This document shows, piece after piece, positions 1 through 64,000 of a stretch of DNA of 64,000 nucleotides. Position 1 is the first letter of the stretch. Each line of letters begins with the position of its first letter. The position numbers and the translations under genes are program-made. The stretch comes from Methanofollis formosanus (GTDB taxonomy: Archaea > Halobacteriota > Methanomicrobia > Methanomicrobiales > Methanofollaceae), in NCBI RefSeq assembly GCF_019633745.1, contig NZ_CP037968.1, forward strand, positions 1,990,789 through 2,054,788, given 5' to 3'. The notes beneath the pieces are model-generated. The model was not told the DNA's origin and made no database searches. It was given only the letters and a program-made list of their open reading frames with translations.

Positions 1-250
1 GGGCGACCCGTTCGATGCCGTCGATATCGTCTTTTTCAGGGAAGAGTGCGGCAATAAGGGCATAGCCCGGGATGAAGATGACCATGGGGAGGCCGAAGAT
101 CGCCTGGACAAAGGTACCGTGGGTGAGCGGCACGTAGATTGCAGCGACGGTCGCCAGAGCCCAGAGGGCGACAAAAATGAGATCTTTCGAGGTGGCCTTC
201 GGGTCGAACGCCTCGATGATCACGGGTTTTGTAGGCTGTTCTTCATTCAT
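1..250 (-). CDS. DUF1616-type membrane protein (3' end outside window)
   Basis: The visible 83 residues start with MNEEQPTKPVIIEAFDP, followed by a hydrophobic helix (LIFVALWALATVAAIYVPL) and a second segment with the signature F-I-P-G-Y-A-L-I-A-A-L-F-P just before an ERVA motif. That PGY...ALFP...ER pattern is typical of DUF1616 proteins of methanogens, often found beside surface-protein genes; their function is unknown. The ATG at 250 follows a GAGG ribosome-binding site and lies 18 bases after the stop of the upstream surface-protein gene, so the two are probably co-transcribed. The C-terminal part lies beyond position 1. Confidence 0.75.
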   Translation of the reverse strand, partial: MNEEQPTKPVIIEAFDPKATSKDLIFVALWALATVAAIYVPLTHGTFVQAIFGLPMVIFIPGYALIAALFPEKDDIDGIERVA

Positions 251-268
251 AGATCCTCAAGAAAATCT

Positions 269-1471
269 TTATCGACGTTTCATGCCGGTGATCAGGACGA
301 CGGCAAGGGCGCCGAGGGCGCACCAGATCGCGAGGGGGGACTGGGTCGGTGTGGTGGCGGTTGTCTGGGGTGCGGTGGTGGCGACGGATGTGGTGGTGGC
401 CGGGGTTGTACCGGCGGGGGCTGCGGGGGTTACCTGTACTGAAAGCGGTGTCACGATCGCGAACTCGCCTGCTTCAGAGACCGCGGTCGAGATGGTCGAG
501 CCGTCGATACGGCTCGGGACGGCTTTCCATCTGCCGTCAATAAAGGCGAGGATGGTAAGCGACGCGGTCCTGTCGGCCCCGGCTTTGTCCAGGTCAAGAA
601 CAAGGGTTGCTTCGGGCTCGAAGGATGCGCTCGACGGGAGGACGGCGTAGGGGCCGGCGACCGCCTGCCAGTTCTCGGGCACGGCACGGTTGCTCACCAT
701 GATGGCGAGGTCGCCGGTCCGGGCGCCGGAAAGGGCCCTTTCGTCGAAGGTGAGGGTTGCACCCCGGTCAGAGGACGAAATGGTCACGGGTTTTGTATCG
801 GTCGAAGTCGGTGTCGCCGTGCTGTCTTCCCAGTTCGACGAACTGCCGGGGGATGAGGTTGTCGGTTTGGTCGTGGGCTCGGTGGTGGGCTCGGTCGTCG
901 GGACGAGAACGCCATCGACATAGATCTTTACGCCGACGGTCCCGCCGTTCAGGCCGGTGACCGTGAAGGTCATCTCCGAGTTCTCAGGGCCGGTTTTCTT
1001 TCCTGAGAGGTCCATCGAGGTTGTCACGGCTTCTGCGCCGGCGATGCCTTCACCGTTGAGGGTGAGGTACTGGATGAGTCCCTGCGGGATATCGGTGTTC
1101 TCTTTGATATTGACGACGCCGTCCTCGCCTTCGCCATAGATCGTGACGGCCCTGCCGCCCATTCTTGCGTTGAGGTTTGTGGTATTGACGTTCTCGGCGT
1201 GGATCGCGATCCGCCCGTCTTTGAGGGCGAAGGGGATCTGGAGGTTGTTGGTGCTCAGCGAGAACTTTCCGTCTGCGTCGAGGGGCACGGCCGCCTCGAT
1301 CTGGATCATAAAGGTACTGTCGTCGGCGAGATCTGTGATCGAGATGGTGATCGGATCGTTTTCGTTGATAGGGTCCGGTGTAATGGTGACCGTTGCGGCA
1401 GAGAGTGGGGCGATAAGAATGAGGAGCCCGATAATCACTGTCAGCAATCCGGGGGTGCTGGGCTGTTCCAT
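269..1471 (-). CDS. Secreted, C-terminally anchored surface protein
   Basis: A 400-residue protein with an N-terminal signal segment (LLTVIIGLLILIAPLSAA), a beta-rich N-terminal half, a Thr/Pro/Glu linker near residues 195-210 with TTEP repeats, a second beta domain and a Thr-rich stalk. It ends in one membrane helix (LAIWCALGALAVVLITGMKRR) with a positive tail. This is the layout of an archaeal cell-surface protein held by its C terminus, although no PGF triplet is visible. GTG at 1477 is an alternative start; ATG at 1471 is preferred because the signal segment begins there. It is divergent from the protease operon and upstream of the DUF1616 gene. Function is unknown. Confidence 0.75.
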   Translation of the reverse strand: MEQPSTPGLLTVIIGLLILIAPLSAATVTITPDPINENDPITISITDLADDSTFMIQIEAAVPLDADGKFSLSTNNLQIPFALKDGRIAIHAENVNTTNLNARMGGRAVTIYGEGEDGVVNIKENTDIPQGLIQYLTLNGEGIAGAEAVTTSMDLSGKKTGPENSEMTFTVTGLNGGTVGVKIYVDGVLVPTTEPTTEPTTKPTTSSPGSSSNWEDSTATPTSTDTKPVTISSSDRGATLTFDERALSGARTGDLAIMVSNRAVPENWQAVAGPYAVLPSSASFEPEATLVLDLDKAGADRTASLTILAFIDGRWKAVPSRIDGSTISTAVSEAGEFAIVTPLSVQVTPAAPAGTTPATTTSVATTAPQTTATTPTQSPLAIWCALGALAVVLITGMKRR

Positions 1472-1552
1472 GCTCACTTAGTCCCGGGCGAAAGTATATC
1501 TTTTTTGTGTATCCCGGGGCATGGTGCCCGGTTTTGGAACGCTTTTGAACAC

Positions 1553-1613
1553 GATCCAATATATAAAGATGACGTTTTTCTGGGGTCAGGATATTTTCGA
1601 AATGTTTAAATCT
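1553..1613 (+). promoter_or_regulatory. Candidate TATA elements for the surface operon
   Basis: Two archaeal TATA-like stretches precede the protease gene: CCAATATATAAAG near 1556-1568 and ATGTTTAAATC near 1602-1612. The second would give a leader of about 20 bases, the first about 65. On the other strand, GATATACTT near 1490-1500 could serve the divergent surface gene with almost no leader. All three are positional inferences. Confidence 0.45.
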
Positions 1614-1653
1614 CAACTCTCTTCTTTACTTTGTTACCGCTGAGGTGGTGTTG

Positions 1654-4600
1654 TTGAAACCTGTTCCTTCTCAGAGCATTCTGACTATTCTGATACTGTT
1701 GGTCCTGCTGGCCCCCGCCACGGCAGGAATACCTGACGGCACGGTCGTCCAGACGGACGAGAAAGTGCCTGTCATTGTCGTCCTCAAGGACCAACCGGAC
1801 CGCGGAACGAATTTCTTGACGATGAAAGCCGAGGCTGCCACCAGTCAGGCATCGGTGCTCTCGTCCATCAGTGTGATCGACGGTGCTGCTGCGCAGTCTG
1901 CGGAGCAGTTCTGGATCGTGAACGCGATCCGGATCGAGGCCGACCAGGCAGCGATTGAAAGGATCGCCCTCCTCCCGGGGGTCGACCATGTGGAGCCCGA
2001 CATGAGGGTGATGGTCAACGACCCCGTTAGCAAGGTGTCAAGCGTCGTCGATACCCAGTACACGAGAAGCGATGAGGCGTACCTCATGCCCTGGAACCTT
2101 GACTGGGTCGAGACACCCGGCGTCTGGTGCGCCGGCAACATGGGCGAAGGGGTCACGATCGCGGTCGTGGACACCGGTATCGACGGTTCTCACCCGGCCT
2201 TCGGCGGCCGTGTCAAGGCCTTCGCCGACTTTGTGAACGGGGAGAATGAATCTGCCTATGACGACGAAGGTCACGGTACCCATTGTGCCGGCACCGCCGC
2301 CGGCGGTGAGGTCGCGGTCTCTACAGATTATGAGGGCAATGTGGACGTCGTCCTCGGCGTCGCCCCGAAGGCCGACCTGATCGGCGCAAAGGTACTGGAC
2401 TTTGAGGGAAGCGGGTGGATCTCCGACATCCTCAAAGGCATCCAGTGGTCGGTCGAGAACGACGCCGATGTGGTCTCTCTCAGTGCGGGGTCATACTTCT
2501 GGAGAGCGGAGACAAAACCCGGCGAGGAAGACGAATCGTGTCCTATGATCGAACCAGGGGAGACACTGACTCTGACCCTCGAGGTCTCCTCGAATTATGC
2601 TGATGGCGATGACGTCTATGAACCCCAATTCGTCGTCGGCGGGTATGTGCTTGAGCAGATGGGATACTATAACTCTGCAACGCCATATACGCCCGCCCCT
2701 GCCAACCTGACGTTCTCCCTTACCGCACCCGGTGATGTCACGCCAGCGGGGGGGCTCATCGACTGGGACGGCTTTGACCATTCCCCCTACACGGTGATGT
2801 TCAAGGCGCCGTACACGAGCAACAGCGGGAACTGGAATGGTTTCTGGACGGTGAATATCACCAACAACGACAACGGAACGGTCTACCTGAAAAAGGTCGT
2901 GATCGCCGAGGCTTACGAGTCTGATGGGAACTCCGCTTTTGACAGAACTCTGAACAACCTTGTCGAGGGCGGTGTGGTGGCAGTCGTTGCGGCAGGCAAC
3001 GACGGGTACTATGGTACCGGCACGGTCAGCACGCCCGGCACGGCGCAGGACGTCATCACGGTCGGGGCCACCGACTACTGCATGGACTACCGGGCGAGTT
3101 TCAGTTCCATCGGGCCGGTGAACCGGGCAAACCCCTACGTCAAGCCTGATGTGATGGCGCCCGGCGTCGGCATTCTCTCCGCCTATCCGGGCGGACAGTA
3201 CGCCGTGATGGACGGCACTTCGATGGCCACCCCCTGTGTTGCCGGCACCGCCGCCCTCATGCTCGCCGGGAACGATACCCTGACCCCGGCAGAGGTCAAG
3301 CAAGCCCTGATGGACTCGGCCGTCCATATCAAAGAGGACGGCACGGCGATGGCCACCCCCGAACTGAACAATCTCTACGGCGCCGGCCGGATCAGTGCGT
3401 ACAGGGCGGTCGAAGCGACTGGCGGCCTGCACGGTGCGCCTGAAGTGTCTTCTTCTCTTACCGAACTCTTCGGTGGGCCGTATTACAACCAGGCCGACCC
3501 CGACACCGTGAAGATGCTCGCGGTCTGCTGGAATGCCACGGCATCGGCTCCGGTCGCCAACGAGACGGTGAATTTCTATCTTTCAGACTATAATTACGCG
3601 AATTGGGACATTATCCGCTCAGATTCGGCCGTAACGGATGCCGACGGCATGGCGACCGTCGCCTTCGACATCTCTACGCTCACCCCGGGCCGAAATTTCA
3701 AGGCCGAGGTGACGTGGGGAGACCATGTCCTGTCCGGTTTCTGGAGCAAGTACTACTCCCAGGACGGCGGCGGCACTTCCGTCACCCCTGCCCCGCTCTA
3801 TGAGGCTCAGTCCTTTATCGCCCCGCTGGACGGCGCCGTCACGATGCGTTACCCCCTCATCGACACCGACGGATCGGCCTACACCGAACCGGTCAGACTG
3901 GTGGTGAAGAACGCTACAATTACCTTCTATAATGAAACCCTGACCCCGGTCGACGGTGTCGTCACGGCCACCGTCGATTTTGCGGGCTTCGACATCGACC
4001 CGACCAACTATTGGTCCCGCCCCTACATCCTGATCAACGATCGGAACGCCGGGACAGTGTCGTTCTCGTATGAGATCTACTATGAGGCCTTCTCCTCTCC
4101 GAAACTGGCGATATGCCCGCCCGGCAGTTCAATCGACATCGCCCTGGAGGTCGCCGGCCACCATAGTGGTGGGGTCGTCACCTCGAAGGACTATCGGGTG
4201 GACGTGACCTCTTTCACCGAGACGGAGATCCTCTCCCTCCCGCCAGAACTCCTGGGTCAGTTCGCGACCGGAACACCTGTCGACGCGGCCGCTCTCCTTG
4301 AGGCGGCGGAGGGTCTGACCCCCGTAGAGTCGACCGGGACGGTCAGCGTCACCAACGGAATCGGCATCTATAACTTCACGATGCCGGCAGACTGCTCTGT
4401 AGCGGTCGTCAAATTTTTCGACCCATCTTACGAGGATTACGGCTATTATGACTCTTCCATGGTATCGGTCGTCTATGGTTCGATGTCGCCATGGACCCTT
4501 CACCGTGTGACCGCCCCGATGCCGGTTGCGCTGGATACTCTCGACAGCACCTTTATCGGCGTCTCAGACTACACATGGCCGTCGACCTGGAACCAGAGCG

Positions 4601-6969
4601 AGTACCGCTCGGTGCCCGGCAGTCAGGCCACCCTCCAGGCCGTTGTCTGTACGATAAACGGCACGACGTACGATGTGACCCCTGACGCCGGGAAGACGGT
4701 CAGGCTGTACACCGTCGACGGTGTCAGGACGAACACGACCGGCGCCGACGGCACCTGCACGTTCACGCTCGACGTGGCAGGAAAGAGTTTTGAAGACGTG
4801 ATCCTGCTCACCGAGGGCATCGATGTCGCTGCAGGGACGTTGAATTATATACCCTTCTCGATTTACTCATCCAGCCGCGTCCCTGCCGGCCTCCTCGGAT
4901 GTGACCCGGAAGCCGCTGCAGCGGTCGTGACCCTCAATCCAGCTTCGGAGACCCGGTGGATGGATGTCACGTATCAGGGCAGTGGTTCGTATCAGGTGGC
5001 GCTCCATTCCTATGGCCCGGACGACACCCCCATCGTTGAGCGCGGTATATTTGCGGCAAGCCCCTGGGTCGGGTGGCTTACAGAGGGGACCGAGTTTGCC
5101 GACACCTTCGCCTACACCGGTGACTGGACCAAGACCATCGCCCCGAGCGTGAACGGCACCTATGAGGGCCGCGCCTCGGTGGTGTGGGACGGACGTTTCG
5201 TCGGGTACATGGGCCGGATGTTCAGCGTACCCGAGGCCTCCGTCAACTACGAAGTGAAACCCGACGTTCTGGTCGGCACAACGGTTCCGGTGACCTTCAC
5301 CGTCACCGACAATGACGGCAACCCGGTCGGCGGAGCCAAGGTCGGGTTCTTCCTCGGCGGCGCTACCTTCTTCGATTACACCGGAAACGATGACGATGTC
5401 CGCCCGATCAACATTGATCACATGAACATGTGGTACCCCGACCCGTACTCCGAGGTGCTCACGGGCTATACCAAAGCGAACGGGCAGGTCACCCTGGACG
5501 TCCACGCGCCTTCCGCCGAGATGGCGCTCGAAAGGAGGGCGCTTGGGTTCTCTGACTATATATTCTACAAGACGGTCTGCTACAAGGGCGACGAGGTCAT
5601 CAAGCCGGACCTCTGGTATTATGACGGATGGTACTATGACGGCGCCTTCAAACTCACCGCCGAGGCCCTGCCCGACTTCGTCCCTGTCGTCAGCGCCCCC
5701 CATGTGGTGAAGTTGTACAGGAACGACTCGGTCGTGGTCAATGACCTTCGTCTTGAGATCAAGAACCAGGGCACCGTGGACTTCGTGTACGACGGGAGCA
5801 ACGCCGTTGTGGTGAAGGCCTCCGTCGGTTCCAAGGACCAGTCCACCACCTGTGATAAGAGTATCGCCGTCGGCGAAACAAAGACCGCCCTGTACACGAG
5901 TGTCCAGGCCTACGCCTCCGACTACGGCATCGACACCACTAACTACGACCTGCCGGTGGACGTGAACGTGAACGTCACGGTCAACCCGGAGCATGTGATC
6001 GACGAGGTCACCTACGCGAACAACAACCTGGTCTATCCGGTGCGGATCACCGCCCCCGACCTTGTGGTGGAGATCGGGGTCCCGTCGGTCGTGGTCGAGA
6101 GCACCGTCCCCACCCCGATCACCCTCGAGGTGACGAACAAAGGCGAAGTACCTTCGGTGGCCACGACGATGGTCTACTCGATCAGCGGCACGCCGGAGGA
6201 GACGATCAATGTTCCCGCCCTTCAACCAGGTCAGAGTTTCAATGTCTCGAGGAACCGGGTTCTTCTCAAGGGCACCTACACCCTGGCTCTCAAGGTGAAC
6301 CCGAACGGTGTCACTGACTATGAGACGACATTCGAGAACAACCGGGTCACCAGGACGGTGAACTGCTACCTCTACCCGACAACCTCCGTCGTGCTGCCCC
6401 AGGATCTTGTCCTGGTGCCGGGCACGACCTATGACCTGCCGATCGTGGTGAAGGGTGCAGAGAACCTCGCGGCCTACCAGATGACCTTCACCTTCGACCC
6501 GGCGGCCTTCACGGTCACGGATGTGACCTCGGGTGCGATTCCACTGACCGCAAAGAACATCGAGACAGGCACTGTCACATTCAATGGCGGGACCACAACC
6601 GGTGTCGGCGGTGACGTGACCGTGGCCACGGTCCACCTTTCAGCGACCGGTTCGAGTGGAACCGAATCGGCGCTCAACCTTGACGCCAAACTCTGGGACG
6701 CAAACGAGTATGCGATCCCGGTCGAGGTGACCCCCGGCAGCGCTGTCCTCCTCCTGTACGGCGATGCGAATGGCGACGGAACGGTCGATCAGGCCGACAC
6801 CCTCCGCGTCCTGAAAGAAGTCGTCGGTCTGACGGCGAGTCCGGCCTCCGGAACAACGGCCTTCCTCCAGACAGACGTCCATGAGAACCGTGCGATCGAG
6901 GTCGGCGACGCGATGTTCATCGCCCAGAAGAATGTGGGCCTCAGGGACCACTACTTCAGGATTGTGTGA
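1654..6969 (+). CDS. Secreted subtilisin-like (S8) protease with cohesin and dockerin modules
   Basis: About 1771 residues. A signal segment (SILTILILLVLLAPATAG) precedes an I9-like propeptide and an S8 catalytic domain with Asp173 (VVDTGIDG), His207 (GHGTHCAG), oxyanion Asn449 (AAGNDG) and Ser523 (GTSMATP). The His-to-Asn distance is large because a beta-rich insert sits inside the catalytic domain at about residues 285-425. Several beta-sandwich and CARDB-like domains follow. A cohesin-like domain lies at about 1575-1700, and a terminal dockerin at about 1702-1771 carries the calcium-loop pattern DANGDGTVDQAD plus a weaker second loop. No membrane anchor is present, so dockerin docking may hold it at the cell surface. 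The GAGGTG at 1642-1647 overlaps the upstream GTG codons and favours TTG at 1654; GTG 1645 is the alternative. It is the first gene of the operon. Confidence 0.9.
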   Translation: MKPVPSQSILTILILLVLLAPATAGIPDGTVVQTDEKVPVIVVLKDQPDRGTNFLTMKAEAATSQASVLSSISVIDGAAAQSAEQFWIVNAIRIEADQAAIERIALLPGVDHVEPDMRVMVNDPVSKVSSVVDTQYTRSDEAYLMPWNLDWVETPGVWCAGNMGEGVTIAVVDTGIDGSHPAFGGRVKAFADFVNGENESAYDDEGHGTHCAGTAAGGEVAVSTDYEGNVDVVLGVAPKADLIGAKVLDFEGSGWISDILKGIQWSVENDADVVSLSAGSYFWRAETKPGEEDESCPMIEPGETLTLTLEVSSNYADGDDVYEPQFVVGGYVLEQMGYYNSATPYTPAPANLTFSLTAPGDVTPAGGLIDWDGFDHSPYTVMFKAPYTSNSGNWNGFWTVNITNNDNGTVYLKKVVIAEAYESDGNSAFDRTLNNLVEGGVVAVVAAGNDGYYGTGTVSTPGTAQDVITVGATDYCMDYRASFSSIGPVNRANPYVKPDVMAPGVGILSAYPGGQYAVMDGTSMATPCVAGTAALMLAGNDTLTPAEVKQALMDSAVHIKEDGTAMATPELNNLYGAGRISAYRAVEATGGLHGAPEVSSSLTELFGGPYYNQADPDTVKMLAVCWNATASAPVANETVNFYLSDYNYANWDIIRSDSAVTDADGMATVAFDISTLTPGRNFKAEVTWGDHVLSGFWSKYYSQDGGGTSVTPAPLYEAQSFIAPLDGAVTMRYPLIDTDGSAYTEPVRLVVKNATITFYNETLTPVDGVVTATVDFAGFDIDPTNYWSRPYILINDRNAGTVSFSYEIYYEAFSSPKLAICPPGSSIDIALEVAGHHSGGVVTSKDYRVDVTSFTETEILSLPPELLGQFATGTPVDAAALLEAAEGLTPVESTGTVSVTNGIGIYNFTMPADCSVAVVKFFDPSYEDYGYYDSSMVSVVYGSMSPWTLHRVTAPMPVALDTLDSTFIGVSDYTWPSTWNQSEYRSVPGSQATLQAVVCTINGTTYDVTPDAGKTVRLYTVDGVRTNTTGADGTCTFTLDVAGKSFEDVILLTEGIDVAAGTLNYIPFSIYSSSRVPAGLLGCDPEAAAAVVTLNPASETRWMDVTYQGSGSYQVALHSYGPDDTPIVERGIFAASPWVGWLTEGTEFADTFAYTGDWTKTIAPSVNGTYEGRASVVWDGRFVGYMGRMFSVPEASVNYEVKPDVLVGTTVPVTFTVTDNDGNPVGGAKVGFFLGGATFFDYTGNDDDVRPINIDHMNMWYPDPYSEVLTGYTKANGQVTLDVHAPSAEMALERRALGFSDYIFYKTVCYKGDEVIKPDLWYYDGWYYDGAFKLTAEALPDFVPVVSAPHVVKLYRNDSVVVNDLRLEIKNQGTVDFVYDGSNAVVVKASVGSKDQSTTCDKSIAVGETKTALYTSVQAYASDYGIDTTNYDLPVDVNVNVTVNPEHVIDEVTYANNNLVYPVRITAPDLVVEIGVPSVVVESTVPTPITLEVTNKGEVPSVATTMVYSISGTPEETINVPALQPGQSFNVSRNRVLLKGTYTLALKVNPNGVTDYETTFENNRVTRTVNCYLYPTTSVVLPQDLVLVPGTTYDLPIVVKGAENLAAYQMTFTFDPAAFTVTDVTSGAIPLTAKNIETGTVTFNGGTTTGVGGDVTVATVHLSATGSSGTESALNLDAKLWDANEYAIPVEVTPGSAVLLLYGDANGDGTVDQADTLRVLKEVVGLTASPASGTTAFLQTDVHENRAIEVGDAMFIAQKNVGLRDHYFRIV

Positions 6970-6980
6970 GGTGAATGCAG

Positions 6981-9900
6981 ATGAATGTGAAAAATCTCCT
7001 GGTGGTGGGGCTCATCCTCACCGCCCTTCTGGTATCAGCGGCATCCGCGGCTGACCTTGTGGTCATGCCCCAGAGTTCTACCAGTGCAATCGGTGAGGTC
7101 ACCGATGTGACACTGCGGGTTGAGAATGTGAACCATCTCGGTGGGTTCGATATCGACCTCTGCTGGGATCCCTCGGTGGTCGTGCTTGACCCCGAACCGG
7201 GCAGCGTGACCATCGGTCCGCTCTTCTCCGGCGATGTGAACGACACCGCGTATGCAAGCCAGAATGGGCGTGTCCGGGTGGCGGCGGTGAACGCCAGTCT
7301 TGAAGGTGTCTCGGGCACCGCCGACCTCTTCACCGTCCGCCTGAAGACCGTCGACGACACCGGGAAGTCGACCCCTGTCGCGGCGGTCGTGAACAACTAT
7401 GGGTTCCTCAACTCGACAAGCGGCGACGACATCCCGGTGAACCCGGTCACGAACGCCACGATCACCTCGCAGCGGGTCAACCGCATCGTCTCGGAAGTCG
7501 GGGTTGCGAGTTCGAGCGTCTCGGTAAATTCCAGTACCTACGGGGTCTTTACGGTGGCCAACCAGCGCGGTGTCCCGACCTCGGAACTGACGATCAACAC
7601 CACCATCTATGCCCCCGACGGCTCGGTCTTCAACACCGCCGAACGGAAGGGGATTATCCTGAAGGCATACGAGCAGAATGTGCAGCGGACCGAATGGACG
7701 CCGACGCAGACCGGCACGTATGTCCTGAATGTGACGGTGACCTCCGACACCGATCTCCCGGTCGTCGGAACCACCACGGCGGAGCGCTCGGTGACCGTGC
7801 GCGAGTTCAGCCTTGAGTTCCATCCGCATGTCTACGGCTACTCCCGTCCCCAGGTGGACACATGGTTCTGGATGGTCTGGTATGTCAAACCAAGTGAGAG
7901 CGGGAAGGTGCATCTGAACCTGAGTGTGCCGGAGAGTATCGAGGTCATGGGCGGGACCGAATGTGATCCGTGGATGAACGGCGGTGCCCTGAACTATGTC
8001 TCGTTCCGTATGCGTGCCACCGAGATCGGTACCTTTACCAGGGACCGGTTCAACCTGACGGCGTCGGCGCACGGGAAGACGGCCTCGAAAGCGAGCACTC
8101 ACGATATTTACGTCTGGGTGCCTTCGCTGGAGGTCTCGTCGGTGGATTCGGTGAACGTTGACGCCGTTGGTGATTTCGAGATGTCCTACAACACCCTCCA
8201 CACCAACAGCACCTATGACAACCAGACCGTTATCACCGTGCAGTCGGGCGCCCGCGGCCGGACGCTCGCCGGTCTTGGCTATCTTGTCGGCTATCCGTAT
8301 GGGTGTGTTGAGCAGACGACGTCGAGAATGCTTGCTTCACTGAACGTGAAGAACTACTATCTTGAACGCCCGGACAGGCCGGCCGATTTCCAGATCATCC
8401 GCAATGATGCGAACACCTCGGTGAGCAACGGTGTGGTCAAACTGGTGCGCGGGGGCCAAGTCGGTCAGCATGAAGACGGCGGCTGGAGCCTCTGGGGCTG
8501 CGGCGAATCCGAGTCCTCTTCCAGTTCGTACGCCGCCTACACGCTGGCGAGGGTGAACGAGTCGGGCGAAGACCTGAACCGCCTGCTGGACGGCAATGTC
8601 AGCACCGGTCCCACGGTCGGCGACGACACGGTCAACTTCGAGAAAGCGGTCGAGTGGTTCCACGGGTACCCGGACGATCCGTCGAGCAATACATGGACGT
8701 GGAGCGCTGGTGTCTGCCACGCATGGACTCCGACCTCGAACACCGGGTTCGTGATGCTGATCCATGACATGATCCGTGATCAGGGCACGGTCGCAGAGCC
8801 CTATGCAACCTACATGACGGAGAACATGCAGAACGCCACGCGGTACTTCGTTGAAACTCAGGCCGGTGACGGTTCCTGGGGCGGCAACCACGACACGGCG
8901 ATGGCGACTGCGCTTGGGCTCTGGGGCCTGGAGGCCTATGGGACTCCCTCGGCCGATGTGACGCAGAGCCAGATCGACGACGCAAAGGCAAACGCGGTTG
9001 CCTGGCTTCTCGAAAACCAGGACGTCGACGGCCACTGGAAGGTCGGTCGCTTCTATGGATACAGCAGTAGTGGCCGGAACTCCGAGAGTACCGCCTATGC
9101 GGTCCTCGCCCTCAACGCCACCGGCATCCCCGCGGAGAACAAGACGATCCAGAATGGCGTGAACTGGCTTGTTGAGCAGTACGAATCCGGCGGGAAGTGG
9201 GGTTACACCTGGGCAACGCAGGCGGCGATCGACGCCCTGATCCACTGTCAGCCCATCGAGATCAGTACGGGCGAGCTCTCGATCTCCATCGACGGGAACG
9301 ACATCTGCACGCTGACGGTCGACGACGCCAACCCGAAGGTGGAGTACATCCTCACCGCCGATCAGATGGCGACGGTGATGGCGGACGGTGACCTGAAACG
9401 CGAGATCTCCGATTACTCGAAGGTCATGCAGCACGCCGTCACGGTGACCAGGAACAACGGCGACGGTATGATCCTGGTCTCGATTGAGAACACGCAGCGC
9501 GCGCCGGTGAACGAGATCGACGATCCCATCGAGGACACCGGCACCATCCTGTCGACCGGCGGCATCATTCCCGACACCGGATCGCCGGATGTGGTCAGGT
9601 TCTCAGAGAACATGGACATCCTCGGCGACGCCGCACCCGGGGATCTCTTCGACACGGTGACCCTCGCCTCCGACCCGTCCCCGCTTGTTGCGAACGAGTC
9701 CGGAAAGGTGACAATCCAGGTAGTCTCCGGTGTTCAGGACGTCTTCTCGCCGATGATCGAGGTGCCGATCGAGGGCTTCACCTTTGCAAACGGCACCATC
9801 GAGGAGAATGGAATAGGAGTATCCTACGAGGTGCTGAACGGTTCGGTCAACACCGACTCGACCTCGATCTTCATCGAGCCCACCAAATGGCTCAAAGATA

Positions 9901-10808
9901 CGACCTACACCTATGTATTCGACGCCAAACCCACTCATGTGGGAGCCCTCAACTTCAACCTCAGGTTCAAGGCGCTCAATGACGAGAGCAATGTCACGCT
10001 TGTCGAGAAGGATCTGGCCGTCACCGGCCGCGGCGATGTGGCGGTGAAGGTCACCGACGAGAACGACAGCCCGGTCGAGGCGACGATCGTCCTCGACGGT
10101 TTGAGCCAGACGGCGACGAGTCACACCTTCGAAGGTCTGCTTGCGGGCACCTATCCGCTCTCGGTCTCGAAGGTGGGATACACCACGGTGAACACGACGG
10201 TGGGTGTCCAGGCGAACGGCGAGACCAATGTCACGGTGATGATGCCGACAGACCTCTCGACTCCGCGGTTGATTCTCTCCCACGGCAGCGGTATGCTTGC
10301 CGGTGTCTCGGAGGTTCCGGGCAGACTCTCCGCGGGCTTTGCGGAGAACGCCACCTACAATGCGACGGTCGTCGGGAACGGTGGAGAGATCGGACTTGCG
10401 CTGGAGTTCCCGCAGCGGTTTATGCTGAATGACCCGGTTGTGCGTTTGAACGGCGGCGGGGTACTTGACCCGAGCGAGTATGAGATCAGGGAGGGGACGT
10501 TTGAGTATGACGATTATAATGATAAGTATTCATCAAGTAATGCTACAATTATAATCTACAGCGCCCCGATCGGATTAAATACCATTGAGATTGGTCTGAC
10601 CGGGACAAGGCTCGGTGATGCCAATGGAGATGGGAAACTCACGCTGTACGATCCCATTCGGATTCTCGCGTGCTACAATCAGGACGAAGGTGGATATGCG
10701 GAATGGATCAGTGCGTATGATTATATGGACACCTTTGAACGAGAAAAACACAAAATAACTCTATTTGATGCAATAACAGCATTAAGTGACTACAATGAAC
10801 AGGGGTGA
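6981..10808 (+). CDS. Alpha-2-macroglobulin-like thioester protein with cohesin-like and dockerin modules
   Basis: About 1275 residues with a signal peptide (LLVVGLILTALLVSAASA). A cohesin-like domain spans roughly 27-155, followed by beta-sandwich domains. The region around residue 438 reads YPYGCVEQTTSR; Cys442 and Gln445 match the internal-thioester CxEQ motif of alpha-2-macroglobulins. After it come alpha-toroid-like repeats (GSWGGNHDTAMATALGLWGL; SESTAYAVLALNATG; ATQAAIDAL). Then follow further beta domains, a PEGA/carboxypeptidase-regulatory-like domain (about 1015-1080) and a C-terminal dockerin (1211-1275, first loop DANGDGKLTLYD). No membrane anchor. ATG 6981 is preferred over ATG 6975 because the GAGGTG at 6968-6973 abuts the latter. 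It starts 11 bases after the protease stop. The last 300 bases are visibly AT-richer than the rest. Confidence 0.85.
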   Translation: MNVKNLLVVGLILTALLVSAASAADLVVMPQSSTSAIGEVTDVTLRVENVNHLGGFDIDLCWDPSVVVLDPEPGSVTIGPLFSGDVNDTAYASQNGRVRVAAVNASLEGVSGTADLFTVRLKTVDDTGKSTPVAAVVNNYGFLNSTSGDDIPVNPVTNATITSQRVNRIVSEVGVASSSVSVNSSTYGVFTVANQRGVPTSELTINTTIYAPDGSVFNTAERKGIILKAYEQNVQRTEWTPTQTGTYVLNVTVTSDTDLPVVGTTTAERSVTVREFSLEFHPHVYGYSRPQVDTWFWMVWYVKPSESGKVHLNLSVPESIEVMGGTECDPWMNGGALNYVSFRMRATEIGTFTRDRFNLTASAHGKTASKASTHDIYVWVPSLEVSSVDSVNVDAVGDFEMSYNTLHTNSTYDNQTVITVQSGARGRTLAGLGYLVGYPYGCVEQTTSRMLASLNVKNYYLERPDRPADFQIIRNDANTSVSNGVVKLVRGGQVGQHEDGGWSLWGCGESESSSSSYAAYTLARVNESGEDLNRLLDGNVSTGPTVGDDTVNFEKAVEWFHGYPDDPSSNTWTWSAGVCHAWTPTSNTGFVMLIHDMIRDQGTVAEPYATYMTENMQNATRYFVETQAGDGSWGGNHDTAMATALGLWGLEAYGTPSADVTQSQIDDAKANAVAWLLENQDVDGHWKVGRFYGYSSSGRNSESTAYAVLALNATGIPAENKTIQNGVNWLVEQYESGGKWGYTWATQAAIDALIHCQPIEISTGELSISIDGNDICTLTVDDANPKVEYILTADQMATVMADGDLKREISDYSKVMQHAVTVTRNNGDGMILVSIENTQRAPVNEIDDPIEDTGTILSTGGIIPDTGSPDVVRFSENMDILGDAAPGDLFDTVTLASDPSPLVANESGKVTIQVVSGVQDVFSPMIEVPIEGFTFANGTIEENGIGVSYEVLNGSVNTDSTSIFIEPTKWLKDTTYTYVFDAKPTHVGALNFNLRFKALNDESNVTLVEKDLAVTGRGDVAVKVTDENDSPVEATIVLDGLSQTATSHTFEGLLAGTYPLSVSKVGYTTVNTTVGVQANGETNVTVMMPTDLSTPRLILSHGSGMLAGVSEVPGRLSAGFAENATYNATVVGNGGEIGLALEFPQRFMLNDPVVRLNGGGVLDPSEYEIREGTFEYDDYNDKYSSSNATIIIYSAPIGLNTIEIGLTGTRLGDANGDGKLTLYDPIRILACYNQDEGGYAEWISAYDYMDTFEREKHKITLFDAITALSDYNEQG

Positions 10809-11553
10809 TATCATCAAATCCCATTATATTTTAGTAGTGACCCTCGTGTTTCTCTTCAGTGTGCTGGTATCCAGCGCGAGTGCAGCCGAGGTTGTTCTGG
10901 ATGGAAACGAGATTGTGATACGTGGAGTGGATGACTCCGTTGGTCTTGGAGGTTTCTCGATTGTTCTATCCTATGGTTCAGACGTCAGTATCAGTTCTGT
11001 CACGGGGCTTTCAGGTTTTTTAGTGGTGAATGATACTGGGATGAGAAAAATTTCCGGCATCTATGGCGGGACCGAGATCAAGACGGGTGATATCCCTGTT
11101 GCCAAGGTATCCAGATCAGAGGCAGGGGTTGTCACTATATCTGTTCGGGAACTCATAAACCGCGAAGGAGATGCTATCCCCTTTTCGAACCCGGTATGGG
11201 GTGGAGACGATGTAACGTCACCAACACCTTCCAGGACAGAAGTTACGACCCCAGAACAGACAACGTCGTCCACCTCATCCTCAGGCGGAGAGGGGACATC
11301 AACGTCTGAAACTGGTCGCTCTAAAGAAGGAATTTCCGCTCAAGAAACGTCTGTTTCTGTAGAACACACGTCGGTGAGTGAAGTGCCATTTTCTCCTACC
11401 CCTGATGGAACTACAGCGCAGATCACTGAAAAACCATCGACGACGACAACGCCAACGCCGAAACAGCAGGCTTCTCTCTCGTTTGGAGGTTCATTTGTGG
11501 CATTTGGACTTTTGGTCGTATTAAAGCGAAGGATTAATAATTCAGGTAAATAA
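10795..11553 (+). CDS. Small membrane-anchored cohesin-like surface protein
   Basis: About 252 residues: a signal peptide (LVVTLVFLFSVLVSSASAA), a single beta-rich domain of about 110 residues whose start (EVVLDGNEIVIRGVDDSVGL, then GGFSIVLSY) resembles the cohesin-like module of the preceding protein (VENVNHLGGFDIDL), a long Ser/Thr-rich and probably glycosylated stalk (about 145-225), and one C-terminal helix (GSFVAFGLLVVLKRRI). It therefore looks like a one-cohesin surface anchor that could hold the two dockerin proteins encoded upstream. The start overlaps the upstream stop; GTG 10786 is an alternative. Base composition is clearly AT-richer than the neighbours. The cohesin assignment rests on pattern and context. 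Confidence 0.7.
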   Translation: MNRGDIIKSHYILVVTLVFLFSVLVSSASAAEVVLDGNEIVIRGVDDSVGLGGFSIVLSYGSDVSISSVTGLSGFLVVNDTGMRKISGIYGGTEIKTGDIPVAKVSRSEAGVVTISVRELINREGDAIPFSNPVWGGDDVTSPTPSRTEVTTPEQTTSSTSSSGGEGTSTSETGRSKEGISAQETSVSVEHTSVSEVPFSPTPDGTTAQITEKPSTTTTPTPKQQASLSFGGSFVAFGLLVVLKRRINNSGK

Positions 11554-11570
11554 TTAGGATGTGATAGTTC

Positions 11571-14500
11571 ATGGAAAAAAAGCGTGTTGTTGCAATTACG
11601 TTTGTGCTCTTATGCCTATGCGTAGGTTTTGCTGTTGCAGCTCCAGCAGGATCTTTGAAGGCAGGAGATGCACAAAACGTCCCTGATGGGGCAAATGAGT
11701 CTGTTGAATTTTGTTTGTCCCATAATTTTACAGATCCTGGTGTTAGTGGAGTATCATTCAGGGTATTCTATGATCAGGATGTTACCGAGCCACTGGAATC
11801 AAAAGAGACCTCCTCGGAGTATGTGGGTCTGCCTGATTTCAAGTATTATTCTGGATATATAAAAGTCTCCTTAACCGCTAAAGATTATGCTGGCAAAGGA
11901 TATCCACAAGATTGCTGGCTTGTGAGGATACCGATGAAAGCATTGAAGAACGACGGCAGTTCTTCAGAGATCGGTCTGGTAATGCGGGAGGTAACTGCTG
12001 TTGGTGGTAGTGATATTACCGATTCGTTTACTGTCGTCAACGGCACCTTCTCCACCCTCGACGAGGTCGCTCCCAACATCACCTTTGCCACCCCCCAGAC
12101 GGTCTCCTCCACCTTTAACGTCGCCGGTACGATCGCCGATGTCGGCGGCATGGGCACGGCGACTGCTTATCTGGTCAATGCCACGGAAAACGTGACTGTG
12201 GAACTGCCTCTCACCCAGACCGCCCCCGACACCTGGACCTTCGATAGCGGGGTCACCTGGCCGGTCTACGAACCGGTGACCATCAAGGTCTCGGCCACCG
12301 ACGCCGCCGGCAACTCCGACATGGAGTCGAAGATGGTCGAGGTATCTGAGATTGGATTTTCGAAAGAAGAACCGAGCGGCTACATCAACGCGCAACCTGA
12401 CAAGATCAGGGTTTTTACCACGCAGATGAACAAGTCCACGGTCACGCTGACTCTCACCAGTCCTGAATCCGTGGATATCCCCCTCAATGTAACTTTCGAC
12501 GGCAACTATGCACAGAACACTTCGGTTCCCCCACTCGTTGACGGTACCTGGGGGGTGACCGCCCGCGGAGAGGACAACACCGAAATCGGAGGAGTTTACA
12601 TCCTTGAATGGTCCTTCGCTCTCGACCGGGAACCGCCGGTGATTAACTCCTTCAGCATCACCGACACCGACGGTGACGGCTATCTTGAGGCCGGCGAAGT
12701 GCTGAACTTCAACTGGGATGTCTCCGGTGCGGGCGCCGTCCACCTCATGGACAACAAGACTCATGAGGTCTTCTTCGTCTCGACCGACCTCACCGGCACC
12801 AACAGCACGACCATCGACGTCGGCAACCGCAATATGGTCTTTGCCGCATTCGACGAGGCAGGAAACGCTGCATACGTGCCCTTCCACCTGTATTACAACT
12901 ACATGGCGTGGATCAACTCCACCAGGATCGGCACGGTCTCGGGCATCGACACGAACCTCTCTGCGGTGCGCCAGCTCGACCTGACCGCGCAGGGCTCGGT
13001 TGTCTTCTATAATGCCCGCGAGGCTCCTTGCGTTCCGATCGGCACGGTCAAAAGGTCGGTGGCAGGGGTCGGCCAGGTGACGAACGACACCTATGTCAAG
13101 GTCGACAACACTGCCAACGCCACCTACTCCGGCGCAGACACCTATGACTGTGTCTGGACCTACAACCCGTGCAGCGATCTCGACTTCCTTGTGGGGGCAC
13201 CCTGCATCGATGCCGCAAATCTCGTGATCCTGGAGGCAAACGAAAGTTACATCGCCCAGCTAGCCCATGAAGGCAAGGCCGCACGCGACACGATCGATTA
13301 CAACAACCTCATCCAGAAGTGTGCCTGGATATTCATCGACGGCGGGTACACGAAGATCAAGATCAACCCCGACGGAACCTTCACCCAGCCTGTCGCCGAG
13401 GGCAAATCCCTGAAGGTCGCTGCCTCGGGCAATATCGTCGATACCTTCCGTATTGCCGATAACCAGGTCAACCTGACCGCCGGGTACCACCTGAGTGCGC
13501 AGGTCCACAACGGCACCACGCTCCCGGCCATCACGCTCCCGGTCGGCGACTATGCTCTTGCCACCATCAGCATGGACGGTGACAGGATCGGTGTTATCAC
13601 CGGGATGCCCTTCACCGTCATGGAGGCTCCCGACGTAGGGACGGTGCCCGCCTCGGTGGTTCGTGGCACGTCCTTCACCGCCGCCTTCCCATCAGAATGC
13701 GATTGCATCGGTGCGGTGGTTATCAGAAATGCTACCTGGGACGGACAGGTTGAGGTCGACGCCTGCACCCTCGGTGTTGACTCGCTCTGTGTGAACCTGA
13801 CATATGACGGTATCCCGGCTACGAAGAAACTCTACGGCAACGTCTATGCCAGTCCCGATGCCGCCGAGTACGCTTACGCCAGAAACGCAAGTTCGGTCTC
13901 GGTCCCGACCGACGGTCTCCTCCCTGGAACCTATGATGTCCACCTGGCCGCCGTCTGTGAGGAGAACGGCACGGTCAAATCCTACGGCTACCACCAGATC
14001 GTAGTGCAGAGCCCGTCCGCCCCGGTCGCTGCCTTCAATGCGGACCCGATGAGCGGGTTCGCGCCGCTCACCGTGACCTTCACCGACGCCTCCACCGGCC
14101 AGATCAACACCTGGTACTGGGAGTTCGGGGACGGCACCACCTGCTGGAATCAGAACCCGTCCCCCCATGTCTACAACGCCCCGGGCACCTATCAGGTGAA
14201 CCTGACCGTGTGGGGTTACGGCGGCAACAGCAAGGTTTCAAAGGAGATCGTCGTCATATCCCCGACGCCGGTCGCCAACTTTACCGCAAACCCGACGAGC
14301 GGGAATGCACCGCTCACCGTGACCTTCACCGACGCTTCCACCGGGAACATCAACACCTGGGCATGGGAGTTCGGTGACGGTACCACCTGCGGTAATCAGA
14401 ACCCGTCCCCTCACATCTACAACGCCCCGGGTACCTATCAGGTGAACCTGACGGTGACCGGCCCGACCGGCAGCGATACGAAATCCACCGAGATCACCGT

Positions 14501-15668
14501 GACCGACGTGCCTCCTGCACCGGTCGCGAACTTCATCGCAAGCCCGACGAGCGGGTACGCACCGCTCACCGTGACCCTCACCGACAGATCTACCGGGAAC
14601 ATCACCTCCTGGTTCTGGGACTTCGGTGACGGCACGAACTCGACAAAACAGAATGTCACAACCCATACCTTCGGTTCGGTCGGAACCTATCTGGTGAACC
14701 TGACCGTGACCGGTCCTGGCGGCAGTGCCTACAAAACCGCGACCATCACTGTCAAGAAGAAGTCGTCCGGCGGCGGTGGCGGCGGTGGCGGCGGGAGCCA
14801 CACCGTTCCGCCAGTCGAACCGACCGGCCCCTCAGTCCCCGGCCCCAGTCTCTGGTCCACCTTCTCCCTGAGCGGTGCGTCCTTCTCCACCACTGACGGC
14901 GTCCAGACCTTCTCGATCGACCTCGATAAGGCGGAACGCGTCAAGGTCGAAGGCGACACCGTCACCTTCAGTAAGAACGGCCTGGTCTTTGAAATCAAGG
15001 GTTCTGACCTCAAAAAGTCAGGGAACACCCTCACCGGCACCGTCAACTCGTTGAAGATCAAGTCCGGGCTGCTCGAAGGCTCTGAAAACGTGTCTGCACG
15101 GTTCACGGCAGAGTTCCCGTACTTCCCGGTGAACGCCACGATCGGCGCTGACCTGATCGAGAACGTGAGCGAGAACGTCGCTTCGGCATACAGCCTTGCC
15201 CTCCTTGACGAGGGGCTCGACGTCTCCGAGATCGCTTACACCATGAAGGTCACCAAGAAGGGCATCGAGAAGTGCGGCCCTGCGACGATCACGATGACGG
15301 TCTCGCCCGAGTGGGTAACGGCCCGCGGCGGCGTGGACAAGATTCGGATCCTCAGAATGGCAGACGACGGCACCACCCAGGTGCTCGAGACGGTCTTCAA
15401 GGGCTATGACACCGATGGTCAGTACGTCTTCGAGGCAGTCTCCCCGGACGGCCTCTCTGAGATCGGACTGGTCGCGGTGACCGAGTCGACCGCGGTCACG
15501 GTAAAGCCCACTGATGTGGGTGTCGGTGCGGAGACTCCCACGACGATCCCGGCCGGCGGCGACGAGACGCCCGCTGAGGGAGGTCTTCCGGTCGGCTTGA
15601 TTGCCGTCGTTCTGGTGGCTATCGTCGCTATCGCGGCGGTCGGTTACTACTTCCAGAAGAAAGAATAA
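11571..15668 (+). CDS. Giant PKD-repeat surface protein with C-terminal membrane anchor
   Basis: 1365 residues: a signal peptide (VVAITFVLLCLCVGFAVAA), an N-terminal cohesin-like domain (about 25-160), Ig-like beta domains, and three PKD domains (about 817-895, 899-980, 983-1061) with the repeated motif WEFGDGTT or WDFGDGTN. A nine-glycine linker follows, then a PGF-pre-PGF-type domain (about 1092-1310) and a C-terminal helix (GLIAVVLVAIVAIAAVGYYF) ending in QKKE. PKD and PGF-pre-PGF domains are typical of methanogen envelope proteins. As last gene of the operon it may serve as a large cell-surface scaffold or adhesin. The first 465 bases are AT-rich, then composition switches sharply to GC-rich near 12035, suggesting module exchange. 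An S-layer role is possible but not shown. Confidence 0.85.
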   Translation: MEKKRVVAITFVLLCLCVGFAVAAPAGSLKAGDAQNVPDGANESVEFCLSHNFTDPGVSGVSFRVFYDQDVTEPLESKETSSEYVGLPDFKYYSGYIKVSLTAKDYAGKGYPQDCWLVRIPMKALKNDGSSSEIGLVMREVTAVGGSDITDSFTVVNGTFSTLDEVAPNITFATPQTVSSTFNVAGTIADVGGMGTATAYLVNATENVTVELPLTQTAPDTWTFDSGVTWPVYEPVTIKVSATDAAGNSDMESKMVEVSEIGFSKEEPSGYINAQPDKIRVFTTQMNKSTVTLTLTSPESVDIPLNVTFDGNYAQNTSVPPLVDGTWGVTARGEDNTEIGGVYILEWSFALDREPPVINSFSITDTDGDGYLEAGEVLNFNWDVSGAGAVHLMDNKTHEVFFVSTDLTGTNSTTIDVGNRNMVFAAFDEAGNAAYVPFHLYYNYMAWINSTRIGTVSGIDTNLSAVRQLDLTAQGSVVFYNAREAPCVPIGTVKRSVAGVGQVTNDTYVKVDNTANATYSGADTYDCVWTYNPCSDLDFLVGAPCIDAANLVILEANESYIAQLAHEGKAARDTIDYNNLIQKCAWIFIDGGYTKIKINPDGTFTQPVAEGKSLKVAASGNIVDTFRIADNQVNLTAGYHLSAQVHNGTTLPAITLPVGDYALATISMDGDRIGVITGMPFTVMEAPDVGTVPASVVRGTSFTAAFPSECDCIGAVVIRNATWDGQVEVDACTLGVDSLCVNLTYDGIPATKKLYGNVYASPDAAEYAYARNASSVSVPTDGLLPGTYDVHLAAVCEENGTVKSYGYHQIVVQSPSAPVAAFNADPMSGFAPLTVTFTDASTGQINTWYWEFGDGTTCWNQNPSPHVYNAPGTYQVNLTVWGYGGNSKVSKEIVVISPTPVANFTANPTSGNAPLTVTFTDASTGNINTWAWEFGDGTTCGNQNPSPHIYNAPGTYQVNLTVTGPTGSDTKSTEITVTDVPPAPVANFIASPTSGYAPLTVTLTDRSTGNITSWFWDFGDGTNSTKQNVTTHTFGSVGTYLVNLTVTGPGGSAYKTATITVKKKSSGGGGGGGGGSHTVPPVEPTGPSVPGPSLWSTFSLSGASFSTTDGVQTFSIDLDKAERVKVEGDTVTFSKNGLVFEIKGSDLKKSGNTLTGTVNSLKIKSGLLEGSENVSARFTAEFPYFPVNATIGADLIENVSENVASAYSLALLDEGLDVSEIAYTMKVTKKGIEKCGPATITMTVSPEWVTARGGVDKIRILRMADDGTTQVLETVFKGYDTDGQYVFEAVSPDGLSEIGLVAVTESTAVTVKPTDVGVGAETPTTIPAGGDETPAEGGLPVGLIAVVLVAIVAIAAVGYYFQKKE

Positions 15669-15670
15669 TC

Positions 15671-15686
15671 TCTCTTTTTTTTTGCT
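15671..15686 (+). terminator. Poly-T terminator of the surface operon
   Basis: A run of nine T preceded by CTCTC begins a few bases after the stop codon of the PKD protein. U-rich tracts of this kind act as intrinsic terminators in Archaea. Confidence 0.6.
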
Positions 15687-15837
15687 CACGAGGGCCACCT
15701 GAGGTTCTGCTTCGTCAACATAGCAGGAGACTTCTGCACATGTCGTGAGTTGTGAAGATGCTCTCACACCGATCCCCGCCGTTCTTCGGGGTGAAGGGCG
15801 AGCACGCTCATGGTTCTCGATCGATTTCTATCCTGCT

Positions 15838-16048
15838 GGCTCTGTAGGATCTGGCATGAACCCCAGGCCTAAGCATACGCGATGAAAATGGTCTTGGGTC
15901 TCTGGAGCAGGCATGGATCCGTGCTCCCTCTTCGAAGCAAGACATCACGAGGAACATCATCGAGTTGCCGCCCCCTGGACCCCCCGCACGAAGATTGGCG
16001 GCGGACGATATCCCATCTTCCAGGATCTTTTTCAGCCTTCCCGGCACC
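15838..16048. repeat. Dispersed intergenic repeat, copy A (rearranged)
   Basis: It starts with GGCTCTGTAGGAT and then AAGCATACGCGATGA (15871-15885), the reverse complement of the family's GTATGCTTGAG end. The family core ACCCCCCGCACGAAGATTGG (15979-15998) follows in forward orientation, and an inverted core remnant (ATCTTCGTCCTGAGAGTC) lies near 16048-16065. The halves are in opposite orientation compared with other copies. It fills the gap between two convergent genes. Confidence 0.6.
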
Positions 16049-16064
16049 ATCTTCGTCCTGAGAG

Positions 16065-16790
16065 TCATTCCCCTTTTTCAGGCGGACCCCTTTCATCACC
16101 GTCCAGGATCAGTTGTATCCACGCCAGGGCGATCCCGGCGCCGACGATGACCAGGCCGCAGAGGGCGATGTCGGCCGGGGCCCGGAGGTGGGTGACCGCC
16201 CAGGGGATGGGAAAAAGCCCGGAGAGGATGAGGAGTCCGCCGGCGACGATGAGGAGGATGCCGAGCGGGACGGCAAGCCGCTCGACGATCCGCCCGGAAC
16301 GTGAGAAGAAGGCGTCTCGCCAGGATTTTTTCAGGAACAGGAGACCGAACGAGAGGATGACCAGGAGGAAGATCCATTCCGACGGTTCGGAGAGTTCGGC
16401 CATGACCAGGTCCTGGAAGGTGGTGGTGTCGGCGCCGCCGGAGAACGGACCGAGAATAGGGTAATACCAGTTGGTCGGTTCACGCCACATGGCGTCCAGT
16501 AGCTGATGGGATCCGATCCCGACGGCGAGGGCGAGGACGATACCGTTGCGGTATCGCCAGAAGAGAAGTGCGCCGACGAGAGCAACGGCGAAAAGGACGA
16601 TGAGGGTGTGAGTATAGATCCGTCCATATCCCAGGGAGTCGGCGAGGAAGATGTGTCCCAGCGGCTTGTCGATGAGATCAGGGAGGATCGCCCCGAAGGC
16701 GCAGGCCGGCACTGCCCGCATGTCCCGGAGTACCCGGGCGAGGAGGAGACCGAGGATGAACCCGGCGACAAGGTGGCAGAGGAGAAACAT
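16065..16790 (-). CDS. DUF457/YdjM-type membrane protein
   Basis: 241 residues, strongly hydrophobic, starting MFLLCHLVAGFILGLLLARV. The N-terminal half has the family pattern: an early His (CHLVAG), a Pro-Asp in AILPDLIDKPLGH, a His in RIYTHTL and an SHQLLDAMW motif. These conserved His and Asp residues are why YdjM/DUF457 proteins are called membrane-bound, probably metal-dependent hydrolases. At least five membrane segments are visible. A TATA-like GTAGATATAGCG about 30 bases upstream supports ATG 16790 rather than an upstream start. It is divergent from the ABC transporter genes. Substrate is unknown. Confidence 0.75.
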   Translation of the reverse strand: MFLLCHLVAGFILGLLLARVLRDMRAVPACAFGAILPDLIDKPLGHIFLADSLGYGRIYTHTLIVLFAVALVGALLFWRYRNGIVLALAVGIGSHQLLDAMWREPTNWYYPILGPFSGGADTTTFQDLVMAELSEPSEWIFLLVILSFGLLFLKKSWRDAFFSRSGRIVERLAVPLGILLIVAGGLLILSGLFPIPWAVTHLRAPADIALCGLVIVGAGIALAWIQLILDGDERGPPEKGE

Positions 16791-16953
16791 CGCTCGTACT
16801 CGCGAGTTCACGCTATATCTACTTTGTTCATCAGATGCAGGGTCGTCAGGTATATGAGCGAGCGAAGGAAGATCTATTGGACACTCGCCCTGCCACCCCC
16901 TCCCCCCCAGGCAGGGTTCCTCTCCCCGGGGGAGTTTTATGGAGGCATGATCG

Positions 16954-17625
16954 ATGAGCACCGAGGTCATCAGGCTGGAACACGTGCGGAAAGTCTACCC
17001 ACGGCTCGCCGGAGACGTCGTCGCCCTCGACGACCTCTCCCTTACGATCGAGGAAGGGGATTTCGTGGCCGTGATGGGTTCGTCGGGCTCGGGCAAGTCC
17101 ACGCTCATGAACCAGATCGGATGCCTCGACGTCCCGACCTCGGGCACCCTCTGGATCGCCGGCAAGAACGTCGGTGAGATGAGCGATTTCGAACTGACCC
17201 AGCTGCGCCGCGACACCATCGGGTTCGTTTTCCAGAAGTTCAACCTCATCCCGGTGCTGACGGCACGGGAAAACGTGGAGATCCCCCTTATCCTCAAAGA
17301 AGGACATCGGGATACGCAGGGCCGGGCCGAGACCCTCCTCAGGACCGTCGGTCTCGACGGCGAGGTGATCACCCACACCCCGGCCGAACTCTCAGGCGGG
17401 CAACAGCAACGGGTGGCCATCGCGAGGGCCCTGGTCAACGATCCCAGGATCCTCCTCTGCGACGAACCGACCGGCAACCTGGACTCGAAGACGAGCACGC
17501 AGATCATGGACCTCCTGGCCGCCCTCCACCGCGAGGGACGGACGGTGGTGATGGTCACCCACGACCAGGCCACGGCCGAGTACGCCGACCGGATCGTGAC
17601 CATCTCGGACGGGCGGGTGGTCTGA
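16954..17625 (+). CDS. ABC transporter ATP-binding protein, MacB/LolD type
   Basis: 223 residues. Walker A GSSGSGKST near 42-50, Q-loop FVFQKFN, signature LSGGQQQR, Walker [14 protein letters not shown] and switch His in VTHD are all intact. The DEPTGNLDS sequence and short length place it with MacB/LolD/FtsE-type ATPases, which power permeases that act on the envelope rather than classical import. A GGAGG at 16941-16945 sits eight bases before ATG 16954. The permease gene begins immediately after its stop. Substrate is unknown. Confidence 0.93.
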   Translation: MSTEVIRLEHVRKVYPRLAGDVVALDDLSLTIEEGDFVAVMGSSGSGKSTLMNQIGCLDVPTSGTLWIAGKNVGEMSDFELTQLRRDTIGFVFQKFNLIPVLTARENVEIPLILKEGHRDTQGRAETLLRTVGLDGEVITHTPAELSGGQQQRVAIARALVNDPRILLCDEPTGNLDSKTSTQIMDLLAALHREGRTVVMVTHDQATAEYADRIVTISDGRVV

Positions 17626-18786
17626 GTGGCTTCCTCAGGGATCCTCTTTGATATGGCAAAACGGAACGTGAGGCTCCACTTGGTCAGGTCGCTCCTCGCG
17701 GCAATCGGGATCGTCATCGGGGTGCTGGCCATCACGGCGATGGGGATGATGGGCGCCGCCCTCCAGCAGGCGGTCACCTCCGACCTCTCTGCGGGAGCCG
17801 ACAGCCTGATGATCTATCCGAAGATCGCGGCGGGTGATGGCGGCGGGATCACCGAGCGGCAACTGCGGGATATCAAGATGGCTGCCGGCCCGAACCAGGT
17901 GGTCCCGATCATGAGCGGGACAGACCGGATCGCCGTCGGTTCGGAGACCGGATATGCCCAGATCTATGGGCTTGACCCCGGCGACCTGGACGCCGTGACC
18001 GAGGTGGAGACCGGGGTCGCCTTCAGAGGGAGCGCGGGCGCTCTTGTCGGCCCGACGCTTGCCCGTGAGTATGACATGCGGGTCGGGAGCCGGCTCACGC
18101 TGGGCAAAGAGGGTGAGGAGCGGACGGTGCGGGTCGTAGGGATCCTGAAGGAGTCCGGCTTCTCAGGGACGATGATGACCGACAACGCTGTCCTGGTCCC
18201 GGAACGGTGGTACACCGCTGCTTATGGGGACGACGGCTACGATATGGTCCAGGTGGCGGTCAGTGACCTCGGCGAGATCGATCGGGTCAAGGAACGGGTC
18301 GAGGATAGAATGAACCGCCGGGAGGAGACGGTGACGATCTGGGACTCCCGGGCCTTCCTGGAGATGGTTCAGGAAGCGCTGGGGAGCATTTCGCTCTTCG
18401 TGATGGCAATAGGTGGGATCTCTCTGGTCGTGGCGGCGGTGAGCATCTTCAATGTGATGTTGATGTCGGTCAACGAACGGATCAAGGAGATCGGGATCCT
18501 CAGAAGTCTGGGTGCGCAGAAACACGAGATCACCCTGCTTTTCCTGTACGAGGCCGTGATCCTCGGGCTGATCGGTGCCGGTGCCGGCGCCCTCCTCAGT
18601 CTTGGAGGCGGCTATCTCCTCATACTCCTGATGGTACAGGACACGGCCTACTTCTTCACGGCCCAGACCCTCCTCTATGTTCCCTTCGGGATGGGGGTCG
18701 GCGTCGTGATCTGTCTGCTCTCCGGTGTCTACCCGGCGCTGCGGGCGGCCGCGCTCAATCCGGTCGATGCGCTTTCCGCCGAGTGA
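17626..18786 (+). CDS. ABC transporter permease, MacB/FtsX type
   Basis: 386 residues with the MacB architecture: an N-terminal helix (LVRSLLAAIGIVIGVLAITAM), a large extracytoplasmic MacB-PCD-like domain (about 45-255), and three C-terminal helices of the FtsX domain. The cytoplasmic motif NVMLMSVNERIKEIGILRSL joins helices 2 and 3. The protein ends in YPALRAAALNPVDALSAE, typical of the family. It starts with GTG directly after the ATPase stop codon; an internal ATG at 17653 is less likely. It is paralogous to the three permeases at 56328-60574. Confidence 0.92.
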   Translation: MASSGILFDMAKRNVRLHLVRSLLAAIGIVIGVLAITAMGMMGAALQQAVTSDLSAGADSLMIYPKIAAGDGGGITERQLRDIKMAAGPNQVVPIMSGTDRIAVGSETGYAQIYGLDPGDLDAVTEVETGVAFRGSAGALVGPTLAREYDMRVGSRLTLGKEGEERTVRVVGILKESGFSGTMMTDNAVLVPERWYTAAYGDDGYDMVQVAVSDLGEIDRVKERVEDRMNRREETVTIWDSRAFLEMVQEALGSISLFVMAIGGISLVVAAVSIFNVMLMSVNERIKEIGILRSLGAQKHEITLLFLYEAVILGLIGAGAGALLSLGGGYLLILLMVQDTAYFFTAQTLLYVPFGMGVGVVICLLSGVYPALRAAALNPVDALSAE

Positions 18787-18818
18787 GCGGGAGAAAAGGG
18801 GTTGGGTCGCGGGTCCGG

Positions 18819-19301
18819 TCAGGACCCTTCGGCGAGGATGCCGATATACCCCCGGGCCTCCTCGCTCTCTTTCTGGAGCACTTCTTCGGCGGCCTGCCGG
18901 CCGTCGTCGCGGCCGAGCCTGAGCAGGCACGCGGCGGCCGTCCACCGACAGAAGGTGTCGGTGTCGCTCAGCGCCTGGATCAGCGCTTCCACCGCCCGCT
19001 CGTCGCCGATCTCCTCGAGGGCCCAGGCAGCCGCGGTCCTGGTCTCAGGCTTTCCGGTGGCAAGGGCCTCGATCAGGGGTTCGACGGCCAGGCTTCCGGC
19101 TCTGGAGAGGCCCATAGCCGCTTCCCAGGTCTCTTCGCCCTGTCCTTCCTGGAGGATCGGGACCAGGTGTCTGACGCCCTGCTCTCCTCTTTTTCCAAGC
19201 TCCCATGCTGCGGTGAGCCTTTCGTGGGCAGTGCCTTCTCTGACAAGTCTGGCCAGTCCCTCGAGGTCACCGGTCGATTGCAGTCTCTCGATGGTTCTCA
19301 T
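18819..19301 (-). CDS. HEAT-repeat (PBS lyase-like) protein
   Basis: 160 residues made almost entirely of roughly 31-residue alpha-helical repeats (LTAAWELGKRGEQGVRHLVP; TRTAAAWALEEIGDERAVEA; CRWTAAACLLRLGRDDGRQA), matching HEAT/PBS-lyase-like repeats. Such proteins usually mediate protein-protein contacts; no enzymatic residue is evident. ATG 19301 has a GAGGAG site just upstream and is preferred over starts further 5' that lack one. It converges on the ABC permease gene with a 32-base gap. Confidence 0.8.
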   Translation of the reverse strand: MRTIERLQSTGDLEGLARLVREGTAHERLTAAWELGKRGEQGVRHLVPILQEGQGEETWEAAMGLSRAGSLAVEPLIEALATGKPETRTAAAWALEEIGDERAVEALIQALSDTDTFCRWTAAACLLRLGRDDGRQAAEEVLQKESEEARGYIGILAEGS

Positions 19302-19422
19302 GCTTCTCCTCGCTGTCCGCAGTATGCGGCGGCCCCTCTCACACGCCTCTCGGTTATCAAGATTTGCGAGGAGGTAACGGGTGGCGGCACTGCCATGCAG
19401 GAGGGCCACGCGACAAGTACGA

Positions 19423-19437
19423 AGCATATATATCCAG
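19423..19437 (+). promoter_or_regulatory. TATA box of the zinc-ribbon gene
   Basis: AAGCATATATATCC lies about 50 bases before ATG 19484, giving a leader of roughly 25 bases that contains a GGGTGA site. Confidence 0.55.
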
Positions 19438-19483
19438 AGGAAGTGCAGTCTCCATAGGGACCTCTGGACCCAGGGTGAACTCT

Positions 19484-19903
19484 ATGAGTGACATCAATAT
19501 CCATATCCCCTTCCCCTTTGACGATGACGGCTACATCGAGAGGAAATGTCCGACATGCGAGCGTACTTTCAAACTGCGGCTGGACGAGACCGAGGTCGAA
19601 CAGATCTCTCGGGCACGATTGAACTCATTTCATCTCCTCAACTCCAACCGGCTCTATACGCTGGAAGAGGACGAGGACCATGAGTCCACGTGCCCGTACT
19701 GTGGGTATTCCGCCCCAGTGACGCATTGGTGGACATACGAGCAGCGCAGTTACATTCAGGTCTATGCGAGCATGGTGATCAGGGAGATCCTCCTGCAAGA
19801 TCTGGCAGCAGGACGGACGGAGGGTGCAGGTCACTCGAAAGGGACCTATACCACCCGCCTGAACCTGACCGGCTTGCAAAATCTCCCGCTCCAGGTGCCC
19901 TGA
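19484..19903 (+). CDS. Zinc-ribbon protein of unknown function
   Basis: 139 residues. Two CxxC pairs (Cys22/Cys25 in KCPTCERTF and Cys70/Cys73 in TCPYCGYS) form a probable zinc ribbon with a long insert between the knuckles. The remainder is helical, with no membrane segment or other recognised motif. ATG 19484 is preferred because GGGTGA precedes it and a TATA box lies at the right distance. Upstream in-frame codons have no promoter or binding site. It may be a DNA- or RNA-associated protein; this is inference from the ribbon alone. Confidence 0.8.
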   Translation: MSDINIHIPFPFDDDGYIERKCPTCERTFKLRLDETEVEQISRARLNSFHLLNSNRLYTLEEDEDHESTCPYCGYSAPVTHWWTYEQRSYIQVYASMVIREILLQDLAAGRTEGAGHSKGTYTTRLNLTGLQNLPLQVP

Positions 19904-19933
19904 GCGGTTTCAGGCATACTTTTCTTATTTTAT

Positions 19934-20174
19934 GGCTTTGTAGAAATCATCTTGATGGTTCTCTTCGACGGGGGGCTTGCCGCCCCCCGAACCCCCCGCA
20001 CGAAGATAGGCGGGAGACTGCAACCCCTCTTTCATGGTCATTTCTCCGCCTTCCGCCCCAATCTTCATCCTGGGAGTCCGGGGACTCTCCCCCCGGCGTG
20101 AGCATGAGGGAAAGCGATGGATGAAGGTCACAGAGGGGTTGAGGTGATGAAAAGAGGATGTTTTCTACAGAGCC
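19934..20174. repeat. Dispersed intergenic repeat, copy B, with terminal inverted repeats
   Basis: Its ends are GGCTTTGTAGAAA (19934-19946) and TTTCTACAGAGCC (20162-20174), inverted repeats of 13 bases with one mismatch. Inside are a hairpin GGGGGG-cttgccg-CCCCCC (19970-19988) and the core ACCCCCCGCACGAAGATAGG (19991-20010). A second core lies in opposite orientation near 20055-20100. The 241-base unit sits between two convergent genes. Confidence 0.75.
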
Positions 20175-20191
20175 TATTTTATTGGTTTTTG

Positions 20192-20340
20192 GGCTTTGTT
20201 GAATTCACCATGAACCCCGGGCTCAAGCATACGCGATGATCATTTCTCGTCGCTGGATCGCTTTTTTTCAAGACAGAGGAATTGGTGAAGACCGTGTTCC
20301 ATCGCCGCCTCCGCCTATCCTCATCATGGAGGATCCCCGG
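20192..20340 (-). repeat. Dispersed intergenic repeat, copy C
   Basis: On the minus strand it reads core (ATGATGAGGATAGGCGGAGG, then CGGCGATGGAACACGG), a spacer with TCTTGAAAA, GCGTATGCTTGAGCCCGGGG and the end TTCAACAAAGCC. It matches copy I closely along its length. Its core end overlaps the 3' end of the MFS gene, whose TGA stop lies inside it. Confidence 0.75.
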
Positions 20341-21520
20341 CCCGGCCCCCCACCCCTCGCCGCATCCAGAGGTAGGCCATGCCTGCGAGTATCTCGACGA
20401 TCACCACGAACCCGATGATGTGGCCGACCGAAACCTCATAGAGGACGCCCATCACCGTGCTCCCGAGGAACCACCCGGCACCGTAGACCGCATAGATGAA
20501 CCCGAAGGCCTGCCCGCGCACGTCGGTGGCCGTCCGGTCGGCGAGGGCTGCCCGCATCACGGTCTCATGCAGTCCGACTCCGGCGCCCCAGATGGCGGTC
20601 CCGAGGATGACGAGAGTGGCCGAGCCACCGAAGGCGAGGACAGGGATGGCGAGGTTGACACACGGGATGAAGAGAAGGGCCTGTGTCCCGACACGGTCGT
20701 AGGTCCACCCGACGACGAGGGCGACGGCGGTGGAGGCGGTCATGGCGAGGGCATAGACGAGGGGGATCTGGGGGTCGGTGAGGAGGCCCTGGACTTTCAT
20801 GTGGTAGGAGATGAGGGGGAAACTGGCGAACCCGGCCATTGAGAGAAAGAGAAAGGTGGCGAAGGGGACGAACCGGCGGGGTTCGATGCTTCGGTCCATT
20901 TCGCTCTTCTCGAAGACCGCGGGGGTGGGGGCGGTCTCTTTCCCGATGAAAAGGAAGACGAAGAGGAAGGCGATCGGGAGGGCGAGCATGGCGAACCCGG
21001 CCTCGTAGCCCGCACCCCAGAGGACGGCGGCCGAGAGAACGAGGGGACCGATGATCGCGCCGACCTGGTCGAGGGCCTTGTGGACCCCGACGCCCCATCC
21101 CCGACCGACCCGGAACGAGGCGAGGGAGATGATGGTGTCGCGTGCCGGTGCCCGGATCGCCTTGCCGACCCGTTCGGTGACGATGAGGAGGGCGGCGGCC
21201 TCCCAGGTGGCGGCGACGGCAAGGAATGGGATAGCGATCAGGAGCCCGTACCCGATATAGACGGTCCGCCAGTAGTGTCTGGTCTGGTCGGCGTACAGCC
21301 CGGTGAGCACCCGCAGGCCGTAACCGGTGAACTCCCCGATCCCGGCGACAAGCCCGACGATGGCGGCCGAACCGCCGAGGGTGAGGAGGTAGGGGCCGGT
21401 AACGCTCCGGGCACCGTTCGAGACGATGTCGCCGAGGAGGCTGACGACCCCGAGGATGAGAATAAGCCTGAAGGCGTTCTGCCGTCGGGCGGCGCTCGAC
21501 GGCGGGCGGTCCTCCTGCAT
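20324..21520 (-). CDS. MFS transporter
   Basis: 398 residues with about 12 hydrophobic segments. The loop after helix 2 carries RVLTGLYADQTRHYW, a form of the MFS motif A (G-x-x-x-D), and the protein has two similar six-helix halves split by the acidic stretch near residues 195-210. The charged tail MRRGVGGRAGDPP is encoded by the edge of repeat copy C. ATG 21520 is chosen because the hydrophobic core begins soon after. The substrate cannot be told; multidrug or metabolite efflux is the usual role of such stand-alone members. Confidence 0.88.
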   Translation of the reverse strand: MQEDRPPSSAARRQNAFRLILILGVVSLLGDIVSNGARSVTGPYLLTLGGSAAIVGLVAGIGEFTGYGLRVLTGLYADQTRHYWRTVYIGYGLLIAIPFLAVAATWEAAALLIVTERVGKAIRAPARDTIISLASFRVGRGWGVGVHKALDQVGAIIGPLVLSAAVLWGAGYEAGFAMLALPIAFLFVFLFIGKETAPTPAVFEKSEMDRSIEPRRFVPFATFLFLSMAGFASFPLISYHMKVQGLLTDPQIPLVYALAMTASTAVALVVGWTYDRVGTQALLFIPCVNLAIPVLAFGGSATLVILGTAIWGAGVGLHETVMRAALADRTATDVRGQAFGFIYAVYGAGWFLGSTVMGVLYEVSVGHIIGFVVIVEILAGMAYLWMRRGVGGRAGDPP

Positions 21521-21611
21521 GCGGATGAATGGGGGATGGAGGGGAAATAGGTTGCTCTCTTTCGATGTATGTCGTGGGGCCGCGGTCGTGAGAGGGGGAC
21601 GGATGTCGGCC

Positions 21612-21662
21612 TGGTGCTCTCGCGAATATATTGTATAGAGTATATATTGGCACTGATGCAAA
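21612..21662. promoter_or_regulatory. Divergent promoter region
   Basis: An AT-rich patch with ATATATTGTATAGAGTATAT separates the MFS gene from the lipoprotein-like gene. It contains TATA-like sequences readable on both strands. Confidence 0.4.
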
Positions 21663-21705
21663 AAGAAAGAAGTATATTATCATTGAGATATTCTGGTGTG
21701 ATAGT

Positions 21706-22335
21706 ATGCGATTTCATCTCTCTATCTCTGGTTTCTGCTGCATCCTTCTGATCATTATCCTTGGATGCACTGCAGGGTGTGTCTCTGAAGAGGAAGAAAA
21801 AATGACTGAGGCGACGGCCCTTCTCGAATCTGCATGTGCCCATCTCGAGATATTGAACACCACCCAGGATTTTGATTCGGTTTATGTCGGGTCTATCAGG
21901 GCCGAGATGGCCGCTGCAGAGGTAGACCTCACCGAGGCCCTCACGATCCTGGAGTCGATATCCTATGAATATCTCTCTCTAGAGGAGAGAGAAGGAATGG
22001 ATGCCCTGAAGGTCATATGTCAGGTCGACATCGATCTCTGTGAGATGGTGAGAGGTGATTTCTGCGACTTCGTCGATCATTGTCAGAAGGCATCGCTTGC
22101 GACGGATGGGGGGGCGGCGATTGATCATCTTCGTGAGGCTAAAACGGCCCTCGTAAGGATGAAAGATAAAATATCTTTGATGCGGACGAAGATTGATGCG
22201 ATTGATGTAGATGCCCTCCCATCGGACATAAAAGGGGATTTTGTCGGGGTGAAGATCTTTATTCAAGAATTTGATAAATCTCTTGAAGAGTGGATCGCGA
22301 TGATGGATCAGGTTTTGAATGTACCCGGCCCCTGA
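21706..22335 (+). CDS. Lipoprotein-like secreted helical protein
   Basis: 209 residues beginning MRFHLSISGFCCILLIIILG, followed by CTAGCVSEEEE. The hydrophobic segment ending in a small-residue-Cys pattern resembles a lipobox. The mature part is acidic and predicted helical, with no recognised domain. GC content is visibly lower than in neighbouring genes, as seen in its ATT, ATA and AAA codons, which may reflect recent acquisition. ATG 21706 follows a GGTGTGAT site; upstream in-frame starts would hide the signal segment. Confidence 0.65.
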   Translation: MRFHLSISGFCCILLIIILGCTAGCVSEEEEKMTEATALLESACAHLEILNTTQDFDSVYVGSIRAEMAAAEVDLTEALTILESISYEYLSLEEREGMDALKVICQVDIDLCEMVRGDFCDFVDHCQKASLATDGGAAIDHLREAKTALVRMKDKISLMRTKIDAIDVDALPSDIKGDFVGVKIFIQEFDKSLEEWIAMMDQVLNVPGP

Positions 22336-22429
22336 GTGGCGTCGGGATCTCCTCTCCGGCCCTCTCTCACTTTCACGCCCCGCCCCGATCCCTTCATCTC
22401 GCTCCGGCGCCCATGAACTCTCAGAGATC

Positions 22430-22615
22430 ATGCCCCTCTATCTGGTAGAGCACCACGACCCCCGCCTCGGCACCATGGTGCTTGCTTCCTCTTGGGATCT
22501 TGCCGGGGCCCAGGCCGAGCGGGTGCGTCTGGCTGCGGTCTTCGGGTACTCGGGGCTGCGGCTCAGGAAGGTTTTCGACGCCGCCGTTCAGATCGGTTCG
22601 AGGTACCAGCGGTAG
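22430..22615 (+). CDS. Small hypothetical protein
   Basis: 61 residues (starting MPLYLVEHHDPRLGTMVLA) with a compact alpha/beta-like pattern and many charged residues. No signal peptide or motif is recognised. Its 3' end overlaps the end of the convergent beta-propeller gene by 28 bases. It is supported by codon pattern and an ordered protein-like sequence only. Confidence 0.5.
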   Translation: MPLYLVEHHDPRLGTMVLASSWDLAGAQAERVRLAAVFGYSGLRLRKVFDAAVQIGSRYQR

Positions 22616-23823
22616 GTGAAGGCCGTACTTTCTCCGGCTTCCCAGCCGTACACCGCACTTGTCCAGGTGCCCGGGGCAACCCCGCCGTCGCGGCTGAAAC
22701 GCACCCGCACCGCTCCATTTGCTTCTCCGTCGTCTTTGTCTCTGAACCTGAAGACCGACCCGTCGGGTCCGGTGATGAGGAGGAGAAGAGAACTCGTATC
22801 GTCGTCCCAGTTCAGGTCGACCGAGGCCCCGGCCATTCCTGTCGGCACCCCGGTCGCAAAGAAGACATACTCTCCCGTGGCGATCACTCCGCTGTACTCC
22901 TCGTCCACGCCGCCCCCCTCATTCTCTCCGCTCTCCACGACGTATCTGCTGCTTCTATCTCTTGCCTCGCTCCTGTCCAGCGGGAGAAGACAGAGGTCTG
23001 TCCCGCCCGGTTGTCGTTCGGTCCAGAGGAGAAGGTCGCCGGAGAGGGATGGGGAGGGTTCGTTCATGGCCCTGATTTCCAGGGATGGGGACAAAGATGT
23101 GCCGTTGAGGGCGGCGAGGCGGACCCGCCAGGTGCCGTCACGACTTTCCTGCCAGACGACCCGGTCCCCCGAGACGACCGGTCGACTCTGTTCCGCCGGT
23201 CCGGTGGCGAGCGCCCGTTCCTCCCCGGTGACCAGGTCGGCGAGGTGGATGTCGGCGGTACCGTCCCGCCGGTCTTCCCAGACGACGGCATGCCCTGATA
23301 ACCAGGGCCGGCGTTGGTTCCCGGGTGCGGTGCAGACCGCGGTCTCGGTGCCGTCGGTGAGATTGTACAGGAAGATGTCGCTCTCACCGTTCTGTGTCCG
23401 TTCGTATACCAGATGATCCCCTCCGACGACGGCGTGCCCCTCTTCCCAGTCGTTTGTCGGGAGGGGAAGGCGCGTTCTTTCCGGCCCGGTAAGCCAGGCC
23501 AGGCCGGAGTTGTCCGTCTCGATCCAGGCGATGCGGTCGCCTCGCACCGGGACGCCGCTGTTCCTGCGGGCGGTCAGCGTCCCGGCCACGGGGTCATAGG
23601 CGAGGATGTCCCAGTCCTGGTGGCCGGGGGCATACCACACGACCAAGCCATCACAGAGGACCGGGTCGACTCCGGTAGGTGCCCCGGGGGCGAGGAGAAC
23701 AGGATGGCTGTCAGGGAGGACGCAGAGGGTGACCGCCCAGCCGTCCGTACCGGCCGCCTGAGCCGGAGCGGCGAGGACGAGGAGGAGGGCGAGCACTGCC
23801 GCGGCCTGGCCTCGGCGGGTCAT
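22588..23823 (-). CDS. Secreted TolB-like beta-propeller protein
   Basis: 411 residues: a signal peptide (AAVLALLLVLAAPAQAAG) followed by six or so propeller blades with repeated motifs such as GDHLVYERTQNGESDIFLYN, SGHAVVWEDRRDGTADIHL and SGDRVVWQESRDGTWRVRL. The C-terminal part (about 310-411) is a jelly-roll-like domain with DGSVFRFRDKDDGEANG. No membrane anchor is visible. The start overlaps the stop of the upstream propeller gene (ATGA), so they are translationally coupled. Binding partner is unknown; envelope protein interaction is the usual role. Confidence 0.82.
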   Translation of the reverse strand: MTRRGQAAAVLALLLVLAAPAQAAGTDGWAVTLCVLPDSHPVLLAPGAPTGVDPVLCDGLVVWYAPGHQDWDILAYDPVAGTLTARRNSGVPVRGDRIAWIETDNSGLAWLTGPERTRLPLPTNDWEEGHAVVGGDHLVYERTQNGESDIFLYNLTDGTETAVCTAPGNQRRPWLSGHAVVWEDRRDGTADIHLADLVTGEERALATGPAEQSRPVVSGDRVVWQESRDGTWRVRLAALNGTSLSPSLEIRAMNEPSPSLSGDLLLWTERQPGGTDLCLLPLDRSEARDRSSRYVVESGENEGGGVDEEYSGVIATGEYVFFATGVPTGMAGASVDLNWDDDTSSLLLLITGPDGSVFRFRDKDDGEANGAVRVRFSRDGGVAPGTWTSAVYGWEAGESTAFTYRWYLEPI

Positions 23824-25679
23824 CGCCGTACCGTCCAGGCCAGAGAAAGCAGTGCGACGAGAGCGGCGGCGGCACCGAAGCCCGGACTCCCGGGTACAGC
23901 CTCTGTATCGCCGGAAGCAGGGGTATCCGGCCTCCCGATCTCTGTCTCAGCCGCGGCGCTCCGGTTCAGGAACTCCGGTGCCGAAAGGATCGTCTCCTCT
24001 CCCGTGGTGAGGTTGTACATCTTGATCTCGTTCCTGTCCTTTCCTCTCTCGATCCATGCGACCCGGTCGCCCGAAATGGTTGGAGAGGTGAAAGGGCACT
24101 CTTTCGAGAGCAGCGTCCTGACCTCGCCGTCTCTGGCATCCAGCATGCGGAGGTGATACATCTTTCCGTCCTCCTTCTCCTGCCAGATGAACCGCCCGCC
24201 GTCGGCCTGGAAGCCCAGATGATCAGGTGTCCGTGCGACTTCTCTGGGCTGGTCATTCCCTGGAACTCGCATCATCACCGCATATTCGTCCCCTGCCCTC
24301 TCGGCCCAGACCCCATATCCCTCCGAGACCGCAGGCCACCCGTGCCATCCGGTTTCGGCGGAGAGATGTTCCATCTTCCCGGTCATGGTGTCGTAGGCGA
24401 CCACCCGCCCGTTGCCTTTTCCATCCTGCTCTTCCCAGACGACGAGGCCGCCCGAGGTCCGGGGGTTGTACGGCGTCCACCCCTCTTCAGAGGGGTATGC
24501 CTCACCGGTCCCGGTGCCGAGGTCGTACCCGACGATCCTCAGGCTGTAGGTGAGGGCCTGATCGTCTCGCTCCTTCCAGACGACGAGGTCGCCATCGACG
24601 GCGGGCATTCGCGGCCCCCGCTTCGATTCTGTCAGATCGGTCGTCTCGCCGGTGGCGATGGTGTACGCGAAGAGGTTCGTACGGCCGGACGAACTATAGT
24701 TCTCCGCTTTTCCGACCCAGACGAGATGTCCGGCTGAGAGCGCCGGCGGCGAATGGGGATCGAGAGCGGTGCCGGCATCGACCTGGGTGGTCGATCCGTC
24801 CTCCACCGCGACGAGGTAGAGGTGGTCGGGGTCGGTGGCCAGGTTGGTCCAGACCAGCCGGTCGCCGGCGAAGGCGAGGAATGCGGGGTTGTATTCCTGC
24901 CCCTGCACGGTCCTCTCGACGGTGGCGAGGATCCGGCTCTGCTCCTGATCGATGAGGGTGAGGAGATGGTCGCCGGTGTCGAGGCGCCCGGTGTCGAGGA
25001 CGAATGACCAGGTTCTGCCACCGTATCCGGCCTCGACCGTCGTCTCCCCCTCTGCAACGAGTCTGGCCGGGTCAGTTCCGGCCTCGAGCCCACCCTCGGT
25101 CAGTTCATAGGTGAGGACGGTGCCGGGCGCGAGGTTGGTGGTGCCGGAGACGGTGATCGTCTCCCCATGCTCCCAGACCACAGGAGCGTCGACATCGGCC
25201 CAGGGTGGATACACTGGCACGACGAGTCTGACGACGTCGTCGTCGCCCTTCCCGTTCTCGAAGGTTCCGGTCAGTCTCCCGGCCAGGCCGGGCATGGCCC
25301 AGACGAGAAAACCGGCGCCTTCGGGGGCGATGACCTCGCCTCTCTCTCCGTCATTTCTGAAGGTCACCGCGGGATTTCTGTCTTCGCCGGCGTCCTGGAC
25401 GAAGAGGGTGTAGCTCCCTTCTGCGTCACGGGTTGACTCGACGGTCCAGGAGAACCTCCCATCTTGGCCGGTCTCCAGATGATCGCATGTGATCGTTCCC
25501 CCTGTCACTGCCCAGACCCACACACCCCCTTCGCGGTCGGTCTGCCCGGTGACGGTGAGCGTGTCGCCTGCGGCAAGGGCGACGGTGTCCGCCCCGGCCT
25601 CGAGGTATGCTCCTGCCGGTGCAACCATCCAGAAGACTGCGGCAATCCAGAGAAGTCCAAGTTTTTCGATTCTGTTCAT
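23820..25679 (-). CDS. Surface beta-propeller protein with PGF-CTERM-type sorting tail
   Basis: 619 residues: a signal peptide (LGLLWIAAVFWMVAPAGA), two Ig-like beta domains (about 25-245) and a propeller (about 260-570) with blades such as AGDRLVWTNLATDPDHLYLV and SGGLVVWEEQDGKGNGRVV. The C terminus GSPGFGAAAALVALLSLAWT, then VRR, is a PGF triplet plus helix plus Arg cluster, the archaeosortase-dependent PGF-CTERM signal. It is thus probably lipid-anchored outside the cell, while the overlapping downstream propeller lacks an anchor and may bind it. Confidence 0.85.
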   Translation of the reverse strand: MNRIEKLGLLWIAAVFWMVAPAGAYLEAGADTVALAAGDTLTVTGQTDREGGVWVWAVTGGTITCDHLETGQDGRFSWTVESTRDAEGSYTLFVQDAGEDRNPAVTFRNDGERGEVIAPEGAGFLVWAMPGLAGRLTGTFENGKGDDDVVRLVVPVYPPWADVDAPVVWEHGETITVSGTTNLAPGTVLTYELTEGGLEAGTDPARLVAEGETTVEAGYGGRTWSFVLDTGRLDTGDHLLTLIDQEQSRILATVERTVQGQEYNPAFLAFAGDRLVWTNLATDPDHLYLVAVEDGSTTQVDAGTALDPHSPPALSAGHLVWVGKAENYSSSGRTNLFAYTIATGETTDLTESKRGPRMPAVDGDLVVWKERDDQALTYSLRIVGYDLGTGTGEAYPSEEGWTPYNPRTSGGLVVWEEQDGKGNGRVVAYDTMTGKMEHLSAETGWHGWPAVSEGYGVWAERAGDEYAVMMRVPGNDQPREVARTPDHLGFQADGGRFIWQEKEDGKMYHLRMLDARDGEVRTLLSKECPFTSPTISGDRVAWIERGKDRNEIKMYNLTTGEETILSAPEFLNRSAAAETEIGRPDTPASGDTEAVPGSPGFGAAAALVALLSLAWTVRR

Positions 25680-25833
25680 CCCATCACTCCCTCGTTTCTT
25701 CGTGTTCCGGGGACCGGCGCCGGCATCCCACTCCTGATCTCGGCGATGGTGTTATAAACGATCTCTGTGTCTCGTCTCTCCGGGTCAGGGCCGATCGGGA
25801 ACCTTTATGGTCGGCAAAGAGGTATGGGCACCT

Positions 25834-26547
25834 ATGCGACAGCATGGGGTCTTCTTCGTCCTTCTCGTGCTCATGGCCGTCCTGCCGGCATCAGGATTTT
25901 CCGTCTATGAGGTCGCCCCCTGGGGCGGGGCCGCCCCTGCCGGTGCCGGCGTCGCGCCGGTGCCACTCGCCTGGTGGGAGGTGCCGCTCCCGCTCCTTCT
26001 CCTCTTTTTCATCCTCCCGTTTCTCCCGGTATCCTGTTTGGGGTTATTCTGGGTGCTGAAGGTCTGTGTGTCCCTTGGTTTCAGGCAGGTGCACCGAGAC
26101 GCCCTGCTGGCCAACCGGACGCGGCGCCAGGTCTACGACCATGTCAGGGCACACCCGGGGGTCAGGTTCGCCGTCCTGTGTCGTGACCTGGGGATGAACC
26201 GCGGGACGCTCAGGTATCACCTCGCCGTCCTCGAACAGTTCGGGGCGATCACGGTCTGGAAGAACGGTCGGGCGGTGGGGTACTTCGAAAACTCAGGAAA
26301 ATATTCAGAATCCGAACGTCGGGCACTCGCAGGTCTGAGCGAGACCGAACGGGCGATCTGCACGATCCTCACCGTCTCGCCCGGATCGACGAGAAGCGAG
26401 GTGGCGCTCAGGCTCGGGGTGGCGACTTCGACGGTCTCCTGGCATATCGGCAGGCTCGCACGCCGCGGCGTGGTGGCGGTGAAAAGAGAGGGTCGGGAGG
26501 TCAGGTACGATCTCTGTCCACCGGCGTCTCTGGCCGTCAGGGAATGA
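25834..26547 (+). CDS. Membrane-tethered double winged-helix regulator
   Basis: About 237 residues. An N-terminal signal-like helix (GVFFVLLVLMAVLPASGF) and a second helix (LPLLLLFFILPFLPVSCLGL) precede two winged-helix domains. One is at about 85-150 (RRQVYDHVRAHPGVRFAVLC, then LGMNRGTLRYHLAVLE), the other at about 170-230 (TRSEVALRLGVATSTVSWHI). This is the layout of archaeal membrane-bound wHTH sensors. A GAGGT site precedes ATG 25834; ATG 25807 is the alternative. It is divergent from the beta-propeller pair, whose expression it may control. It overlaps the convergent DUF1835-type gene by 11 bases. Confidence 0.82.
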   Translation: MRQHGVFFVLLVLMAVLPASGFSVYEVAPWGGAAPAGAGVAPVPLAWWEVPLPLLLLFFILPFLPVSCLGLFWVLKVCVSLGFRQVHRDALLANRTRRQVYDHVRAHPGVRFAVLCRDLGMNRGTLRYHLAVLEQFGAITVWKNGRAVGYFENSGKYSESERRALAGLSETERAICTILTVSPGSTRSEVALRLGVATSTVSWHIGRLARRGVVAVKREGREVRYDLCPPASLAVRE

Positions 26548-27382
26548 TCGGGAAGAGGTCGTCCTCGTCGACGACGTCGGCCCGCCGCACCTGCAGAGTC
26601 CGCATGGATGTGGGGTCGCCCTCGGCCTCGACCTCGCCGCACCTGATGAGAAAGAGGAGGCGAGTGTACAGGAAAGCGTCGCCGCACTGATGATATTCGT
26701 CCGACGAGGCGCCGAGGGCCTCGCCGATGACCATCGCCGCGCTGGTCCAGTCCTCAGGGACGGCGTAGAGCACGTCCTCGCCCAGGGTGGAGGGGATGGT
26801 GGGGTAGAGCTGCCCCCGCCAGAGCGTCCTGACACCGTCCTCGTCGTCCTTGAGTCTATCCCAGGTCCGCAGATAGAAGGCGGCCTCGTCCTGGGTGAGG
26901 GGACGGGCGCGGTCGGTCTGGTCCCTGAGCCACTCAGGGGCGAGTTCGCCGAGGCTGATCGGGATGACGCGGTCGGGGGCCTCGTCGGGTTCGTCCTCCC
27001 AGACGACGTCGACACCTTCGGTGAGGTCGACGACCTCGATGGCGCAGGGGTCGGGTTCTCTGGAAAGGAACTCCAGGAACCCGGAGTACTCGATGGCCGA
27101 GCGTCTGGTGAACCAGACGATCCGGCGTGCGTCGCCGGGCCTGGTTTCGTCCCAGAAGGCGCGGATGTGGGGCAGAGCGTCCTGGTACCAGAACTCGTAC
27201 TCGGTGTCGGCATAGAGGGTCTCGAAGAAGACCTGCCTATCGGGGTACTGATAGGGATTGATGGGGCCGAGAGAGAGGTCGTCGGCGAGGGCGGCGACGC
27301 GCTGATCGGGTATGTCTCTGAATGCTGCTCTGAGACAGCCACCGGCTGACTCGGTGAAGGCGATGTGAATGGTGTCGGTCAT
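26537..27382 (-). CDS. DUF1835/DUF3658-type protein
   Basis: 281 residues. The start MTDTIHIAFTESAGGCLRAA, then LADDLSLGPI about 30 residues on, matches the N-terminal DUF1835 pattern, in which a short strand and S-x-x-G are followed by a DDLS-x-GP motif. The C-terminal half with YHQCGDAFLYTRLLFLI fits the associated DUF3658 region. Function is not established. No signal peptide or membrane segment. ATG 27382 is the only good start. Confidence 0.72.
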   Translation of the reverse strand: MTDTIHIAFTESAGGCLRAAFRDIPDQRVAALADDLSLGPINPYQYPDRQVFFETLYADTEYEFWYQDALPHIRAFWDETRPGDARRIVWFTRRSAIEYSGFLEFLSREPDPCAIEVVDLTEGVDVVWEDEPDEAPDRVIPISLGELAPEWLRDQTDRARPLTQDEAAFYLRTWDRLKDDEDGVRTLWRGQLYPTIPSTLGEDVLYAVPEDWTSAAMVIGEALGASSDEYHQCGDAFLYTRLLFLIRCGEVEAEGDPTSMRTLQVRRADVVDEDDLFPIIP

Positions 27383-27697
27383 GATAGGTCTGCTCCGGTC
27401 TGGTCAGAGAGCGTGTGAGATCAGGTGTGGTCCGCGGAGGGAAGAGGATTATGGGTTTGGAACGGAACAGAAAGTTTATCTTCTCTTTTGTTTCCGGGTT
27501 TTTCCTGTGGAGATGAGGGTCGGAGATGAGAGGTTTCCGGTCGGTCTCTTCCTGAACAGAGTGATACCCGGGGTTCACGCCCATGCTGCTCCGATCCCAT
27601 GCCCGGTCGTCACCACGAGCGGCAGCAGGTCGGTGACATGCCGTTGAGACGCAGGCGTATCATCGGAACATACCTGAAGAAGAGTGAATTCAAAAGG
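27383..27697. other. Intergenic region without convincing gene
   Basis: Open frames here lack binding sites and protein-like composition. A TATA-like AAAGTTTATCTT lies near 27470-27482. No hairpin or copy of the dispersed repeat was found. Confidence 0.4.
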
Positions 27698-27782
27698 CGC
27701 CGAGGGGGAGATTTGAACTCCCGAGGTGCCGAACACCAGTGGCTTTCGAGGCCACCGCCTTCCCGGACTAGACTACCTCGGC
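27698..27782 (-). tRNA. tRNA-Ser (CGA)
   Basis: An 85-base cloverleaf reads on the minus strand. The acceptor GCCGAGG pairs with CCTCGGC, discriminator G. The D arm starts TAGTCTAGTCCGG. The anticodon stem GTGGC/GCCAC carries loop CTCGAAA, giving anticodon CGA. A long variable arm (GTGTTCGGCACC) typical of serine tRNAs is present, and the T arm GGGAG-TTCAAAT-CTCCC is intact. No intron is seen and CCA is not encoded. Confidence 0.95.
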
Positions 27783-27826
27783 CCGTGCGGTAACACTATC
27801 TGTCCGCCGCTCTGATAACCTTTGCG

Positions 27827-28030
27827 ATGGAATGCACCCTTCGGTTCCCCCGCGAGGGGGTCGTGCTCACCTACCATGGTGAGGAAGGCGACACCTGGGA
27901 GAAGGCGCTGCTCTGTCTCGGCGTGAACCCGGACATCGTGATCGTCTTCGTGGACGGCCGTCCCGTGGCGCAGGACGACGGGATAAAAACAGATGAGGCC
28001 GAGATAGTCTCGACCTGTTCGCGTGGCTGA
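27827..28030 (+). CDS. ThiS/MoaD-like ubiquitin-fold sulfur-carrier protein
   Basis: 67 residues. The pattern LCLGVNPDIVIVFVDGRPVA, followed by DDGIKTDEAEIVSTCSRG, fits the beta-grasp ThiS family: LG-[IV]-NP-x-x-V...-[NV]-DGxPV and a terminal small-residue tail. The family normally ends in Gly-Gly; this one ends in Ser-Arg-Gly, so a role as sulfur carrier or archaeal SAMP-like modifier is uncertain. It stops five bases before the convergent thermosome gene. Confidence 0.7.
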   Translation: MECTLRFPREGVVLTYHGEEGDTWEKALLCLGVNPDIVIVFVDGRPVAQDDGIKTDEAEIVSTCSRG

Positions 28031-28034
28031 CTGA

Positions 28035-29621
28035 TCAGGCGACCGGACCTTCTTTCCTGACGGTGACGAACATGTCGTCGACCCGCACCAGCATGCTCGC
28101 CATCTCGGCTGCCGAGAGGATCGCCTGCTTCTTCACCCGTGCCGGTTCGAAGACCCGCTCGGCCTTCATGTCCACGATCTCGCCGGTGTAGACGTTGAGG
28201 CCGGCGTACTTCTCGCCCTTGGCGTGCGCCGCCTTGAGAGCGACGATCTTGTCGATGGGATCGAAGCCCGAGTTCTCCGCGAGGGTCTTGGGGATGTCCT
28301 CGAAGGCGTCGGCAAAGCCTTCAAGGGCGATCTGGGTCCTTCCGCCGACGCTTGCCGCATAATCCCTGATCTTGAGCATCATCTCGGTCTCGACCGACCC
28401 GCCGCCGACCACGAACGTCCCGTCTTCCAGGGCGTCCTGAACGACCCGGCGTGCGTCTTCGACCGCCCGTTCGAGTTCGTCGATGAGGTACTGAGTCGAG
28501 CCACGCAGCAGGATCGTCGTCGCCTTCGGGTTCGGGCAATCGGCGATCTTGACGAGGTCGGCGTCCTCGACCTGCTCAACGTACCCGGCCGTGCCGATCA
28601 TCTCAGGAGAGAGTTCGTGGACCTTGTTGACGATGACGGCGTGGAGGGCCTTGGCCGCGAACTTCATGTCCTTCTCGGGAACGTCTTCGACGGCGAAGAT
28701 CCCGTACCTCGCCAGGTAATACTGGACGGCGTCGGCAATCCCCTTCTGGCAGAAGATCACGTTGACACCCGCCGCCCTGACCTCGTCGGCGAGTTTCCTG
28801 AGATTCTCGCGTTCCTGCTCGCCGAAGGCGTTGAGCTGCTCGCTCTCGGAGATCCTGATCTTCGACTTCACCTGGGTCTTGGTGATCTCCAGGGGCTGGG
28901 CGAGGAGGGCGACCTTTGCGTCCTCGACCTTCCTGGGCATTGCGTCGGCGACGCGCTTCTTGTTGATGACGACGCCCCGGATCAGTTCGGCGTCGTCCAT
29001 CGTCTCGCCGACGTCCTTGACGACCTTGACGTCGTCCTCGTCGATGACGAGTTTCCTGTCCTTCTCCTCGGCGACCGCCTTGACGGCATCGACGATGATA
29101 CCGGCGACCTTCTCCTTCACCGATTCGATCGACTTGCCGGTCATCGAGGTGGAGGCGATCTGGACCAGGATGTCGCGGTCCTCGGGGGTGACGGTGATGA
29201 CCAGGTCATTGAGGATCTCGAGGGCCTTGTCCAGGCCCATCCGGTAGCCCTGGGCGACGATCGTCGGGTGGATTTCCTGGCCGAGCATGGTGCCGGCCCG
29301 CTCCATCAGGGCACCGCCGAGGATGCAGGCGGTGGTGGTGCCGTCGCCGACCTCGTCGTCCTGGGTCTCGGCGACCTCGACCATCATCTTGGCGCCCGGG
29401 TGCTGGACCGAGAGCTCGTGCAGGATGGTGGCGCCGTCATTGGTGATCGTCACGTCGCCGGTCGGGGAGACGAGCATCTTGTCCATGCCACGAGGGCCGA
29501 GCGTGGTCCGCACGGCGGCGGCGATCGCCTTTGCCGCCATGATATTTGACTGCTGTGCCTCTGACCCCTTTGTGCGTTCTACATTATCCCGTAAGACTAT
29601 GACTGGCTGTCCAGCAAGCAT
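28035..29621 (-). CDS. thsA: Thermosome (group II chaperonin) subunit
   Basis: 528 residues. Signatures include GSEAQQSNIMAAKAIAAAVR, TTLGPRGMDKMLV, TNDGATIL and the nucleotide-binding GDGTTTACILGGAL. The protein folds substrates in an ATP-dependent, lid-gated double ring. The C terminus (DDMFVTVRKEGPVA) lacks the Gly-Gly-Met tail often found in archaeal subunits. ATG 29621 has a perfect GGAGGT site and lies about 40 bases from a strong TATA box. Which paralogue it is cannot be told from this window. Confidence 0.97.
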   Translation of the reverse strand: MLAGQPVIVLRDNVERTKGSEAQQSNIMAAKAIAAAVRTTLGPRGMDKMLVSPTGDVTITNDGATILHELSVQHPGAKMMVEVAETQDDEVGDGTTTACILGGALMERAGTMLGQEIHPTIVAQGYRMGLDKALEILNDLVITVTPEDRDILVQIASTSMTGKSIESVKEKVAGIIVDAVKAVAEEKDRKLVIDEDDVKVVKDVGETMDDAELIRGVVINKKRVADAMPRKVEDAKVALLAQPLEITKTQVKSKIRISESEQLNAFGEQERENLRKLADEVRAAGVNVIFCQKGIADAVQYYLARYGIFAVEDVPEKDMKFAAKALHAVIVNKVHELSPEMIGTAGYVEQVEDADLVKIADCPNPKATTILLRGSTQYLIDELERAVEDARRVVQDALEDGTFVVGGGSVETEMMLKIRDYAASVGGRTQIALEGFADAFEDIPKTLAENSGFDPIDKIVALKAAHAKGEKYAGLNVYTGEIVDMKAERVFEPARVKKQAILSAAEMASMLVRVDDMFVTVRKEGPVA

Positions 29622-29660
29622 GATAGAAACCTCCGATAACTCAATAGTATGGATTAGAAC

Positions 29661-29674
29661 TTCTATATATGCGG
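29661..29674 (-). promoter_or_regulatory. TATA box of the thermosome gene
   Basis: CCGCATATATAGAA on the minus strand lies about 40 bases upstream of the ATG at 29621, the expected position for a short leader carrying GGAGGT. Confidence 0.65.
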
Positions 29675-29791
29675 TTCGGTGACGGGTCTGTCTTCTCTCC
29701 TCTCCGCCAAAAAACCGGGGTCTGGCGGCCCTGCCCACGGTCTTCAGACCAAAAAGCAAAGGTCAAACCTCTCGAAAGGCAATCCTCAGGT

Positions 29792-30367
29792 ATGCAGATA
29801 GACCACGACCCCGCCGCCGCCCTCACCAGACTGGAGGTAGGGGTTCTCGCTGCCATCCTTCTCCTGAGCATCGCGGTCATCATCCATGCCGAGACCGGCA
29901 CAGGCGCGAACGACGCCCCCGCCGGGATGGTAATGTCCGCAATGGACCTTACCGGTCATGCCGTCATCATCGACGATCTCTACGGTCGTGTCGACCCTGC
30001 CGATCCCGGCAGGATGGGTTCGGTCTCCTTCTCGGTCCGCCTTTTCCCCGGCGACATGGGCGCCGTGGACATGAAGCAGGCGGTCGTCGGGTTTGCCACG
30101 AAGGCCGAGAAATGGTCGCTCACGCGTGAAGCCCCCGTTCCACCCGCCTGGAAGATTGCCGAGCGTACCAACGTCCCGCCTTTCAACAACGTCGACGACG
30201 ACGACCTCCTCGAACCAGGCGAAGCGTTCGTACTCCTGGCCACACCGGGCCGCTCCCTCGCCCCCGGCGAGACTTTCACTCTCTCGTTCGCCCCGCCGGG
30301 AGGGGCCCCCGCCACGGCCACCAGGACGGTGCCGCCGAAGGTGAGCGGGGTGATGGAACTTGCATAA
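29792..30367 (+). CDS. Archaellin/pilin-like protein
   Basis: 191 residues. After a short polar start (MQIDHDPAAA) comes LTRLEVGVLAAILLLSIAVI, resembling the N-terminal helix of archaellins (TGLEAAIVLIAF in typical members). The body (VSFSVRLFPGDMGAVDMKQA, then VVGFATKAEKWSL, and LEPGEAFVLLATPGRSLAPG) follows the archaellin beta-domain pattern of a VDL/VDM step after a PG turn. A canonical basic-Gly prepilin cleavage site is not obvious. The helix and beta body suggest an orphan pilin or minor archaellin, far from the pilus motor at 41224. It overlaps the next gene by eight bases. Confidence 0.7.
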   Translation: MQIDHDPAAALTRLEVGVLAAILLLSIAVIIHAETGTGANDAPAGMVMSAMDLTGHAVIIDDLYGRVDPADPGRMGSVSFSVRLFPGDMGAVDMKQAVVGFATKAEKWSLTREAPVPPAWKIAERTNVPPFNNVDDDDLLEPGEAFVLLATPGRSLAPGETFTLSFAPPGGAPATATRTVPPKVSGVMELA

Positions 30368-31007
30368 GACCGCCCTCGTCATCGGCGGCGGGACCTATGG
30401 GGCCGCCTGCACCCGGTATCTCCTCAGGGAAGGATGGCGGTGCGTGGTCGTCGACCAGGACTCACTCTGCCTGGCTGCACGCTCTCTCCTCACCGATGGA
30501 ACCGACGGGAAGGTCTCCTTTGTGCGGGGCGGGGTGGCCGCGGCCCTCGACCTCTTCACCGCCCACACCCCCGACTATCTCGTCCCCACTGTTCCCTTCC
30601 ATCTTCTCGCCGCCCTCCTCTCGCGTGCCTCCGGCTTTGTCCCCTGGGAACGAGGCGCCGGTGAGGCCGCCGCGGCGCTTCCCTCCGACCTCCTCCTCTC
30701 CTCCTCGGAGGGGACGCTCGTCCTCTCGTATAACCGCGAGGGCACATGCCTCCCTGCCTGCCCGGCGCCGCTGCTCTGCCCGGCAACCGGGGAACGCCGC
30801 CCCCGCCCCCTCCATGCTCTTCTCAGCGACGCCCTCCCGACGGCCTTGGTCCTGGAGAGCGTGCAACTCGGTCCCGGCGTCGGCGGTCTGCGGGGAGATG
30901 ACGCCGCGGTCCTCCTCGCCCGTGCCCGGGAAGAGGAGCGCATCGTCGTCGGGACGGCCTGCCGGTGTCACGGCTTGGTGACGGCGCTGAGGAGAAGAGA
31001 GGTTTAG
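30360..31007 (+). CDS. Rossmann-type protein of unknown function
   Basis: 215 residues beginning KTALVIGGGTYGAACTRYLL, then WRCVVVDQDS, a nucleotide-binding beta-alpha-beta with G-G-G-x-x-G and an acidic residue (Asp) at the end of strand 2, as in NAD(P)-binding or TrkA-N-like domains. The rest includes several Cys residues, a PACPAPLLCP stretch and GTACRCHGLVTAL near the end, which could bind metal or a cluster. No catalytic family is recognised. TTG 30360 overlaps the upstream stop, indicating coupling to the pilin-like gene. Confidence 0.65.
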   Translation: MHKTALVIGGGTYGAACTRYLLREGWRCVVVDQDSLCLAARSLLTDGTDGKVSFVRGGVAAALDLFTAHTPDYLVPTVPFHLLAALLSRASGFVPWERGAGEAAAALPSDLLLSSSEGTLVLSYNREGTCLPACPAPLLCPATGERRPRPLHALLSDALPTALVLESVQLGPGVGGLRGDDAAVLLARAREEERIVVGTACRCHGLVTALRRREV

Positions 31008-31041
31008 GGGTGGTGAAACCCCCTCTGAATGATCTGTTCTC

Positions 31042-31253
31042 GGCTTCGTAGAAATGCTCTGGATAACTCTCTCTGCGGGGGGGACTGTGCCCCCCGGACC
31101 CCCCACGGCGGAGATAGGGGGGGACGGCAGCACGCTCTTGAACGATGCCGTGCTTCAGGAACTTCTCCCGGTCATCCACAAGAGCCAGAAAGTTTTGGGA
31201 TGACCTCATCCAGTATGCTTGAAATAGGAGTTCATGCCCGAATCAACCCGGCC
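31042..31253 (+). repeat. Dispersed intergenic repeat, copy D
   Basis: Left end GGCTTCGTAGAAA (31042-31054), a GC hairpin with arms GGGGGG and CCCCCC around ACTGTG (31078-31095), the core ACCCCCCACGGCGGAGATAGG (31098-31118, split here as ACCCCCCACGG plus CGGAGATAGG) and the distal box GTATGCTTGAA (31213-31223). The right end is degraded. It lies between convergent genes. Confidence 0.72.
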
Positions 31254-31254
31254 G

Positions 31255-31264
31255 AAAAAAAAAA
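31255..31264 (-). terminator. Poly-T terminator of gfcR
   Basis: Ten T on the minus strand begin six bases after the gfcR stop codon, a typical archaeal U-tract terminator. Confidence 0.6.
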
Positions 31265-31269
31265 GAGAT

Positions 31270-31890
31270 TCAGTCGATCCTTGAGATCTTGCAGAGCGGG
31301 AAGACCGGGACTCCCTCGACGGCCCTGACGTCCCGCTTGTCGAAGAGCACCCAGATCGCCACCGGCCGCGCCCCGTGGGACCGCAGATAGTCGACGACCT
31401 CGTGGAGGGTTCTCCCGGTGGTGATCACGTCGTCGACGATGACGCACGAACGACCAGCGACTGCGGCGAAACTCCCTGAGACCGAACCCATCTTCTTCTC
31501 GGCCGGACTGTGCTTGGCCGGGTGGTAGATGGCCAGGCGCGAGCTCGTTTCTTCGGCGATGAGGGTGGCCAGCGGGACGCCGGAGAGCGAGATCCCTACC
31601 ACAGTGTCGAACTCGGCCTCCTCGGACCCCATGAGGACGTCCCCACTCTCGACCGCGGCGAAATACCGATGGATGAGCATCCTGGCCGTCAGATCGATCA
31701 TCTCGGCGTCGCTCGAGACCGCGGTCCAGTCGATATGCACGTCCTTTGGTGCCTCGGCACCGGGCTGCTGGGTCAGCAGCCAGGTCACCGTCTCCATCGA
31801 GAGGGAGAGTTCGTCTGCGATCTGTTCCTGGCTATGCCCTTCGGAGAGGAGGAGCCGGGCCTTGCTGATCAGTTCGTCGAGGGAAGACAT
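31270..31890 (-). CDS. gfcR: GfcR-type regulator (orotate phosphoribosyltransferase-like)
   Basis: 206 residues. An N-terminal helix-turn-helix ([20 protein letters not shown]) is fused to a type I phosphoribosyltransferase domain with the PRPP loop [20 protein letters not shown]. This fusion is characteristic of GfcR, the haloarchaeal sugar-metabolism regulator, and of its methanogen homologues often labelled PyrE-like. It probably senses a phosphoribosyl compound or acts as a transcription factor rather than making UMP. A TATA box lies about 25 bases upstream of ATG 31890, implying a very short leader. Its target in a methanogen is not known. Confidence 0.87.
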
Positions 31891-31909
31891 ACCAGATTGG
31901 TCTGCGGAC

Positions 31910-31920
31910 GGGTATATAAC
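31910..31920 (-). promoter_or_regulatory. TATA box of gfcR
   Basis: GTTATATACCC on the minus strand is placed 20-30 bases before ATG 31890, suggesting a leaderless or nearly leaderless transcript. Confidence 0.6.
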
Positions 31921-31974
31921 AGTTTGCGAAATCAGAGCGCTGTCCCGGAGTTTTAAGAATAGTGGGGATTTTCT

Positions 31975-31986
31975 GGCTCTGTTGAA
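31975..31986 (+). repeat. Remnant end of the dispersed repeat
   Basis: GGCTCTGTTGAA matches the terminal sequence of the dispersed repeat family (GGCTTTGTTGAA in copy C). No core or distal box is nearby, so only an end remains in the gap between gfcR and nob1. Confidence 0.4.
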
Positions 31987-32051
31987 CCCCTACTCCGGCA
32001 TGCCGGTGCCGGGAGGTCGGCCGTCACCCGGTCCACCTGCGCCGCGGCGCC

Positions 32052-32507
32052 TCACCGGCGTTTCCGCCGCACTTCGGCACCGCAGACCGGACACTCACCG
32101 GGCTCGTCGTAATACCGCCCGCACCCGGCGCACCGGTACTTCCACTTCACCTTCTTTGCCCGCCGCTGCTGGATCGGTCTGGTCTTGACCCCCAACGTGA
32201 TCGCTGCGTTCTGGACGGCGAAGTCGTCGGTGTACAGCACCCCTTCAAGGTCGCGGGCCAGGGCCAGCACCTCGAGGTCGGTCGGCGAGAGGACGCCGAT
32301 GTCCCGGCTCAGCCCGGCCGCCGCCTCCGCGGCCTTCCATGCCTCGGGGGAGGGTTCGGTCACGGTCAGCCCCGCCGCCAGGAGTGCCTCGTACCGGCAC
32401 TTGGCCCTGAGGTCGACGAGTTCGGCCACGACCCGCGGGGAGGTGTAGACCTCGCCCTCGTAGGGGCGGTCCACGAAGAAGGCGGTGGCGTCCAGGACGA
32501 CCTTCAT
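32052..32507 (-). CDS. nob1: rRNA maturation endonuclease Nob1
   Basis: 151 residues: an N-terminal PIN domain (VVLDATAFFVDR with the first catalytic Asp; LSPTDLEVLALARDLEGVL, then YTDDFAVQNAA with later acidic residues) and a C-terminal zinc ribbon with four Cys (CAGCGRYYDEPGECPVCG). Archaeal Nob1 cleaves the 3' end of 16S rRNA precursor. ATG 32507 overlaps the end of rtcA by four bases; longer starts would only translate rtcA sequence in another frame. Last gene of the prs-rtcA-nob1 unit. Confidence 0.92.
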   Translation of the reverse strand: MKVVLDATAFFVDRPYEGEVYTSPRVVAELVDLRAKCRYEALLAAGLTVTEPSPEAWKAAEAAAGLSRDIGVLSPTDLEVLALARDLEGVLYTDDFAVQNAAITLGVKTRPIQQRRAKKVKWKYRCAGCGRYYDEPGECPVCGAEVRRKRR

Positions 32508-33469
32508 GTCGAGAACACCACCGGCGAAGTGCCCGAGACCGTGACCTCCCGGCCGAAACGGGCGAGGAGTGCGCAGGCCGTCGATGCATGGCTGGAGAGG
32601 GCCGGGGCGGTGTACCGCCCGCCGGCCAGGGCCAGATAGACGAGGAGCTGGTCGGCCAGGTGGACATCCGCCTGCCCCGGCGCTTCGAGGGCATTGAGAA
32701 GATCTCGTGCCGCCGCCCTTCCCACCTTCTCGGCAGGCAACCCCCGCCGGCCCAGGGCCACCCCGCCCTTCGGGCCGCACCAGGCCGTCACCGAGGTGCC
32801 GGTACCGGGCCCGGCGGTCCGCACGATCTCGACCGGGTAGTCGGGGAGCAGGGCGGCCGCGGCCGCCGCCTGCCGCTCGGCCACATGCTCGGGGAGGCCC
32901 TGCGAGCAGGAGATAATCCCCCGATGATCAGGCACCCTGCCGAGGTCGAGCGGGCGCAGGGAGGACGGTTCCACCCTGACCCTGACCCGGCCCCCGCCAC
33001 GCGGGAAGTAGCCCCTGTTGAGGACCTCCATCCTGACCCCGGCCCCGTGGGCCTGCAGGACCGGGAGGAGCACCCTGGCACAATAGTCGATGGTCGGGCT
33101 CTTCTGGACCTCGGTCCCGCCGGAGAGGGTGATCGACCCGCCCACGGCCAGGGCCACCGGAAGCCAGGCCTGCAGGACGAGCGGGATGCTTCCGGCCGTC
33201 CCGATCGCGATCTCGCCCTCGGCCCGCCGCAACTCTCCAGGAAAAAATGTCATTTCGGTGCTCCCGATCGAGCACCCCTGCATCTTCGCCCCGCAGGCGA
33301 GGGCAACCGCCCGCACCGCCGTGCAGTGCTGGGCCGCCAGCCCGGGCTTCGGCCGCCCGGCCCTGATCTGCGTGAGCCTGAGCGGAGTGCCGGTCAGCGC
33401 CGCCAGGGCGACGGCGGTCCGTACCACCTGGCCGCCGCCCTCCCCCATCGAGCCGTCGATCTCTAACAT
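32504..33469 (-). CDS. rtcA: RNA 3'-terminal phosphate cyclase
   Basis: 321 residues with the RtcA hallmarks: EIDGSMGEGGGQVVRTAVAL at the N terminus, RAGRPKPGLAAQH, and SSHASTACALLARF at the end with the conserved His that carries AMP. The enzyme converts RNA 3'-phosphates into 2',3'-cyclic phosphates using ATP. ATG 33469 overlaps the stop of prs by seven bases. Overlap with nob1 downstream suggests a joint RNA-processing operon. Confidence 0.95.
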   Translation of the reverse strand: MLEIDGSMGEGGGQVVRTAVALAALTGTPLRLTQIRAGRPKPGLAAQHCTAVRAVALACGAKMQGCSIGSTEMTFFPGELRRAEGEIAIGTAGSIPLVLQAWLPVALAVGGSITLSGGTEVQKSPTIDYCARVLLPVLQAHGAGVRMEVLNRGYFPRGGGRVRVRVEPSSLRPLDLGRVPDHRGIISCSQGLPEHVAERQAAAAAALLPDYPVEIVRTAGPGTGTSVTAWCGPKGGVALGRRGLPAEKVGRAAARDLLNALEAPGQADVHLADQLLVYLALAGGRYTAPALSSHASTACALLARFGREVTVSGTSPVVFST

Positions 33470-34314
33470 TTCCTGAGCGCTGCTGCAATACACCTGGCCG
33501 CCGTGACCTCCGAGCATCCCCGCTCGATGGTGTCGGAGCAGACCAGGCTCTTCACCCCGGCGCTGCGGAGATGGACATAGGCCCCGCCGGTGAAGACGCC
33601 GTGGACGCAGGCCGCGTGGACCTCCGCCGCACCCTGCTCATAGAGCATCTTCGTCGCCGTCGCCAGCGTCCCGCCGGTGGCGATGATGTCGTCGACGATG
33701 ACGACGACCCTGCCCGCGACATCAAAGGTCTTGGGCTCCATCCTGACCTCCTCGCCCGAGAGCCGGGTCTTCTTGAGGTAGTCGGTCTGCCACCCGCCGG
33801 CCGCCGCCACGTCCGCCGCGAACTCTGCCGCCCCCGCGTCGGGTGCGAGGATCAGCGGGTTCTCAAAACCTTTCGTCTTGAGGTACTCCCCGACCTCCTG
33901 GGCCAGAGAGAGGTCATGGGCCGGACAGTCGAAGTACCGGGCGATGTCCCGCTCATGGATGTTGACGGTGACCACGTCGGTGACTCCCCTGGAAAGTGCC
34001 CGTGCCGCCACCCTGGCGCTCACCGGCTCCCCGTCCTTGAACTTCTTGTCCTGCCGTGCGTACCCGAGGTACGGGATGACCAGCGTGTTGGTGGTCGTCT
34101 CACAGGCGTCGACGAGGAGCATCAGCTGGATGAACGCATCGTTGTCGGTGACGCTCCCGACGATCACGGTCTCGTCATCGAGAGGGTCGAGGACCTGCAG
34201 GTAGAGCTCCCCGTCAGGGAAGCGGGCGAAGCGAGTGTCGGCCACCTGGACCCCGAGTTCGTCGGCGATCCGGACAGCGAGAATCTGGGATTGTTCTGTG
34301 CATACGACCTTCAT
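33463..34314 (-). CDS. prs: Ribose-phosphate diphosphokinase (PRPP synthetase)
   Basis: 283 residues. Motifs: RFPDGELYLQV near 30, PYLGYARQDKKFKDGEPVSA (the flexible ATP-binding region), VNIHERDIARYF, and the PRPP/ribose-5-phosphate loop VVVIVDDIIATGGTLATATK. Makes PRPP from ribose 5-phosphate and ATP for nucleotide, His and methanopterin synthesis. Length is slightly short but typical of archaeal class enzymes. A GGAGGAA site precedes ATG 34314. Divergent from lonB, with which it shares a promoter region. Confidence 0.96.
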   Translation of the reverse strand: MKVVCTEQSQILAVRIADELGVQVADTRFARFPDGELYLQVLDPLDDETVIVGSVTDNDAFIQLMLLVDACETTTNTLVIPYLGYARQDKKFKDGEPVSARVAARALSRGVTDVVTVNIHERDIARYFDCPAHDLSLAQEVGEYLKTKGFENPLILAPDAGAAEFAADVAAAGGWQTDYLKKTRLSGEEVRMEPKTFDVAGRVVVIVDDIIATGGTLATATKMLYEQGAAEVHAACVHGVFTGGAYVHLRSAGVKSLVCSDTIERGCSEVTAARCIAAALRKC

Positions 34315-34338
34315 TTCAGGTATTTCCTCCAGCTGAAA

Positions 34339-34373
34339 CTACTTAAACTATCATGAAAATAGTATTTAAGTAT
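34339..34373. promoter_or_regulatory. Divergent prs/lonB promoter region
   Basis: TACTTAAACTA (34340-34350) reads as TAGTTTAAGTA toward prs, and AGTATTTAAGTAT (34361-34373) faces lonB. The two TATA-like boxes are about 15 bases apart, so polymerases for the two operons would compete. Confidence 0.5.
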
Positions 34374-34399
34374 CATTGCCCAATGAGGTTGCACCAATA

Positions 34400-36331
34400 A
34401 TGGAAAAGACTGTTTCTGACATCCTTGAGAAGAATGCGGACGAGGATCTCCTCCTTGGTTCAGGGATCTCCGACTCCTCGGAGATCGAGGTTCCTTCTAG
34501 GCTGATCGACCAGGTCATCGGCCAGGAGAACGCGGTGGAGGTGATCAAGAAGGCGGCCACCCAGCGCCGGCACGTGATGATGCTCGGCAACCCGGGCACC
34601 GGCAAGTCGATGCTTGCCAAGGCGATGGCCGAACTCCTCCCCAAAGAGGAGCTCAAGGACGTTCTCGTCTATCCGAACCTCGAGGACTCCAACAACCCGG
34701 TGATCAGGACGGTCGCCGCCGGCCGGGGCAAGCAGATCGTGGCGGCCCACAAGGCCGAGGCGGCAAAGCGCAAACAGATGCGCAACACCTTGATGATGCT
34801 CCTGGTCTTCGGCATCATGGGTTACTCCCTCATCACCGGACAGTGGCTGATGGGTATCATCGCATCGGCCTTCGTCTTCATGGCCCTCCAGTACATGCGG
34901 CCGCGTGAAGAGATGATGGTCCCGAAGCTCCTGGTCTCCAACGAAGAGAACGCCACCGCCCCCTTCATCGACGGCACGGGTTCGCATGCGGGCGCTCTTC
35001 TCGGCGACGTCCGCCACGACCCCTTCCAGTCGGGCGGGCTGGAGACCCCCTCCCACGACCGGGTCGAGGCCGGGGCGATCCACAAGGCGAACGGCGGTGT
35101 CCTCTTCATTGATGAGATCAACACCCTCACGCCGCACTCGCAGCAGAACCTCCTGACCGCCCTGCAGGAGGGGCAGTTCCCGATCACCGGCCAGTCCGAA
35201 CGCTCGAGCGGGGCGATGGTCAGGACCGAGGACGTGCCCTGCCGGTTCATTATGATCGCGGCCGGCAACCTGGACGCGATGCAGGGGATGCACCCGGCAC
35301 TCAGGTCCAGGATCCGCGGCTACGGCTACGAAGTCTATATGCAGGACACGATGCCCGACACCCCGGAGAACCGGGAGAAGTTTGTCAGGTTCATCGCCCA
35401 GGAGGTCAAGAACGACGGGAAGATCCCGCACTTCGACCGGTCTGCCATCGAAGAGGTGCTCAGGGAGGCCCAGCGCAGGTCCAACCGGAAGGGCCACCTC
35501 ACCCTGAAGCTCCGTGACATGGGCGGCCTGATCCGGGTGGCAGGCGACATCGCCAGGCAGGACGGGGCCGAGAAGACGACGGCCGAGCATGTGCTCAGGG
35601 CCAAGGGTTCGGCACGCTCCATCGAGCAGCAGATCTCCGACGAGTATATCCAGCGGAGCCGCGACTACGACCTGACCGTCGTCACCGGCACCGAGGTCGG
35701 TCGGGTGAACGGACTTGCGGTGATGGGTTCGGACTCGGGTTCGGTCCTCCCGATCATGGCCGAGGTCACCCCGACACAGGGGGCGACCGGTGCGGTCATC
35801 GCGACGGGTCAACTGAAAGAAATCGCTCAAGAATCCATCAAGAACGTCTCTGCGGTCCTCAAGAAGTTCACCGGCAAGGACATCAAGAACATGGACATCC
35901 ACGTCCAGTTCATCGGGACCTACGGCGGGGTCGAGGGCGACTCGGCCTCCATCTCGGTGGCGACCGCCGTGATCAGTGCCATTGAGGGGATCCCGGTCAG
36001 GCAGGACGTGGCGATGACCGGATCACTCTCGGTCCGCGGCGACGTCCTGCCCATTGGCGGGGTCACCTACAAGATCGAGGCCGCAGCCAAGGCCGGGATC
36101 AAGAAGGTGATCATCCCGCGGTCGAATGCGGACGACGTCCTCATCGAGGACCGTTACCGCGAGATGGTCGAGATCGTCCCGGTCGACCATATCGAAGAGG
36201 TGCTTGAGGAGGCACTGGTCCCGCAGAACCGCGAGCTCTTCCTGGACAAACTGAAAAAACTCGCGACCAGGCCGGTGAAGAAGGCGTTCGAGTCTTCTTC
36301 CGGTCTCGGGAGCAGACAGACGGCGGCGTGA
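34400..36331 (+). CDS. lonB: ATP-dependent membrane protease LonB
   Basis: 643 residues. Walker A GNPGTGKS at 63-70, two membrane helices (about 129-146 and 148-165) inserted in the AAA+ domain, Walker [11 protein letters not shown], then the protease domain with Ser515 (EGDSASIS) and Lys558 ([10 protein letters not shown]), spaced 43 residues as in archaeal LonB. It degrades unfolded and regulatory proteins at the membrane. ATG 34400 has GAGGT at a distance of ten bases; TTG 34376 would place that site inside the gene. It heads a proteolysis cluster with tldD and tldE. Confidence 0.97.
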
Positions 36332-36335
36332 GACG

Positions 36336-37661
36336 ATGGAGAACGTCCGCTACTATGACGTCCGCCACGTCCACGGTTCCTCGACGCATGTCGATATCGA
36401 CAACGGGATCGTGGAGTCGGCGGGCACCAGCTATTTTGATCACGCGGTGGTCAGGGTGCTCGGCCCGAAGGGCTGGGGCGTCCTGACCCTGGACGCCTTC
36501 GACCCGGAGGCCTCCCTTGAACCCCTCATTGAGAAGGGGTTGCGCCTCGCTGTTCTCACCGGCGAGGAGGTCGACCTTGCTCCGGTGCCCCGCCGAATGC
36601 TCGGGGTGCCCGGCGTTACCGAAGATCCCCGGGAGGTCTCCCTCGAAGAGAAGACCGAGGTGCTTGCCGGGATCGAGGCGGCCGCCCGTCTGCCCGGGAT
36701 CGTGAACACCCGCGCCCGGTATTCGGAGGTGATCGAGGCGGTGCGGTTCTTCGACTCCTCAGGGACCGAGTGTTCGTACGAGATTCCTCGCTGCGGGTTC
36801 TCGGTGACGGCGGTCGCCGCCAGAGAGGGCGAGATGCAGATGGGCCGCGAGAGCGAGTATACCATCCTCGGCTTCAACCTCAGGCATCGCCAGGAGATGG
36901 GGACGAAGGCGGCCGGTACGGCCGCCGCCCTCCTCGACGCAAAGGCGGCGAAAGGAGGACGGATGCGGGCGGTCCTCGACCCCGAACTCGCGGGCGTCTT
37001 TGCCCACGAGGCGATCGGGCATGCGAGCGAGGGCGACCTGGTGCAGGAGGGCTCCTCGGTGCTGGCCGGGCGGACCGGCGAACAGATCGGCGCTGCCGGC
37101 CTCACCATCGTCGACGACCCCACGCTCCCCGAGTTCGGGTTCGAACCGGTGGATGCCGAAGGGGTCGCCGTCGGGCGGACCGAACTGATCAAGGACGGGC
37201 GGGTGAACGCCTTCATGCACTCCCGCCAGACCCTGGCGGCGGTCGGCAACGGTGTTGCAGGGCATGCACGGGCCAGCGCTGGCGATCTGCCCCTGGTGCG
37301 GATGAGCAACACCTTCATCCAGGAAGGGGACGCCTCGTACGACGAGGTCGTCGCCGAGTGCCGGAACGGGATCCTGCTCAAGGGGTCCCGGGGCGGCCAG
37401 GTCGATCCCGGCCGCGGGGTCTTCCAGTTCAATGCCGAGTACGGCTACCTGATCGAGGACGGCGAACTCGGGGCGATGGTGCGCGACGTCTCGCTCTCGG
37501 GCGAGATCCTGGGGACGCTCCATGCGATCGCCCTCATCGGCAACGACCGCGAGATGCACCAGGGCTACTGCGGCAAGGGCGGGCAGAGCGTCCCGGTCAG
37601 CGACGGGTCGCCCCATGTCCTCCTTGAAAATGCGATGGTGGGTGGCAATGGAACTGATTGA
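36336..37661 (+). CDS. tldD: TldD-type metalloprotease subunit
   Basis: 441 residues with the zinc motif HEAIGH at 224-229 in FAHEAIGHASEGD, the TldD signature. TldD works with the non-catalytic TldE as a heterodimeric peptidase that trims unfolded peptides; in bacteria it matures microcin B17. Glycine-rich regions (GVAGHARASAGDLPLVRMSN) follow the family pattern. It starts four bases after lonB and overlaps tldE by 14 bases, so the three are one operon. Confidence 0.95.
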   Translation: MENVRYYDVRHVHGSSTHVDIDNGIVESAGTSYFDHAVVRVLGPKGWGVLTLDAFDPEASLEPLIEKGLRLAVLTGEEVDLAPVPRRMLGVPGVTEDPREVSLEEKTEVLAGIEAAARLPGIVNTRARYSEVIEAVRFFDSSGTECSYEIPRCGFSVTAVAAREGEMQMGRESEYTILGFNLRHRQEMGTKAAGTAAALLDAKAAKGGRMRAVLDPELAGVFAHEAIGHASEGDLVQEGSSVLAGRTGEQIGAAGLTIVDDPTLPEFGFEPVDAEGVAVGRTELIKDGRVNAFMHSRQTLAAVGNGVAGHARASAGDLPLVRMSNTFIQEGDASYDEVVAECRNGILLKGSRGGQVDPGRGVFQFNAEYGYLIEDGELGAMVRDVSLSGEILGTLHAIALIGNDREMHQGYCGKGGQSVPVSDGSPHVLLENAMVGGNGTD

Positions 37662-38931
37662 AGAGATCCTGACGTACGGCAGGACGCGGGCGGACGAGGT
37701 GGAGGTCTATGTCGCGGAGAGCGAGTCGGTCTCCGCCGACCTGAAGAAGAACCGGGTCGAGCATGCCGGCGGGTCGGAGGCGTTCGGGATCGGGATCCGG
37801 GTCATCGATCACGGCCGGATCGGGGTCTCGGCGACGAGCAGCAGGGAAGCGTGGCGGGCCTGTCTCGACGCCGCCCTGGCGAGTGCACGCCTCGCCCACC
37901 CGCAGGAATGGAAGGGTTTGCCCGGACCGGCAACGCTCCCTGACACCCCGGCGATCTTCGACGCCTCGCTTGCTCTCGACCCGGAGTGGTGCCGGAAAAC
38001 GCTCGAAGGGATGCTCGACGGGGCGAAAGAACACGACGCCGCCGTGACCGGGGGCGGGGCCTCGGTCAGCCGCGGGAAGGTGACGGTCGCGAACACTGCA
38101 GGCGTGCTCTACGAGCAGGAGCGGACGAGTGCCGGGTGCTCGCTGGAGTGCATCCACGAGCAGTCGACAGGATACGAGTTCGACACCTCCTGCTTTGCCG
38201 GCGAGATCGACCCGGTCAGGGTCGGGCGGGAAGCGGCCTTCTTTGCCGAGCACAGTGCGGACGGCGAGGAGATCGAGACCGGCGACTACGACCTGATCCT
38301 CTCCCCGGTCGCCCTTGCGCAGCTCCTGGGCTATGTGCTGGAACCAGCCCTCTCGGGTCGGAACGTCCATGCCGGGCGGTCGTGGCTTGCCGGGAAGCTC
38401 GGCGAGGTCTGTATCGGCGAGGAGATCTCGGTCTACGACGATCCTCTTGACCGCGGCACATCGAGCACGCGCTTTGATGCCGAGGGGATGCCGGCACGCA
38501 AACTCACCTTCTTCGACCACGGCGAACTGCGGAGTTATGCCTACGACCTCAGGACCGCCTACCGGTACGGGGCGGAGAGCACCGGGTCGGCGGTCCGCGG
38601 CGGAGCGGGTGGCGCCCCGGCCATCGGGGTTCACACCCTGGTCATCGACGGGCCCAGAGACACCGTCGATGACGAACGGGCGGTCTATGTCCACGACGTC
38701 GTGGGGGCGCACACCGCCAACCCCCTCACCGGCGACTTCTCGGTCGAACTCTCCAACCCCTCCTGGGTGGAGGGTGGTGAGTTCACCACGCCGGTGAAAG
38801 GAGCGATGTACGCCGGGAACGTCTTCACCCTCCTCGGCGAGGTCGTCGCCCTCGGCAGAGAGGAGCGGTCGATCGGCGGGGCCGTTCTACCGGCGGTAAG
38901 GTTAAGTGGGCAGCGTCTGATTGGTAGATGA
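37648..38931 (+). CDS. tldE: TldE/PmbA-type metalloprotease subunit
   Basis: 427 residues, homologous in layout to TldD but without HExxxH, as expected for TldE/PmbA. Family motifs include LKKNRVEHAGGSEAFGIGIR near the N terminus and SVYDDPLDRGTSSTRFDAEG, then NPLTGDFSVELSNPSWVEGG in the C-terminal half. It supplies the peptide tunnel of the TldD-TldE heterodimer. ATG 37648 sits after a GGTGGGTGG stretch inside the end of tldD; GTG 37642 is the alternative. Confidence 0.93.
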   Translation: MELIEEILTYGRTRADEVEVYVAESESVSADLKKNRVEHAGGSEAFGIGIRVIDHGRIGVSATSSREAWRACLDAALASARLAHPQEWKGLPGPATLPDTPAIFDASLALDPEWCRKTLEGMLDGAKEHDAAVTGGGASVSRGKVTVANTAGVLYEQERTSAGCSLECIHEQSTGYEFDTSCFAGEIDPVRVGREAAFFAEHSADGEEIETGDYDLILSPVALAQLLGYVLEPALSGRNVHAGRSWLAGKLGEVCIGEEISVYDDPLDRGTSSTRFDAEGMPARKLTFFDHGELRSYAYDLRTAYRYGAESTGSAVRGGAGGAPAIGVHTLVIDGPRDTVDDERAVYVHDVVGAHTANPLTGDFSVELSNPSWVEGGEFTTPVKGAMYAGNVFTLLGEVVALGREERSIGGAVLPAVRLSGQRLIGR

Positions 38932-38932
38932 G

Positions 38933-39196
38933 ATGATTGAGTCTATCATATTGATCGTCCTGATGGTCGGCGTCGCTGCTCTCCTCTACTACCTCTTCAG
39001 GGAGGGGGTGAAGCTGATCATCAACGCCATCGTCGGGCTTGTGGTCCTCTATCTCATCAACCTCTTCGATCTGATGAGTTATATCGGCGGCGGCGACCTC
39101 CCGATCACTTGGGCCTCGGTGATCATCTGCGCCCTTGGCGGCGTGGTGGGGGTGGTCCTCCTGGTCGTCCTCGACCTGGTGGGACTTTCCGTCTGA
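38933..39196 (+). CDS. BofA-like small membrane protein
   Basis: 87 residues with three membrane segments. MIESIILIVLMVGVAALLYY and the following KLIINAIVGLVVLYLINLF match the BofA family (pro-sigma-K processing inhibitor in Bacillus, where it controls a membrane metalloprotease). Archaeal homologues have no known role. It begins directly after tldE, so it may belong to the lonB-tldD-tldE operon. ATG 38933 preferred; TTG 38921 is possible. Confidence 0.75.
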   Translation: MIESIILIVLMVGVAALLYYLFREGVKLIINAIVGLVVLYLINLFDLMSYIGGGDLPITWASVIICALGGVVGVVLLVVLDLVGLSV

Positions 39197-39215
39197 ACGG
39201 GTTCTCTTTTTATTT

Positions 39216-39532
39216 GGATTTGTTGAATCGGACATGGAACGAGCGAACGCAACACCTCGATCAGACCCGGAGCATATCCCAAAAGTATCTGGACTGATCA
39301 GCCGTGCCGCCACCGAGAGAAGAAAGCGTGTTTCCTTGCTCTCTCGCACCGGGGGGTTTCACCCCCCGGACCCCCCACGACGAAGATAGGTGGGGGCGGC
39401 AATGAAGTGGTGTTCACGCCTGTTGTCAGGCTCCAGGGGAAAGAAAGGATCCATGCCCCCCGGAGACCCACAGGAATTTTCATCCCGTATGCTTGAGGTG
39501 TGCTCTCAACTCATGTGTGATTCTACAGAGCC
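39216..39532 (+). repeat. Dispersed intergenic repeat, copy E (near complete)
   Basis: Left end GGATTTGTTGAATC, hairpin CCGGGGGG-tttca-CCCCCCGG (39349-39369), second hairpin CCCCCAC-gacgaagatag-GTGGGGG (39373-39396), distal box GTATGCTTGAG (39488-39498) and right end GATTCTACAGAGCC (39519-39532). It fills the gap between the BofA-like gene and the convergent KaiC-like gene. Confidence 0.8.
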
Positions 39533-39576
39533 AAAACATCAAAAATTCTCGCGGCCTGCCTTCTCTCTCCACACAT

Positions 39577-40281
39577 TCAGAAAACATTCGCCTCAAAATA
39601 GACCTGCACCCGGTCCCTGAGAATTTCGTACGGCTTGATGCCCCTCGAATGGTCGGAACGCCGCATCTTTGCGACCTCGACGGCCGGGTGGACCTCGTCG
39701 AGTTCGCCTGACCTGACGTACCTGAGAAGGATGACGGTGTCGGCCATGTACTCGGCGAGAGCGTATTTACTCGAGTATGATCCGTTTTCTCTGGTCTCCG
39801 AGGTGAGAAGGAGAGTGCACGCCTCGTCCCGCATGATCTCGACAAACCTGAAGAGTTCCTTTCGCCGTGTCGCCTCGTCCGGGAAGAGTCCTTCGAAGAG
39901 CGAGATGGGATCGATGATCACCCGGTCGGCACCGACCTCCCGGATCAACTGGGGGAGTTCGTTTTTGAGGTGATTGATCGAGAGGGTGAAGTCGGTGGGG
40001 TCGAGTTTGATCACAAAGAGCGAGGTGTTCTTGAACTCCTCGACGTCCCATCCTTTCTGCTCCATGTGCCGGTAAAGCATCTCCTCGCGCTCGTCGAGGG
40101 AGAGATAGATGACTGTCTCCCCGTTTTTCAGACCCTCGTGAGCGAAGTGAAGGGCAAACGTCGTCTTCCCGGTGCCGTACGTCCCGATGATTGAGCAGAT
40201 ACTCTGCCGGATCAGTCCGCCGCCGAGCATCCGGTCGAGGCCGTCGATCCCGAACTGCACCCGCGGGGCGTCGTCGGTCAT
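39577..40281 (-). CDS. KaiC-like RecA-superfamily ATPase
   Basis: 234 residues: a KaiC domain with Walker A GTYGTGKTT (about 34-42), conserved LSLDEREEML following strand 3, Walker B RVIIDPISLF and a C-terminal basic region (VEVAKMRRSDHSRGIKPYEI). The family includes ArlH, the archaellum regulator, and various signalling ATPases. Its start overlaps the stop of the second KaiC-like gene by four bases, so the products may work as a pair. The pair is divergent from a pilus motor operon, suggesting a role in assembling or regulating surface filaments. Confidence 0.87.
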   Translation of the reverse strand: MTDDAPRVQFGIDGLDRMLGGGLIRQSICSIIGTYGTGKTTFALHFAHEGLKNGETVIYLSLDEREEMLYRHMEQKGWDVEEFKNTSLFVIKLDPTDFTLSINHLKNELPQLIREVGADRVIIDPISLFEGLFPDEATRRKELFRFVEIMRDEACTLLLTSETRENGSYSSKYALAEYMADTVILLRYVRSGELDEVHPAVEVAKMRRSDHSRGIKPYEILRDRVQVYFEANVF

Positions 40282-41111
40282 ATGACCACCCTGATATTGG
40301 AGACCTCGAACCCACTCCCCGGGGTGATCCGCACTGCGAACTTGACCAGATCCCGCTCCTCCAGATGAGGCATCACGCCCCTGAACTTCTGGACATACAT
40401 CGTCCGCTGCCGCCGCATCCCCTGCAAATCTTCCCATCTGAAGAGGATGACCGCGTCGGCGCAGTCCATCACCTCGAGTTCGTGCGGCCTGGAGAGGACG
40501 CCCTGTGCCAGGGGCAGATAGATCACCGATCCCCACCGCTTGGCGACCCGCTGGAGGCCGCGGAGAAATCCGGTGAAGGCTCGCCAGCGTTCCGGAGTGT
40601 CGGCCTGGGTGGCAAGTTCGGTGAGAGAGTCGACGATGATCACGCTCTGAGGGGCGGCCCCTGAGAGGAGTCCCGAGAGACTGGAGAGAATATCGTCGCG
40701 ATGAGATCGCTGATGCATCCTGGCGAGGAGGTCGGCGCCCTCCGAGTACCACTCGACCGGGACGATGCTGGAGTCGAAATAGACCTCAGAGAGATCCTCG
40801 AACCTGACCCCCTCCTCGATGACCGGATACATCTCCGGGCTCACCGAGAGGGCGACCTCCCCGAGGATGTCCTCCCTCACCCTGGTAACTGTGATATACA
40901 CCACCTCGCCGGCGAGACCCGTTCCGCTCCCGTTCCCGTTGTTGATCTTCTCCTTCGCGAGAGAGAGTGCCGATGTCCTGATAAAGTCGGTCATTCCCGA
41001 TCCGATATCGCCGAGAAGAAGGACCACAGAGCCGGGCGGGACGCCGCCTTCCAGTACCGGGTCGAGGGACGGGATGCCGGTCGGTATCTTGAGGTCTGTC
41101 CGTCTCCACAT
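40278..41111 (-). CDS. KaiC-like protein with degenerate Walker A
   Basis: 277 residues with a RecA/KaiC fold: IPTGIPSLDPVLEGGVPPGS at the N terminus, strand-loop LLLGDIGSGMTDF where Met40 replaces the Walker A lysine, Walker B-like SVIIVDSLTELA, and a KaiC-type C-terminal stretch (RQRTMYVQKFRGVMPHLEER). Loss of the lysine suggests weak or no ATP hydrolysis, so it may be a regulatory partner of the intact KaiC protein encoded next. A TATA box at 41138-41149 precedes it by about 30 bases. Confidence 0.82.
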   Translation of the reverse strand: MWRRTDLKIPTGIPSLDPVLEGGVPPGSVVLLLGDIGSGMTDFIRTSALSLAKEKINNGNGSGTGLAGEVVYITVTRVREDILGEVALSVSPEMYPVIEEGVRFEDLSEVYFDSSIVPVEWYSEGADLLARMHQRSHRDDILSSLSGLLSGAAPQSVIIVDSLTELATQADTPERWRAFTGFLRGLQRVAKRWGSVIYLPLAQGVLSRPHELEVMDCADAVILFRWEDLQGMRRQRTMYVQKFRGVMPHLEERDLVKFAVRITPGSGFEVSNIRVVI

Positions 41112-41136
41112 CAGTAATCCTAACGTTATGGTCGAC

Positions 41137-41190
41137 GGAATATAAATCCTTAGGAGGAGCCGTGGACTGGATAAATAGAGATAAATACCC
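41137..41190. promoter_or_regulatory. Divergent KaiC-pair / pilus-motor promoter region
   Basis: GGATTTATATTC (minus strand, 41138-41149) faces the KaiC-like genes. GGATAAATAGAGATAAATAC (41169-41188) faces the secretion ATPase. The spacing allows coordinate or competitive expression of both operons. Confidence 0.55.
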
Positions 41191-41223
41191 GTTCTGATCT
41201 ATCCTCCTGACAGGAAAAAAGTC

Positions 41224-42804
41224 ATGCGTATCTTCCCTTTCGGCAAGAGGTCAGACGGAGCCGATGTCCCTCCTCCCTATGACCCGAAGACCGACCCCCC
41301 TCTGGTCGAAGAGGTCGTACCGAACGATTATACTCTCCTTGACCGATACTGGGTGGAGGAAGGGCGGTCGCTCGTCTGCATCCTGAGAGACACCCGGACC
41401 GGCCAGCCGGAGTATCATCTCCTCGAACCTCCGCTCACTTCCTTCGAGCACGAACTCCTCGAACGCCTCCATGAGGACCTGAGAGACGTCCTGGTTCTCT
41501 CAGACGAGGATCTCAGAGAGGCGGACCGTCGTCAGGTGCTTCTGCGCCGGACCGACGACCTCCTGCAGGAGTATGGTCTGGACCCCGGTCCGGAGACGAG
41601 ATGGCGGATCGAGTACTACCTCCTCCGCACGTTCCTGGGGTGGTCCAGGATCGACGGACTGATGAAGGACGAGGAGATCGAGGACATCTCCTGTGACGGC
41701 ACCGGCGTGCCGCTCTTCCTGTACCATCGGCGGTACCGAAACATCAGGACCAACCTCGTCTTCTCCGAGAACGAACTCGACTCCCTTGCCATTGCGCTTG
41801 CGCAACGTTCTGGCAAACACGTCTCGATCGGTTCTCCGGTGGTGGACGCCACCCTCCCCGAGGGCTCCAGGCTGCAGCTCACCTTCGGGCGCGAGGTCTC
41901 GGCGCGGGGCACTTCGTTTACGATCAGGAAGTTCAGGCCCGAGCCCTTCACCCCGGTCGAACTCCTCGCGCTCGGCACCTTCTCGGCCGAAGAACTTTCC
42001 TACTTCTGGCTGGCGATCGAGAACAACAAGAGCCTCCTCTTCATCGGGGGCACGGCGTCGGGCAAGACCACCTCGCTCAACGCCGTCTCCCACTTCATCC
42101 CCCCGCTTGCCAAGGTCGTCTCCATCGAGGACACCAGGGAGATCACGCTGTACCACGAGAACTGGGTCGCCTCAGTGACGAGGGACACGGTCGCAGGAGA
42201 GGAAGGGTCAGGGATCTCGATGTTCGATCTCCTGAAGGCGGCGATGCGTCAGCGGCCCGAGTACATTCTGGTCGGCGAGGTGCGCGGGCGGGAGGCCCAG
42301 ACCCTCTTCCAGGCGATGAACACCGGGCACACCACCTTCTCGACCCTCCACGCCGGTTCGATCGACGCCGCGATTCACCGGCTCGAGAACGAACCTCTCG
42401 AAGTCCCGCGCAGCACCATCCAGGCCCTCGACATCGCCAGTCTCCAGGCGCTCATTCACCGGGGGACCGAACGGGTGCGGCGCTGCCAGGAGATCGTGGA
42501 GATCGCCGCGGTCGACCCCGGCACCGGGAATCTCCAGGTGAACACCGTCTTCGAGTACGACCCTGTCCAGGACAGGATGCGCTATACCGGGCGGTCGCTG
42601 GTGTATGCCAGGATCATGGAAGCCCGCGGCTGGACCCGCGATCGGCTGGAAGAGGAGATCAGGGTGCGGGTCAGCGTGCTTGAGGCGCTGGCGGCCGCCG
42701 GGATCGCCGAATCCCGGGCGGTCTCGCAAATCCTTCACGCCTTCGCGATCGACCGCGAGCAGGTGACCGGACACCTCGACGACCTTTCAGGACTGCTCCC
42801 ATGA
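41224..42804 (+). CDS. Type II/IV secretion ATPase (archaeal pilus motor)
   Basis: 526 residues. An N-terminal acidic adaptor domain (about 1-150) precedes a GspE/TadA core with Walker A GGTASGKTTS, Asp box SIEDTREITLYHENW, Walker B YILVGEVRGREAQTLF and His box GHTTFSTLHAGS. It powers pilin assembly or secretion of a type IV-like filament. A TATA-type sequence precedes it and its last bases overlap the membrane platform gene (ATGA), the usual pairing for archaeal T4P loci. It is ArlI-related but nothing nearby shows archaellum genes, so a pilus or unknown filament is more likely. Confidence 0.93.
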   Translation: MRIFPFGKRSDGADVPPPYDPKTDPPLVEEVVPNDYTLLDRYWVEEGRSLVCILRDTRTGQPEYHLLEPPLTSFEHELLERLHEDLRDVLVLSDEDLREADRRQVLLRRTDDLLQEYGLDPGPETRWRIEYYLLRTFLGWSRIDGLMKDEEIEDISCDGTGVPLFLYHRRYRNIRTNLVFSENELDSLAIALAQRSGKHVSIGSPVVDATLPEGSRLQLTFGREVSARGTSFTIRKFRPEPFTPVELLALGTFSAEELSYFWLAIENNKSLLFIGGTASGKTTSLNAVSHFIPPLAKVVSIEDTREITLYHENWVASVTRDTVAGEEGSGISMFDLLKAAMRQRPEYILVGEVRGREAQTLFQAMNTGHTTFSTLHAGSIDAAIHRLENEPLEVPRSTIQALDIASLQALIHRGTERVRRCQEIVEIAAVDPGTGNLQVNTVFEYDPVQDRMRYTGRSLVYARIMEARGWTRDRLEEEIRVRVSVLEALAAAGIAESRAVSQILHAFAIDREQVTGHLDDLSGLLP

Positions 42805-44735
42805 ACGGCGGGACGGGGACCGGGAGATACCGGGCGTTTGTCCGGCGGGTGATCGCTCGCGACGAGGTAAAGTACGGGAACCTCGGGCGGGCGCTCGTCT
42901 CGGCCAGGTTCGGGATGACTGTCGAGCGGTATGTGAGCTGCGCCGTTCTGATCGCCCTCGGTGCCGCGCTCTTCGCCGCAATCGCCGGATACGTCTTTGC
43001 AGGGGCTTTCACGCTCCCGCGGGGGGCGGGTGACGCTCTCCCTCTCCCCCTTCCCGTACCTGAAGTCGGCCCGCTTCTCCCCTTCCTCCGCCCGCTCTTC
43101 TCTCTCCTCCTCGGTCTGGCCGCAGGTTACGGTTCGTACGCCTTTGTCCTCCGCTACCCGGAGATTGAGATGAAGAACCGGGCGACGAAGATCGATTTCT
43201 CCCTTCACAATGCCGTCTCGTATCTCTATGCGATGCGCCGGGGCGGGGCCGAGTTGATGGAGACCTTCAGGTCGCTCTCGATGAATGCAGGAGTCTATGG
43301 TGAGAGTGCCCTGGAGTTCAGACGGGTGGTCAGGGACGCCGACTACTTCGGTGCGGACGTCGTCACCGCCCTCCGCAACCTTGCCGTCACCACGCCGTCC
43401 GGGAAACTCAGGGAGTTTCTCGAGGACTTCATCTCGGTGATCGAGAGCGGTGGGAACCTCTCGGGCTTTCTCTCGGGCCGGGTACGGATCTTCCAGGATG
43501 AGGCGGGCTTTGAGCAGAAGAAATTTCTTTCAAGGCTCGAACTCATCGGCGAGGCATATGTGACGCTCTTTGTCGCCGGCCCGCTCTTTCTGGTCATCGT
43601 AATGGTGGTGACCGGACTGATCGGGGGTGCGGCAGTCACCGAACTCTCGATCCTCGCTTATCTGCTCCTCCCGATCGGGTCGACGATCATTCTTCTCTTC
43701 CTCGACCTGGTCTCGATGAAAGAGGAGGTGCCCGAACGCTATACCTCCGTGAGGGTGCTCGAGACGTTCAGCGCGGTGCCGAAGGTTGACAGGGGTGACG
43801 AGAAGGAGAAGGTCGCCCGTCTGGCCAGGTACGACCGGTACCGCCGCCTGAAGGCCTTCCTCAAAAACCCGCTCAGGACCTTCGTTCTCGAACCCCGCCT
43901 CATCTTCCTGATCACCGGACCGGCGGCGGCCGCCTACCTCCTTGTCGTCTTCGTCACCCTGCCGGCCAGCCTCCCTGCTGAGACGGTGATCGTCCTTGTC
44001 GACGACCACCTCGCCCTCGCCGCGCTCCTTCTCCTTGTCCCGTATGCCCTCTGCTATGAGGCGTGGGTGCGGAAGGTGCGGGGGATCGAGGCGGCGGTCC
44101 CGGACTTTCTTGCCAGGATGGCCGGGATCAACCAGGTCGGCCTGACCATCGCCCAGGCGATTGAGATCATGGTCAGGACAAACCTCGGTCTTCTCTCGTA
44201 CGAGATCAGGCGGATCAGCCGCGACATCTCCTGGGGGGCGAACGTCGAGGACGCGCTGGTCAGGTTCGAACGGCGGGTGCGGACGCCGGCGATCTCCAGG
44301 TCGGTCAGCCTCATCACCGCTGCGTCCCGGATGAGCGGGGAGATCTCGGAGGTGCTCGCCATCGCCGCGAAGGACGCACGGATGTCCCATACCCTCGCGG
44401 AGGAGCGCAAGGCCGGGATGTTCCTGTACATCATCGTCATCTACCTTGCCTACGCCGTCTTCCTCTTCGTCGTCGTCATCATCTCGACGAGGTTCCTCCC
44501 GGTCCTGGGAGATATCTCGGCCCCGTCTGCGATGCAGGGGGATATCCTCTCCGGCGTGGGCTCTGCCGCCCTTGTTTCCACCTTCGAGTATCTTCTCTTC
44601 CACATCTCTCTCGTTCAGGCCTTTTTCTCCGGCCTTGTCGCCGGGAAGATGGGGGAGGGTTCGGTGAAGGCCGGGGTGAAACACGCAGCGGTGATGCTTG
44701 CTGTAGCGCTGGCGGTCTTCGCGTTTCTGGTCTGA
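42801..44735 (+). CDS. Pilus membrane platform protein with two T2SSF domains
   Basis: 644 residues with about seven to nine membrane helices and two cytoplasmic T2SSF domains. The first is near 140-230 (SLHNAVSYLYAMRRGGAELM), the second near 435-535 (VPDFLARMAGINQVGLTIAQ). It is the archaeal TadC/ArlJ-type platform, here a double-domain form, that couples the ATPase to the growing filament. It overlaps the ATPase gene by four bases. No pilin or prepilin peptidase gene lies next to it in this window. Confidence 0.92.
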   Translation: MNGGTGTGRYRAFVRRVIARDEVKYGNLGRALVSARFGMTVERYVSCAVLIALGAALFAAIAGYVFAGAFTLPRGAGDALPLPLPVPEVGPLLPFLRPLFSLLLGLAAGYGSYAFVLRYPEIEMKNRATKIDFSLHNAVSYLYAMRRGGAELMETFRSLSMNAGVYGESALEFRRVVRDADYFGADVVTALRNLAVTTPSGKLREFLEDFISVIESGGNLSGFLSGRVRIFQDEAGFEQKKFLSRLELIGEAYVTLFVAGPLFLVIVMVVTGLIGGAAVTELSILAYLLLPIGSTIILLFLDLVSMKEEVPERYTSVRVLETFSAVPKVDRGDEKEKVARLARYDRYRRLKAFLKNPLRTFVLEPRLIFLITGPAAAAYLLVVFVTLPASLPAETVIVLVDDHLALAALLLLVPYALCYEAWVRKVRGIEAAVPDFLARMAGINQVGLTIAQAIEIMVRTNLGLLSYEIRRISRDISWGANVEDALVRFERRVRTPAISRSVSLITAASRMSGEISEVLAIAAKDARMSHTLAEERKAGMFLYIIVIYLAYAVFLFVVVIISTRFLPVLGDISAPSAMQGDILSGVGSAALVSTFEYLLFHISLVQAFFSGLVAGKMGEGSVKAGVKHAAVMLAVALAVFAFLV

Positions 44736-44799
44736 GGGTGCTTCTCCTCTCGCCCTGTTCCATCGTTGTGCCGTTCTCCTCGCAGAATATTCTCCGTCA

Positions 44800-45137
44800 T
44801 CTTGCTCCGGGGGGAGACCCCCCGGACCGCCCACGACGAGGATAGGGCGGGGGCGGCGACGAAGATTGGTATGATCCCGCTGAAAAACGATTGGCCCTCT
44901 CCCGTCCCACTCATATCCTCGGGGTCATGCCGGGGGTGAAGATGTGGTGATCAGACCATGCCGCCCCCCAATCGCACGATCGTTCCTGCCGTCTCGCGAG
45001 AAGATGGGGCGGGTGCGGCGAAGGATTGAGGGCTCCACCGATTCTCCTGTCTTAATATGGGAGATAAAACGACGAGACACTTTTATCCCCTATGTTTGAG
45101 ATATCCTCTCGCCTCATGCCGAATTCTACACAGTCGA
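44800..45137 (+). repeat. Dispersed intergenic repeat, copy F
   Basis: Hairpin CCGGGGGG-aga-CCCCCCGG (44807-44825), second hairpin CCGCCC-acgacgaggata-GGGCGG with compensatory change relative to other copies (44827-44850), a long spacer homologous to copy G (about 44868-45023), a CCTATGTTTGAG distal box near 45089-45100 and end ATTCTACACAGTC (45123-45135). It lies between two same-direction genes. Confidence 0.72.
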
Positions 45138-45191
45138 AATGAGAACCTTTTCAGCAGAGTTTTCAGAAGCCTTCTTTTCTCCTCTCCCCAC

Positions 45192-45204
45192 AATCCTTAT
45201 ATCC
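45192..45204 (+). promoter_or_regulatory. TATA box of the small zinc-ribbon gene
   Basis: AATCCTTATATCC lies about 30 bases before ATG 45227, suggesting an almost leaderless transcript. Confidence 0.5.
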
Positions 45205-45226
45205 TGCATTTCCCTAGAGTCCAATT

Positions 45227-45379
45227 ATGTGTTCAGTTGGTGGAGGCACCGATCTCGAGATCGATGAGCGGGTGAAAGGCCGGGCCTACCGGTGCAAGGA
45301 ATGCGGGGAACGCTTCAAGGCCGTCGGGAAACATCCGGTCTGCCCCTCCTGTCAATCGGAGGACGTCGAGGAAGCATGA
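45227..45379 (+). CDS. 50-residue zinc-ribbon protein
   Basis: Reads MCSVGGGTDLEIDERVKG then RAYRCKECGERFKAVG and KHPVCPSCQSEDVEEA. Four Cys at 23, 26, 39 and 42 in two CxxC knuckles make a minimal zinc ribbon, a common archaeal class of small nucleic-acid-associated or transcription-linked proteins. A TATA box precedes it, and its TGA overlaps the ATG of the next gene (ATGA), so the two are translationally coupled. No enzymatic role is evident. Confidence 0.75.
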   Translation: MCSVGGGTDLEIDERVKGRAYRCKECGERFKAVGKHPVCPSCQSEDVEEA

Positions 45380-45852
45380 TCTGCCCCGTGGGGGCGGACG
45401 ACCTCCTCCTCGTCAGGGGCCCATCTTCTTTTCTCCTTGTCGGGGAGGTCCACGAGCGTTTCGCGCTCTGTATCGAGACGAAAGACGACGAGTACTGCGA
45501 AGGCCTGCACCCCGGCGACCTCGTCTGCGTCTCGGCCCCTGAAGGCGGGTCGCTGCGTGCCGCTGCGATGATCCTCCTCCTGGTCCGCGACCACCACTTC
45601 CCGGTCGTCGCCCTGCCCCGCGGCCATCCCGGTTCCCGGCGGATACCAATGGTCGTCTCGGCCGCCCCCACGGTCACCCTCTCCTGCGAGATCGCGCGCG
45701 GCACGCATCCCGACCAGCACCTCATTTGCGGTTCGGCCGAACTCGCCGGCCTCACCCTGCGAGGAGGGGTCGGTACTGTCACGCTCGATGCTCTCCCTCC
45801 GACGTGCACGATCTCGTATATATGTGTTGATCGTGCCCTGGTCGAAGAATAA
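45376..45852 (+). CDS. Conserved hypothetical beta-rich protein
   Basis: 158 residues (starting MICPVGADDLLLVRGPSSFL) with alternating hydrophobic strands, no signal peptide or membrane segment and no recognised motif. LHPGDLVCVSAPEGGSLRAA resembles turns seen in small beta-barrel folds. It is coupled to the zinc-ribbon gene and lies 57 bases before the ATP synthase operon, which has its own TATA box. Function not recognised. Confidence 0.65.
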   Translation: MICPVGADDLLLVRGPSSFLLVGEVHERFALCIETKDDEYCEGLHPGDLVCVSAPEGGSLRAAAMILLLVRDHHFPVVALPRGHPGSRRIPMVVSAAPTVTLSCEIARGTHPDQHLICGSAELAGLTLRGGVGTVTLDALPPTCTISYICVDRALVEE

Positions 45853-45854
45853 CA

Positions 45855-45868
45855 ACAAATATAAAGGT
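45855..45868 (+). promoter_or_regulatory. TATA box of the ATP synthase operon
   Basis: ACAAATATAAAGG just after the upstream stop lies about 45 bases before ATG 45910. The leader carries a GAGAGGAGGG ribosome-binding region. Confidence 0.65.
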
Positions 45869-45909
45869 AATTTTCATCAAATATGTGTAGGCCGTGAGAG
45901 GAGGGTTGG

Positions 45910-46239
45910 ATGAAGAGTGAGGTTTTAAAGAGCATCAAGCAGGCAGAAGAAGAGTATAAGTCTATGGTCAGCACCGCACACGCTGAAAACAAACAGAAAG
46001 TTGCGGATGCCAGGGTGGAGGCAGAACGTCTCATCGAGAACGCCACCGCCGATGCAGAGGCCTACAAGAAGACGAGGCTCGCTGAAGCCGAGACTGTTGC
46101 CGCAAAAAAACGTGCCGAAATCCTGAAGGACGGCGAACAGAAAGCGGCGAAGATCAAAGCGAACAGCCTTGACAATCTCGACAAGGCGGTCGAGTTCCTC
46201 GTCTCGCGTTTTAAGGAGCAGCTGCATGTTTCAGCCTAA
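45910..46239 (+). CDS. ahaH: A-type ATP synthase subunit H
   Basis: 109 residues forming one long Ala/Glu/Lys-rich coiled coil (LKSIKQAEEEYKSMVSTAHA). AhaH pairs with subunit E in the peripheral stalks of the A1Ao ATP synthase. First gene of the nine-gene operon, preceded by a TATA box and a strong GAGGAGGG site. It overlaps the next gene by 14 bases. Confidence 0.88.
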   Translation: MKSEVLKSIKQAEEEYKSMVSTAHAENKQKVADARVEAERLIENATADAEAYKKTRLAEAETVAAKKRAEILKDGEQKAAKIKANSLDNLDKAVEFLVSRFKEQLHVSA

Positions 46240-48202
46240 GCGGATGAGCCGTATCCTGATCGCAGGGTCCAAGGACCAGATGGATACGATCGTCCGTGAG
46301 TTGTATCATCAGCATGCTTTTCACATCGAAGATTTTGTCGAGAAGGAAGACGAGGCCTACGAAGGGTTCAAAATTGGGGTGCCGCTCGGTCAAGCAAGCA
46401 GCGCATCCTCCGAGCTGATCAAGATCCGGTCGCTCGAGAACACCTTCGGTATCTCTCCGGATTCAGAAGACGCCACAAGAAGACAGGCATCTTCTGAACT
46501 GAAGGCAGGCGTCGACCGCATCCTTGCCGCCCTCGTCGAGGACGTCGAGGATCTCACTGCACAACGGTCAAATCTCGAGGCACAGGCGAAGGCCCTTGAG
46601 GCGCGGGTCACCGCACTCGAACCCTTTGCACCTGTCCCCCTCGATATGGACCTGTATCACGGCTACGAGAACGTCACCGTTTTTGCAGGCTACGTCGAAT
46701 CCGACGTCGAGATCCCGGCCTCACACGAGAAACACTTTGTTCCCGGCGGCAAAGGCCGACAGAACTTCATTGTCATCTTTGTCCCTGCATCAGAGGCAGA
46801 GGCTGCTGACCGCGCCCTGCTCGAAGCACACTTCCAGTCGGTCCCCATCCCCGAAGGCTCAGGTCCGGTCAAGGATCTCATCTACGATGCCAAAGGGAAG
46901 ATCACTCAACTCAACGAACAGATTGAGAAGATCGAGAGGACCCTTGAGGAAAAGAAGAATGAATACGGCGAAGTCCTTGTTGCATACGACGAATACTTCA
47001 CGGCCGTCGTGGAGCAGGCGGAGGCCCCGCTGCGGTTTGCAACAACGGAGGACGCCTTTGTGGCAGAAGGCTGGGTTCCGTCCGAGAAGGTCGAGGGTAT
47101 CATCGCGTCCCTCACCCATGTAACCGGCGGGAAAGTCTATGTCACTGAGCTCGAGGTCGGGGACGATTCCAGGGACGTCCCGGTTGAGTACAACAACCCG
47201 AAGTTCTCGCACCCGACCGAACTCTTAATTGACGTTTACGCTCGTCCGCGCTACGACGAGTTCGACCCGACGCTGCTCGTCTCGATCGTCTTCCCGATTT
47301 TCTTCGGTTTTATCCTGGGCGATCTCGGCTACGGTCTTGTTCTTCTTGCCATGTCCTTTGGACTGCGGAAGTTCTTCAAAGGAGAGGGGGGCAAGCAGCT
47401 CCTGGACACCCTGAGAAACTCCTCGATCATGAGTTGTATCTTTGGTGTACTCTTCAGCGAATTCTTTGGATTTTCGCTCCCCTGGCATTCGATCATCTAT
47501 TCCAGGCACCTGAACATCGGCGCGAACGCCATCCATCACCCGATGGTGGCTGAACTGCTGATTATCTCGGTCTGGATTGGTATCCTGCACATCACGCTGG
47601 GGCGTCTGCTCCATGTGAGAAACATCAGGAGTGCCATGCACCAGAGCCCCCACGCCACCAAGGAGATCCTTGGGCAGTTCGGCTGGCTCTTTACGATGTG
47701 GGGTATCATCGTTGCAATCTGGTCCATTTTCCCCATCCCCCTGATGGTGGACCTCACCGGTTTCCCGCCGGTAGCGATGGGCCTGAACACGGCAGGCATC
47801 TTCGGTGCCGTCCTTGTTCTGCTCGGCATGGCCCTGATCGGTCAGGAATCTCCGCTCGAACTGATGGAGGTTCCGACGATCGTCAGTCATGTCCTGTCGT
47901 ACACCCGTCTGGTTGCGGTTGGTCTCTCCTCGGTCGCGATCGCGATGGTCACCAACTACATCGCGCTCGACCTGATCATCAACCCGCAGCTCGAATCACT
48001 CACCGTCGTGGGTGTTGTTATCGTCCTGATTGGTCTTGTCGTCCTGCTCCTCGGCCACGTGCTCAACACGGCACTCGGTCTTCTGGGCGGCGGCCTGAAC
48101 TCGATCAGGTTGCACTATGTTGAGTTCTTCACCAAGTTCTACAATGGTGGAGGGAAGAAGTACATGCCTTTCGGCATGAGAAGGAAATTTACGGAGGAAT
48201 AA
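46226..48202 (+). CDS. atpI: A-type ATP synthase subunit I (membrane stator)
   Basis: 658 residues. The soluble N-terminal half (about 1-335) is alpha/beta with coiled coil ([19 protein letters not shown]) that contacts the peripheral stalks. The C-terminal half has about seven to eight membrane helices, with [20 protein letters not shown] at its start and [20 protein letters not shown] carrying the essential Arg for ion translocation. AAGGAG at 46213-46218 sits seven bases before ATG 46226, which excludes longer starts. Confidence 0.95.
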
Positions 48203-48207
48203 GAACT

Positions 48208-48456
48208 ATGGCAGATCCAGTTATGACTCTTGAAATGGTTGAAGCATCGCAGATGGGACTGAAGGCAGTCGGCGCAGGTCTCGCCGTCGGTCTGGCCGGT
48301 GTGGGTACCGGTCTTGGTGAACTTGGTATCGGTGCCGCCGCCGTCGGCGCGACCGCCGAGAACAAGGACATGTTCGGTCTTGCACTGCTCTTCACCGTTA
48401 TTCCTGAGACAATCGTCATCTTCGGTCTTGTCGTTGCTCTGCTGCTGCTCTTCTAA
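48208..48456 (+). CDS. atpK: A-type ATP synthase rotor subunit K (proteolipid c)
   Basis: 82 residues with two helices: about 17-48 ([20 protein letters not shown]) and 55-82 ([20 protein letters not shown]). Glu67 in PET is the ion-binding carboxylate. Glu38 in helix 1 sits where many methanogen proteolipids have Gln (GQG), so each subunit may have two carboxylates in or near the ion site. GGAGG lies ten bases before the start. Single two-helix form, not duplicated. Confidence 0.95.
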
Positions 48457-48481
48457 ACACGAAGTGAACACGGAGTGAACG

Positions 48482-49060
48482 ATGGGATTGGAAGCTGTCG
48501 TTGGAGATATCAAGGAAAAAGGGCGGAAAGAGGCAGCCGAGATCCAGGCCCAGACTGCGGCCGAGGTCACGAGCATCCTCGAAGAGGCGCAGGAGAAAGT
48601 GGCGGCGATCAAGCAAGCGGCTGAAGATGACGTTCAGCGGGAAGTCACCCGCATCGTCAACCAGGAAGTCTCGGCCGCGAACCTGGCCGTCAAGCGCGAG
48701 ACCCTCAATGCGGAGAAGGACACGCTGGCGCGTGTCCACGCCTCCACCCTCGCGCGGATCACCGACCAGCCTGCCGATTTCCATGCGCAGGCTCTCCGTT
48801 ACCTCCTCCCGCTGGCTGCTGCCGATATCGGGGGCGGTACGGTCTACTGCAACGCCCGTGATGTCTCCATTGTCAAGGAGATCCTTGCCGAGAACGCGGA
48901 CCTCTCCGGGTTCTCGCTTGGAAACCCCGTCGAGATCGAAGGCGGGGTCGTAGTTGAGAGTGCCGATGGCAGGATGAAGGTCGACTACAGCTACCGTACA
49001 TTCATGGAGACGGTATGGGAGTCAGGGCTCAAGGATGCGTCTGATATCCTTTTCCCCTGA
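48482..49060 (+). CDS. atpE: A-type ATP synthase subunit E
   Basis: 192 residues: a long N-terminal coiled coil (about 1-85; EIQAQTAAEVTSILEEAQEK) and a globular C-terminal domain (about 95-190; IEGGVVVESADGRMKVDYSY, then TFMETVWES). Together with H it builds the peripheral stalks that hold the A3B3 head. Confidence 0.93.
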   Translation: MGLEAVVGDIKEKGRKEAAEIQAQTAAEVTSILEEAQEKVAAIKQAAEDDVQREVTRIVNQEVSAANLAVKRETLNAEKDTLARVHASTLARITDQPADFHAQALRYLLPLAAADIGGGTVYCNARDVSIVKEILAENADLSGFSLGNPVEIEGGVVVESADGRMKVDYSYRTFMETVWESGLKDASDILFP

Positions 49061-49072
49061 GGAGGACTCTGC

Positions 49073-50131
49073 ATGGTTGACGTAGGGGGTCCGGCCCCAT
49101 ACATTTACGTCTCCACGCGCATGCGTGTGCGCAAAGCAAAGTTGATCCCGCGGGAAGAGTACCTGCGGATGCTCAACATGAGCCTGCCCGAGATCACCCG
49201 CTCCATCGGGGAAACGGAGTACAAAAAAGAGATCGACGAACTGTCGCCCTCGTTCTCCGGGGTCAACCTCATCGAGGTGGCGCTCTCCTGGAACCTTGCG
49301 AAGGAGTATCAGGAAGTCCTGAAGATCACGCCCTCCGGGGTGATGAAGTTCGTGCAGGGATACCTGCGCCACTGGGATATCCAGAATGTCCTGACCATCC
49401 TGCGCGGCAAGGCCCAGGGGGTCAAACCCGGCAAGATCAAAGAGGTGCTTGTCCCGGCAGGCGAACTCGACCGAAACATCCTCGACCGGCTGCTTGCGGA
49501 GGACTCTCCCGAGCGGATCGTCGAGGCGGTCAAGGGCCGACGGCTCGGCCCGGTGCTTGCTGCAGGCATCCACGATGCGCTGGAGACCGGTTCGTTTGCC
49601 ACGCTCGAGAACGAGCTGTACAAGAACCTGTACCTGCAGATGATCTCCGACGCCAAGGCCGGGGTTGCAGGCGGGCATGAGTTCCTGGGCTACATCCAGA
49701 CCGAGATCGACACCAGGAACATCATGAACCTCTTCCGTTTCCGCGGGCAGCACGCCGGCGGGGAAGCGGTCAAGGCTCTGCTCATCCCCGGCGGTAAGGC
49801 CTTCACGGTCGACGAACTGCTCAGGATGAGCACCATCGAGAGCATGGACGAGTTGATCGAGGCGGCGAAGAAGAAGACCAGAGACCCTGAACTGGCCGCG
49901 GTCTTCGAGGAACTGCGCCAGCAGCGCTCGATCCACGAGGTCGAGGTGCTGTTGACGAACTACCAACTCAAACGGATGGAGCGGCTCTCCAAGCGGTATC
50001 CCTTCTCGGTCCTTCCGATCCTTGCCTACCTTGAGAAGAAGCGGTACGAGGTGGTCAATCTCCGCGCCATTGCACGCGGAAAGGAGTACGGTCTGCCGAA
50101 TGAACGTATCGAAGGGTACCTGGTGATGTAA
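49073..50131 (+). CDS. atpC: A-type ATP synthase subunit C
   Basis: 352 residues, all-helical funnel-shaped subunit that links the central stalk to the K ring. Family stretches include [20 protein letters not shown] near the N terminus, [18 protein letters not shown], and [20 protein letters not shown] near the middle. GGAGG precedes ATG 49073. Confidence 0.94.
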
Positions 50132-50132
50132 G

Positions 50133-50438
50133 ATGGTTGAGATCGCAGTCGTTGGAAACAGCGAGTTTGTCATCGGGTTCCGTCTTGCGGGCATTCAGAA
50201 GACGCTCGTCGCCGAGGGTGACGAGGCCCTGAAGACCACGGTCCAGCATGTGATTGACGACCCGTCGGTCGGCATCCTGGTGCTGGACAGCAGCGATATG
50301 AACAGGCTCCCCCTGCGGCTCCGGACTCAACTTGAAGAGTCCGTGAAGCCGACAGTCATCGCGATCGGCGAGGAAGAGGGAGGCCTCTCCATGCGGGAGA
50401 GAATAAAGAGATCGGTCGGTGTTGATCTGTGGAAGTAA
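50133..50438 (+). CDS. atpF: A-type ATP synthase subunit F
   Basis: 101 residues with a CheY-like alpha/beta fold ([54 protein letters not shown]). Central-stalk regulatory subunit. It overlaps the start of atpA by ten bases. Confidence 0.93.
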
Positions 50439-52201
50439 AAGCTGAATCGAACACAGGCACTTCGACAGGAGTGCTGAAGAGGATTGCAGGTCCGGTCGTT
50501 ACGGCCGTCGGCTTCAACGCTCACATGTTCGACGTGGTCAAGGTCGGCCACGAGGAACTGATGGGCGAGGTCATCAAGATCGCGGGTGAGAACATCATCA
50601 TCCAGGTCTATGAGGCCACCGACGGTATTCGGCCCGGCGAACCGGTGGTAAACACCGGTATGCCGCTCGCGGTCGAACTTGGCCCGGGTCTGCTGAGGAG
50701 CATCTACGACGGTATCCAGAGACCGCTCGAGGTGCTCATGAACAAGATGGGCAGTTTCATCGAGCGTGGTGTGACTGCGCCCGGTCTCGACCGCGCGACG
50801 AAGTGGGAGTTTGTCCCTGTCGTGAAGGCCGGCGACCGCGTCGAACCCGGGACGATCATCGGAACGGTCCAGGAGACCGAGTCGATCCTCCACAAGATCA
50901 TGGTCCCGCCCAACCAGAAGGGCAGCGTGGTCAAGGAGATCAAGGGCGGCTCGTTCACCGTCGAGGAGACCGTCTGTGTCCTCGAAGACGGGACCGAGAT
51001 CCAGTTGATGCAGAAGTGGCCGGTCCGTGTGCCGCGGCCGGTGACCGAGAAGATGAACCCCGACATCCCGCTCATCACCGGGCAGAGGATTCTCGACGGG
51101 CTCTTCCCGATCGCCAAGGGCGGTACCGCTGCCATTCCGGGGCCGTTCGGCTCAGGCAAGACGGTCACCCAGCAGCAGCTCGCCAAGTGGTCCGACGCCG
51201 AGATCGTCGTTTACATCGGTTGCGGCGAGCGCGGCAACGAGATGACCGAGGTGCTGACCGAGTTCCCAGAACTCGAGGACCCGAAGTCGGGCAGGCCGCT
51301 GATGGAGCGGACCATCCTGATTGCGAACACCTCGAACATGCCGGTGGCCGCCCGTGAAGCGTCCGTGTACACCGGTATCACCATCGCCGAGTATTTCCGT
51401 GACCAGGGCTACGATGTCTCCCTGATGGCCGACTCCACCTCCCGGTGGGCAGAGGCCATGCGTGAGATCTCCTCCCGTCTCGAAGAGATGCCCGGTGAAG
51501 AGGGGTACCCCGCGTACCTGGCAGCCAGGCTCTCCGAGTTCTATGAGCGTGCCGGTCGTGTGACCACCCTCAACGAGAAGGAAGGGTCGGTCTCGGTTAT
51601 CGGTGCGGTTTCGCCGCCTGGCGGTGACTTCTCCGAGCCGGTTACGCAGAACACCCTCCGTATCGTCAAGGTTTTCTGGGCACTCGATGCCAAGCTCTCG
51701 CAGCGCAGGCACTTCCCGGCCATCAACTGGCTCAACTCGTACTCCCTGTATCTTGACACCCTCAATGAGTGGTACGACAAGAACGTCTCGCCCGAGTGGA
51801 ACCAGCTCCGTGGCTGGGCGATGGGTGTGCTCCAGAAGGAGTCGGAACTCCAGGAGATCGTGCAGCTCGTCGGTTCAGACGCCCTTCCCGAGGAAGAGCA
51901 GATCACCATCGAGGTCGCCCGTATGCTCCGTGAGATCTTCCTGCAGCAGAACGCTTTCGACGATGTGGACACCTACTGTTCGCTCGAGAAGCAGCTCGAC
52001 ATCCTCAGGGCGATCCGTGCCTACGCCGACCTCTCGTCTGCAGCCCATGCTGCGGGCGTCATGCCGGCCCAGATCCTGGCGATCAAGGCCAAGAACGACC
52101 TGCCGCAGATCAAGTTCACGGCCGACTACAAGCCTGAACTTGAGCGGATCCTGAAGGCGATGAAGGACGAATTTGCCGGACTGAAGGCGGGGATGGCATG
52201 A
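50429..52201 (+). CDS. atpA: A-type ATP synthase catalytic subunit A
   Basis: 590 residues. Beta-barrel N-terminal domain, the subunit-A-specific non-homologous insert (about 110-205), the unusual arched P-loop [18 protein letters not shown] (about 235-252), catalytic [11 protein letters not shown] and [20 protein letters not shown]. It binds and synthesises ATP at the A3B3 head. GTG 50429 lies inside the end of atpF; the sequence before the barrel is otherwise too short for a later start. Confidence 0.97.
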
Positions 52202-53589
52202 AAGAGTACAAGACAGTCAAGCAGATCGCCGGTCCGCTCGTCTTTGTCGAGAAGACCGAGCCGGTCGGCTACAACGAGCTCGTGAACATCGTCCTCGCGG
52301 ACGGCACCATCAAGCGCGGTCAGGTGCTCGACACCTCCGACGACCTCGTGGTCGTCCAGTGTTTCGAGACGACCGCGGGTATCGGTCGCGACGCCGGGAT
52401 CAGGTTCCTGGGCGAGACGATCAAGATGCCGGTTGCAAAGGAGATGCTCGGCCGGATCCTCTCCGGTGGCGGGAAGCCGATCGACGGCGGCCCCGAGATC
52501 GTGCCTGAGGACAGGCTCGACATCCAGGGCGCTGCGATCAACCCATACGCCCGTGCGTCCCCGGCCGATTTCATCCAGACCGGTATCTCGACCATCGACG
52601 GGACCAACACCCTGGTCCGTGGTCAGAAGCTCCCGATCTTCTCGGGTGCAGGTCTGCCGCACAACGATATCGCTCTCCAGATCGCCCGTCAGGCGAAGGT
52701 GCCGGGCTCCACCGAGGAGTTTGCGGTGGTCTTTGCGGCGATGGGTATCACGAAGGAAGAGGCGAACTACTTCATGGCCGACTTCGAGCGCACCGGTGCG
52801 CTGGAGCGGGCGGTCGTCTTCCTGAACCTCGCCGACGATCCGGCGGTCGAGCGTATCATCACCCCGCGTCTGGCCCTGACGACGGCCGAATATCTCGGCT
52901 ACGAACTGGGCTACCACGTGCTGGTCATTCTCACCGATATGACCAACTACTGTGAAGCGCTCCGTCAGATCGGTGCGGCCCGTGAAGAGGTGCCCGGCCG
53001 ACGTGGGTATCCGGGGTACATGTACACCGATCTGGCCTGCATCTACGAGCGTGCGGGTATCGTCAAGGGCAAGAAGGGTTCGGTCACGCAGATCCCGATC
53101 CTGACCATGCCTGGCGACGATATCACCCACCCGATCCCCGACCTGACCGGGTACATCACCGAGGGTCAGATCGTGGTTTCCCGTGAACTGCACCGGAAGG
53201 GTATCTACCCGCCGATCAATGTCCTGCCGTCGCTGTCCAGGTTGATGAACCTGGGTATCGGTGAGGGACACACGAGGGACGACCACAAGAAGGTCTCCGA
53301 CCAGTTGTACGCCGGGTATGCGGAAGGCAAGGATCTCCGCGGCCTGGTGGCCATCGTCGGGAAGGACGCACTCTCCGAGCGTGACCGTGGGTTCCTGGAG
53401 TTCGCCGATCTCTTCGAGGACCAGTTCGTCCGTCAGGGGATCGACGAAGACCGTTCGATCGAGAGGACGCTCGACGTGGGCTGGGAACTGCTGGCCACGC
53501 TGCCGGTCGAGCAGCTGGTCAGGATCGACCGCGACCTGATCAAGAAATACCATCCGCTCTATCGGAAGGGCGCAAAGGCTGAGGTGTAA
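52198..53589 (+). CDS. atpB: A-type ATP synthase regulatory subunit B
   Basis: 463 residues. It follows the B-subunit pattern ([40 protein letters not shown]) in which the P-loop lysine region is replaced by SGAGLPHN, so it does not hydrolyse [23 protein letters not shown] and [20 protein letters not shown] are conserved. It overlaps atpA by four bases (ATGA). Confidence 0.97.
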
Positions 53590-53594
53590 GTCCG

Positions 53595-54260
53595 ATGGCG
53601 CTCAGAGATGTCAAGCCGACGAGGTCAGAGCTGATCGATATCAAACGCAAGATCAAGCTCTCCGAGCGCGGCTACAACATCCTCAAGATGAAGCGCGACG
53701 GGCTGATCCTTGAGTTCTTCAAGGTGCTGAAAGAGGCGAAGGACACCCGGGGCGAGATGCTGCGCAAGTACCAGCACGCCCAGGAGATGATCGCCCTTGC
53801 AAACACGGTCGAAGGGACGATCGGGGTAAAGGCTGCGGCTTTCTCCGTCAAGGAGAACCCCGAGATCACCCTCAAGTCCAAGAACATCATGGGCGTCGTC
53901 GTCCCTGAGATCGAGGCAACGAAGGTCAGGAAGAACCTGCTCGAGCGCGGCTACGGTGTGCTCGGCAGCCAGTCGGTCATCGACGAGACGGCCGAGGCCT
54001 ACGAGGAACTTGTCGAGGCGATCATCGAGAGTGCCGAGATCGAGACGACGATGAAGCGCCTGCTGGACGAGATCGACCACACCAAGCGGCGTGTCAACGC
54101 CCTTGAATTCAAGGTGATCCCTGAGCTGAAGGAAGCCGCTGCGTTCATCAAGATGCGGCTCGATGAGATGGAGCGTGAAGAACTCTTCCGTCTCAAGAAG
54201 ATCAAGGCAAAGGCGGCAGCCAAGGCCGAGGCCGAGGCTGCGGCCGAGGCCGCTGCATAA
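53595..54260 (+). CDS. atpD: A-type ATP synthase subunit D
   Basis: 221 residues, two long helices forming the antiparallel coiled coil of the rotor shaft (KLSERGYNILKMKRDGLILE at the N terminus; VNALEFKVIPELKEAAAFIK near the C terminus) with an Ala/Glu tail. GAGGTG near 53581 serves as binding site. It ends the operon; a subunit G gene, found in Methanosarcina, is absent. Confidence 0.95.
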   Translation: MALRDVKPTRSELIDIKRKIKLSERGYNILKMKRDGLILEFFKVLKEAKDTRGEMLRKYQHAQEMIALANTVEGTIGVKAAAFSVKENPEITLKSKNIMGVVVPEIEATKVRKNLLERGYGVLGSQSVIDETAEAYEELVEAIIESAEIETTMKRLLDEIDHTKRRVNALEFKVIPELKEAAAFIKMRLDEMEREELFRLKKIKAKAAAKAEAEAAAEAAA

Positions 54261-54273
54261 CTGAAGAGGAGTT

Positions 54274-55491
54274 ATGTCGTCGATTGGGACGATCAGCGAG
54301 CTGGCGCCTGAGGGGAAGACGGTCCTTCTCCGTCTGGACCTCAACTCCCCTATTGACCCGGCTTCGAACCAGATCCTGGATGACAAGCGGTTCCGCGAGC
54401 ATCTCCCGACGATCAAGGAGCTTGAGGAGAGTCGCGTCGTTATTCTGACTCACCAGAGTCGGCCGGGCAAGAAGGATTTCTCCACTCTGGAGGGGCATGC
54501 CGAGAAGCTCGCCCATCTCCTGGGCCGGCCGGTAGGGTATGTCGACGATATCTTCGGCCGGTCGGCGCGGGAGGCGGTCGCGTCCCTGCGGACCGGCGAG
54601 GTGCTGATGCTCGAGAATGTCAGGTTCAACGCGGAGGAGAACCTGACGCTCGCGCCTGAGGCGGCGAAGGGGACGCATATCGTCCGCCGTCTTGCGGCGA
54701 TGGGCGACGTCTTCGTCAACGATGCTTTCGGGACGGCCCACCGTTCACAACCGACGGTAGTCGGTCTGCCCATGCTGATGCGTTCGGCCGGCGGGCTCCT
54801 GATGGAGCGCGAGGTGAAGAACCTCTCCCGCGTCTTCACGGGGGCGCCGCGGCCGGTGACGTTTGTCCTGGGCGGGACGAAGGTGGATGACTCGGTCGCG
54901 GTGGCGGCGAATGTCCTGGAGAACGGCGTCGCCGACCAGGTGATCGTCATCGGTGTCGTGGCCAATGTCTTCCTCACGGCGGCAGGCTACGATATCGGGA
55001 CACCGTCGACCGACCTGATCGCCCAGTTGAAGTACACGGGCGAGGTCGCCAGGGCGAAGGCCCTCCTTGACCGGTTCGGTGACCGGATCATCTTCCCCGA
55101 CCAGGTGGCCGTCCGCGAGGGCGGCGAGCGGGCCGAGTATTCGATCGAGGCGATCCCGAAGGATGCGCCGGTGATGGATATCGGTGCCGACGCGCTTCGG
55201 ACGGTGAACGAGGCGATCGCGTCCTCAGGGACGATCGTCGTCAACGGCCCCGCGGGGGTCTTCGAGGATCCGACCTTCTCTGCCGGCACCTTCGAGATCC
55301 TGCGGGCCTCTTCAAAGGTGCCGTTCTCGGTGGTCGGCGGCGGTCATACCGCGGCGGTCATCGAGCAGATGGGGCTCGAAGCGGCCTTCACCCATATATC
55401 CACCGGGGGGGGCGCGTGTATCGAGTTCCTGACCGGCAAGAAACTCCCGGCGGTCGCGGCATTGGAGCGGTCGCGGGAGATCTTTGGGTGA
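54274..55491 (+). CDS. pgk: Phosphoglycerate kinase
   Basis: 405 residues. N-terminal LLRLDLNSPID, the ILTHQSRPGKKD substrate loop, MLENVRFNAEE, VNDAFGTAHRSQPTVVGLP, FVLGGTKVDDSV, and the nucleotide-binding VVNGPAGVFEDP and VVGGGHTAAV motifs. It interconverts 1,3-bisphosphoglycerate and 3-phosphoglycerate, generating ATP. A GAGGAG site precedes ATG 54274, 13 bases after atpD, so it may be co-transcribed with the ATP synthase. Confidence 0.96.
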   Translation: MSSIGTISELAPEGKTVLLRLDLNSPIDPASNQILDDKRFREHLPTIKELEESRVVILTHQSRPGKKDFSTLEGHAEKLAHLLGRPVGYVDDIFGRSAREAVASLRTGEVLMLENVRFNAEENLTLAPEAAKGTHIVRRLAAMGDVFVNDAFGTAHRSQPTVVGLPMLMRSAGGLLMEREVKNLSRVFTGAPRPVTFVLGGTKVDDSVAVAANVLENGVADQVIVIGVVANVFLTAAGYDIGTPSTDLIAQLKYTGEVARAKALLDRFGDRIIFPDQVAVREGGERAEYSIEAIPKDAPVMDIGADALRTVNEAIASSGTIVVNGPAGVFEDPTFSAGTFEILRASSKVPFSVVGGGHTAAVIEQMGLEAAFTHISTGGGACIEFLTGKKLPAVAALERSREIFG

Positions 55492-56327
55492 GGAGGGTCC
55501 GCCCCTCTTCGCGCCTTTTCTCTGTCCAGTCCTGAGGGCCGGGGATATCGGTTCTGAGTTTTTTATTTCCTGGCGAGCGGGAGCGCCCGGTAGATCGGGG
55601 CATGTTTCGATCTCGCCGTTCGACATGGCGGGACGCGCGGGAAAGTCTGAGAGCAGAGGTCTTGAGAGAGAAAACCGGTGATCGGGCGTGCCGCCCCTCA
55701 TTACCGGATCTTTCCCGCCGTCTCGCGTGAGGATAGGGAGGGGGCGGCAAGGGTGTGTGATCCTGTTGAATAATGATCGGCCCTCACCTCTCCCGATTCT
55801 ATCTTTGGGGTCATGACGGCGGAAAAGCGTGATGATCATCAGGAAATGCCGTTCCCTATCACAGAATCTCTCCTGCCGCTTTGCGTGAGGATAGGGAGGG
55901 GGCGACAGGGGGCGGCGTCCCATGTCTTCTGTGTTTTTCTGAGAGATCTGACCGAGACCTCTGTCGTTTCTTCCGGTCCTGATCGTCATCCAGGACGTTG
56001 CGGTGGAAACACGTGTCAACGAGTTCGAGAGGAATTCTGATCTTCAAGAGCGCCCGCGGCATGAGGATGGCCGGGCACACACCCCTTCCGCCTCTGCTCC
56101 GCTCAGGTATTCCTTTTCTCCCTGAGCAGCACCTTCCCGGACTCTGCCCTGTTGTCGCGGACTTCAAGGAGCGTGGCGATCACCTCCATAGAGTGACCGT
56201 CGGTTCTCCGGTGAAATCTCGGCGCTCTAAGGTTAAGCCCTTCGATTCTGCGCCTTTGCATCGGCCCCCCCGTGCGAGTCTGGTAGGGGTGGGTAGGGCT
56301 GTCTCTATATATGAGTTGCGCCTCCGC
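55492..56327. other. Long intergenic region between convergent genes
   Basis: An 836-base gap between pgk and the convergent ABC permease gene. It contains repeat copy G (55679-55915). The flanks have several short open frames without binding sites or protein-like composition. No RNA gene was recognised; 56230-56310 is a C/G-rich stretch near the permease gene's 3' end. Confidence 0.5.
55679..55915 (+). repeat. Dispersed intergenic repeat, copy G (tandem half-units)
   Basis: Two successive half-units end in CGCGTGAGGATAGGGAGGGG (55724-55743) and TGCGTGAGGATAGGGAGGGG (55883-55902). The spacer between them (TGATCCTGTTGAATAATGAT, CGGCCCTC and so on to GGGGTCATGACGGCGG) is homologous to the corresponding part of copy F. 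The GGGGGG/CCCCCC hairpin of other copies is lost. Confidence 0.65.
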
Positions 56328-57533
56328 TCACTCGTACCGGAGCGCCTCGATCGGGTCGAGGCGCGAGGCCTTCCAGGCCGGGTACATCCCGGAGAGGAGT
56401 GCGGTCCCAAGGCCGAAGCCCATCCCGAGGAGAACCGACCCGATCCCTTCGGGCCCCAGACCGGTCGGCACGGTCCCGTAGCCCGCGAAGACCGTCTCCG
56501 CCACGGAGGCGGTGACGGCCATGCCGGTGACGGTAGAGACGGCGCCGCCGATGAAGCTCCCGGCGACACCCAGGATGAGCGCCTCGTACAGGAACATGCG
56601 CATCACCTCGCTGCGCCGCGCCCCGATGGAACGCATCACCCCGATCTCATGGAAGCGTTCGGTGACCGAGATGATCATCACGTTCAGGATCGAGACCCCG
56701 GCGACGAAGAGGGCGACGCCACCGATGCCGAGGAGGAAGATGGAGATGGCGTCGTAGGTCTGGTAGAAGAGTTCGAGGATCTCCCGCGAGTCCAGGACGT
56801 CCACCACCTCGGTGCGCCGGTTGAACTGGTCCTCGATGGCCTTTTTCACCGCCGGGATGTCGCCGAGGTCGGTGACCTTCACCACCACCCGGTCGTAGGC
56901 GGGTTCGGGGTGCCGTTCGGTGTACCAACTATGGGTGACGACAACGGCGTAGTCGGGGTTGATGTCGATGCCCAGGCCCCGCTCCTCCAGCACCCCGGCG
57001 ACCCGGACGTCCTCGCCGCCGAGGGTGATCCGCCCGCCGGCCCGCACCTCCGCTTCATCGGCAAGGAGCGATCCGACGAGGACACTGTTCCCTGAAGGTG
57101 GCGGGAGGGCGCCGTCCTCGACCTCGAGGAGGACCGGCATGTCGTCGTGGTGGAGGACGATCACCGGGACATACCCTTTTTTCCGGCCTTTCTCCAGGAG
57201 TTCGGCAGTCTGGAAAAGGGGCACGGCGTGGTATGGTCCGACGGCCCGCTCGATCTTGTCAAGGTCTCGTTCGGTGAGCCCGCCAGCCAGGGCCGAGCGC
57301 GGGTCGAAGGGGTCGCCGCTTGCGGCCGCAAGGTGGGGGGTGACGACCACGGTGTCGGAGACGTCGGCGACGAGGCCGGAGAAGAGGATGATGAGGTTGT
57401 TGCCCAGAATCCCGAGGGTGGCGACGGCGGCGACCCCGATGACGATCCCGAGGGCCGCCAGCCCAGACCTGACCCAGTGGCGCCTGAGGTTCCTGAGCGC
57501 AAAGGTGAGAAAGATCCCGGCCACGCCCTTCAC
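56328..57533 (-). CDS. ABC transporter permease, MacB/FtsX type (third permease of the operon)
   Basis: 401 residues. Helix 1 (VRSGLAALGIVIGVAAVATL), extracytoplasmic MacB-PCD-like domain (about 45-270), then three FtsX helices with SILNVMIISVTERFHEIGVM and GARRSEVMRMFLYEALILGV, ending YPAWKASRLDPIEALRYE. GTG 57533 overlaps the previous stop by four bases (GTGA) and is preferred to longer starts that would overlap the upstream gene. It shares the LEERGLGIDINPDYAVVV sequence with its two neighbours. Confidence 0.9.
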   Translation of the reverse strand: MKGVAGIFLTFALRNLRRHWVRSGLAALGIVIGVAAVATLGILGNNLIILFSGLVADVSDTVVVTPHLAAASGDPFDPRSALAGGLTERDLDKIERAVGPYHAVPLFQTAELLEKGRKKGYVPVIVLHHDDMPVLLEVEDGALPPPSGNSVLVGSLLADEAEVRAGGRITLGGEDVRVAGVLEERGLGIDINPDYAVVVTHSWYTERHPEPAYDRVVVKVTDLGDIPAVKKAIEDQFNRRTEVVDVLDSREILELFYQTYDAISIFLLGIGGVALFVAGVSILNVMIISVTERFHEIGVMRSIGARRSEVMRMFLYEALILGVAGSFIGGAVSTVTGMAVTASVAETVFAGYGTVPTGLGPEGIGSVLLGMGFGLGTALLSGMYPAWKASRLDPIEALRYE

Positions 57534-58729
57534 CCCCGCAACGCCTCGATCGGCGTCATCTGTGCGGCCTGCCATGCGGGATACACCCCGGCGGCGACGC
57601 TGGTCACCACCCCGAAGAGCATCGCACCCAGGATGTAGGCGACCGAGAGGGGGTCGAAGACCGTCGCTCCCTCGGCAAAGGTCGTCCCCGCGGTGAAGAC
57701 TTCGATGGCGGCGAGGCTGATGATGTAGCCGCCGACAAAACTGAGGGCGCCGCCGATGAGGCTCCCGACCAGGCCGAGGACGAGGGCTTCGTACAGGAAC
57801 ATGCGCATCACCTCACCCCGCAGGGCGCCGATGGAGCGCATCACCCCGATCTCATGTCGCCGTTCGGTGACCGAGATGATCATGACGTTGAGGATGCTCA
57901 CCGCCGCGATGAACAGGGAGACTGCCCCGATCCCGAGGAGGAACCACCCCATCGCGTCATAGATCTCGTTCACCTGGTTGAGGCTCTCCCGCGAGTCGGT
58001 GATGTCCACCGTCTCTTCTCGCCGGTTCATGAGGTTCTCCACCGCGGCCTTCACCCCCTCCATCTCGTCCGGGTCGGCGACGGTGATCACCACATAGTCG
58101 TAACCCTCTTTTTCCGGGAACCGCTCCCTGAAGCGGTCGCGTTCGATGACGACGGCATAGTCTGGGTTGATGTCGAAGGCGAACCCCCGCTCCTCCAGCA
58201 CGCCGGCGACCCGCATCTCCTCGGCGCCCAGGGCGATCCGGCTGCCGGCCCTGATCCCGTACTCGTCTGCCAGGATCGACCCCACCAGGGCGGCCGGCGA
58301 ACCCGGCCTGAGATAGTTACCTTCGGAGAGGTCGAGGAGATCGGGGATGTCGTCGTTCGCAAGCCCGATCACCTGGGCATACCCGCCTTCGTCGCCGACC
58401 CGGAGGTCGGCGGCCTCCTCGACGACCGCGACCACCGGGTTTCCGCCGGCCGCCCGCTCGATCCGGTCGACGTCGGCCCCGGAGATGGTGGCGGCCACCA
58501 CGGTCCTGGGGTCGCCGATGAACCCCTCGCCGCCGAGGGCGGTGTGCGGGGTGATCACCACGGTGTCGCCGACGTCGGCGATGAGGCCGGCGGCCAGGAG
58601 GTTGATGGAGTTGCCCATCACCCCGAGGGAGGCGATGGCAAAGACGCCGATGACGATCCCGAGGGTGGCGAGGAACGACCTGACCGTGTGGCGCCTGAGG
58701 TTCCTGGTGGCGAAGGAGAAGAAGATCAT
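57530..58729 (-). CDS. ABC transporter permease, MacB/FtsX type (second permease of the operon)
   Basis: 399 residues with the same layout as its neighbours: helix 1 (VRSFLATLGIVIGVFAIASL), extracytoplasmic domain with LEERGFAFDINPDYAVVIE, and three C-terminal helices with SILNVMIISVTERRHEIGVM. It ends YPAWQAAQMTPIEALRG. Overlaps the ATPase gene and the following permease gene by four bases each. Confidence 0.92.
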   Translation of the reverse strand: MIFFSFATRNLRRHTVRSFLATLGIVIGVFAIASLGVMGNSINLLAAGLIADVGDTVVITPHTALGGEGFIGDPRTVVAATISGADVDRIERAAGGNPVVAVVEEAADLRVGDEGGYAQVIGLANDDIPDLLDLSEGNYLRPGSPAALVGSILADEYGIRAGSRIALGAEEMRVAGVLEERGFAFDINPDYAVVIERDRFRERFPEKEGYDYVVITVADPDEMEGVKAAVENLMNRREETVDITDSRESLNQVNEIYDAMGWFLLGIGAVSLFIAAVSILNVMIISVTERRHEIGVMRSIGALRGEVMRMFLYEALVLGLVGSLIGGALSFVGGYIISLAAIEVFTAGTTFAEGATVFDPLSVAYILGAMLFGVVTSVAAGVYPAWQAAQMTPIEALRG

Positions 58730-59409
58730 GCGATCCTGCCGTCGACGATATGGACCCGCCGGTGTGCGTAGGCGGCGATGTTCGTGTCATGGGTGACCAT
58801 GATGATCGTCTTGCCCCGCCGGTTCATCTGGGTGAGGAGGTCCATGATCCCCTCGCCGGTGTGAGTGTCCAGGTTGCCGGTCGGTTCGTCGGCGAGGAGG
58901 ATCTCGGGTTCGTTGATGAGGGCCCGCGCGATGGCCACCCGCTGCTGCTGCCCGCCGGAGAGTTCGGTAGGGCGGTGGGTGTGGAGTTCGGGCTCAAGGC
59001 CGACGGCGTCGAGGAGTTCGAGGCACGCCTCGTCGCAGCCGCTCCGCCGTTCCTTGAGTACTCTGGGGAACTCGACGTTCTCGATGATGTTGAGGAGAGG
59101 GATGAGGTTGAACTGCTGGAAGATGAAGCCGATGTGGTCGCGGCGCAGGCGGGTGAGGTCGTCATCGGAGAGGGTGCCGATGTCCTTGCCCTTGATGTAG
59201 AGGGTGCCGGAAGTCGGAGTGTCCAGGCAGCCGATGAGGTTGAGGAGGGTGGACTTGCCCGAGCCCGAGGGGCCCATGACGGCGACGAAGTCGCCGGCCC
59301 TGATCTCGAGGTCGACGTGGTCGAGGGCGACGACGTCCCCTGCCGGGAGGGGGTAGACCTTGCTGACGTCCACAAATCTGATGATCGTTTCAGGCTCATG
59401 CTCATTCAT
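58726..59409 (-). CDS. ABC transporter ATP-binding protein, MacB/LolD type
   Basis: 227 residues with Walker [11 protein letters not shown]-loop FIFQQFN, signature LSGGQQQR, Walker [14 protein letters not shown] and switch MVTHD. It is the only ATPase gene in an operon with three permease genes. ATG 59409 overlaps the upstream permease stop by eight bases; longer frames only run back through that gene. Confidence 0.94.
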
Positions 59410-60574
59410 GGCGCAACGCCTCGATGGGGCTGAGGTGGGAGGCTTTCCATGCGGGGTAGGCCCCTGAGAGGAGACTGGTAGCGATGCCGAAGGCCGCTCC
59501 GTACGGGATGGCGATGAGGCTGGTGGGCTCGAAGAGGTATTTGGTCTCTTCGAGCATGACGGCGAGGGCGAGGTAGCCGCCGAAAAGGCTGAGCACGGCG
59601 CCGATGGCGCTGCCGACAAGTCCGAGGATGAGGGACTCGTACAGGAAGATCCGCAGCACTTCCCCCTGCCGCGCCCCGATGGACCGGATCACCCCGATCT
59701 CGCGGGTCCGTTCGGTCACCGACATCATCATCACGTTGAAGATGGAGACGCCGGCGACGATAAGTGATATGCCTCCAATCGCGGTGGTGAAGGTCGAGAT
59801 CCGGTTGAAGGTGTCGATGAGGGTCTCGAGGATCGCCCTGGTGTCGAGGACGTCCACCTCGTCCTCGCGCCGGTTGAGCTGGTCGTCGATGGATTCTTTG
59901 ACGATGTCGATCTCCTCGAGGTCTGAGACTTTCACGATGACGAGGTTCCATTCTTCGGCATCGTAGAAATCTTTGTAAAATTCGTCGGAGACGATGACCG
60001 CACGGTCAGGGTTGATATCGAAGCCGACGCCACGCTCTTCGAGGACGCCGGTGACCCGGAGTTTCTCTTCGTCTTCGCCGATCCTGAGTCTGCTCCCCGG
60101 GAGGAGGTCGTAGTCCTCGGCGAGGACGGCGCCGACCATCGCGCCGCTCTCGCCCCGCAGGGAGGTGCCGTCGGTCACCTCAAGGAGGTCGGGGAGGTCG
60201 GTGGGGCTGATCCCGTAGACCGGCGCCGCGGTCGTCTCCCCGCCGATGACGAACCGGTCGCTCCCGCTCATGATCGGGATGACCTGGTTGGACCCGGCGG
60301 CCCGCCTGATCTCGTTCACCTGCAGGTCGGTGACGCCGCGGCCGCTCACGGCGATCGGCGGGCCGTCCCCGTCCGCGCCTCCGCCGCTGTGGGCGGTGAT
60401 CACGATGGTGTCGCCGACGTCGGTGAGGGACTCAGAGATGGAGAGGACCAGGCTGTTTCCCAGGATGCCCATCGAGGCGATGGCCGCCACCCCTATGACC
60501 ACTCCGGTCACGGCGAGGAAGGAGCGGAGCCAGTGGAGCCTGATATTGCGTGTGGCGAACTGGAAAAAGATCAT
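59402..60574 (-). CDS. ABC transporter permease, MacB/FtsX type (first gene of the operon)
   Basis: 390 residues. Helix 1 (LRSFLAVTGVVIGVAAIASM), an extracytoplasmic domain that begins with a Gly/Asp-rich stretch (SGGGADGDGPPIAVSGRG) and includes LEERGVGFDINPDRAVIVSD, then FtsX helices with SIFNVMMMSVTERTREIGVI; ends [18 protein letters not shown]. Its motif SNQVIPIMSGSDRFVIG is close to NQVVPIMSGTDRIAVG in the permease at 17626, so it is the nearest relative of that stand-alone transporter. GGGAGGGAGC precedes ATG 60574. Confidence 0.92.
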   Translation of the reverse strand: MIFFQFATRNIRLHWLRSFLAVTGVVIGVAAIASMGILGNSLVLSISESLTDVGDTIVITAHSGGGADGDGPPIAVSGRGVTDLQVNEIRRAAGSNQVIPIMSGSDRFVIGGETTAAPVYGISPTDLPDLLEVTDGTSLRGESGAMVGAVLAEDYDLLPGSRLRIGEDEEKLRVTGVLEERGVGFDINPDRAVIVSDEFYKDFYDAEEWNLVIVKVSDLEEIDIVKESIDDQLNRREDEVDVLDTRAILETLIDTFNRISTFTTAIGGISLIVAGVSIFNVMMMSVTERTREIGVIRSIGARQGEVLRIFLYESLILGLVGSAIGAVLSLFGGYLALAVMLEETKYLFEPTSLIAIPYGAAFGIATSLLSGAYPAWKASHLSPIEALRHE

Positions 60575-60711
60575 GCTCCCTCCCATCGATATCCTGCCAG
60601 GGGTGCGCGGCAATAAACGTGCCGGTGAGGGGGGGGGGCGGTTCTGATCGGCGTGCCTTCTCACACCCTCGCGCCTGTGGGCCTGCCCCGCCGGCGCGGG
60701 GGAAAGGCGTG

Positions 60712-60925
60712 ACGATCCGACATGCCGCCTCTATAGCAGAATCTTCACTGCTGTCTTGTGTCGGGGGGCTTTCGCCCCCCGAACCCCCCACAACGAGGAT
60801 AGGGTAGGGGCGGCGAGGCGAGGAGTCCCTCCTAGGGCCCGAATGTAAGGAATGGGATCAGGGATTCCTCCACCTCTCAAAATGCTGCTCTGAACAATAT
60901 TCAACCGCGTATGCTTGAGCCCGGG
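60712..60925 (+). repeat. Dispersed intergenic repeat, copy H
   Basis: Hairpin GGGGGG-ctttcg-CCCCCC (60763-60780), core ACCCCCCACAACGAGGATAGG (60783-60803, two parts ACCCCCCAC and AACGAGGATAGG) and distal box GTATGCTTGAG (60909-60919). The left part (CATGCCGCCTCTATAGCAGA) resembles the half-units of copies F and G. Located upstream of the ABC operon and downstream of the flavoprotein gene. Confidence 0.72.
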
Positions 60926-61278
60926 GAAGGACCAGGGGCCGAAAAGACCGTTATCATCCGCCTTATAGGCTGCACATCGGAGCAAAATCCATGAGATTTA
61001 TCAGTGCCATACCGCCTCTCATTCCGGGCACGGGGCAGGATGATATCACTCCTAATCATGCGGGCCATTAGAGGCCGGGGAGAGGCCCATGATCCTCTGA
61101 GTATTGCGTCAAATATCCTTATTCTCCCGATATCACAAAATCTTTTCAGAATGAGCCTGGATTGGGTCACTTCTTCCCTAAAAGAGGGCCAAAATGGGTA
61201 GATCTCAGTCCCGGTCCCACGCAGTTGTGGTGAGGAGGAGAGTGCAAGGAGGGAGGTGAGCGGGTGGGCCCCGGCCGG
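60926..61278. other. Intergenic region without convincing gene
   Basis: Noticeably AT-richer than the flanks around 60940-61170, with short open frames on both strands that have no binding site or family features. It may hold a decayed gene or the leader of an unseen transcript. No RNA structure was recognised. Confidence 0.4.
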
Positions 61279-62646
61279 CTATCGCTCGCCGGGGCCGGAT
61301 TTCGGATCCTCTTTTTCCGCGTCCCGCTCCCGGATCACCCTCGCCGCCTGCGCGAAGAGGCCGTGGACGCCTTCGGCGAGCGGATGAACGTCGATGAGAT
61401 CTTCGAGGTCGAAAACGGTCTTTTTCCGCCGCATCGCCTCGGCGAGGTAGGTGGCGGTGATCCCGGCGCCCGGCGAGGCCGCCCAGACGCTGCGGAGCGC
61501 CCCGGTCTCAGGGTCGACGAGGATCTTCCCGAGGCCGGTGTCGCCTTTCGGGACCGACCAGAAGGAGCCCGGGCCTGCGGGGGCCGGGAGAGAGAGGGCG
61601 ATCCCGTCGTCGCCGTCGTCGCCGAGACAGAAGGCGAGATCGTTTGCGAGGGCGAGGGCCTGCGGCACGGCCTGAGGGGCGTACCGCATCTCGTGGCCGA
61701 GGATGTTCTCCGCGGCGACCACTCCCTGGAGGCGGGCGATGGGGGTGAGGTACGGGGGGCCGGCGGCGTCGCCCGCGGCGTAGACGCCGGTGACCGAGGT
61801 CTGCATCCGGCCGTCGACGAGAATCTCCCCATGGGAGCCCTTCTCCACGCCGGCGACCATCGCGGTCTGCGGGACGAGGCCGACGGCCAGGAGGACGGCG
61901 TCGGCCTGGCATGCTCCGGGTGCTGCGCCTCCGAACGCCGCGCCGTCCGCCTCTGAGGTGCCGGTGATCCCGGTGAGCGGGGTGTGCTCCCGCACCTCGA
62001 CGCCGGAGAGTTCCTTGAGGGCCAGACGTCTCAGGCGGGGGTCGAGGCCGCCGAGGAACTCCCGTCGTGCCAGGACCGTGACCCGGCTCCCGAGTCGGCT
62101 GAAGATATAGGCGAACTCCGCCGCCGAAACTCCGCCGCCTGCAATAACGAGGTGTTCGGGGAGGGCCGGCATCGTGTGGAGCGTGCGGGCGGTGTAGACG
62201 CTGGCAAGACCGGTGCCCGGCAGGTCCGGGACCGCGGGCGCTGAACCGGTCGCGATGACGACCGCCTCGGCCTCGACCTCTTCGTCGTCGATGAAGACAC
62301 GGCGCCCGTCGACCCTGGCCGTCGCTCCGTACCTGACCTCGACGCCCGCGGCCCGCGTCTCTCTCTCGAGGACACGCCTGATCGTGCGCTGGACCTCTCC
62401 CATCTCGCAGAGGAGCGCAGAGAAGTCCAGGTGCGGAGCGCCGTCCAGCACCCCGGCCGCCGCAAAATCTCCGGCCCGCTCCATCACCCGGGCGGCGTCG
62501 TTGAGGGCGCAGACCTGCATGCACCCCGAGTTGAGGCACTGCCCGCCGATGGCCTCCCGCTCGACGAGGGTCACCTCGCGTCCGGCCTGCCCGAGTCTGC
62601 CGGCCGCAAACCGCCCGGCCGGACCGCCTCCGATGACGACGATCAT
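61279..62646 (-). CDS. Dihydrolipoamide dehydrogenase-like flavoprotein
   Basis: 455 residues of the pyridine nucleotide-disulfide oxidoreductase family. FAD site VVIGGGPAGRFAAGRLG, redox pair Cys37 and Cys42 in GGQCLNSGCMQVCA, NAD(P) site LVIAGGGVSAAEFAYIFSRLG, second FAD site TGVYAAGDAAG and a C-terminal dimerisation domain. The C-terminal stretch DVHPLAEGV keeps a His-Pro and a nearby Glu but is one residue shorter than the usual HPxxxE. The usual Pro-Ser-Lys after the second Cys is replaced by Met-Gln-Val. The true substrate is unknown; it may act on a partner disulfide, perhaps the Cys-rich protein encoded eight bases upstream. Confidence 0.88.
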   Translation of the reverse strand: MIVVIGGGPAGRFAAGRLGQAGREVTLVEREAIGGQCLNSGCMQVCALNDAARVMERAGDFAAAGVLDGAPHLDFSALLCEMGEVQRTIRRVLERETRAAGVEVRYGATARVDGRRVFIDDEEVEAEAVVIATGSAPAVPDLPGTGLASVYTARTLHTMPALPEHLVIAGGGVSAAEFAYIFSRLGSRVTVLARREFLGGLDPRLRRLALKELSGVEVREHTPLTGITGTSEADGAAFGGAAPGACQADAVLLAVGLVPQTAMVAGVEKGSHGEILVDGRMQTSVTGVYAAGDAAGPPYLTPIARLQGVVAAENILGHEMRYAPQAVPQALALANDLAFCLGDDGDDGIALSLPAPAGPGSFWSVPKGDTGLGKILVDPETGALRSVWAASPGAGITATYLAEAMRRKKTVFDLEDLIDVHPLAEGVHGLFAQAARVIRERDAEKEDPKSGPGER

Positions 62647-62654
62647 GCCCTCAC

Positions 62655-63575
62655 TCAGAAGATCTCCACACCCTCGTCCGAGGGCACGCTCATCACCTCG
62701 CCGGTGAAGGCGTTCACCTCGACGACCCGGTCCCGTCCCTCGACCTGCCAGACCGGGACATAGACCAGGGCCACTTCGGCGGTGATGTTCTCTTTCTTCG
62801 GCTTGAGCGTCTCTTCCTGGTAGAAGACCGCGTCGCCCTCCTCTTTTTTGATCCTGACCCGCTGCGTGAGGTCCTTGATCATGGCGGCGACCGTCGTCTC
62901 CTCGACCTCGTCGCGGGGGATCTTCGGGGTGAGCACCTCGCAGTCGTCGGGCATCATCGTGTCCACGGCGTCGCCGAGCATCATCTCCATTCTGGTTCCG
63001 TTGATCGCGTTGATCCCGTCGTTCCGCTCGCCTTCAAAGGAGACCACCCGGTTCATCACCGACTGCGATCCCGTGCTCGTGCAGTGGCAGCACCAGTACG
63101 GCACGAACCGGCAGCGGGCCTTCCCCCGCGTCCCGGAGAGGATCGAGGCGTCCCGCTCGCTGACCTTGATCGGGAGGTGGCGGATGGCACTCCTCGTCTG
63201 CCCTCTGCTCCTGACCGGAGCGGCTTCGTCGAGAACGACCCTTCTCCCGAAGATCCGGGCAAGTGCCGCCTCCCCGGCGTACCTGACGATCTCCTCCTCT
63301 CCCCAGCAGGTGCAGTGCTCTGCGACGGGCGCACCGTCGAAGGTGACCAGGATCTTCCTGCACTCCTCAGTCTCCTCCCCGATCCTCATCTTGAAGGTCC
63401 GGTGGCAGAACCGCTCGCACTCCGCCGGGTTGTCCGAGATCAAGACCACGTAACTGTCGTCGTTGCCCACGGCCGAGAGATCGAAGAGCTCGTCGGCGCT
63501 CTCGACCTCGTACCCCGCGGCATTCAGGATCATCGCTACAATATCCTGCGTCCTCTCCCGAAGATCGCCTTCCAT
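62655..63575 (-). CDS. Cysteine-rich protein of unknown function
   Basis: 306 residues. The central part contains ECERFCHRTFK, AEHCTCWGEEE and CRFVPYWCCHCTSTGSQSV, i.e. at least eight Cys and two His that could bind zinc or an iron-sulfur cluster. The C-terminal region (VALVYVPVWQVEGRDRVVEV, then NAFTGEVMSVP) is beta-rich and resembles a PepSY-like strand pattern. No signal peptide. It precedes the flavoprotein gene with an eight-base gap, so a redox pair is plausible. ATG 63575 is preferred because earlier in-frame codons lie in repeat copy I. Confidence 0.78.
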   Translation of the reverse strand: MEGDLRERTQDIVAMILNAAGYEVESADELFDLSAVGNDDSYVVLISDNPAECERFCHRTFKMRIGEETEECRKILVTFDGAPVAEHCTCWGEEEIVRYAGEAALARIFGRRVVLDEAAPVRSRGQTRSAIRHLPIKVSERDASILSGTRGKARCRFVPYWCCHCTSTGSQSVMNRVVSFEGERNDGINAINGTRMEMMLGDAVDTMMPDDCEVLTPKIPRDEVEETTVAAMIKDLTQRVRIKKEEGDAVFYQEETLKPKKENITAEVALVYVPVWQVEGRDRVVEVNAFTGEVMSVPSDEGVEIF

Positions 63576-63664
63576 CTGTTTTAATGTGACTTCGGCTATT
63601 GAACAATTTTTCCATCCGTTCCGGTCGGATAGAGAGGGGGTCGAAGGAGAACGGTCGGGTCTGT

Positions 63665-63867
63665 GGCTCTGTGGGGGCGGATATGAGGCGAAAGCACGCG
63701 CCGGGGGGTTTGCACCTCCCGGAACCCTCCACGACGAGGATAGGTGGGGGCGGCGATTGAATACGGTTTCCATCGAGTTTCCAGTCTTGAAAAGGGGGTG
63801 ATCAAGCGAAGAGAAATTTTCATCCCGTATGCTTGAGCCGGGGGTTCATCCTTGATTCTAAAAAGCC
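63665..63867 (+). repeat. Dispersed intergenic repeat, copy I (most complete)
   Basis: Left end GGCTCTGTGG, hairpin CCGGGGGG-tttgca-CCTCCCGG (63701-63722), second hairpin CCTCCAC-gacgaggatag-GTGGGGG (63727-63750), spacer with TCTTGAAAA, distal box GTATGCTTGAG (63828-63838) and right end GATTCTAAAAAGCC (63854-63867). Closely matches copy C over its full length. Confidence 0.8.
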
Positions 63868-64000
63868 AGAGAGTCATTTTTTTCTTCGCGCCCGGTTTGC
63901 ACCCGGCGATATCTCGCTGGCGGCCGCCGATCGATGATTGGAGCATGCATGCAGCGTACCCCTGGTCGTTTACACCCGCACCGGGATCACGGCCGGAGAG
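63868..64000. other. Window end; possible 3' tip of a minus-strand gene
   Basis: A TAA on the minus strand at 63970-63972 is preceded by codons reading SPAVIPVRV, which could be the end of a gene starting beyond the window. Too little is visible to assign it. Confidence 0.25.

Follow-up and report, generated by a model that had tools for sequence, protein, structure and literature searches.

The window analysed in this study is a 64,000-nucleotide stretch of Methanofollis DNA, in which four tightly packed genes span positions 1645-15668 on the + strand. Their products are a subtilase, a protein like alpha-2-macroglobulin (A2M) whose thioester motif is intact, and two proteins anchored in the membrane. 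The longest open reading frame of gene 1 starts at 1645, versus 1654 as given earlier. The genes and their features are as follows:

1645..6969, +, gene 1: secreted subtilase of the S8 family, 1774 aa, orthologues in 16 genomes; signal peptide, I9-like propeptide, S8, Ig-like region, CARDB, cohesin and dockerin, from N to C terminus
2095..3504, +, S8 protease domain of gene 1: two stretches matching Pfam S8 (178.5 bits) with a ~140-residue insert between them
6367..6744, +, gene 1 cohesin, residues 1575-1700: Pfam Cohesin, 28.3 bits, above cut-off
6745..6966, +, gene 1 dockerin: conserved asymmetric type, common to other secreted proteins
6975..10808, +, gene 2: secreted protein of the A2M/complement superfamily, 1277 aa, which would serve as an adaptor scaffoldin; cohesin, Ig/MG, thioester domain, PEGA, beta domain and dockerin, from N to C terminus
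7050..7469, +, gene 2 N-terminal cohesin, residues 26-165: would receive the gene 1-type dockerin
8301..8315, +, thioester motif GCVEQ, residues 443-447 of gene 2
10260..10610, +, putative beta domain of gene 2: directly before the dockerin, in an X-module-like position
10611..10805, +, gene 2 dockerin: symmetric, fast-changing type
10481..12040, exchangeable block of ~1.5 kb: end of gene 2 with its dockerin, whole of gene 3 and gene 4 cohesin
10786..11553, +, gene 3: small cohesin protein with a membrane anchor, 255 aa
10885..11211, +, minimal cohesin domain of gene 3: AlphaFold2 and Foldseek
11467..11526, +, C-terminal membrane segment of gene 3: hydropathy
11571..15668, +, gene 4: large protein with a membrane anchor, 1365 aa; cohesin, Ig-like domains, three PKD domains and C-terminal membrane helix, from N to C terminus
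11637..12068, +, gene 4 N-terminal cohesin: profile matches Clostridium perfringens cohesins
15567..15659, +, C-terminal membrane helix of gene 4: hydropathy maximum 3.01

Cohesin-fold domains were found in all four consecutive proteins and C-terminal dockerins in genes 1 and 2, in agreement with a first-pass annotation of this DNA, and the calcium-loop motifs DANGDGTVDQAD and DANGDGKLTLYD that it had named are present. Hydropathy likewise agrees with its division into an unanchored and an anchored pair: genes 1 and 2 carry a signal peptide alone, and genes 3 and 4 have an additional C-terminal membrane segment. Pfam and phmmer searches with the window proteins alone miss the gene 3 cohesin and the gene 2 dockerin, and family profiles were needed. 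In gene 1, the catalytic Asp/His/Ser motifs of the S8 domain are intact (VVDTG, GHGTHCAG and GTSMATP), the cohesin profile has its best PDB match in the Archaeoglobus fulgidus cohesin 2xdh (3e-5), and the dockerin was recognised by Pfam (Dockerin_1, 17.3 bits) and by profile against solved dockerins (1.2e-4). The gene 2 cohesin matched 3l8q (1.6e-5) and 2xdh (8.4e-4) by family profile and the PDB cohesins 3l8q, 5m0y and 2bm3 by phmmer. The profile of the gene 2 dockerin orthologues matched dockerins (4uyp, 3.3e-7); the window copy is too degenerate for a Pfam match, and its second calcium loop is non-canonical. The gene 4 cohesin was recognised by profile against 2jh2/2ozn (8e-4 to 1.2e-3) and by hhalign against the gene 2 cohesin (94.9%). 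The gene 3 sequence had no cohesin match in a family profile search of PDB, and its profile matched those of the gene 1 and gene 2 cohesins weakly. By its AlphaFold2 model (pLDDT 92.9), gene 3 is a cohesin fold, with 2xdh as the best PDB match and further cohesins at Foldseek probabilities of 0.99-1.00; other Ig-like folds were also listed. Designed ankyrin proteins appeared with marginal E-values in the PDB profile search of gene 3 and were taken as chance matches.

By its thioester domain, GCxEQ motif and modelled overall fold, gene 2 is a member of the A2M/complement (TEP) superfamily. Pfam detected TED_complement (37.8 bits) and PEGA, and residues C444, E446 and Q447 are invariant across 16 orthologues. 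The structure model is moderate overall (pLDDT 68.8), with a low-confidence loop at about residues 849-890, and all 50 of the 50 PDB matches listed by Foldseek were A2M, complement or TEP proteins, with E-values down to 2e-31. No Pfam match to the bait region (A2M_BRD) or to a full MG1-MG6 set was obtained in gene 2 of either subtype. The window protein bears a single cohesin, and two Pfam cohesin stretches occur in the diverged-subtype member L203.

The four-gene set is not a chance arrangement, because its gene order is kept in 16 further Methanomicrobiales genomes (17 including the window). Strong matches to gene 3 and to the gene 2 cohesin occurred in exactly those 17 of 199 genomes. A diverged subtype in other genomes combines a dockerin-bearing protease or propeller, an A2M protein with one or more cohesins and a dockerin, and two anchored cohesins. 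A wider search for the Methanoculleus family yielded no further orthologues, and a scan of named genomes returned the same assemblies together with thioester-only relatives in bacteria and other archaea. Scans of the locus for promoters and terminators yielded hardly more than chance would, and the RNA family search gave no match. Among the known anti-phage defence systems of PADLOC, genes 2-4 had no match and gene 1 matched by its subtilase domain only.

Part of the locus has been replaced as a unit. Identity to the nearest relative was about 0.85-0.92 before the exchangeable block, 0.32-0.60 inside it and 0.80-0.92 after it; the edges are sharp, the replacement is seen between close relatives, and a second case was found in Methanoculleus. 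The trees of the gene 2 dockerin, gene 3 and the gene 4 cohesin split Methanofollis in the same manner, and AU tests of the discordant trees gave p values of 0.005 for gene 3 and 0.016 for gene 4. Methanofollis was not broken up in the trees of the gene 2 body, the gene 2 cohesin and the gene 1 dockerin.

Covariation between modules was computed in 15 genomes after regression on background distance. The gene 2 dockerin covaried with the cohesins of gene 3 (r 0.75) and gene 4 (r 0.62; both p 0.0005), values that are partly confounded, since the proposed partners adjoin on the DNA, the replaced block is contiguous and shared recombination can yield covariation. Within the larger type only (11 genomes), the correlation with gene 3 dropped to 0.23 (p 0.10) and that with gene 4 was still 0.61. 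The gene 2 dockerin did not covary with the gene 1 or gene 2 cohesin in the 15 genomes, and it covaried with the beta domain that precedes it (r 0.69). The gene 1 dockerin covaried with the gene 2 N-terminal cohesin (r 0.48), at an uncorrected p of 0.0095 that would fail correction for eight pairs, and these two modules likewise adjoin on the DNA; it showed no covariation with gene 3 and a weak trend with the gene 4 cohesin (r 0.18-0.37). The two dockerins evolve in opposite ways, that of gene 1 being conserved and that of gene 2 changing along with the anchors. In 39 of 48 comparisons, the two repeats of the gene 2 dockerin match each other at calcium-loop positions 9-11; the expected number was 10.4, and these positions vary between species. 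Such symmetry at the presumed recognition positions suggests a two-way binding face, for which it would be expected.

A survey of the genomes found the gene 1-type dockerin on about 40 other secreted proteins, including proteases (six of the S8 family) and propellers, nearly all of them in cluster-bearing genomes; such extra proteins were present in 14 of the 17 cluster genomes and in 5 of the 182 others. Carbohydrate-binding modules and glycoside hydrolases were absent from the Pfam matches of the four proteins and from the 25 families listed for the 40 clients. Because this dockerin is shared so widely, the assembly is probably a multi-client scaffold and more than a protease machine. The earlier idea of a surface proteolysis machine is too narrow, given about 40 diverse clients and, in one genome, a gene 1 orthologue that consists of CARDB, cohesin and dockerin without the protease domain.

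The best explanation of the whole, with a probability of about 0.6, is in our view a relay: a non-cellulosomal cohesin-dockerin assembly on the cell surface. Secreted clients, namely the subtilase and others with the same dockerin, would plug into the lone N-terminal cohesin of the A2M-like protein, which would act as an adaptor scaffoldin and plug its own C-terminal dockerin into the cohesins that genes 3 and 4 hold at the membrane. The relay would place a protease next to a thioester-bearing trap domain on the cell surface, where a proteolytic trigger, either the docked subtilase or an attacking protease, may expose the thioester and lead to covalent capture of a nearby protein. The lower lock, formed by the A2M dockerin and the anchored cohesins, would have diversified and been swapped as one block, so that the anchors of each lineage take their own adaptor. 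The choice of binding partners is read from covariation, and thioester chemistry, triggering and a defensive role are suggested by what is known of the protein family.

The same components might instead serve feeding: the surface subtilase and other clients would digest protein from the environment, to be taken up, while substrates would be held by the A2M-like protein, unless that protein is just a structural scaffold. The six S8 clients fit this reading, and the propeller clients could bind substrates; we nevertheless regard it as unlikely, as an invariant thioester and a lock replaced in blocks point to conflict more than to feeding, and we know of no Methanomicrobiales that live on protein. 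A defensive role would be about twice as likely as feeding.

The first-pass annotation had the secreted pair docking together on the anchored pair. This is supported for the A2M-like protein, whose dockerin covaries with the anchors, and not for the subtilase, whose dockerin covaries with the gene 2 cohesin. Parallel docking, in which both would bind next to each other on the gene 3 and gene 4 cohesins, is consistent with dockerins on both secreted proteins and cohesins on both anchored ones, with the weak gene 1-gene 4 trend and with a genome (G003) in which gene 2 is missing and a gene 4 orthologue and a client dockerin are present. It would leave the gene 2 N-terminal cohesin without a role, and the opposite evolution of the two dockerins and the lack of covariation between the gene 1 dockerin and gene 3 make it decidedly unlikely. 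The predicted pairing of the subtilase dockerin with the A2M cohesin, and of the A2M dockerin with the anchored cohesins, is likelier because the gene 2 dockerin covaries with the anchors, and the gene 1 dockerin covaries with the gene 2 cohesin and not with gene 3.

The relay may be taken further, as an archaeal complement-like system. The docked subtilase would be a convertase that triggers the tethered thioester protein; hostile proteins, viruses or neighbouring cells would be covalently tagged, and the swapped lock would be an allotype against borrowing or hijack by others. We hold this extended form to be rather improbable.

Several observations count against the relay, among them the weak gene 1-gene 4 trend, genome G003, the non-canonical second calcium loop in the window copy of the gene 2 dockerin and the lack of a bait-region match in gene 2. 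The gene 1 cohesin lies immediately 5' of its own dockerin, an adjacency that likewise points against the relay and makes self-binding possible. The two modules might clasp each other, link copies of gene 1 or be structural C-terminal caps; cohesin and dockerin also co-occur within other proteins here, and the orthologue without a protease keeps both. Such self-pairing is very improbable, as the two modules do not covary (r 0.12, p 0.28) and most of the about 40 proteins with the gene 1-type dockerin have no detectable cohesin. Equally poor is the prospect that these are Ig-like adhesion domains of a generic kind, with EF-hand-like tails, that do not bind each other, their block swap being antigenic or virus-receptor variation: archaea are known to have hypervariable surface Ig proteins that recombination swaps (VARTIG, PMC8416519) and the gene 3 cohesin was assigned by a model that also matched other Ig-like folds, but the profiles match solved cohesins and dockerins, not general Ig or EF-hand proteins, and the symmetry of the gene 2 dockerin would be a trace of selection on a binding face.

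To our knowledge, the purpose of archaeal cohesins and dockerins has been open since they were first noticed. The present locus is probably a non-cellulosomal cohesin-dockerin system, in which cohesin folds and dockerins with paired F-hand repeats occur and tight, specific binding is predicted. The cohesin-dockerin proteins of A. fulgidus, whose 2xdh is the nearest solved cohesin to genes 1 and 3, and of ANME archaea, some with one dockerin and several cohesins (PMC9012536), are likewise archaeal and non-cellulolytic. Neither a conserved operon nor a map of partners or a function is given for those proteins, whereas a conserved set of protease, thioester protein and two anchors is found here; it offers a concrete proposed map of partners, a tag by which clients can be counted across genomes, and naturally swapped locks on which specificity could be studied.

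The proposed relay resembles the bacterial cellulosome, above all its adaptor scaffoldins, e.g. Acetivibrio cellulolyticus ScaB (3l8q, 4uyp), in that a client dockerin would bind a cohesin and a second pair type would join the surface anchor; symmetric two-repeat dockerins and lineage-specific pairs are common to both. Unlike the multi-cohesin cellulosome scaffoldin, the window adaptor has one cohesin and an A2M-like thioester body, no carbohydrate-binding module or glycoside hydrolase is among the families listed, and the lock to the anchors is exchanged as one unit.

Archaeal A2M homologues with CxEQ, which have the same thioester domain and motif as gene 2, are reported near endoproteases, Ig proteins and peptide transporters, in Methanomicrobia among others (PMC8416519). 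That report does not mention dockerins and describes no shuffling of C-terminal regions, whereas the C-terminal dockerin is the shuffled part here. Its VARTIG modules of Thermococcales, in which a large secreted Ig protein with a hypervariable, recombining C-terminal region is followed by membrane-associated genes, have a similar layout; the proteins differ, and no cohesin or dockerin is reported for them. The gene 2 model matches bacterial A2M (ECAM/YfhM, Salmonella) and metazoan complement/TEP proteins across the PDB list, and the thioester motif is common to them; in gene 2, a cohesin replaces the N-terminal MG domains, a dockerin is added at the C terminus and the bait-region domain was not detected. 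Cellulosome-style docking is here joined to the A2M/complement superfamily, a combination not found in the literature searched. If the relay is true, the locus would provide a short archaeal model for covalent capture by a protein tethered to the surface, together with new orthogonal cohesin-dockerin pairs.

The cluster lies in a genome of 2.97 Mb on a single contig. Its four genes lie close together (intergenic distances of 5 and 17 bases, and an overlap of genes 2 and 3), at the following window positions:

1645-6969, + strand: gene 1, subtilase with C-terminal CARDB, cohesin and dockerin (Pfam)
6975-10808, + strand: gene 2, alpha-2-macroglobulin (A2M)-like protein with N-terminal cohesin, Ig/MG-like region, A2M thioester domain with GCVEQ, PEGA, beta domain and dockerin
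10786-11553, + strand: gene 3, N-terminal cohesin fold and C-terminal membrane segment
11571-15668, + strand: gene 4, N-terminal cohesin fold and C-terminal membrane segment

Domain profiles were built from 16 orthologues and searched against the PDB. The first-pass annotation had placed cohesin-like domains in all four genes, and profile matches were obtained for gene 1 (top match 2xdh, an A. fulgidus cohesin, 3e-5), gene 2 (ScaB 3l8q, 1.6e-5) and gene 4 (C. perfringens cohesins 2jh2, 2o4e and 2ozn, about 1e-3). The gene 3 profile had no sequence match to cohesins in the PDB; its assignment comes from a structure model (pLDDT 92.9, pTM 0.85) whose top structural match was 2xdh (probability 1.00), followed by several more cohesins; of the four cohesins, this one is the smallest and has the least secure assignment. 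The dockerins proposed at the ends of genes 1 and 2 were confirmed by family profiles that matched solved dockerins (1.2e-4 and 3.3e-7, respectively) and aligned with each other at 98.7%. Segment analysis bore out the annotated topology: a signal peptide is the sole membrane-type segment in genes 1 and 2, and genes 3 and 4 have a C-terminal membrane segment. The gene 2 model (residues 26-1212) was only moderate (pLDDT 68.8, pTM 0.41), and every one of the 50 PDB matches listed was an A2M, complement or TEP protein. Cys444, Glu446 and Gln447 were invariant among orthologues; a bait-region domain was looked for in gene 2 and not found.

Likely binding partners were assessed by covariation: inter-genome distances of each module were adjusted, by regression, for the background distance of those genes, and eight pairs were compared. 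The gene 2 dockerin covaried with the cohesins of gene 3 (r 0.75) and gene 4 (r 0.62; each p 0.0005) and not with those of genes 1 or 2. The gene 1 dockerin covaried with the gene 2 cohesin (r 0.48, p 0.0095), which is only suggestive because eight pairs were tested, and showed no covariation with gene 3. Of the earlier proposal that both secreted proteins dock on the anchored pair, the part concerning gene 2 is supported, and the gene 1 dockerin may pair with gene 2 instead. The pattern stayed when subsets were dropped, except that gene 2 dockerin/gene 3 weakened (r 0.23) when the larger type was taken by itself. Adjacency of the proposed partners on the DNA is a real confound; some other neighbours, however, were without such an effect (0.12 for the gene 1 cohesin and dockerin, 0.15 for the gene 4 cohesin and the segment after it). 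The beta domain preceding the gene 2 dockerin also covaried with it (r 0.69).

Within a species, both repeats of the gene 2 dockerin carried the same residues at calcium-loop positions 9-11 in 39 of 48 comparisons, where cross-pairing would give 10.4 (p at most 5e-5), and these residues differed from species to species. Symmetric type I dockerins have a set of recognition residues in each repeat and can bind either way round (PMC12484212); therefore, this agreement is the expected trace of selection on a face of that kind. In gene 1, the dockerin is conserved and its repeats are asymmetric.

Nucleotide identity to L042, the nearest relative (Methanofollis), was about 0.85-0.92 up to 10420, 0.32-0.60 at 10481-12040 and 0.80-0.92 from 12041. 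This block contains the gene 2 dockerin, gene 3 and the gene 4 cohesin (protein identity 15, 35 and 23%, with 67-86% in most flanking segments) and ends at the edge of the gene 4 cohesin; the comparison is based on two single-contig genomes (G000 and G015). Between the Methanoculleus loci L047 and L048, the same block was 46-64% identical with 100%-identity tracts on both sides, and L047 and L051 showed a further mosaic tract within gene 2. Because L047 and L051 are metagenome assemblies, a chimaera is possible in these Methanoculleus cases. Trees of the gene 2 body, gene 2 cohesin and gene 1 dockerin united Methanofollis. Those of the gene 2 dockerin, gene 3 and gene 4 cohesin placed L042, L043 and L045 near L046 and the window apart (L045 unsure for gene 3), with AU p of 0.29 (a short segment), 0.005 and 0.016, respectively. 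The trees agree with block replacement. G+C content was lower at the gene 2 end than in the gene 2 body in 17/17 genomes, and gene 3 was also lower in most.

Among 199 genomes from this order, a full-length gene 2 orthologue was found in 17, which belong to Methanofollis, Methanoculleus, Methanogenium and relatives and all have genes 1-4 in identical order and strand. Gene 3 and the gene 2 cohesin gave strong matches in exactly these genomes, gene 4 in these and three others. One gene 1 orthologue (genome G031) lacked the S8 domain and retained CARDB, cohesin and dockerin. Eight additional genomes carried a longer, distant A2M gene; in the four loci inspected (L202-L205), a dockerin protein and anchored proteins resembling genes 3 and 4 flanked it, the dockerin protein being an S8 subtilase in three (L203, L204 and L205) and a propeller protein in the other (L202). 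In L202 and L203, Cohesin, TED and Dockerin occurred within one protein, each above the Pfam cut-off. Separately, Methanofollis genome G003 had a gene 4 orthologue and one gene 1-type dockerin protein (C1:1444285 and C1:1678125) without genes 1-3, and a G147 fragment (C551) had two gene 4-type cohesins in tandem in a single frame. Six genomes of family f5 (G068, G116, G169, G170, G183 and G192) each had four or five gene 4-type cohesin matches, mainly in shorter frames, and no gene 2 match.

Forty other secreted proteins with a gene 1-type dockerin (clients; E < 1e-20, over 200 aa) were collected, nearly all from cluster-bearing genomes. PKD domains occurred in 38, mostly immediately N-terminal to the dockerin, and the N-terminal parts were very diverse, including S8 proteases (6), NHL, SBBP or Kelch propellers and beta-helices. 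At least one extra client was present in 14/17 cluster genomes versus 5/182 others (Fisher 7e-15, kinship ignored); the contrast was 4/5 versus 2/7 within Methanofollis and 5/5 versus 3/30 within Methanoculleus genus g4. The window's genome has two clients (L010 and L013), the former with three cohesin-like repeats, two PKD domains and the dockerin. Tandem client genes, two per locus, in L168, L190, L195 and L169 suggest client islands. A second dockerin type (DPDGDGxxEDVNGDG...FDxNGNGxIDxxDV) lies downstream of cohesin-like domains in the window's genome, perhaps as a separate pairing system, in three genes, one of them another subtilase:

L012, 8331-10511, - strand
L012, 11238-13760, - strand
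L011, 3670-9039

Further genes lie beside the cluster in the window:

269-1477, - strand: divergent gene, 402 aa, signal peptide and C-terminal membrane segment
16954-18786, + strand: MacB/LolCDE-like ABC exporter, ATPase and permease

The 269-1477 protein had no match above cut-off in Pfam or NCBIfam. Its relatives adjoin the cluster in most other genomes, and it is possibly a fifth component. The exporter lies just downstream of the cluster, and its ATPase gene has the same position in L043 and L044; proximity to peptide transporters has been reported for archaeal A2M genes (PMC8416519).

We propose a relay in which clients would dock onto the gene 2 cohesin and gene 2 in turn onto the membrane-anchored proteins of genes 3 and 4. 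The beta domain before the gene 2 dockerin may play an X-module-like role, as in cellulosomal X-dockerin pairs. A protease placed beside a thioester domain suggests, by analogy with the A2M/complement family, that proteolysis may trigger covalent capture. We tentatively favour defence over feeding, in view of the thioester, the replacement of the block and the genes known to accompany archaeal A2M genes (PMC8416519).

Archaeal cohesins and dockerins (PMC9012536) and archaeal A2M homologues near endoproteases (PMC8416519) were already known, and a literature search, mostly without subscription papers, found no paper with both 'dockerin' and 'macroglobulin'. The novel elements are an A2M-like adaptor that carries a cohesin as well as a dockerin, a conserved operon for the proposed relay, a client tag and a docking pair exchanged as a block. 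The system would work like a cellulosome in small, yet is not one: it has neither carbohydrate module nor glycoside hydrolase, and the adaptor in the window bears one cohesin.
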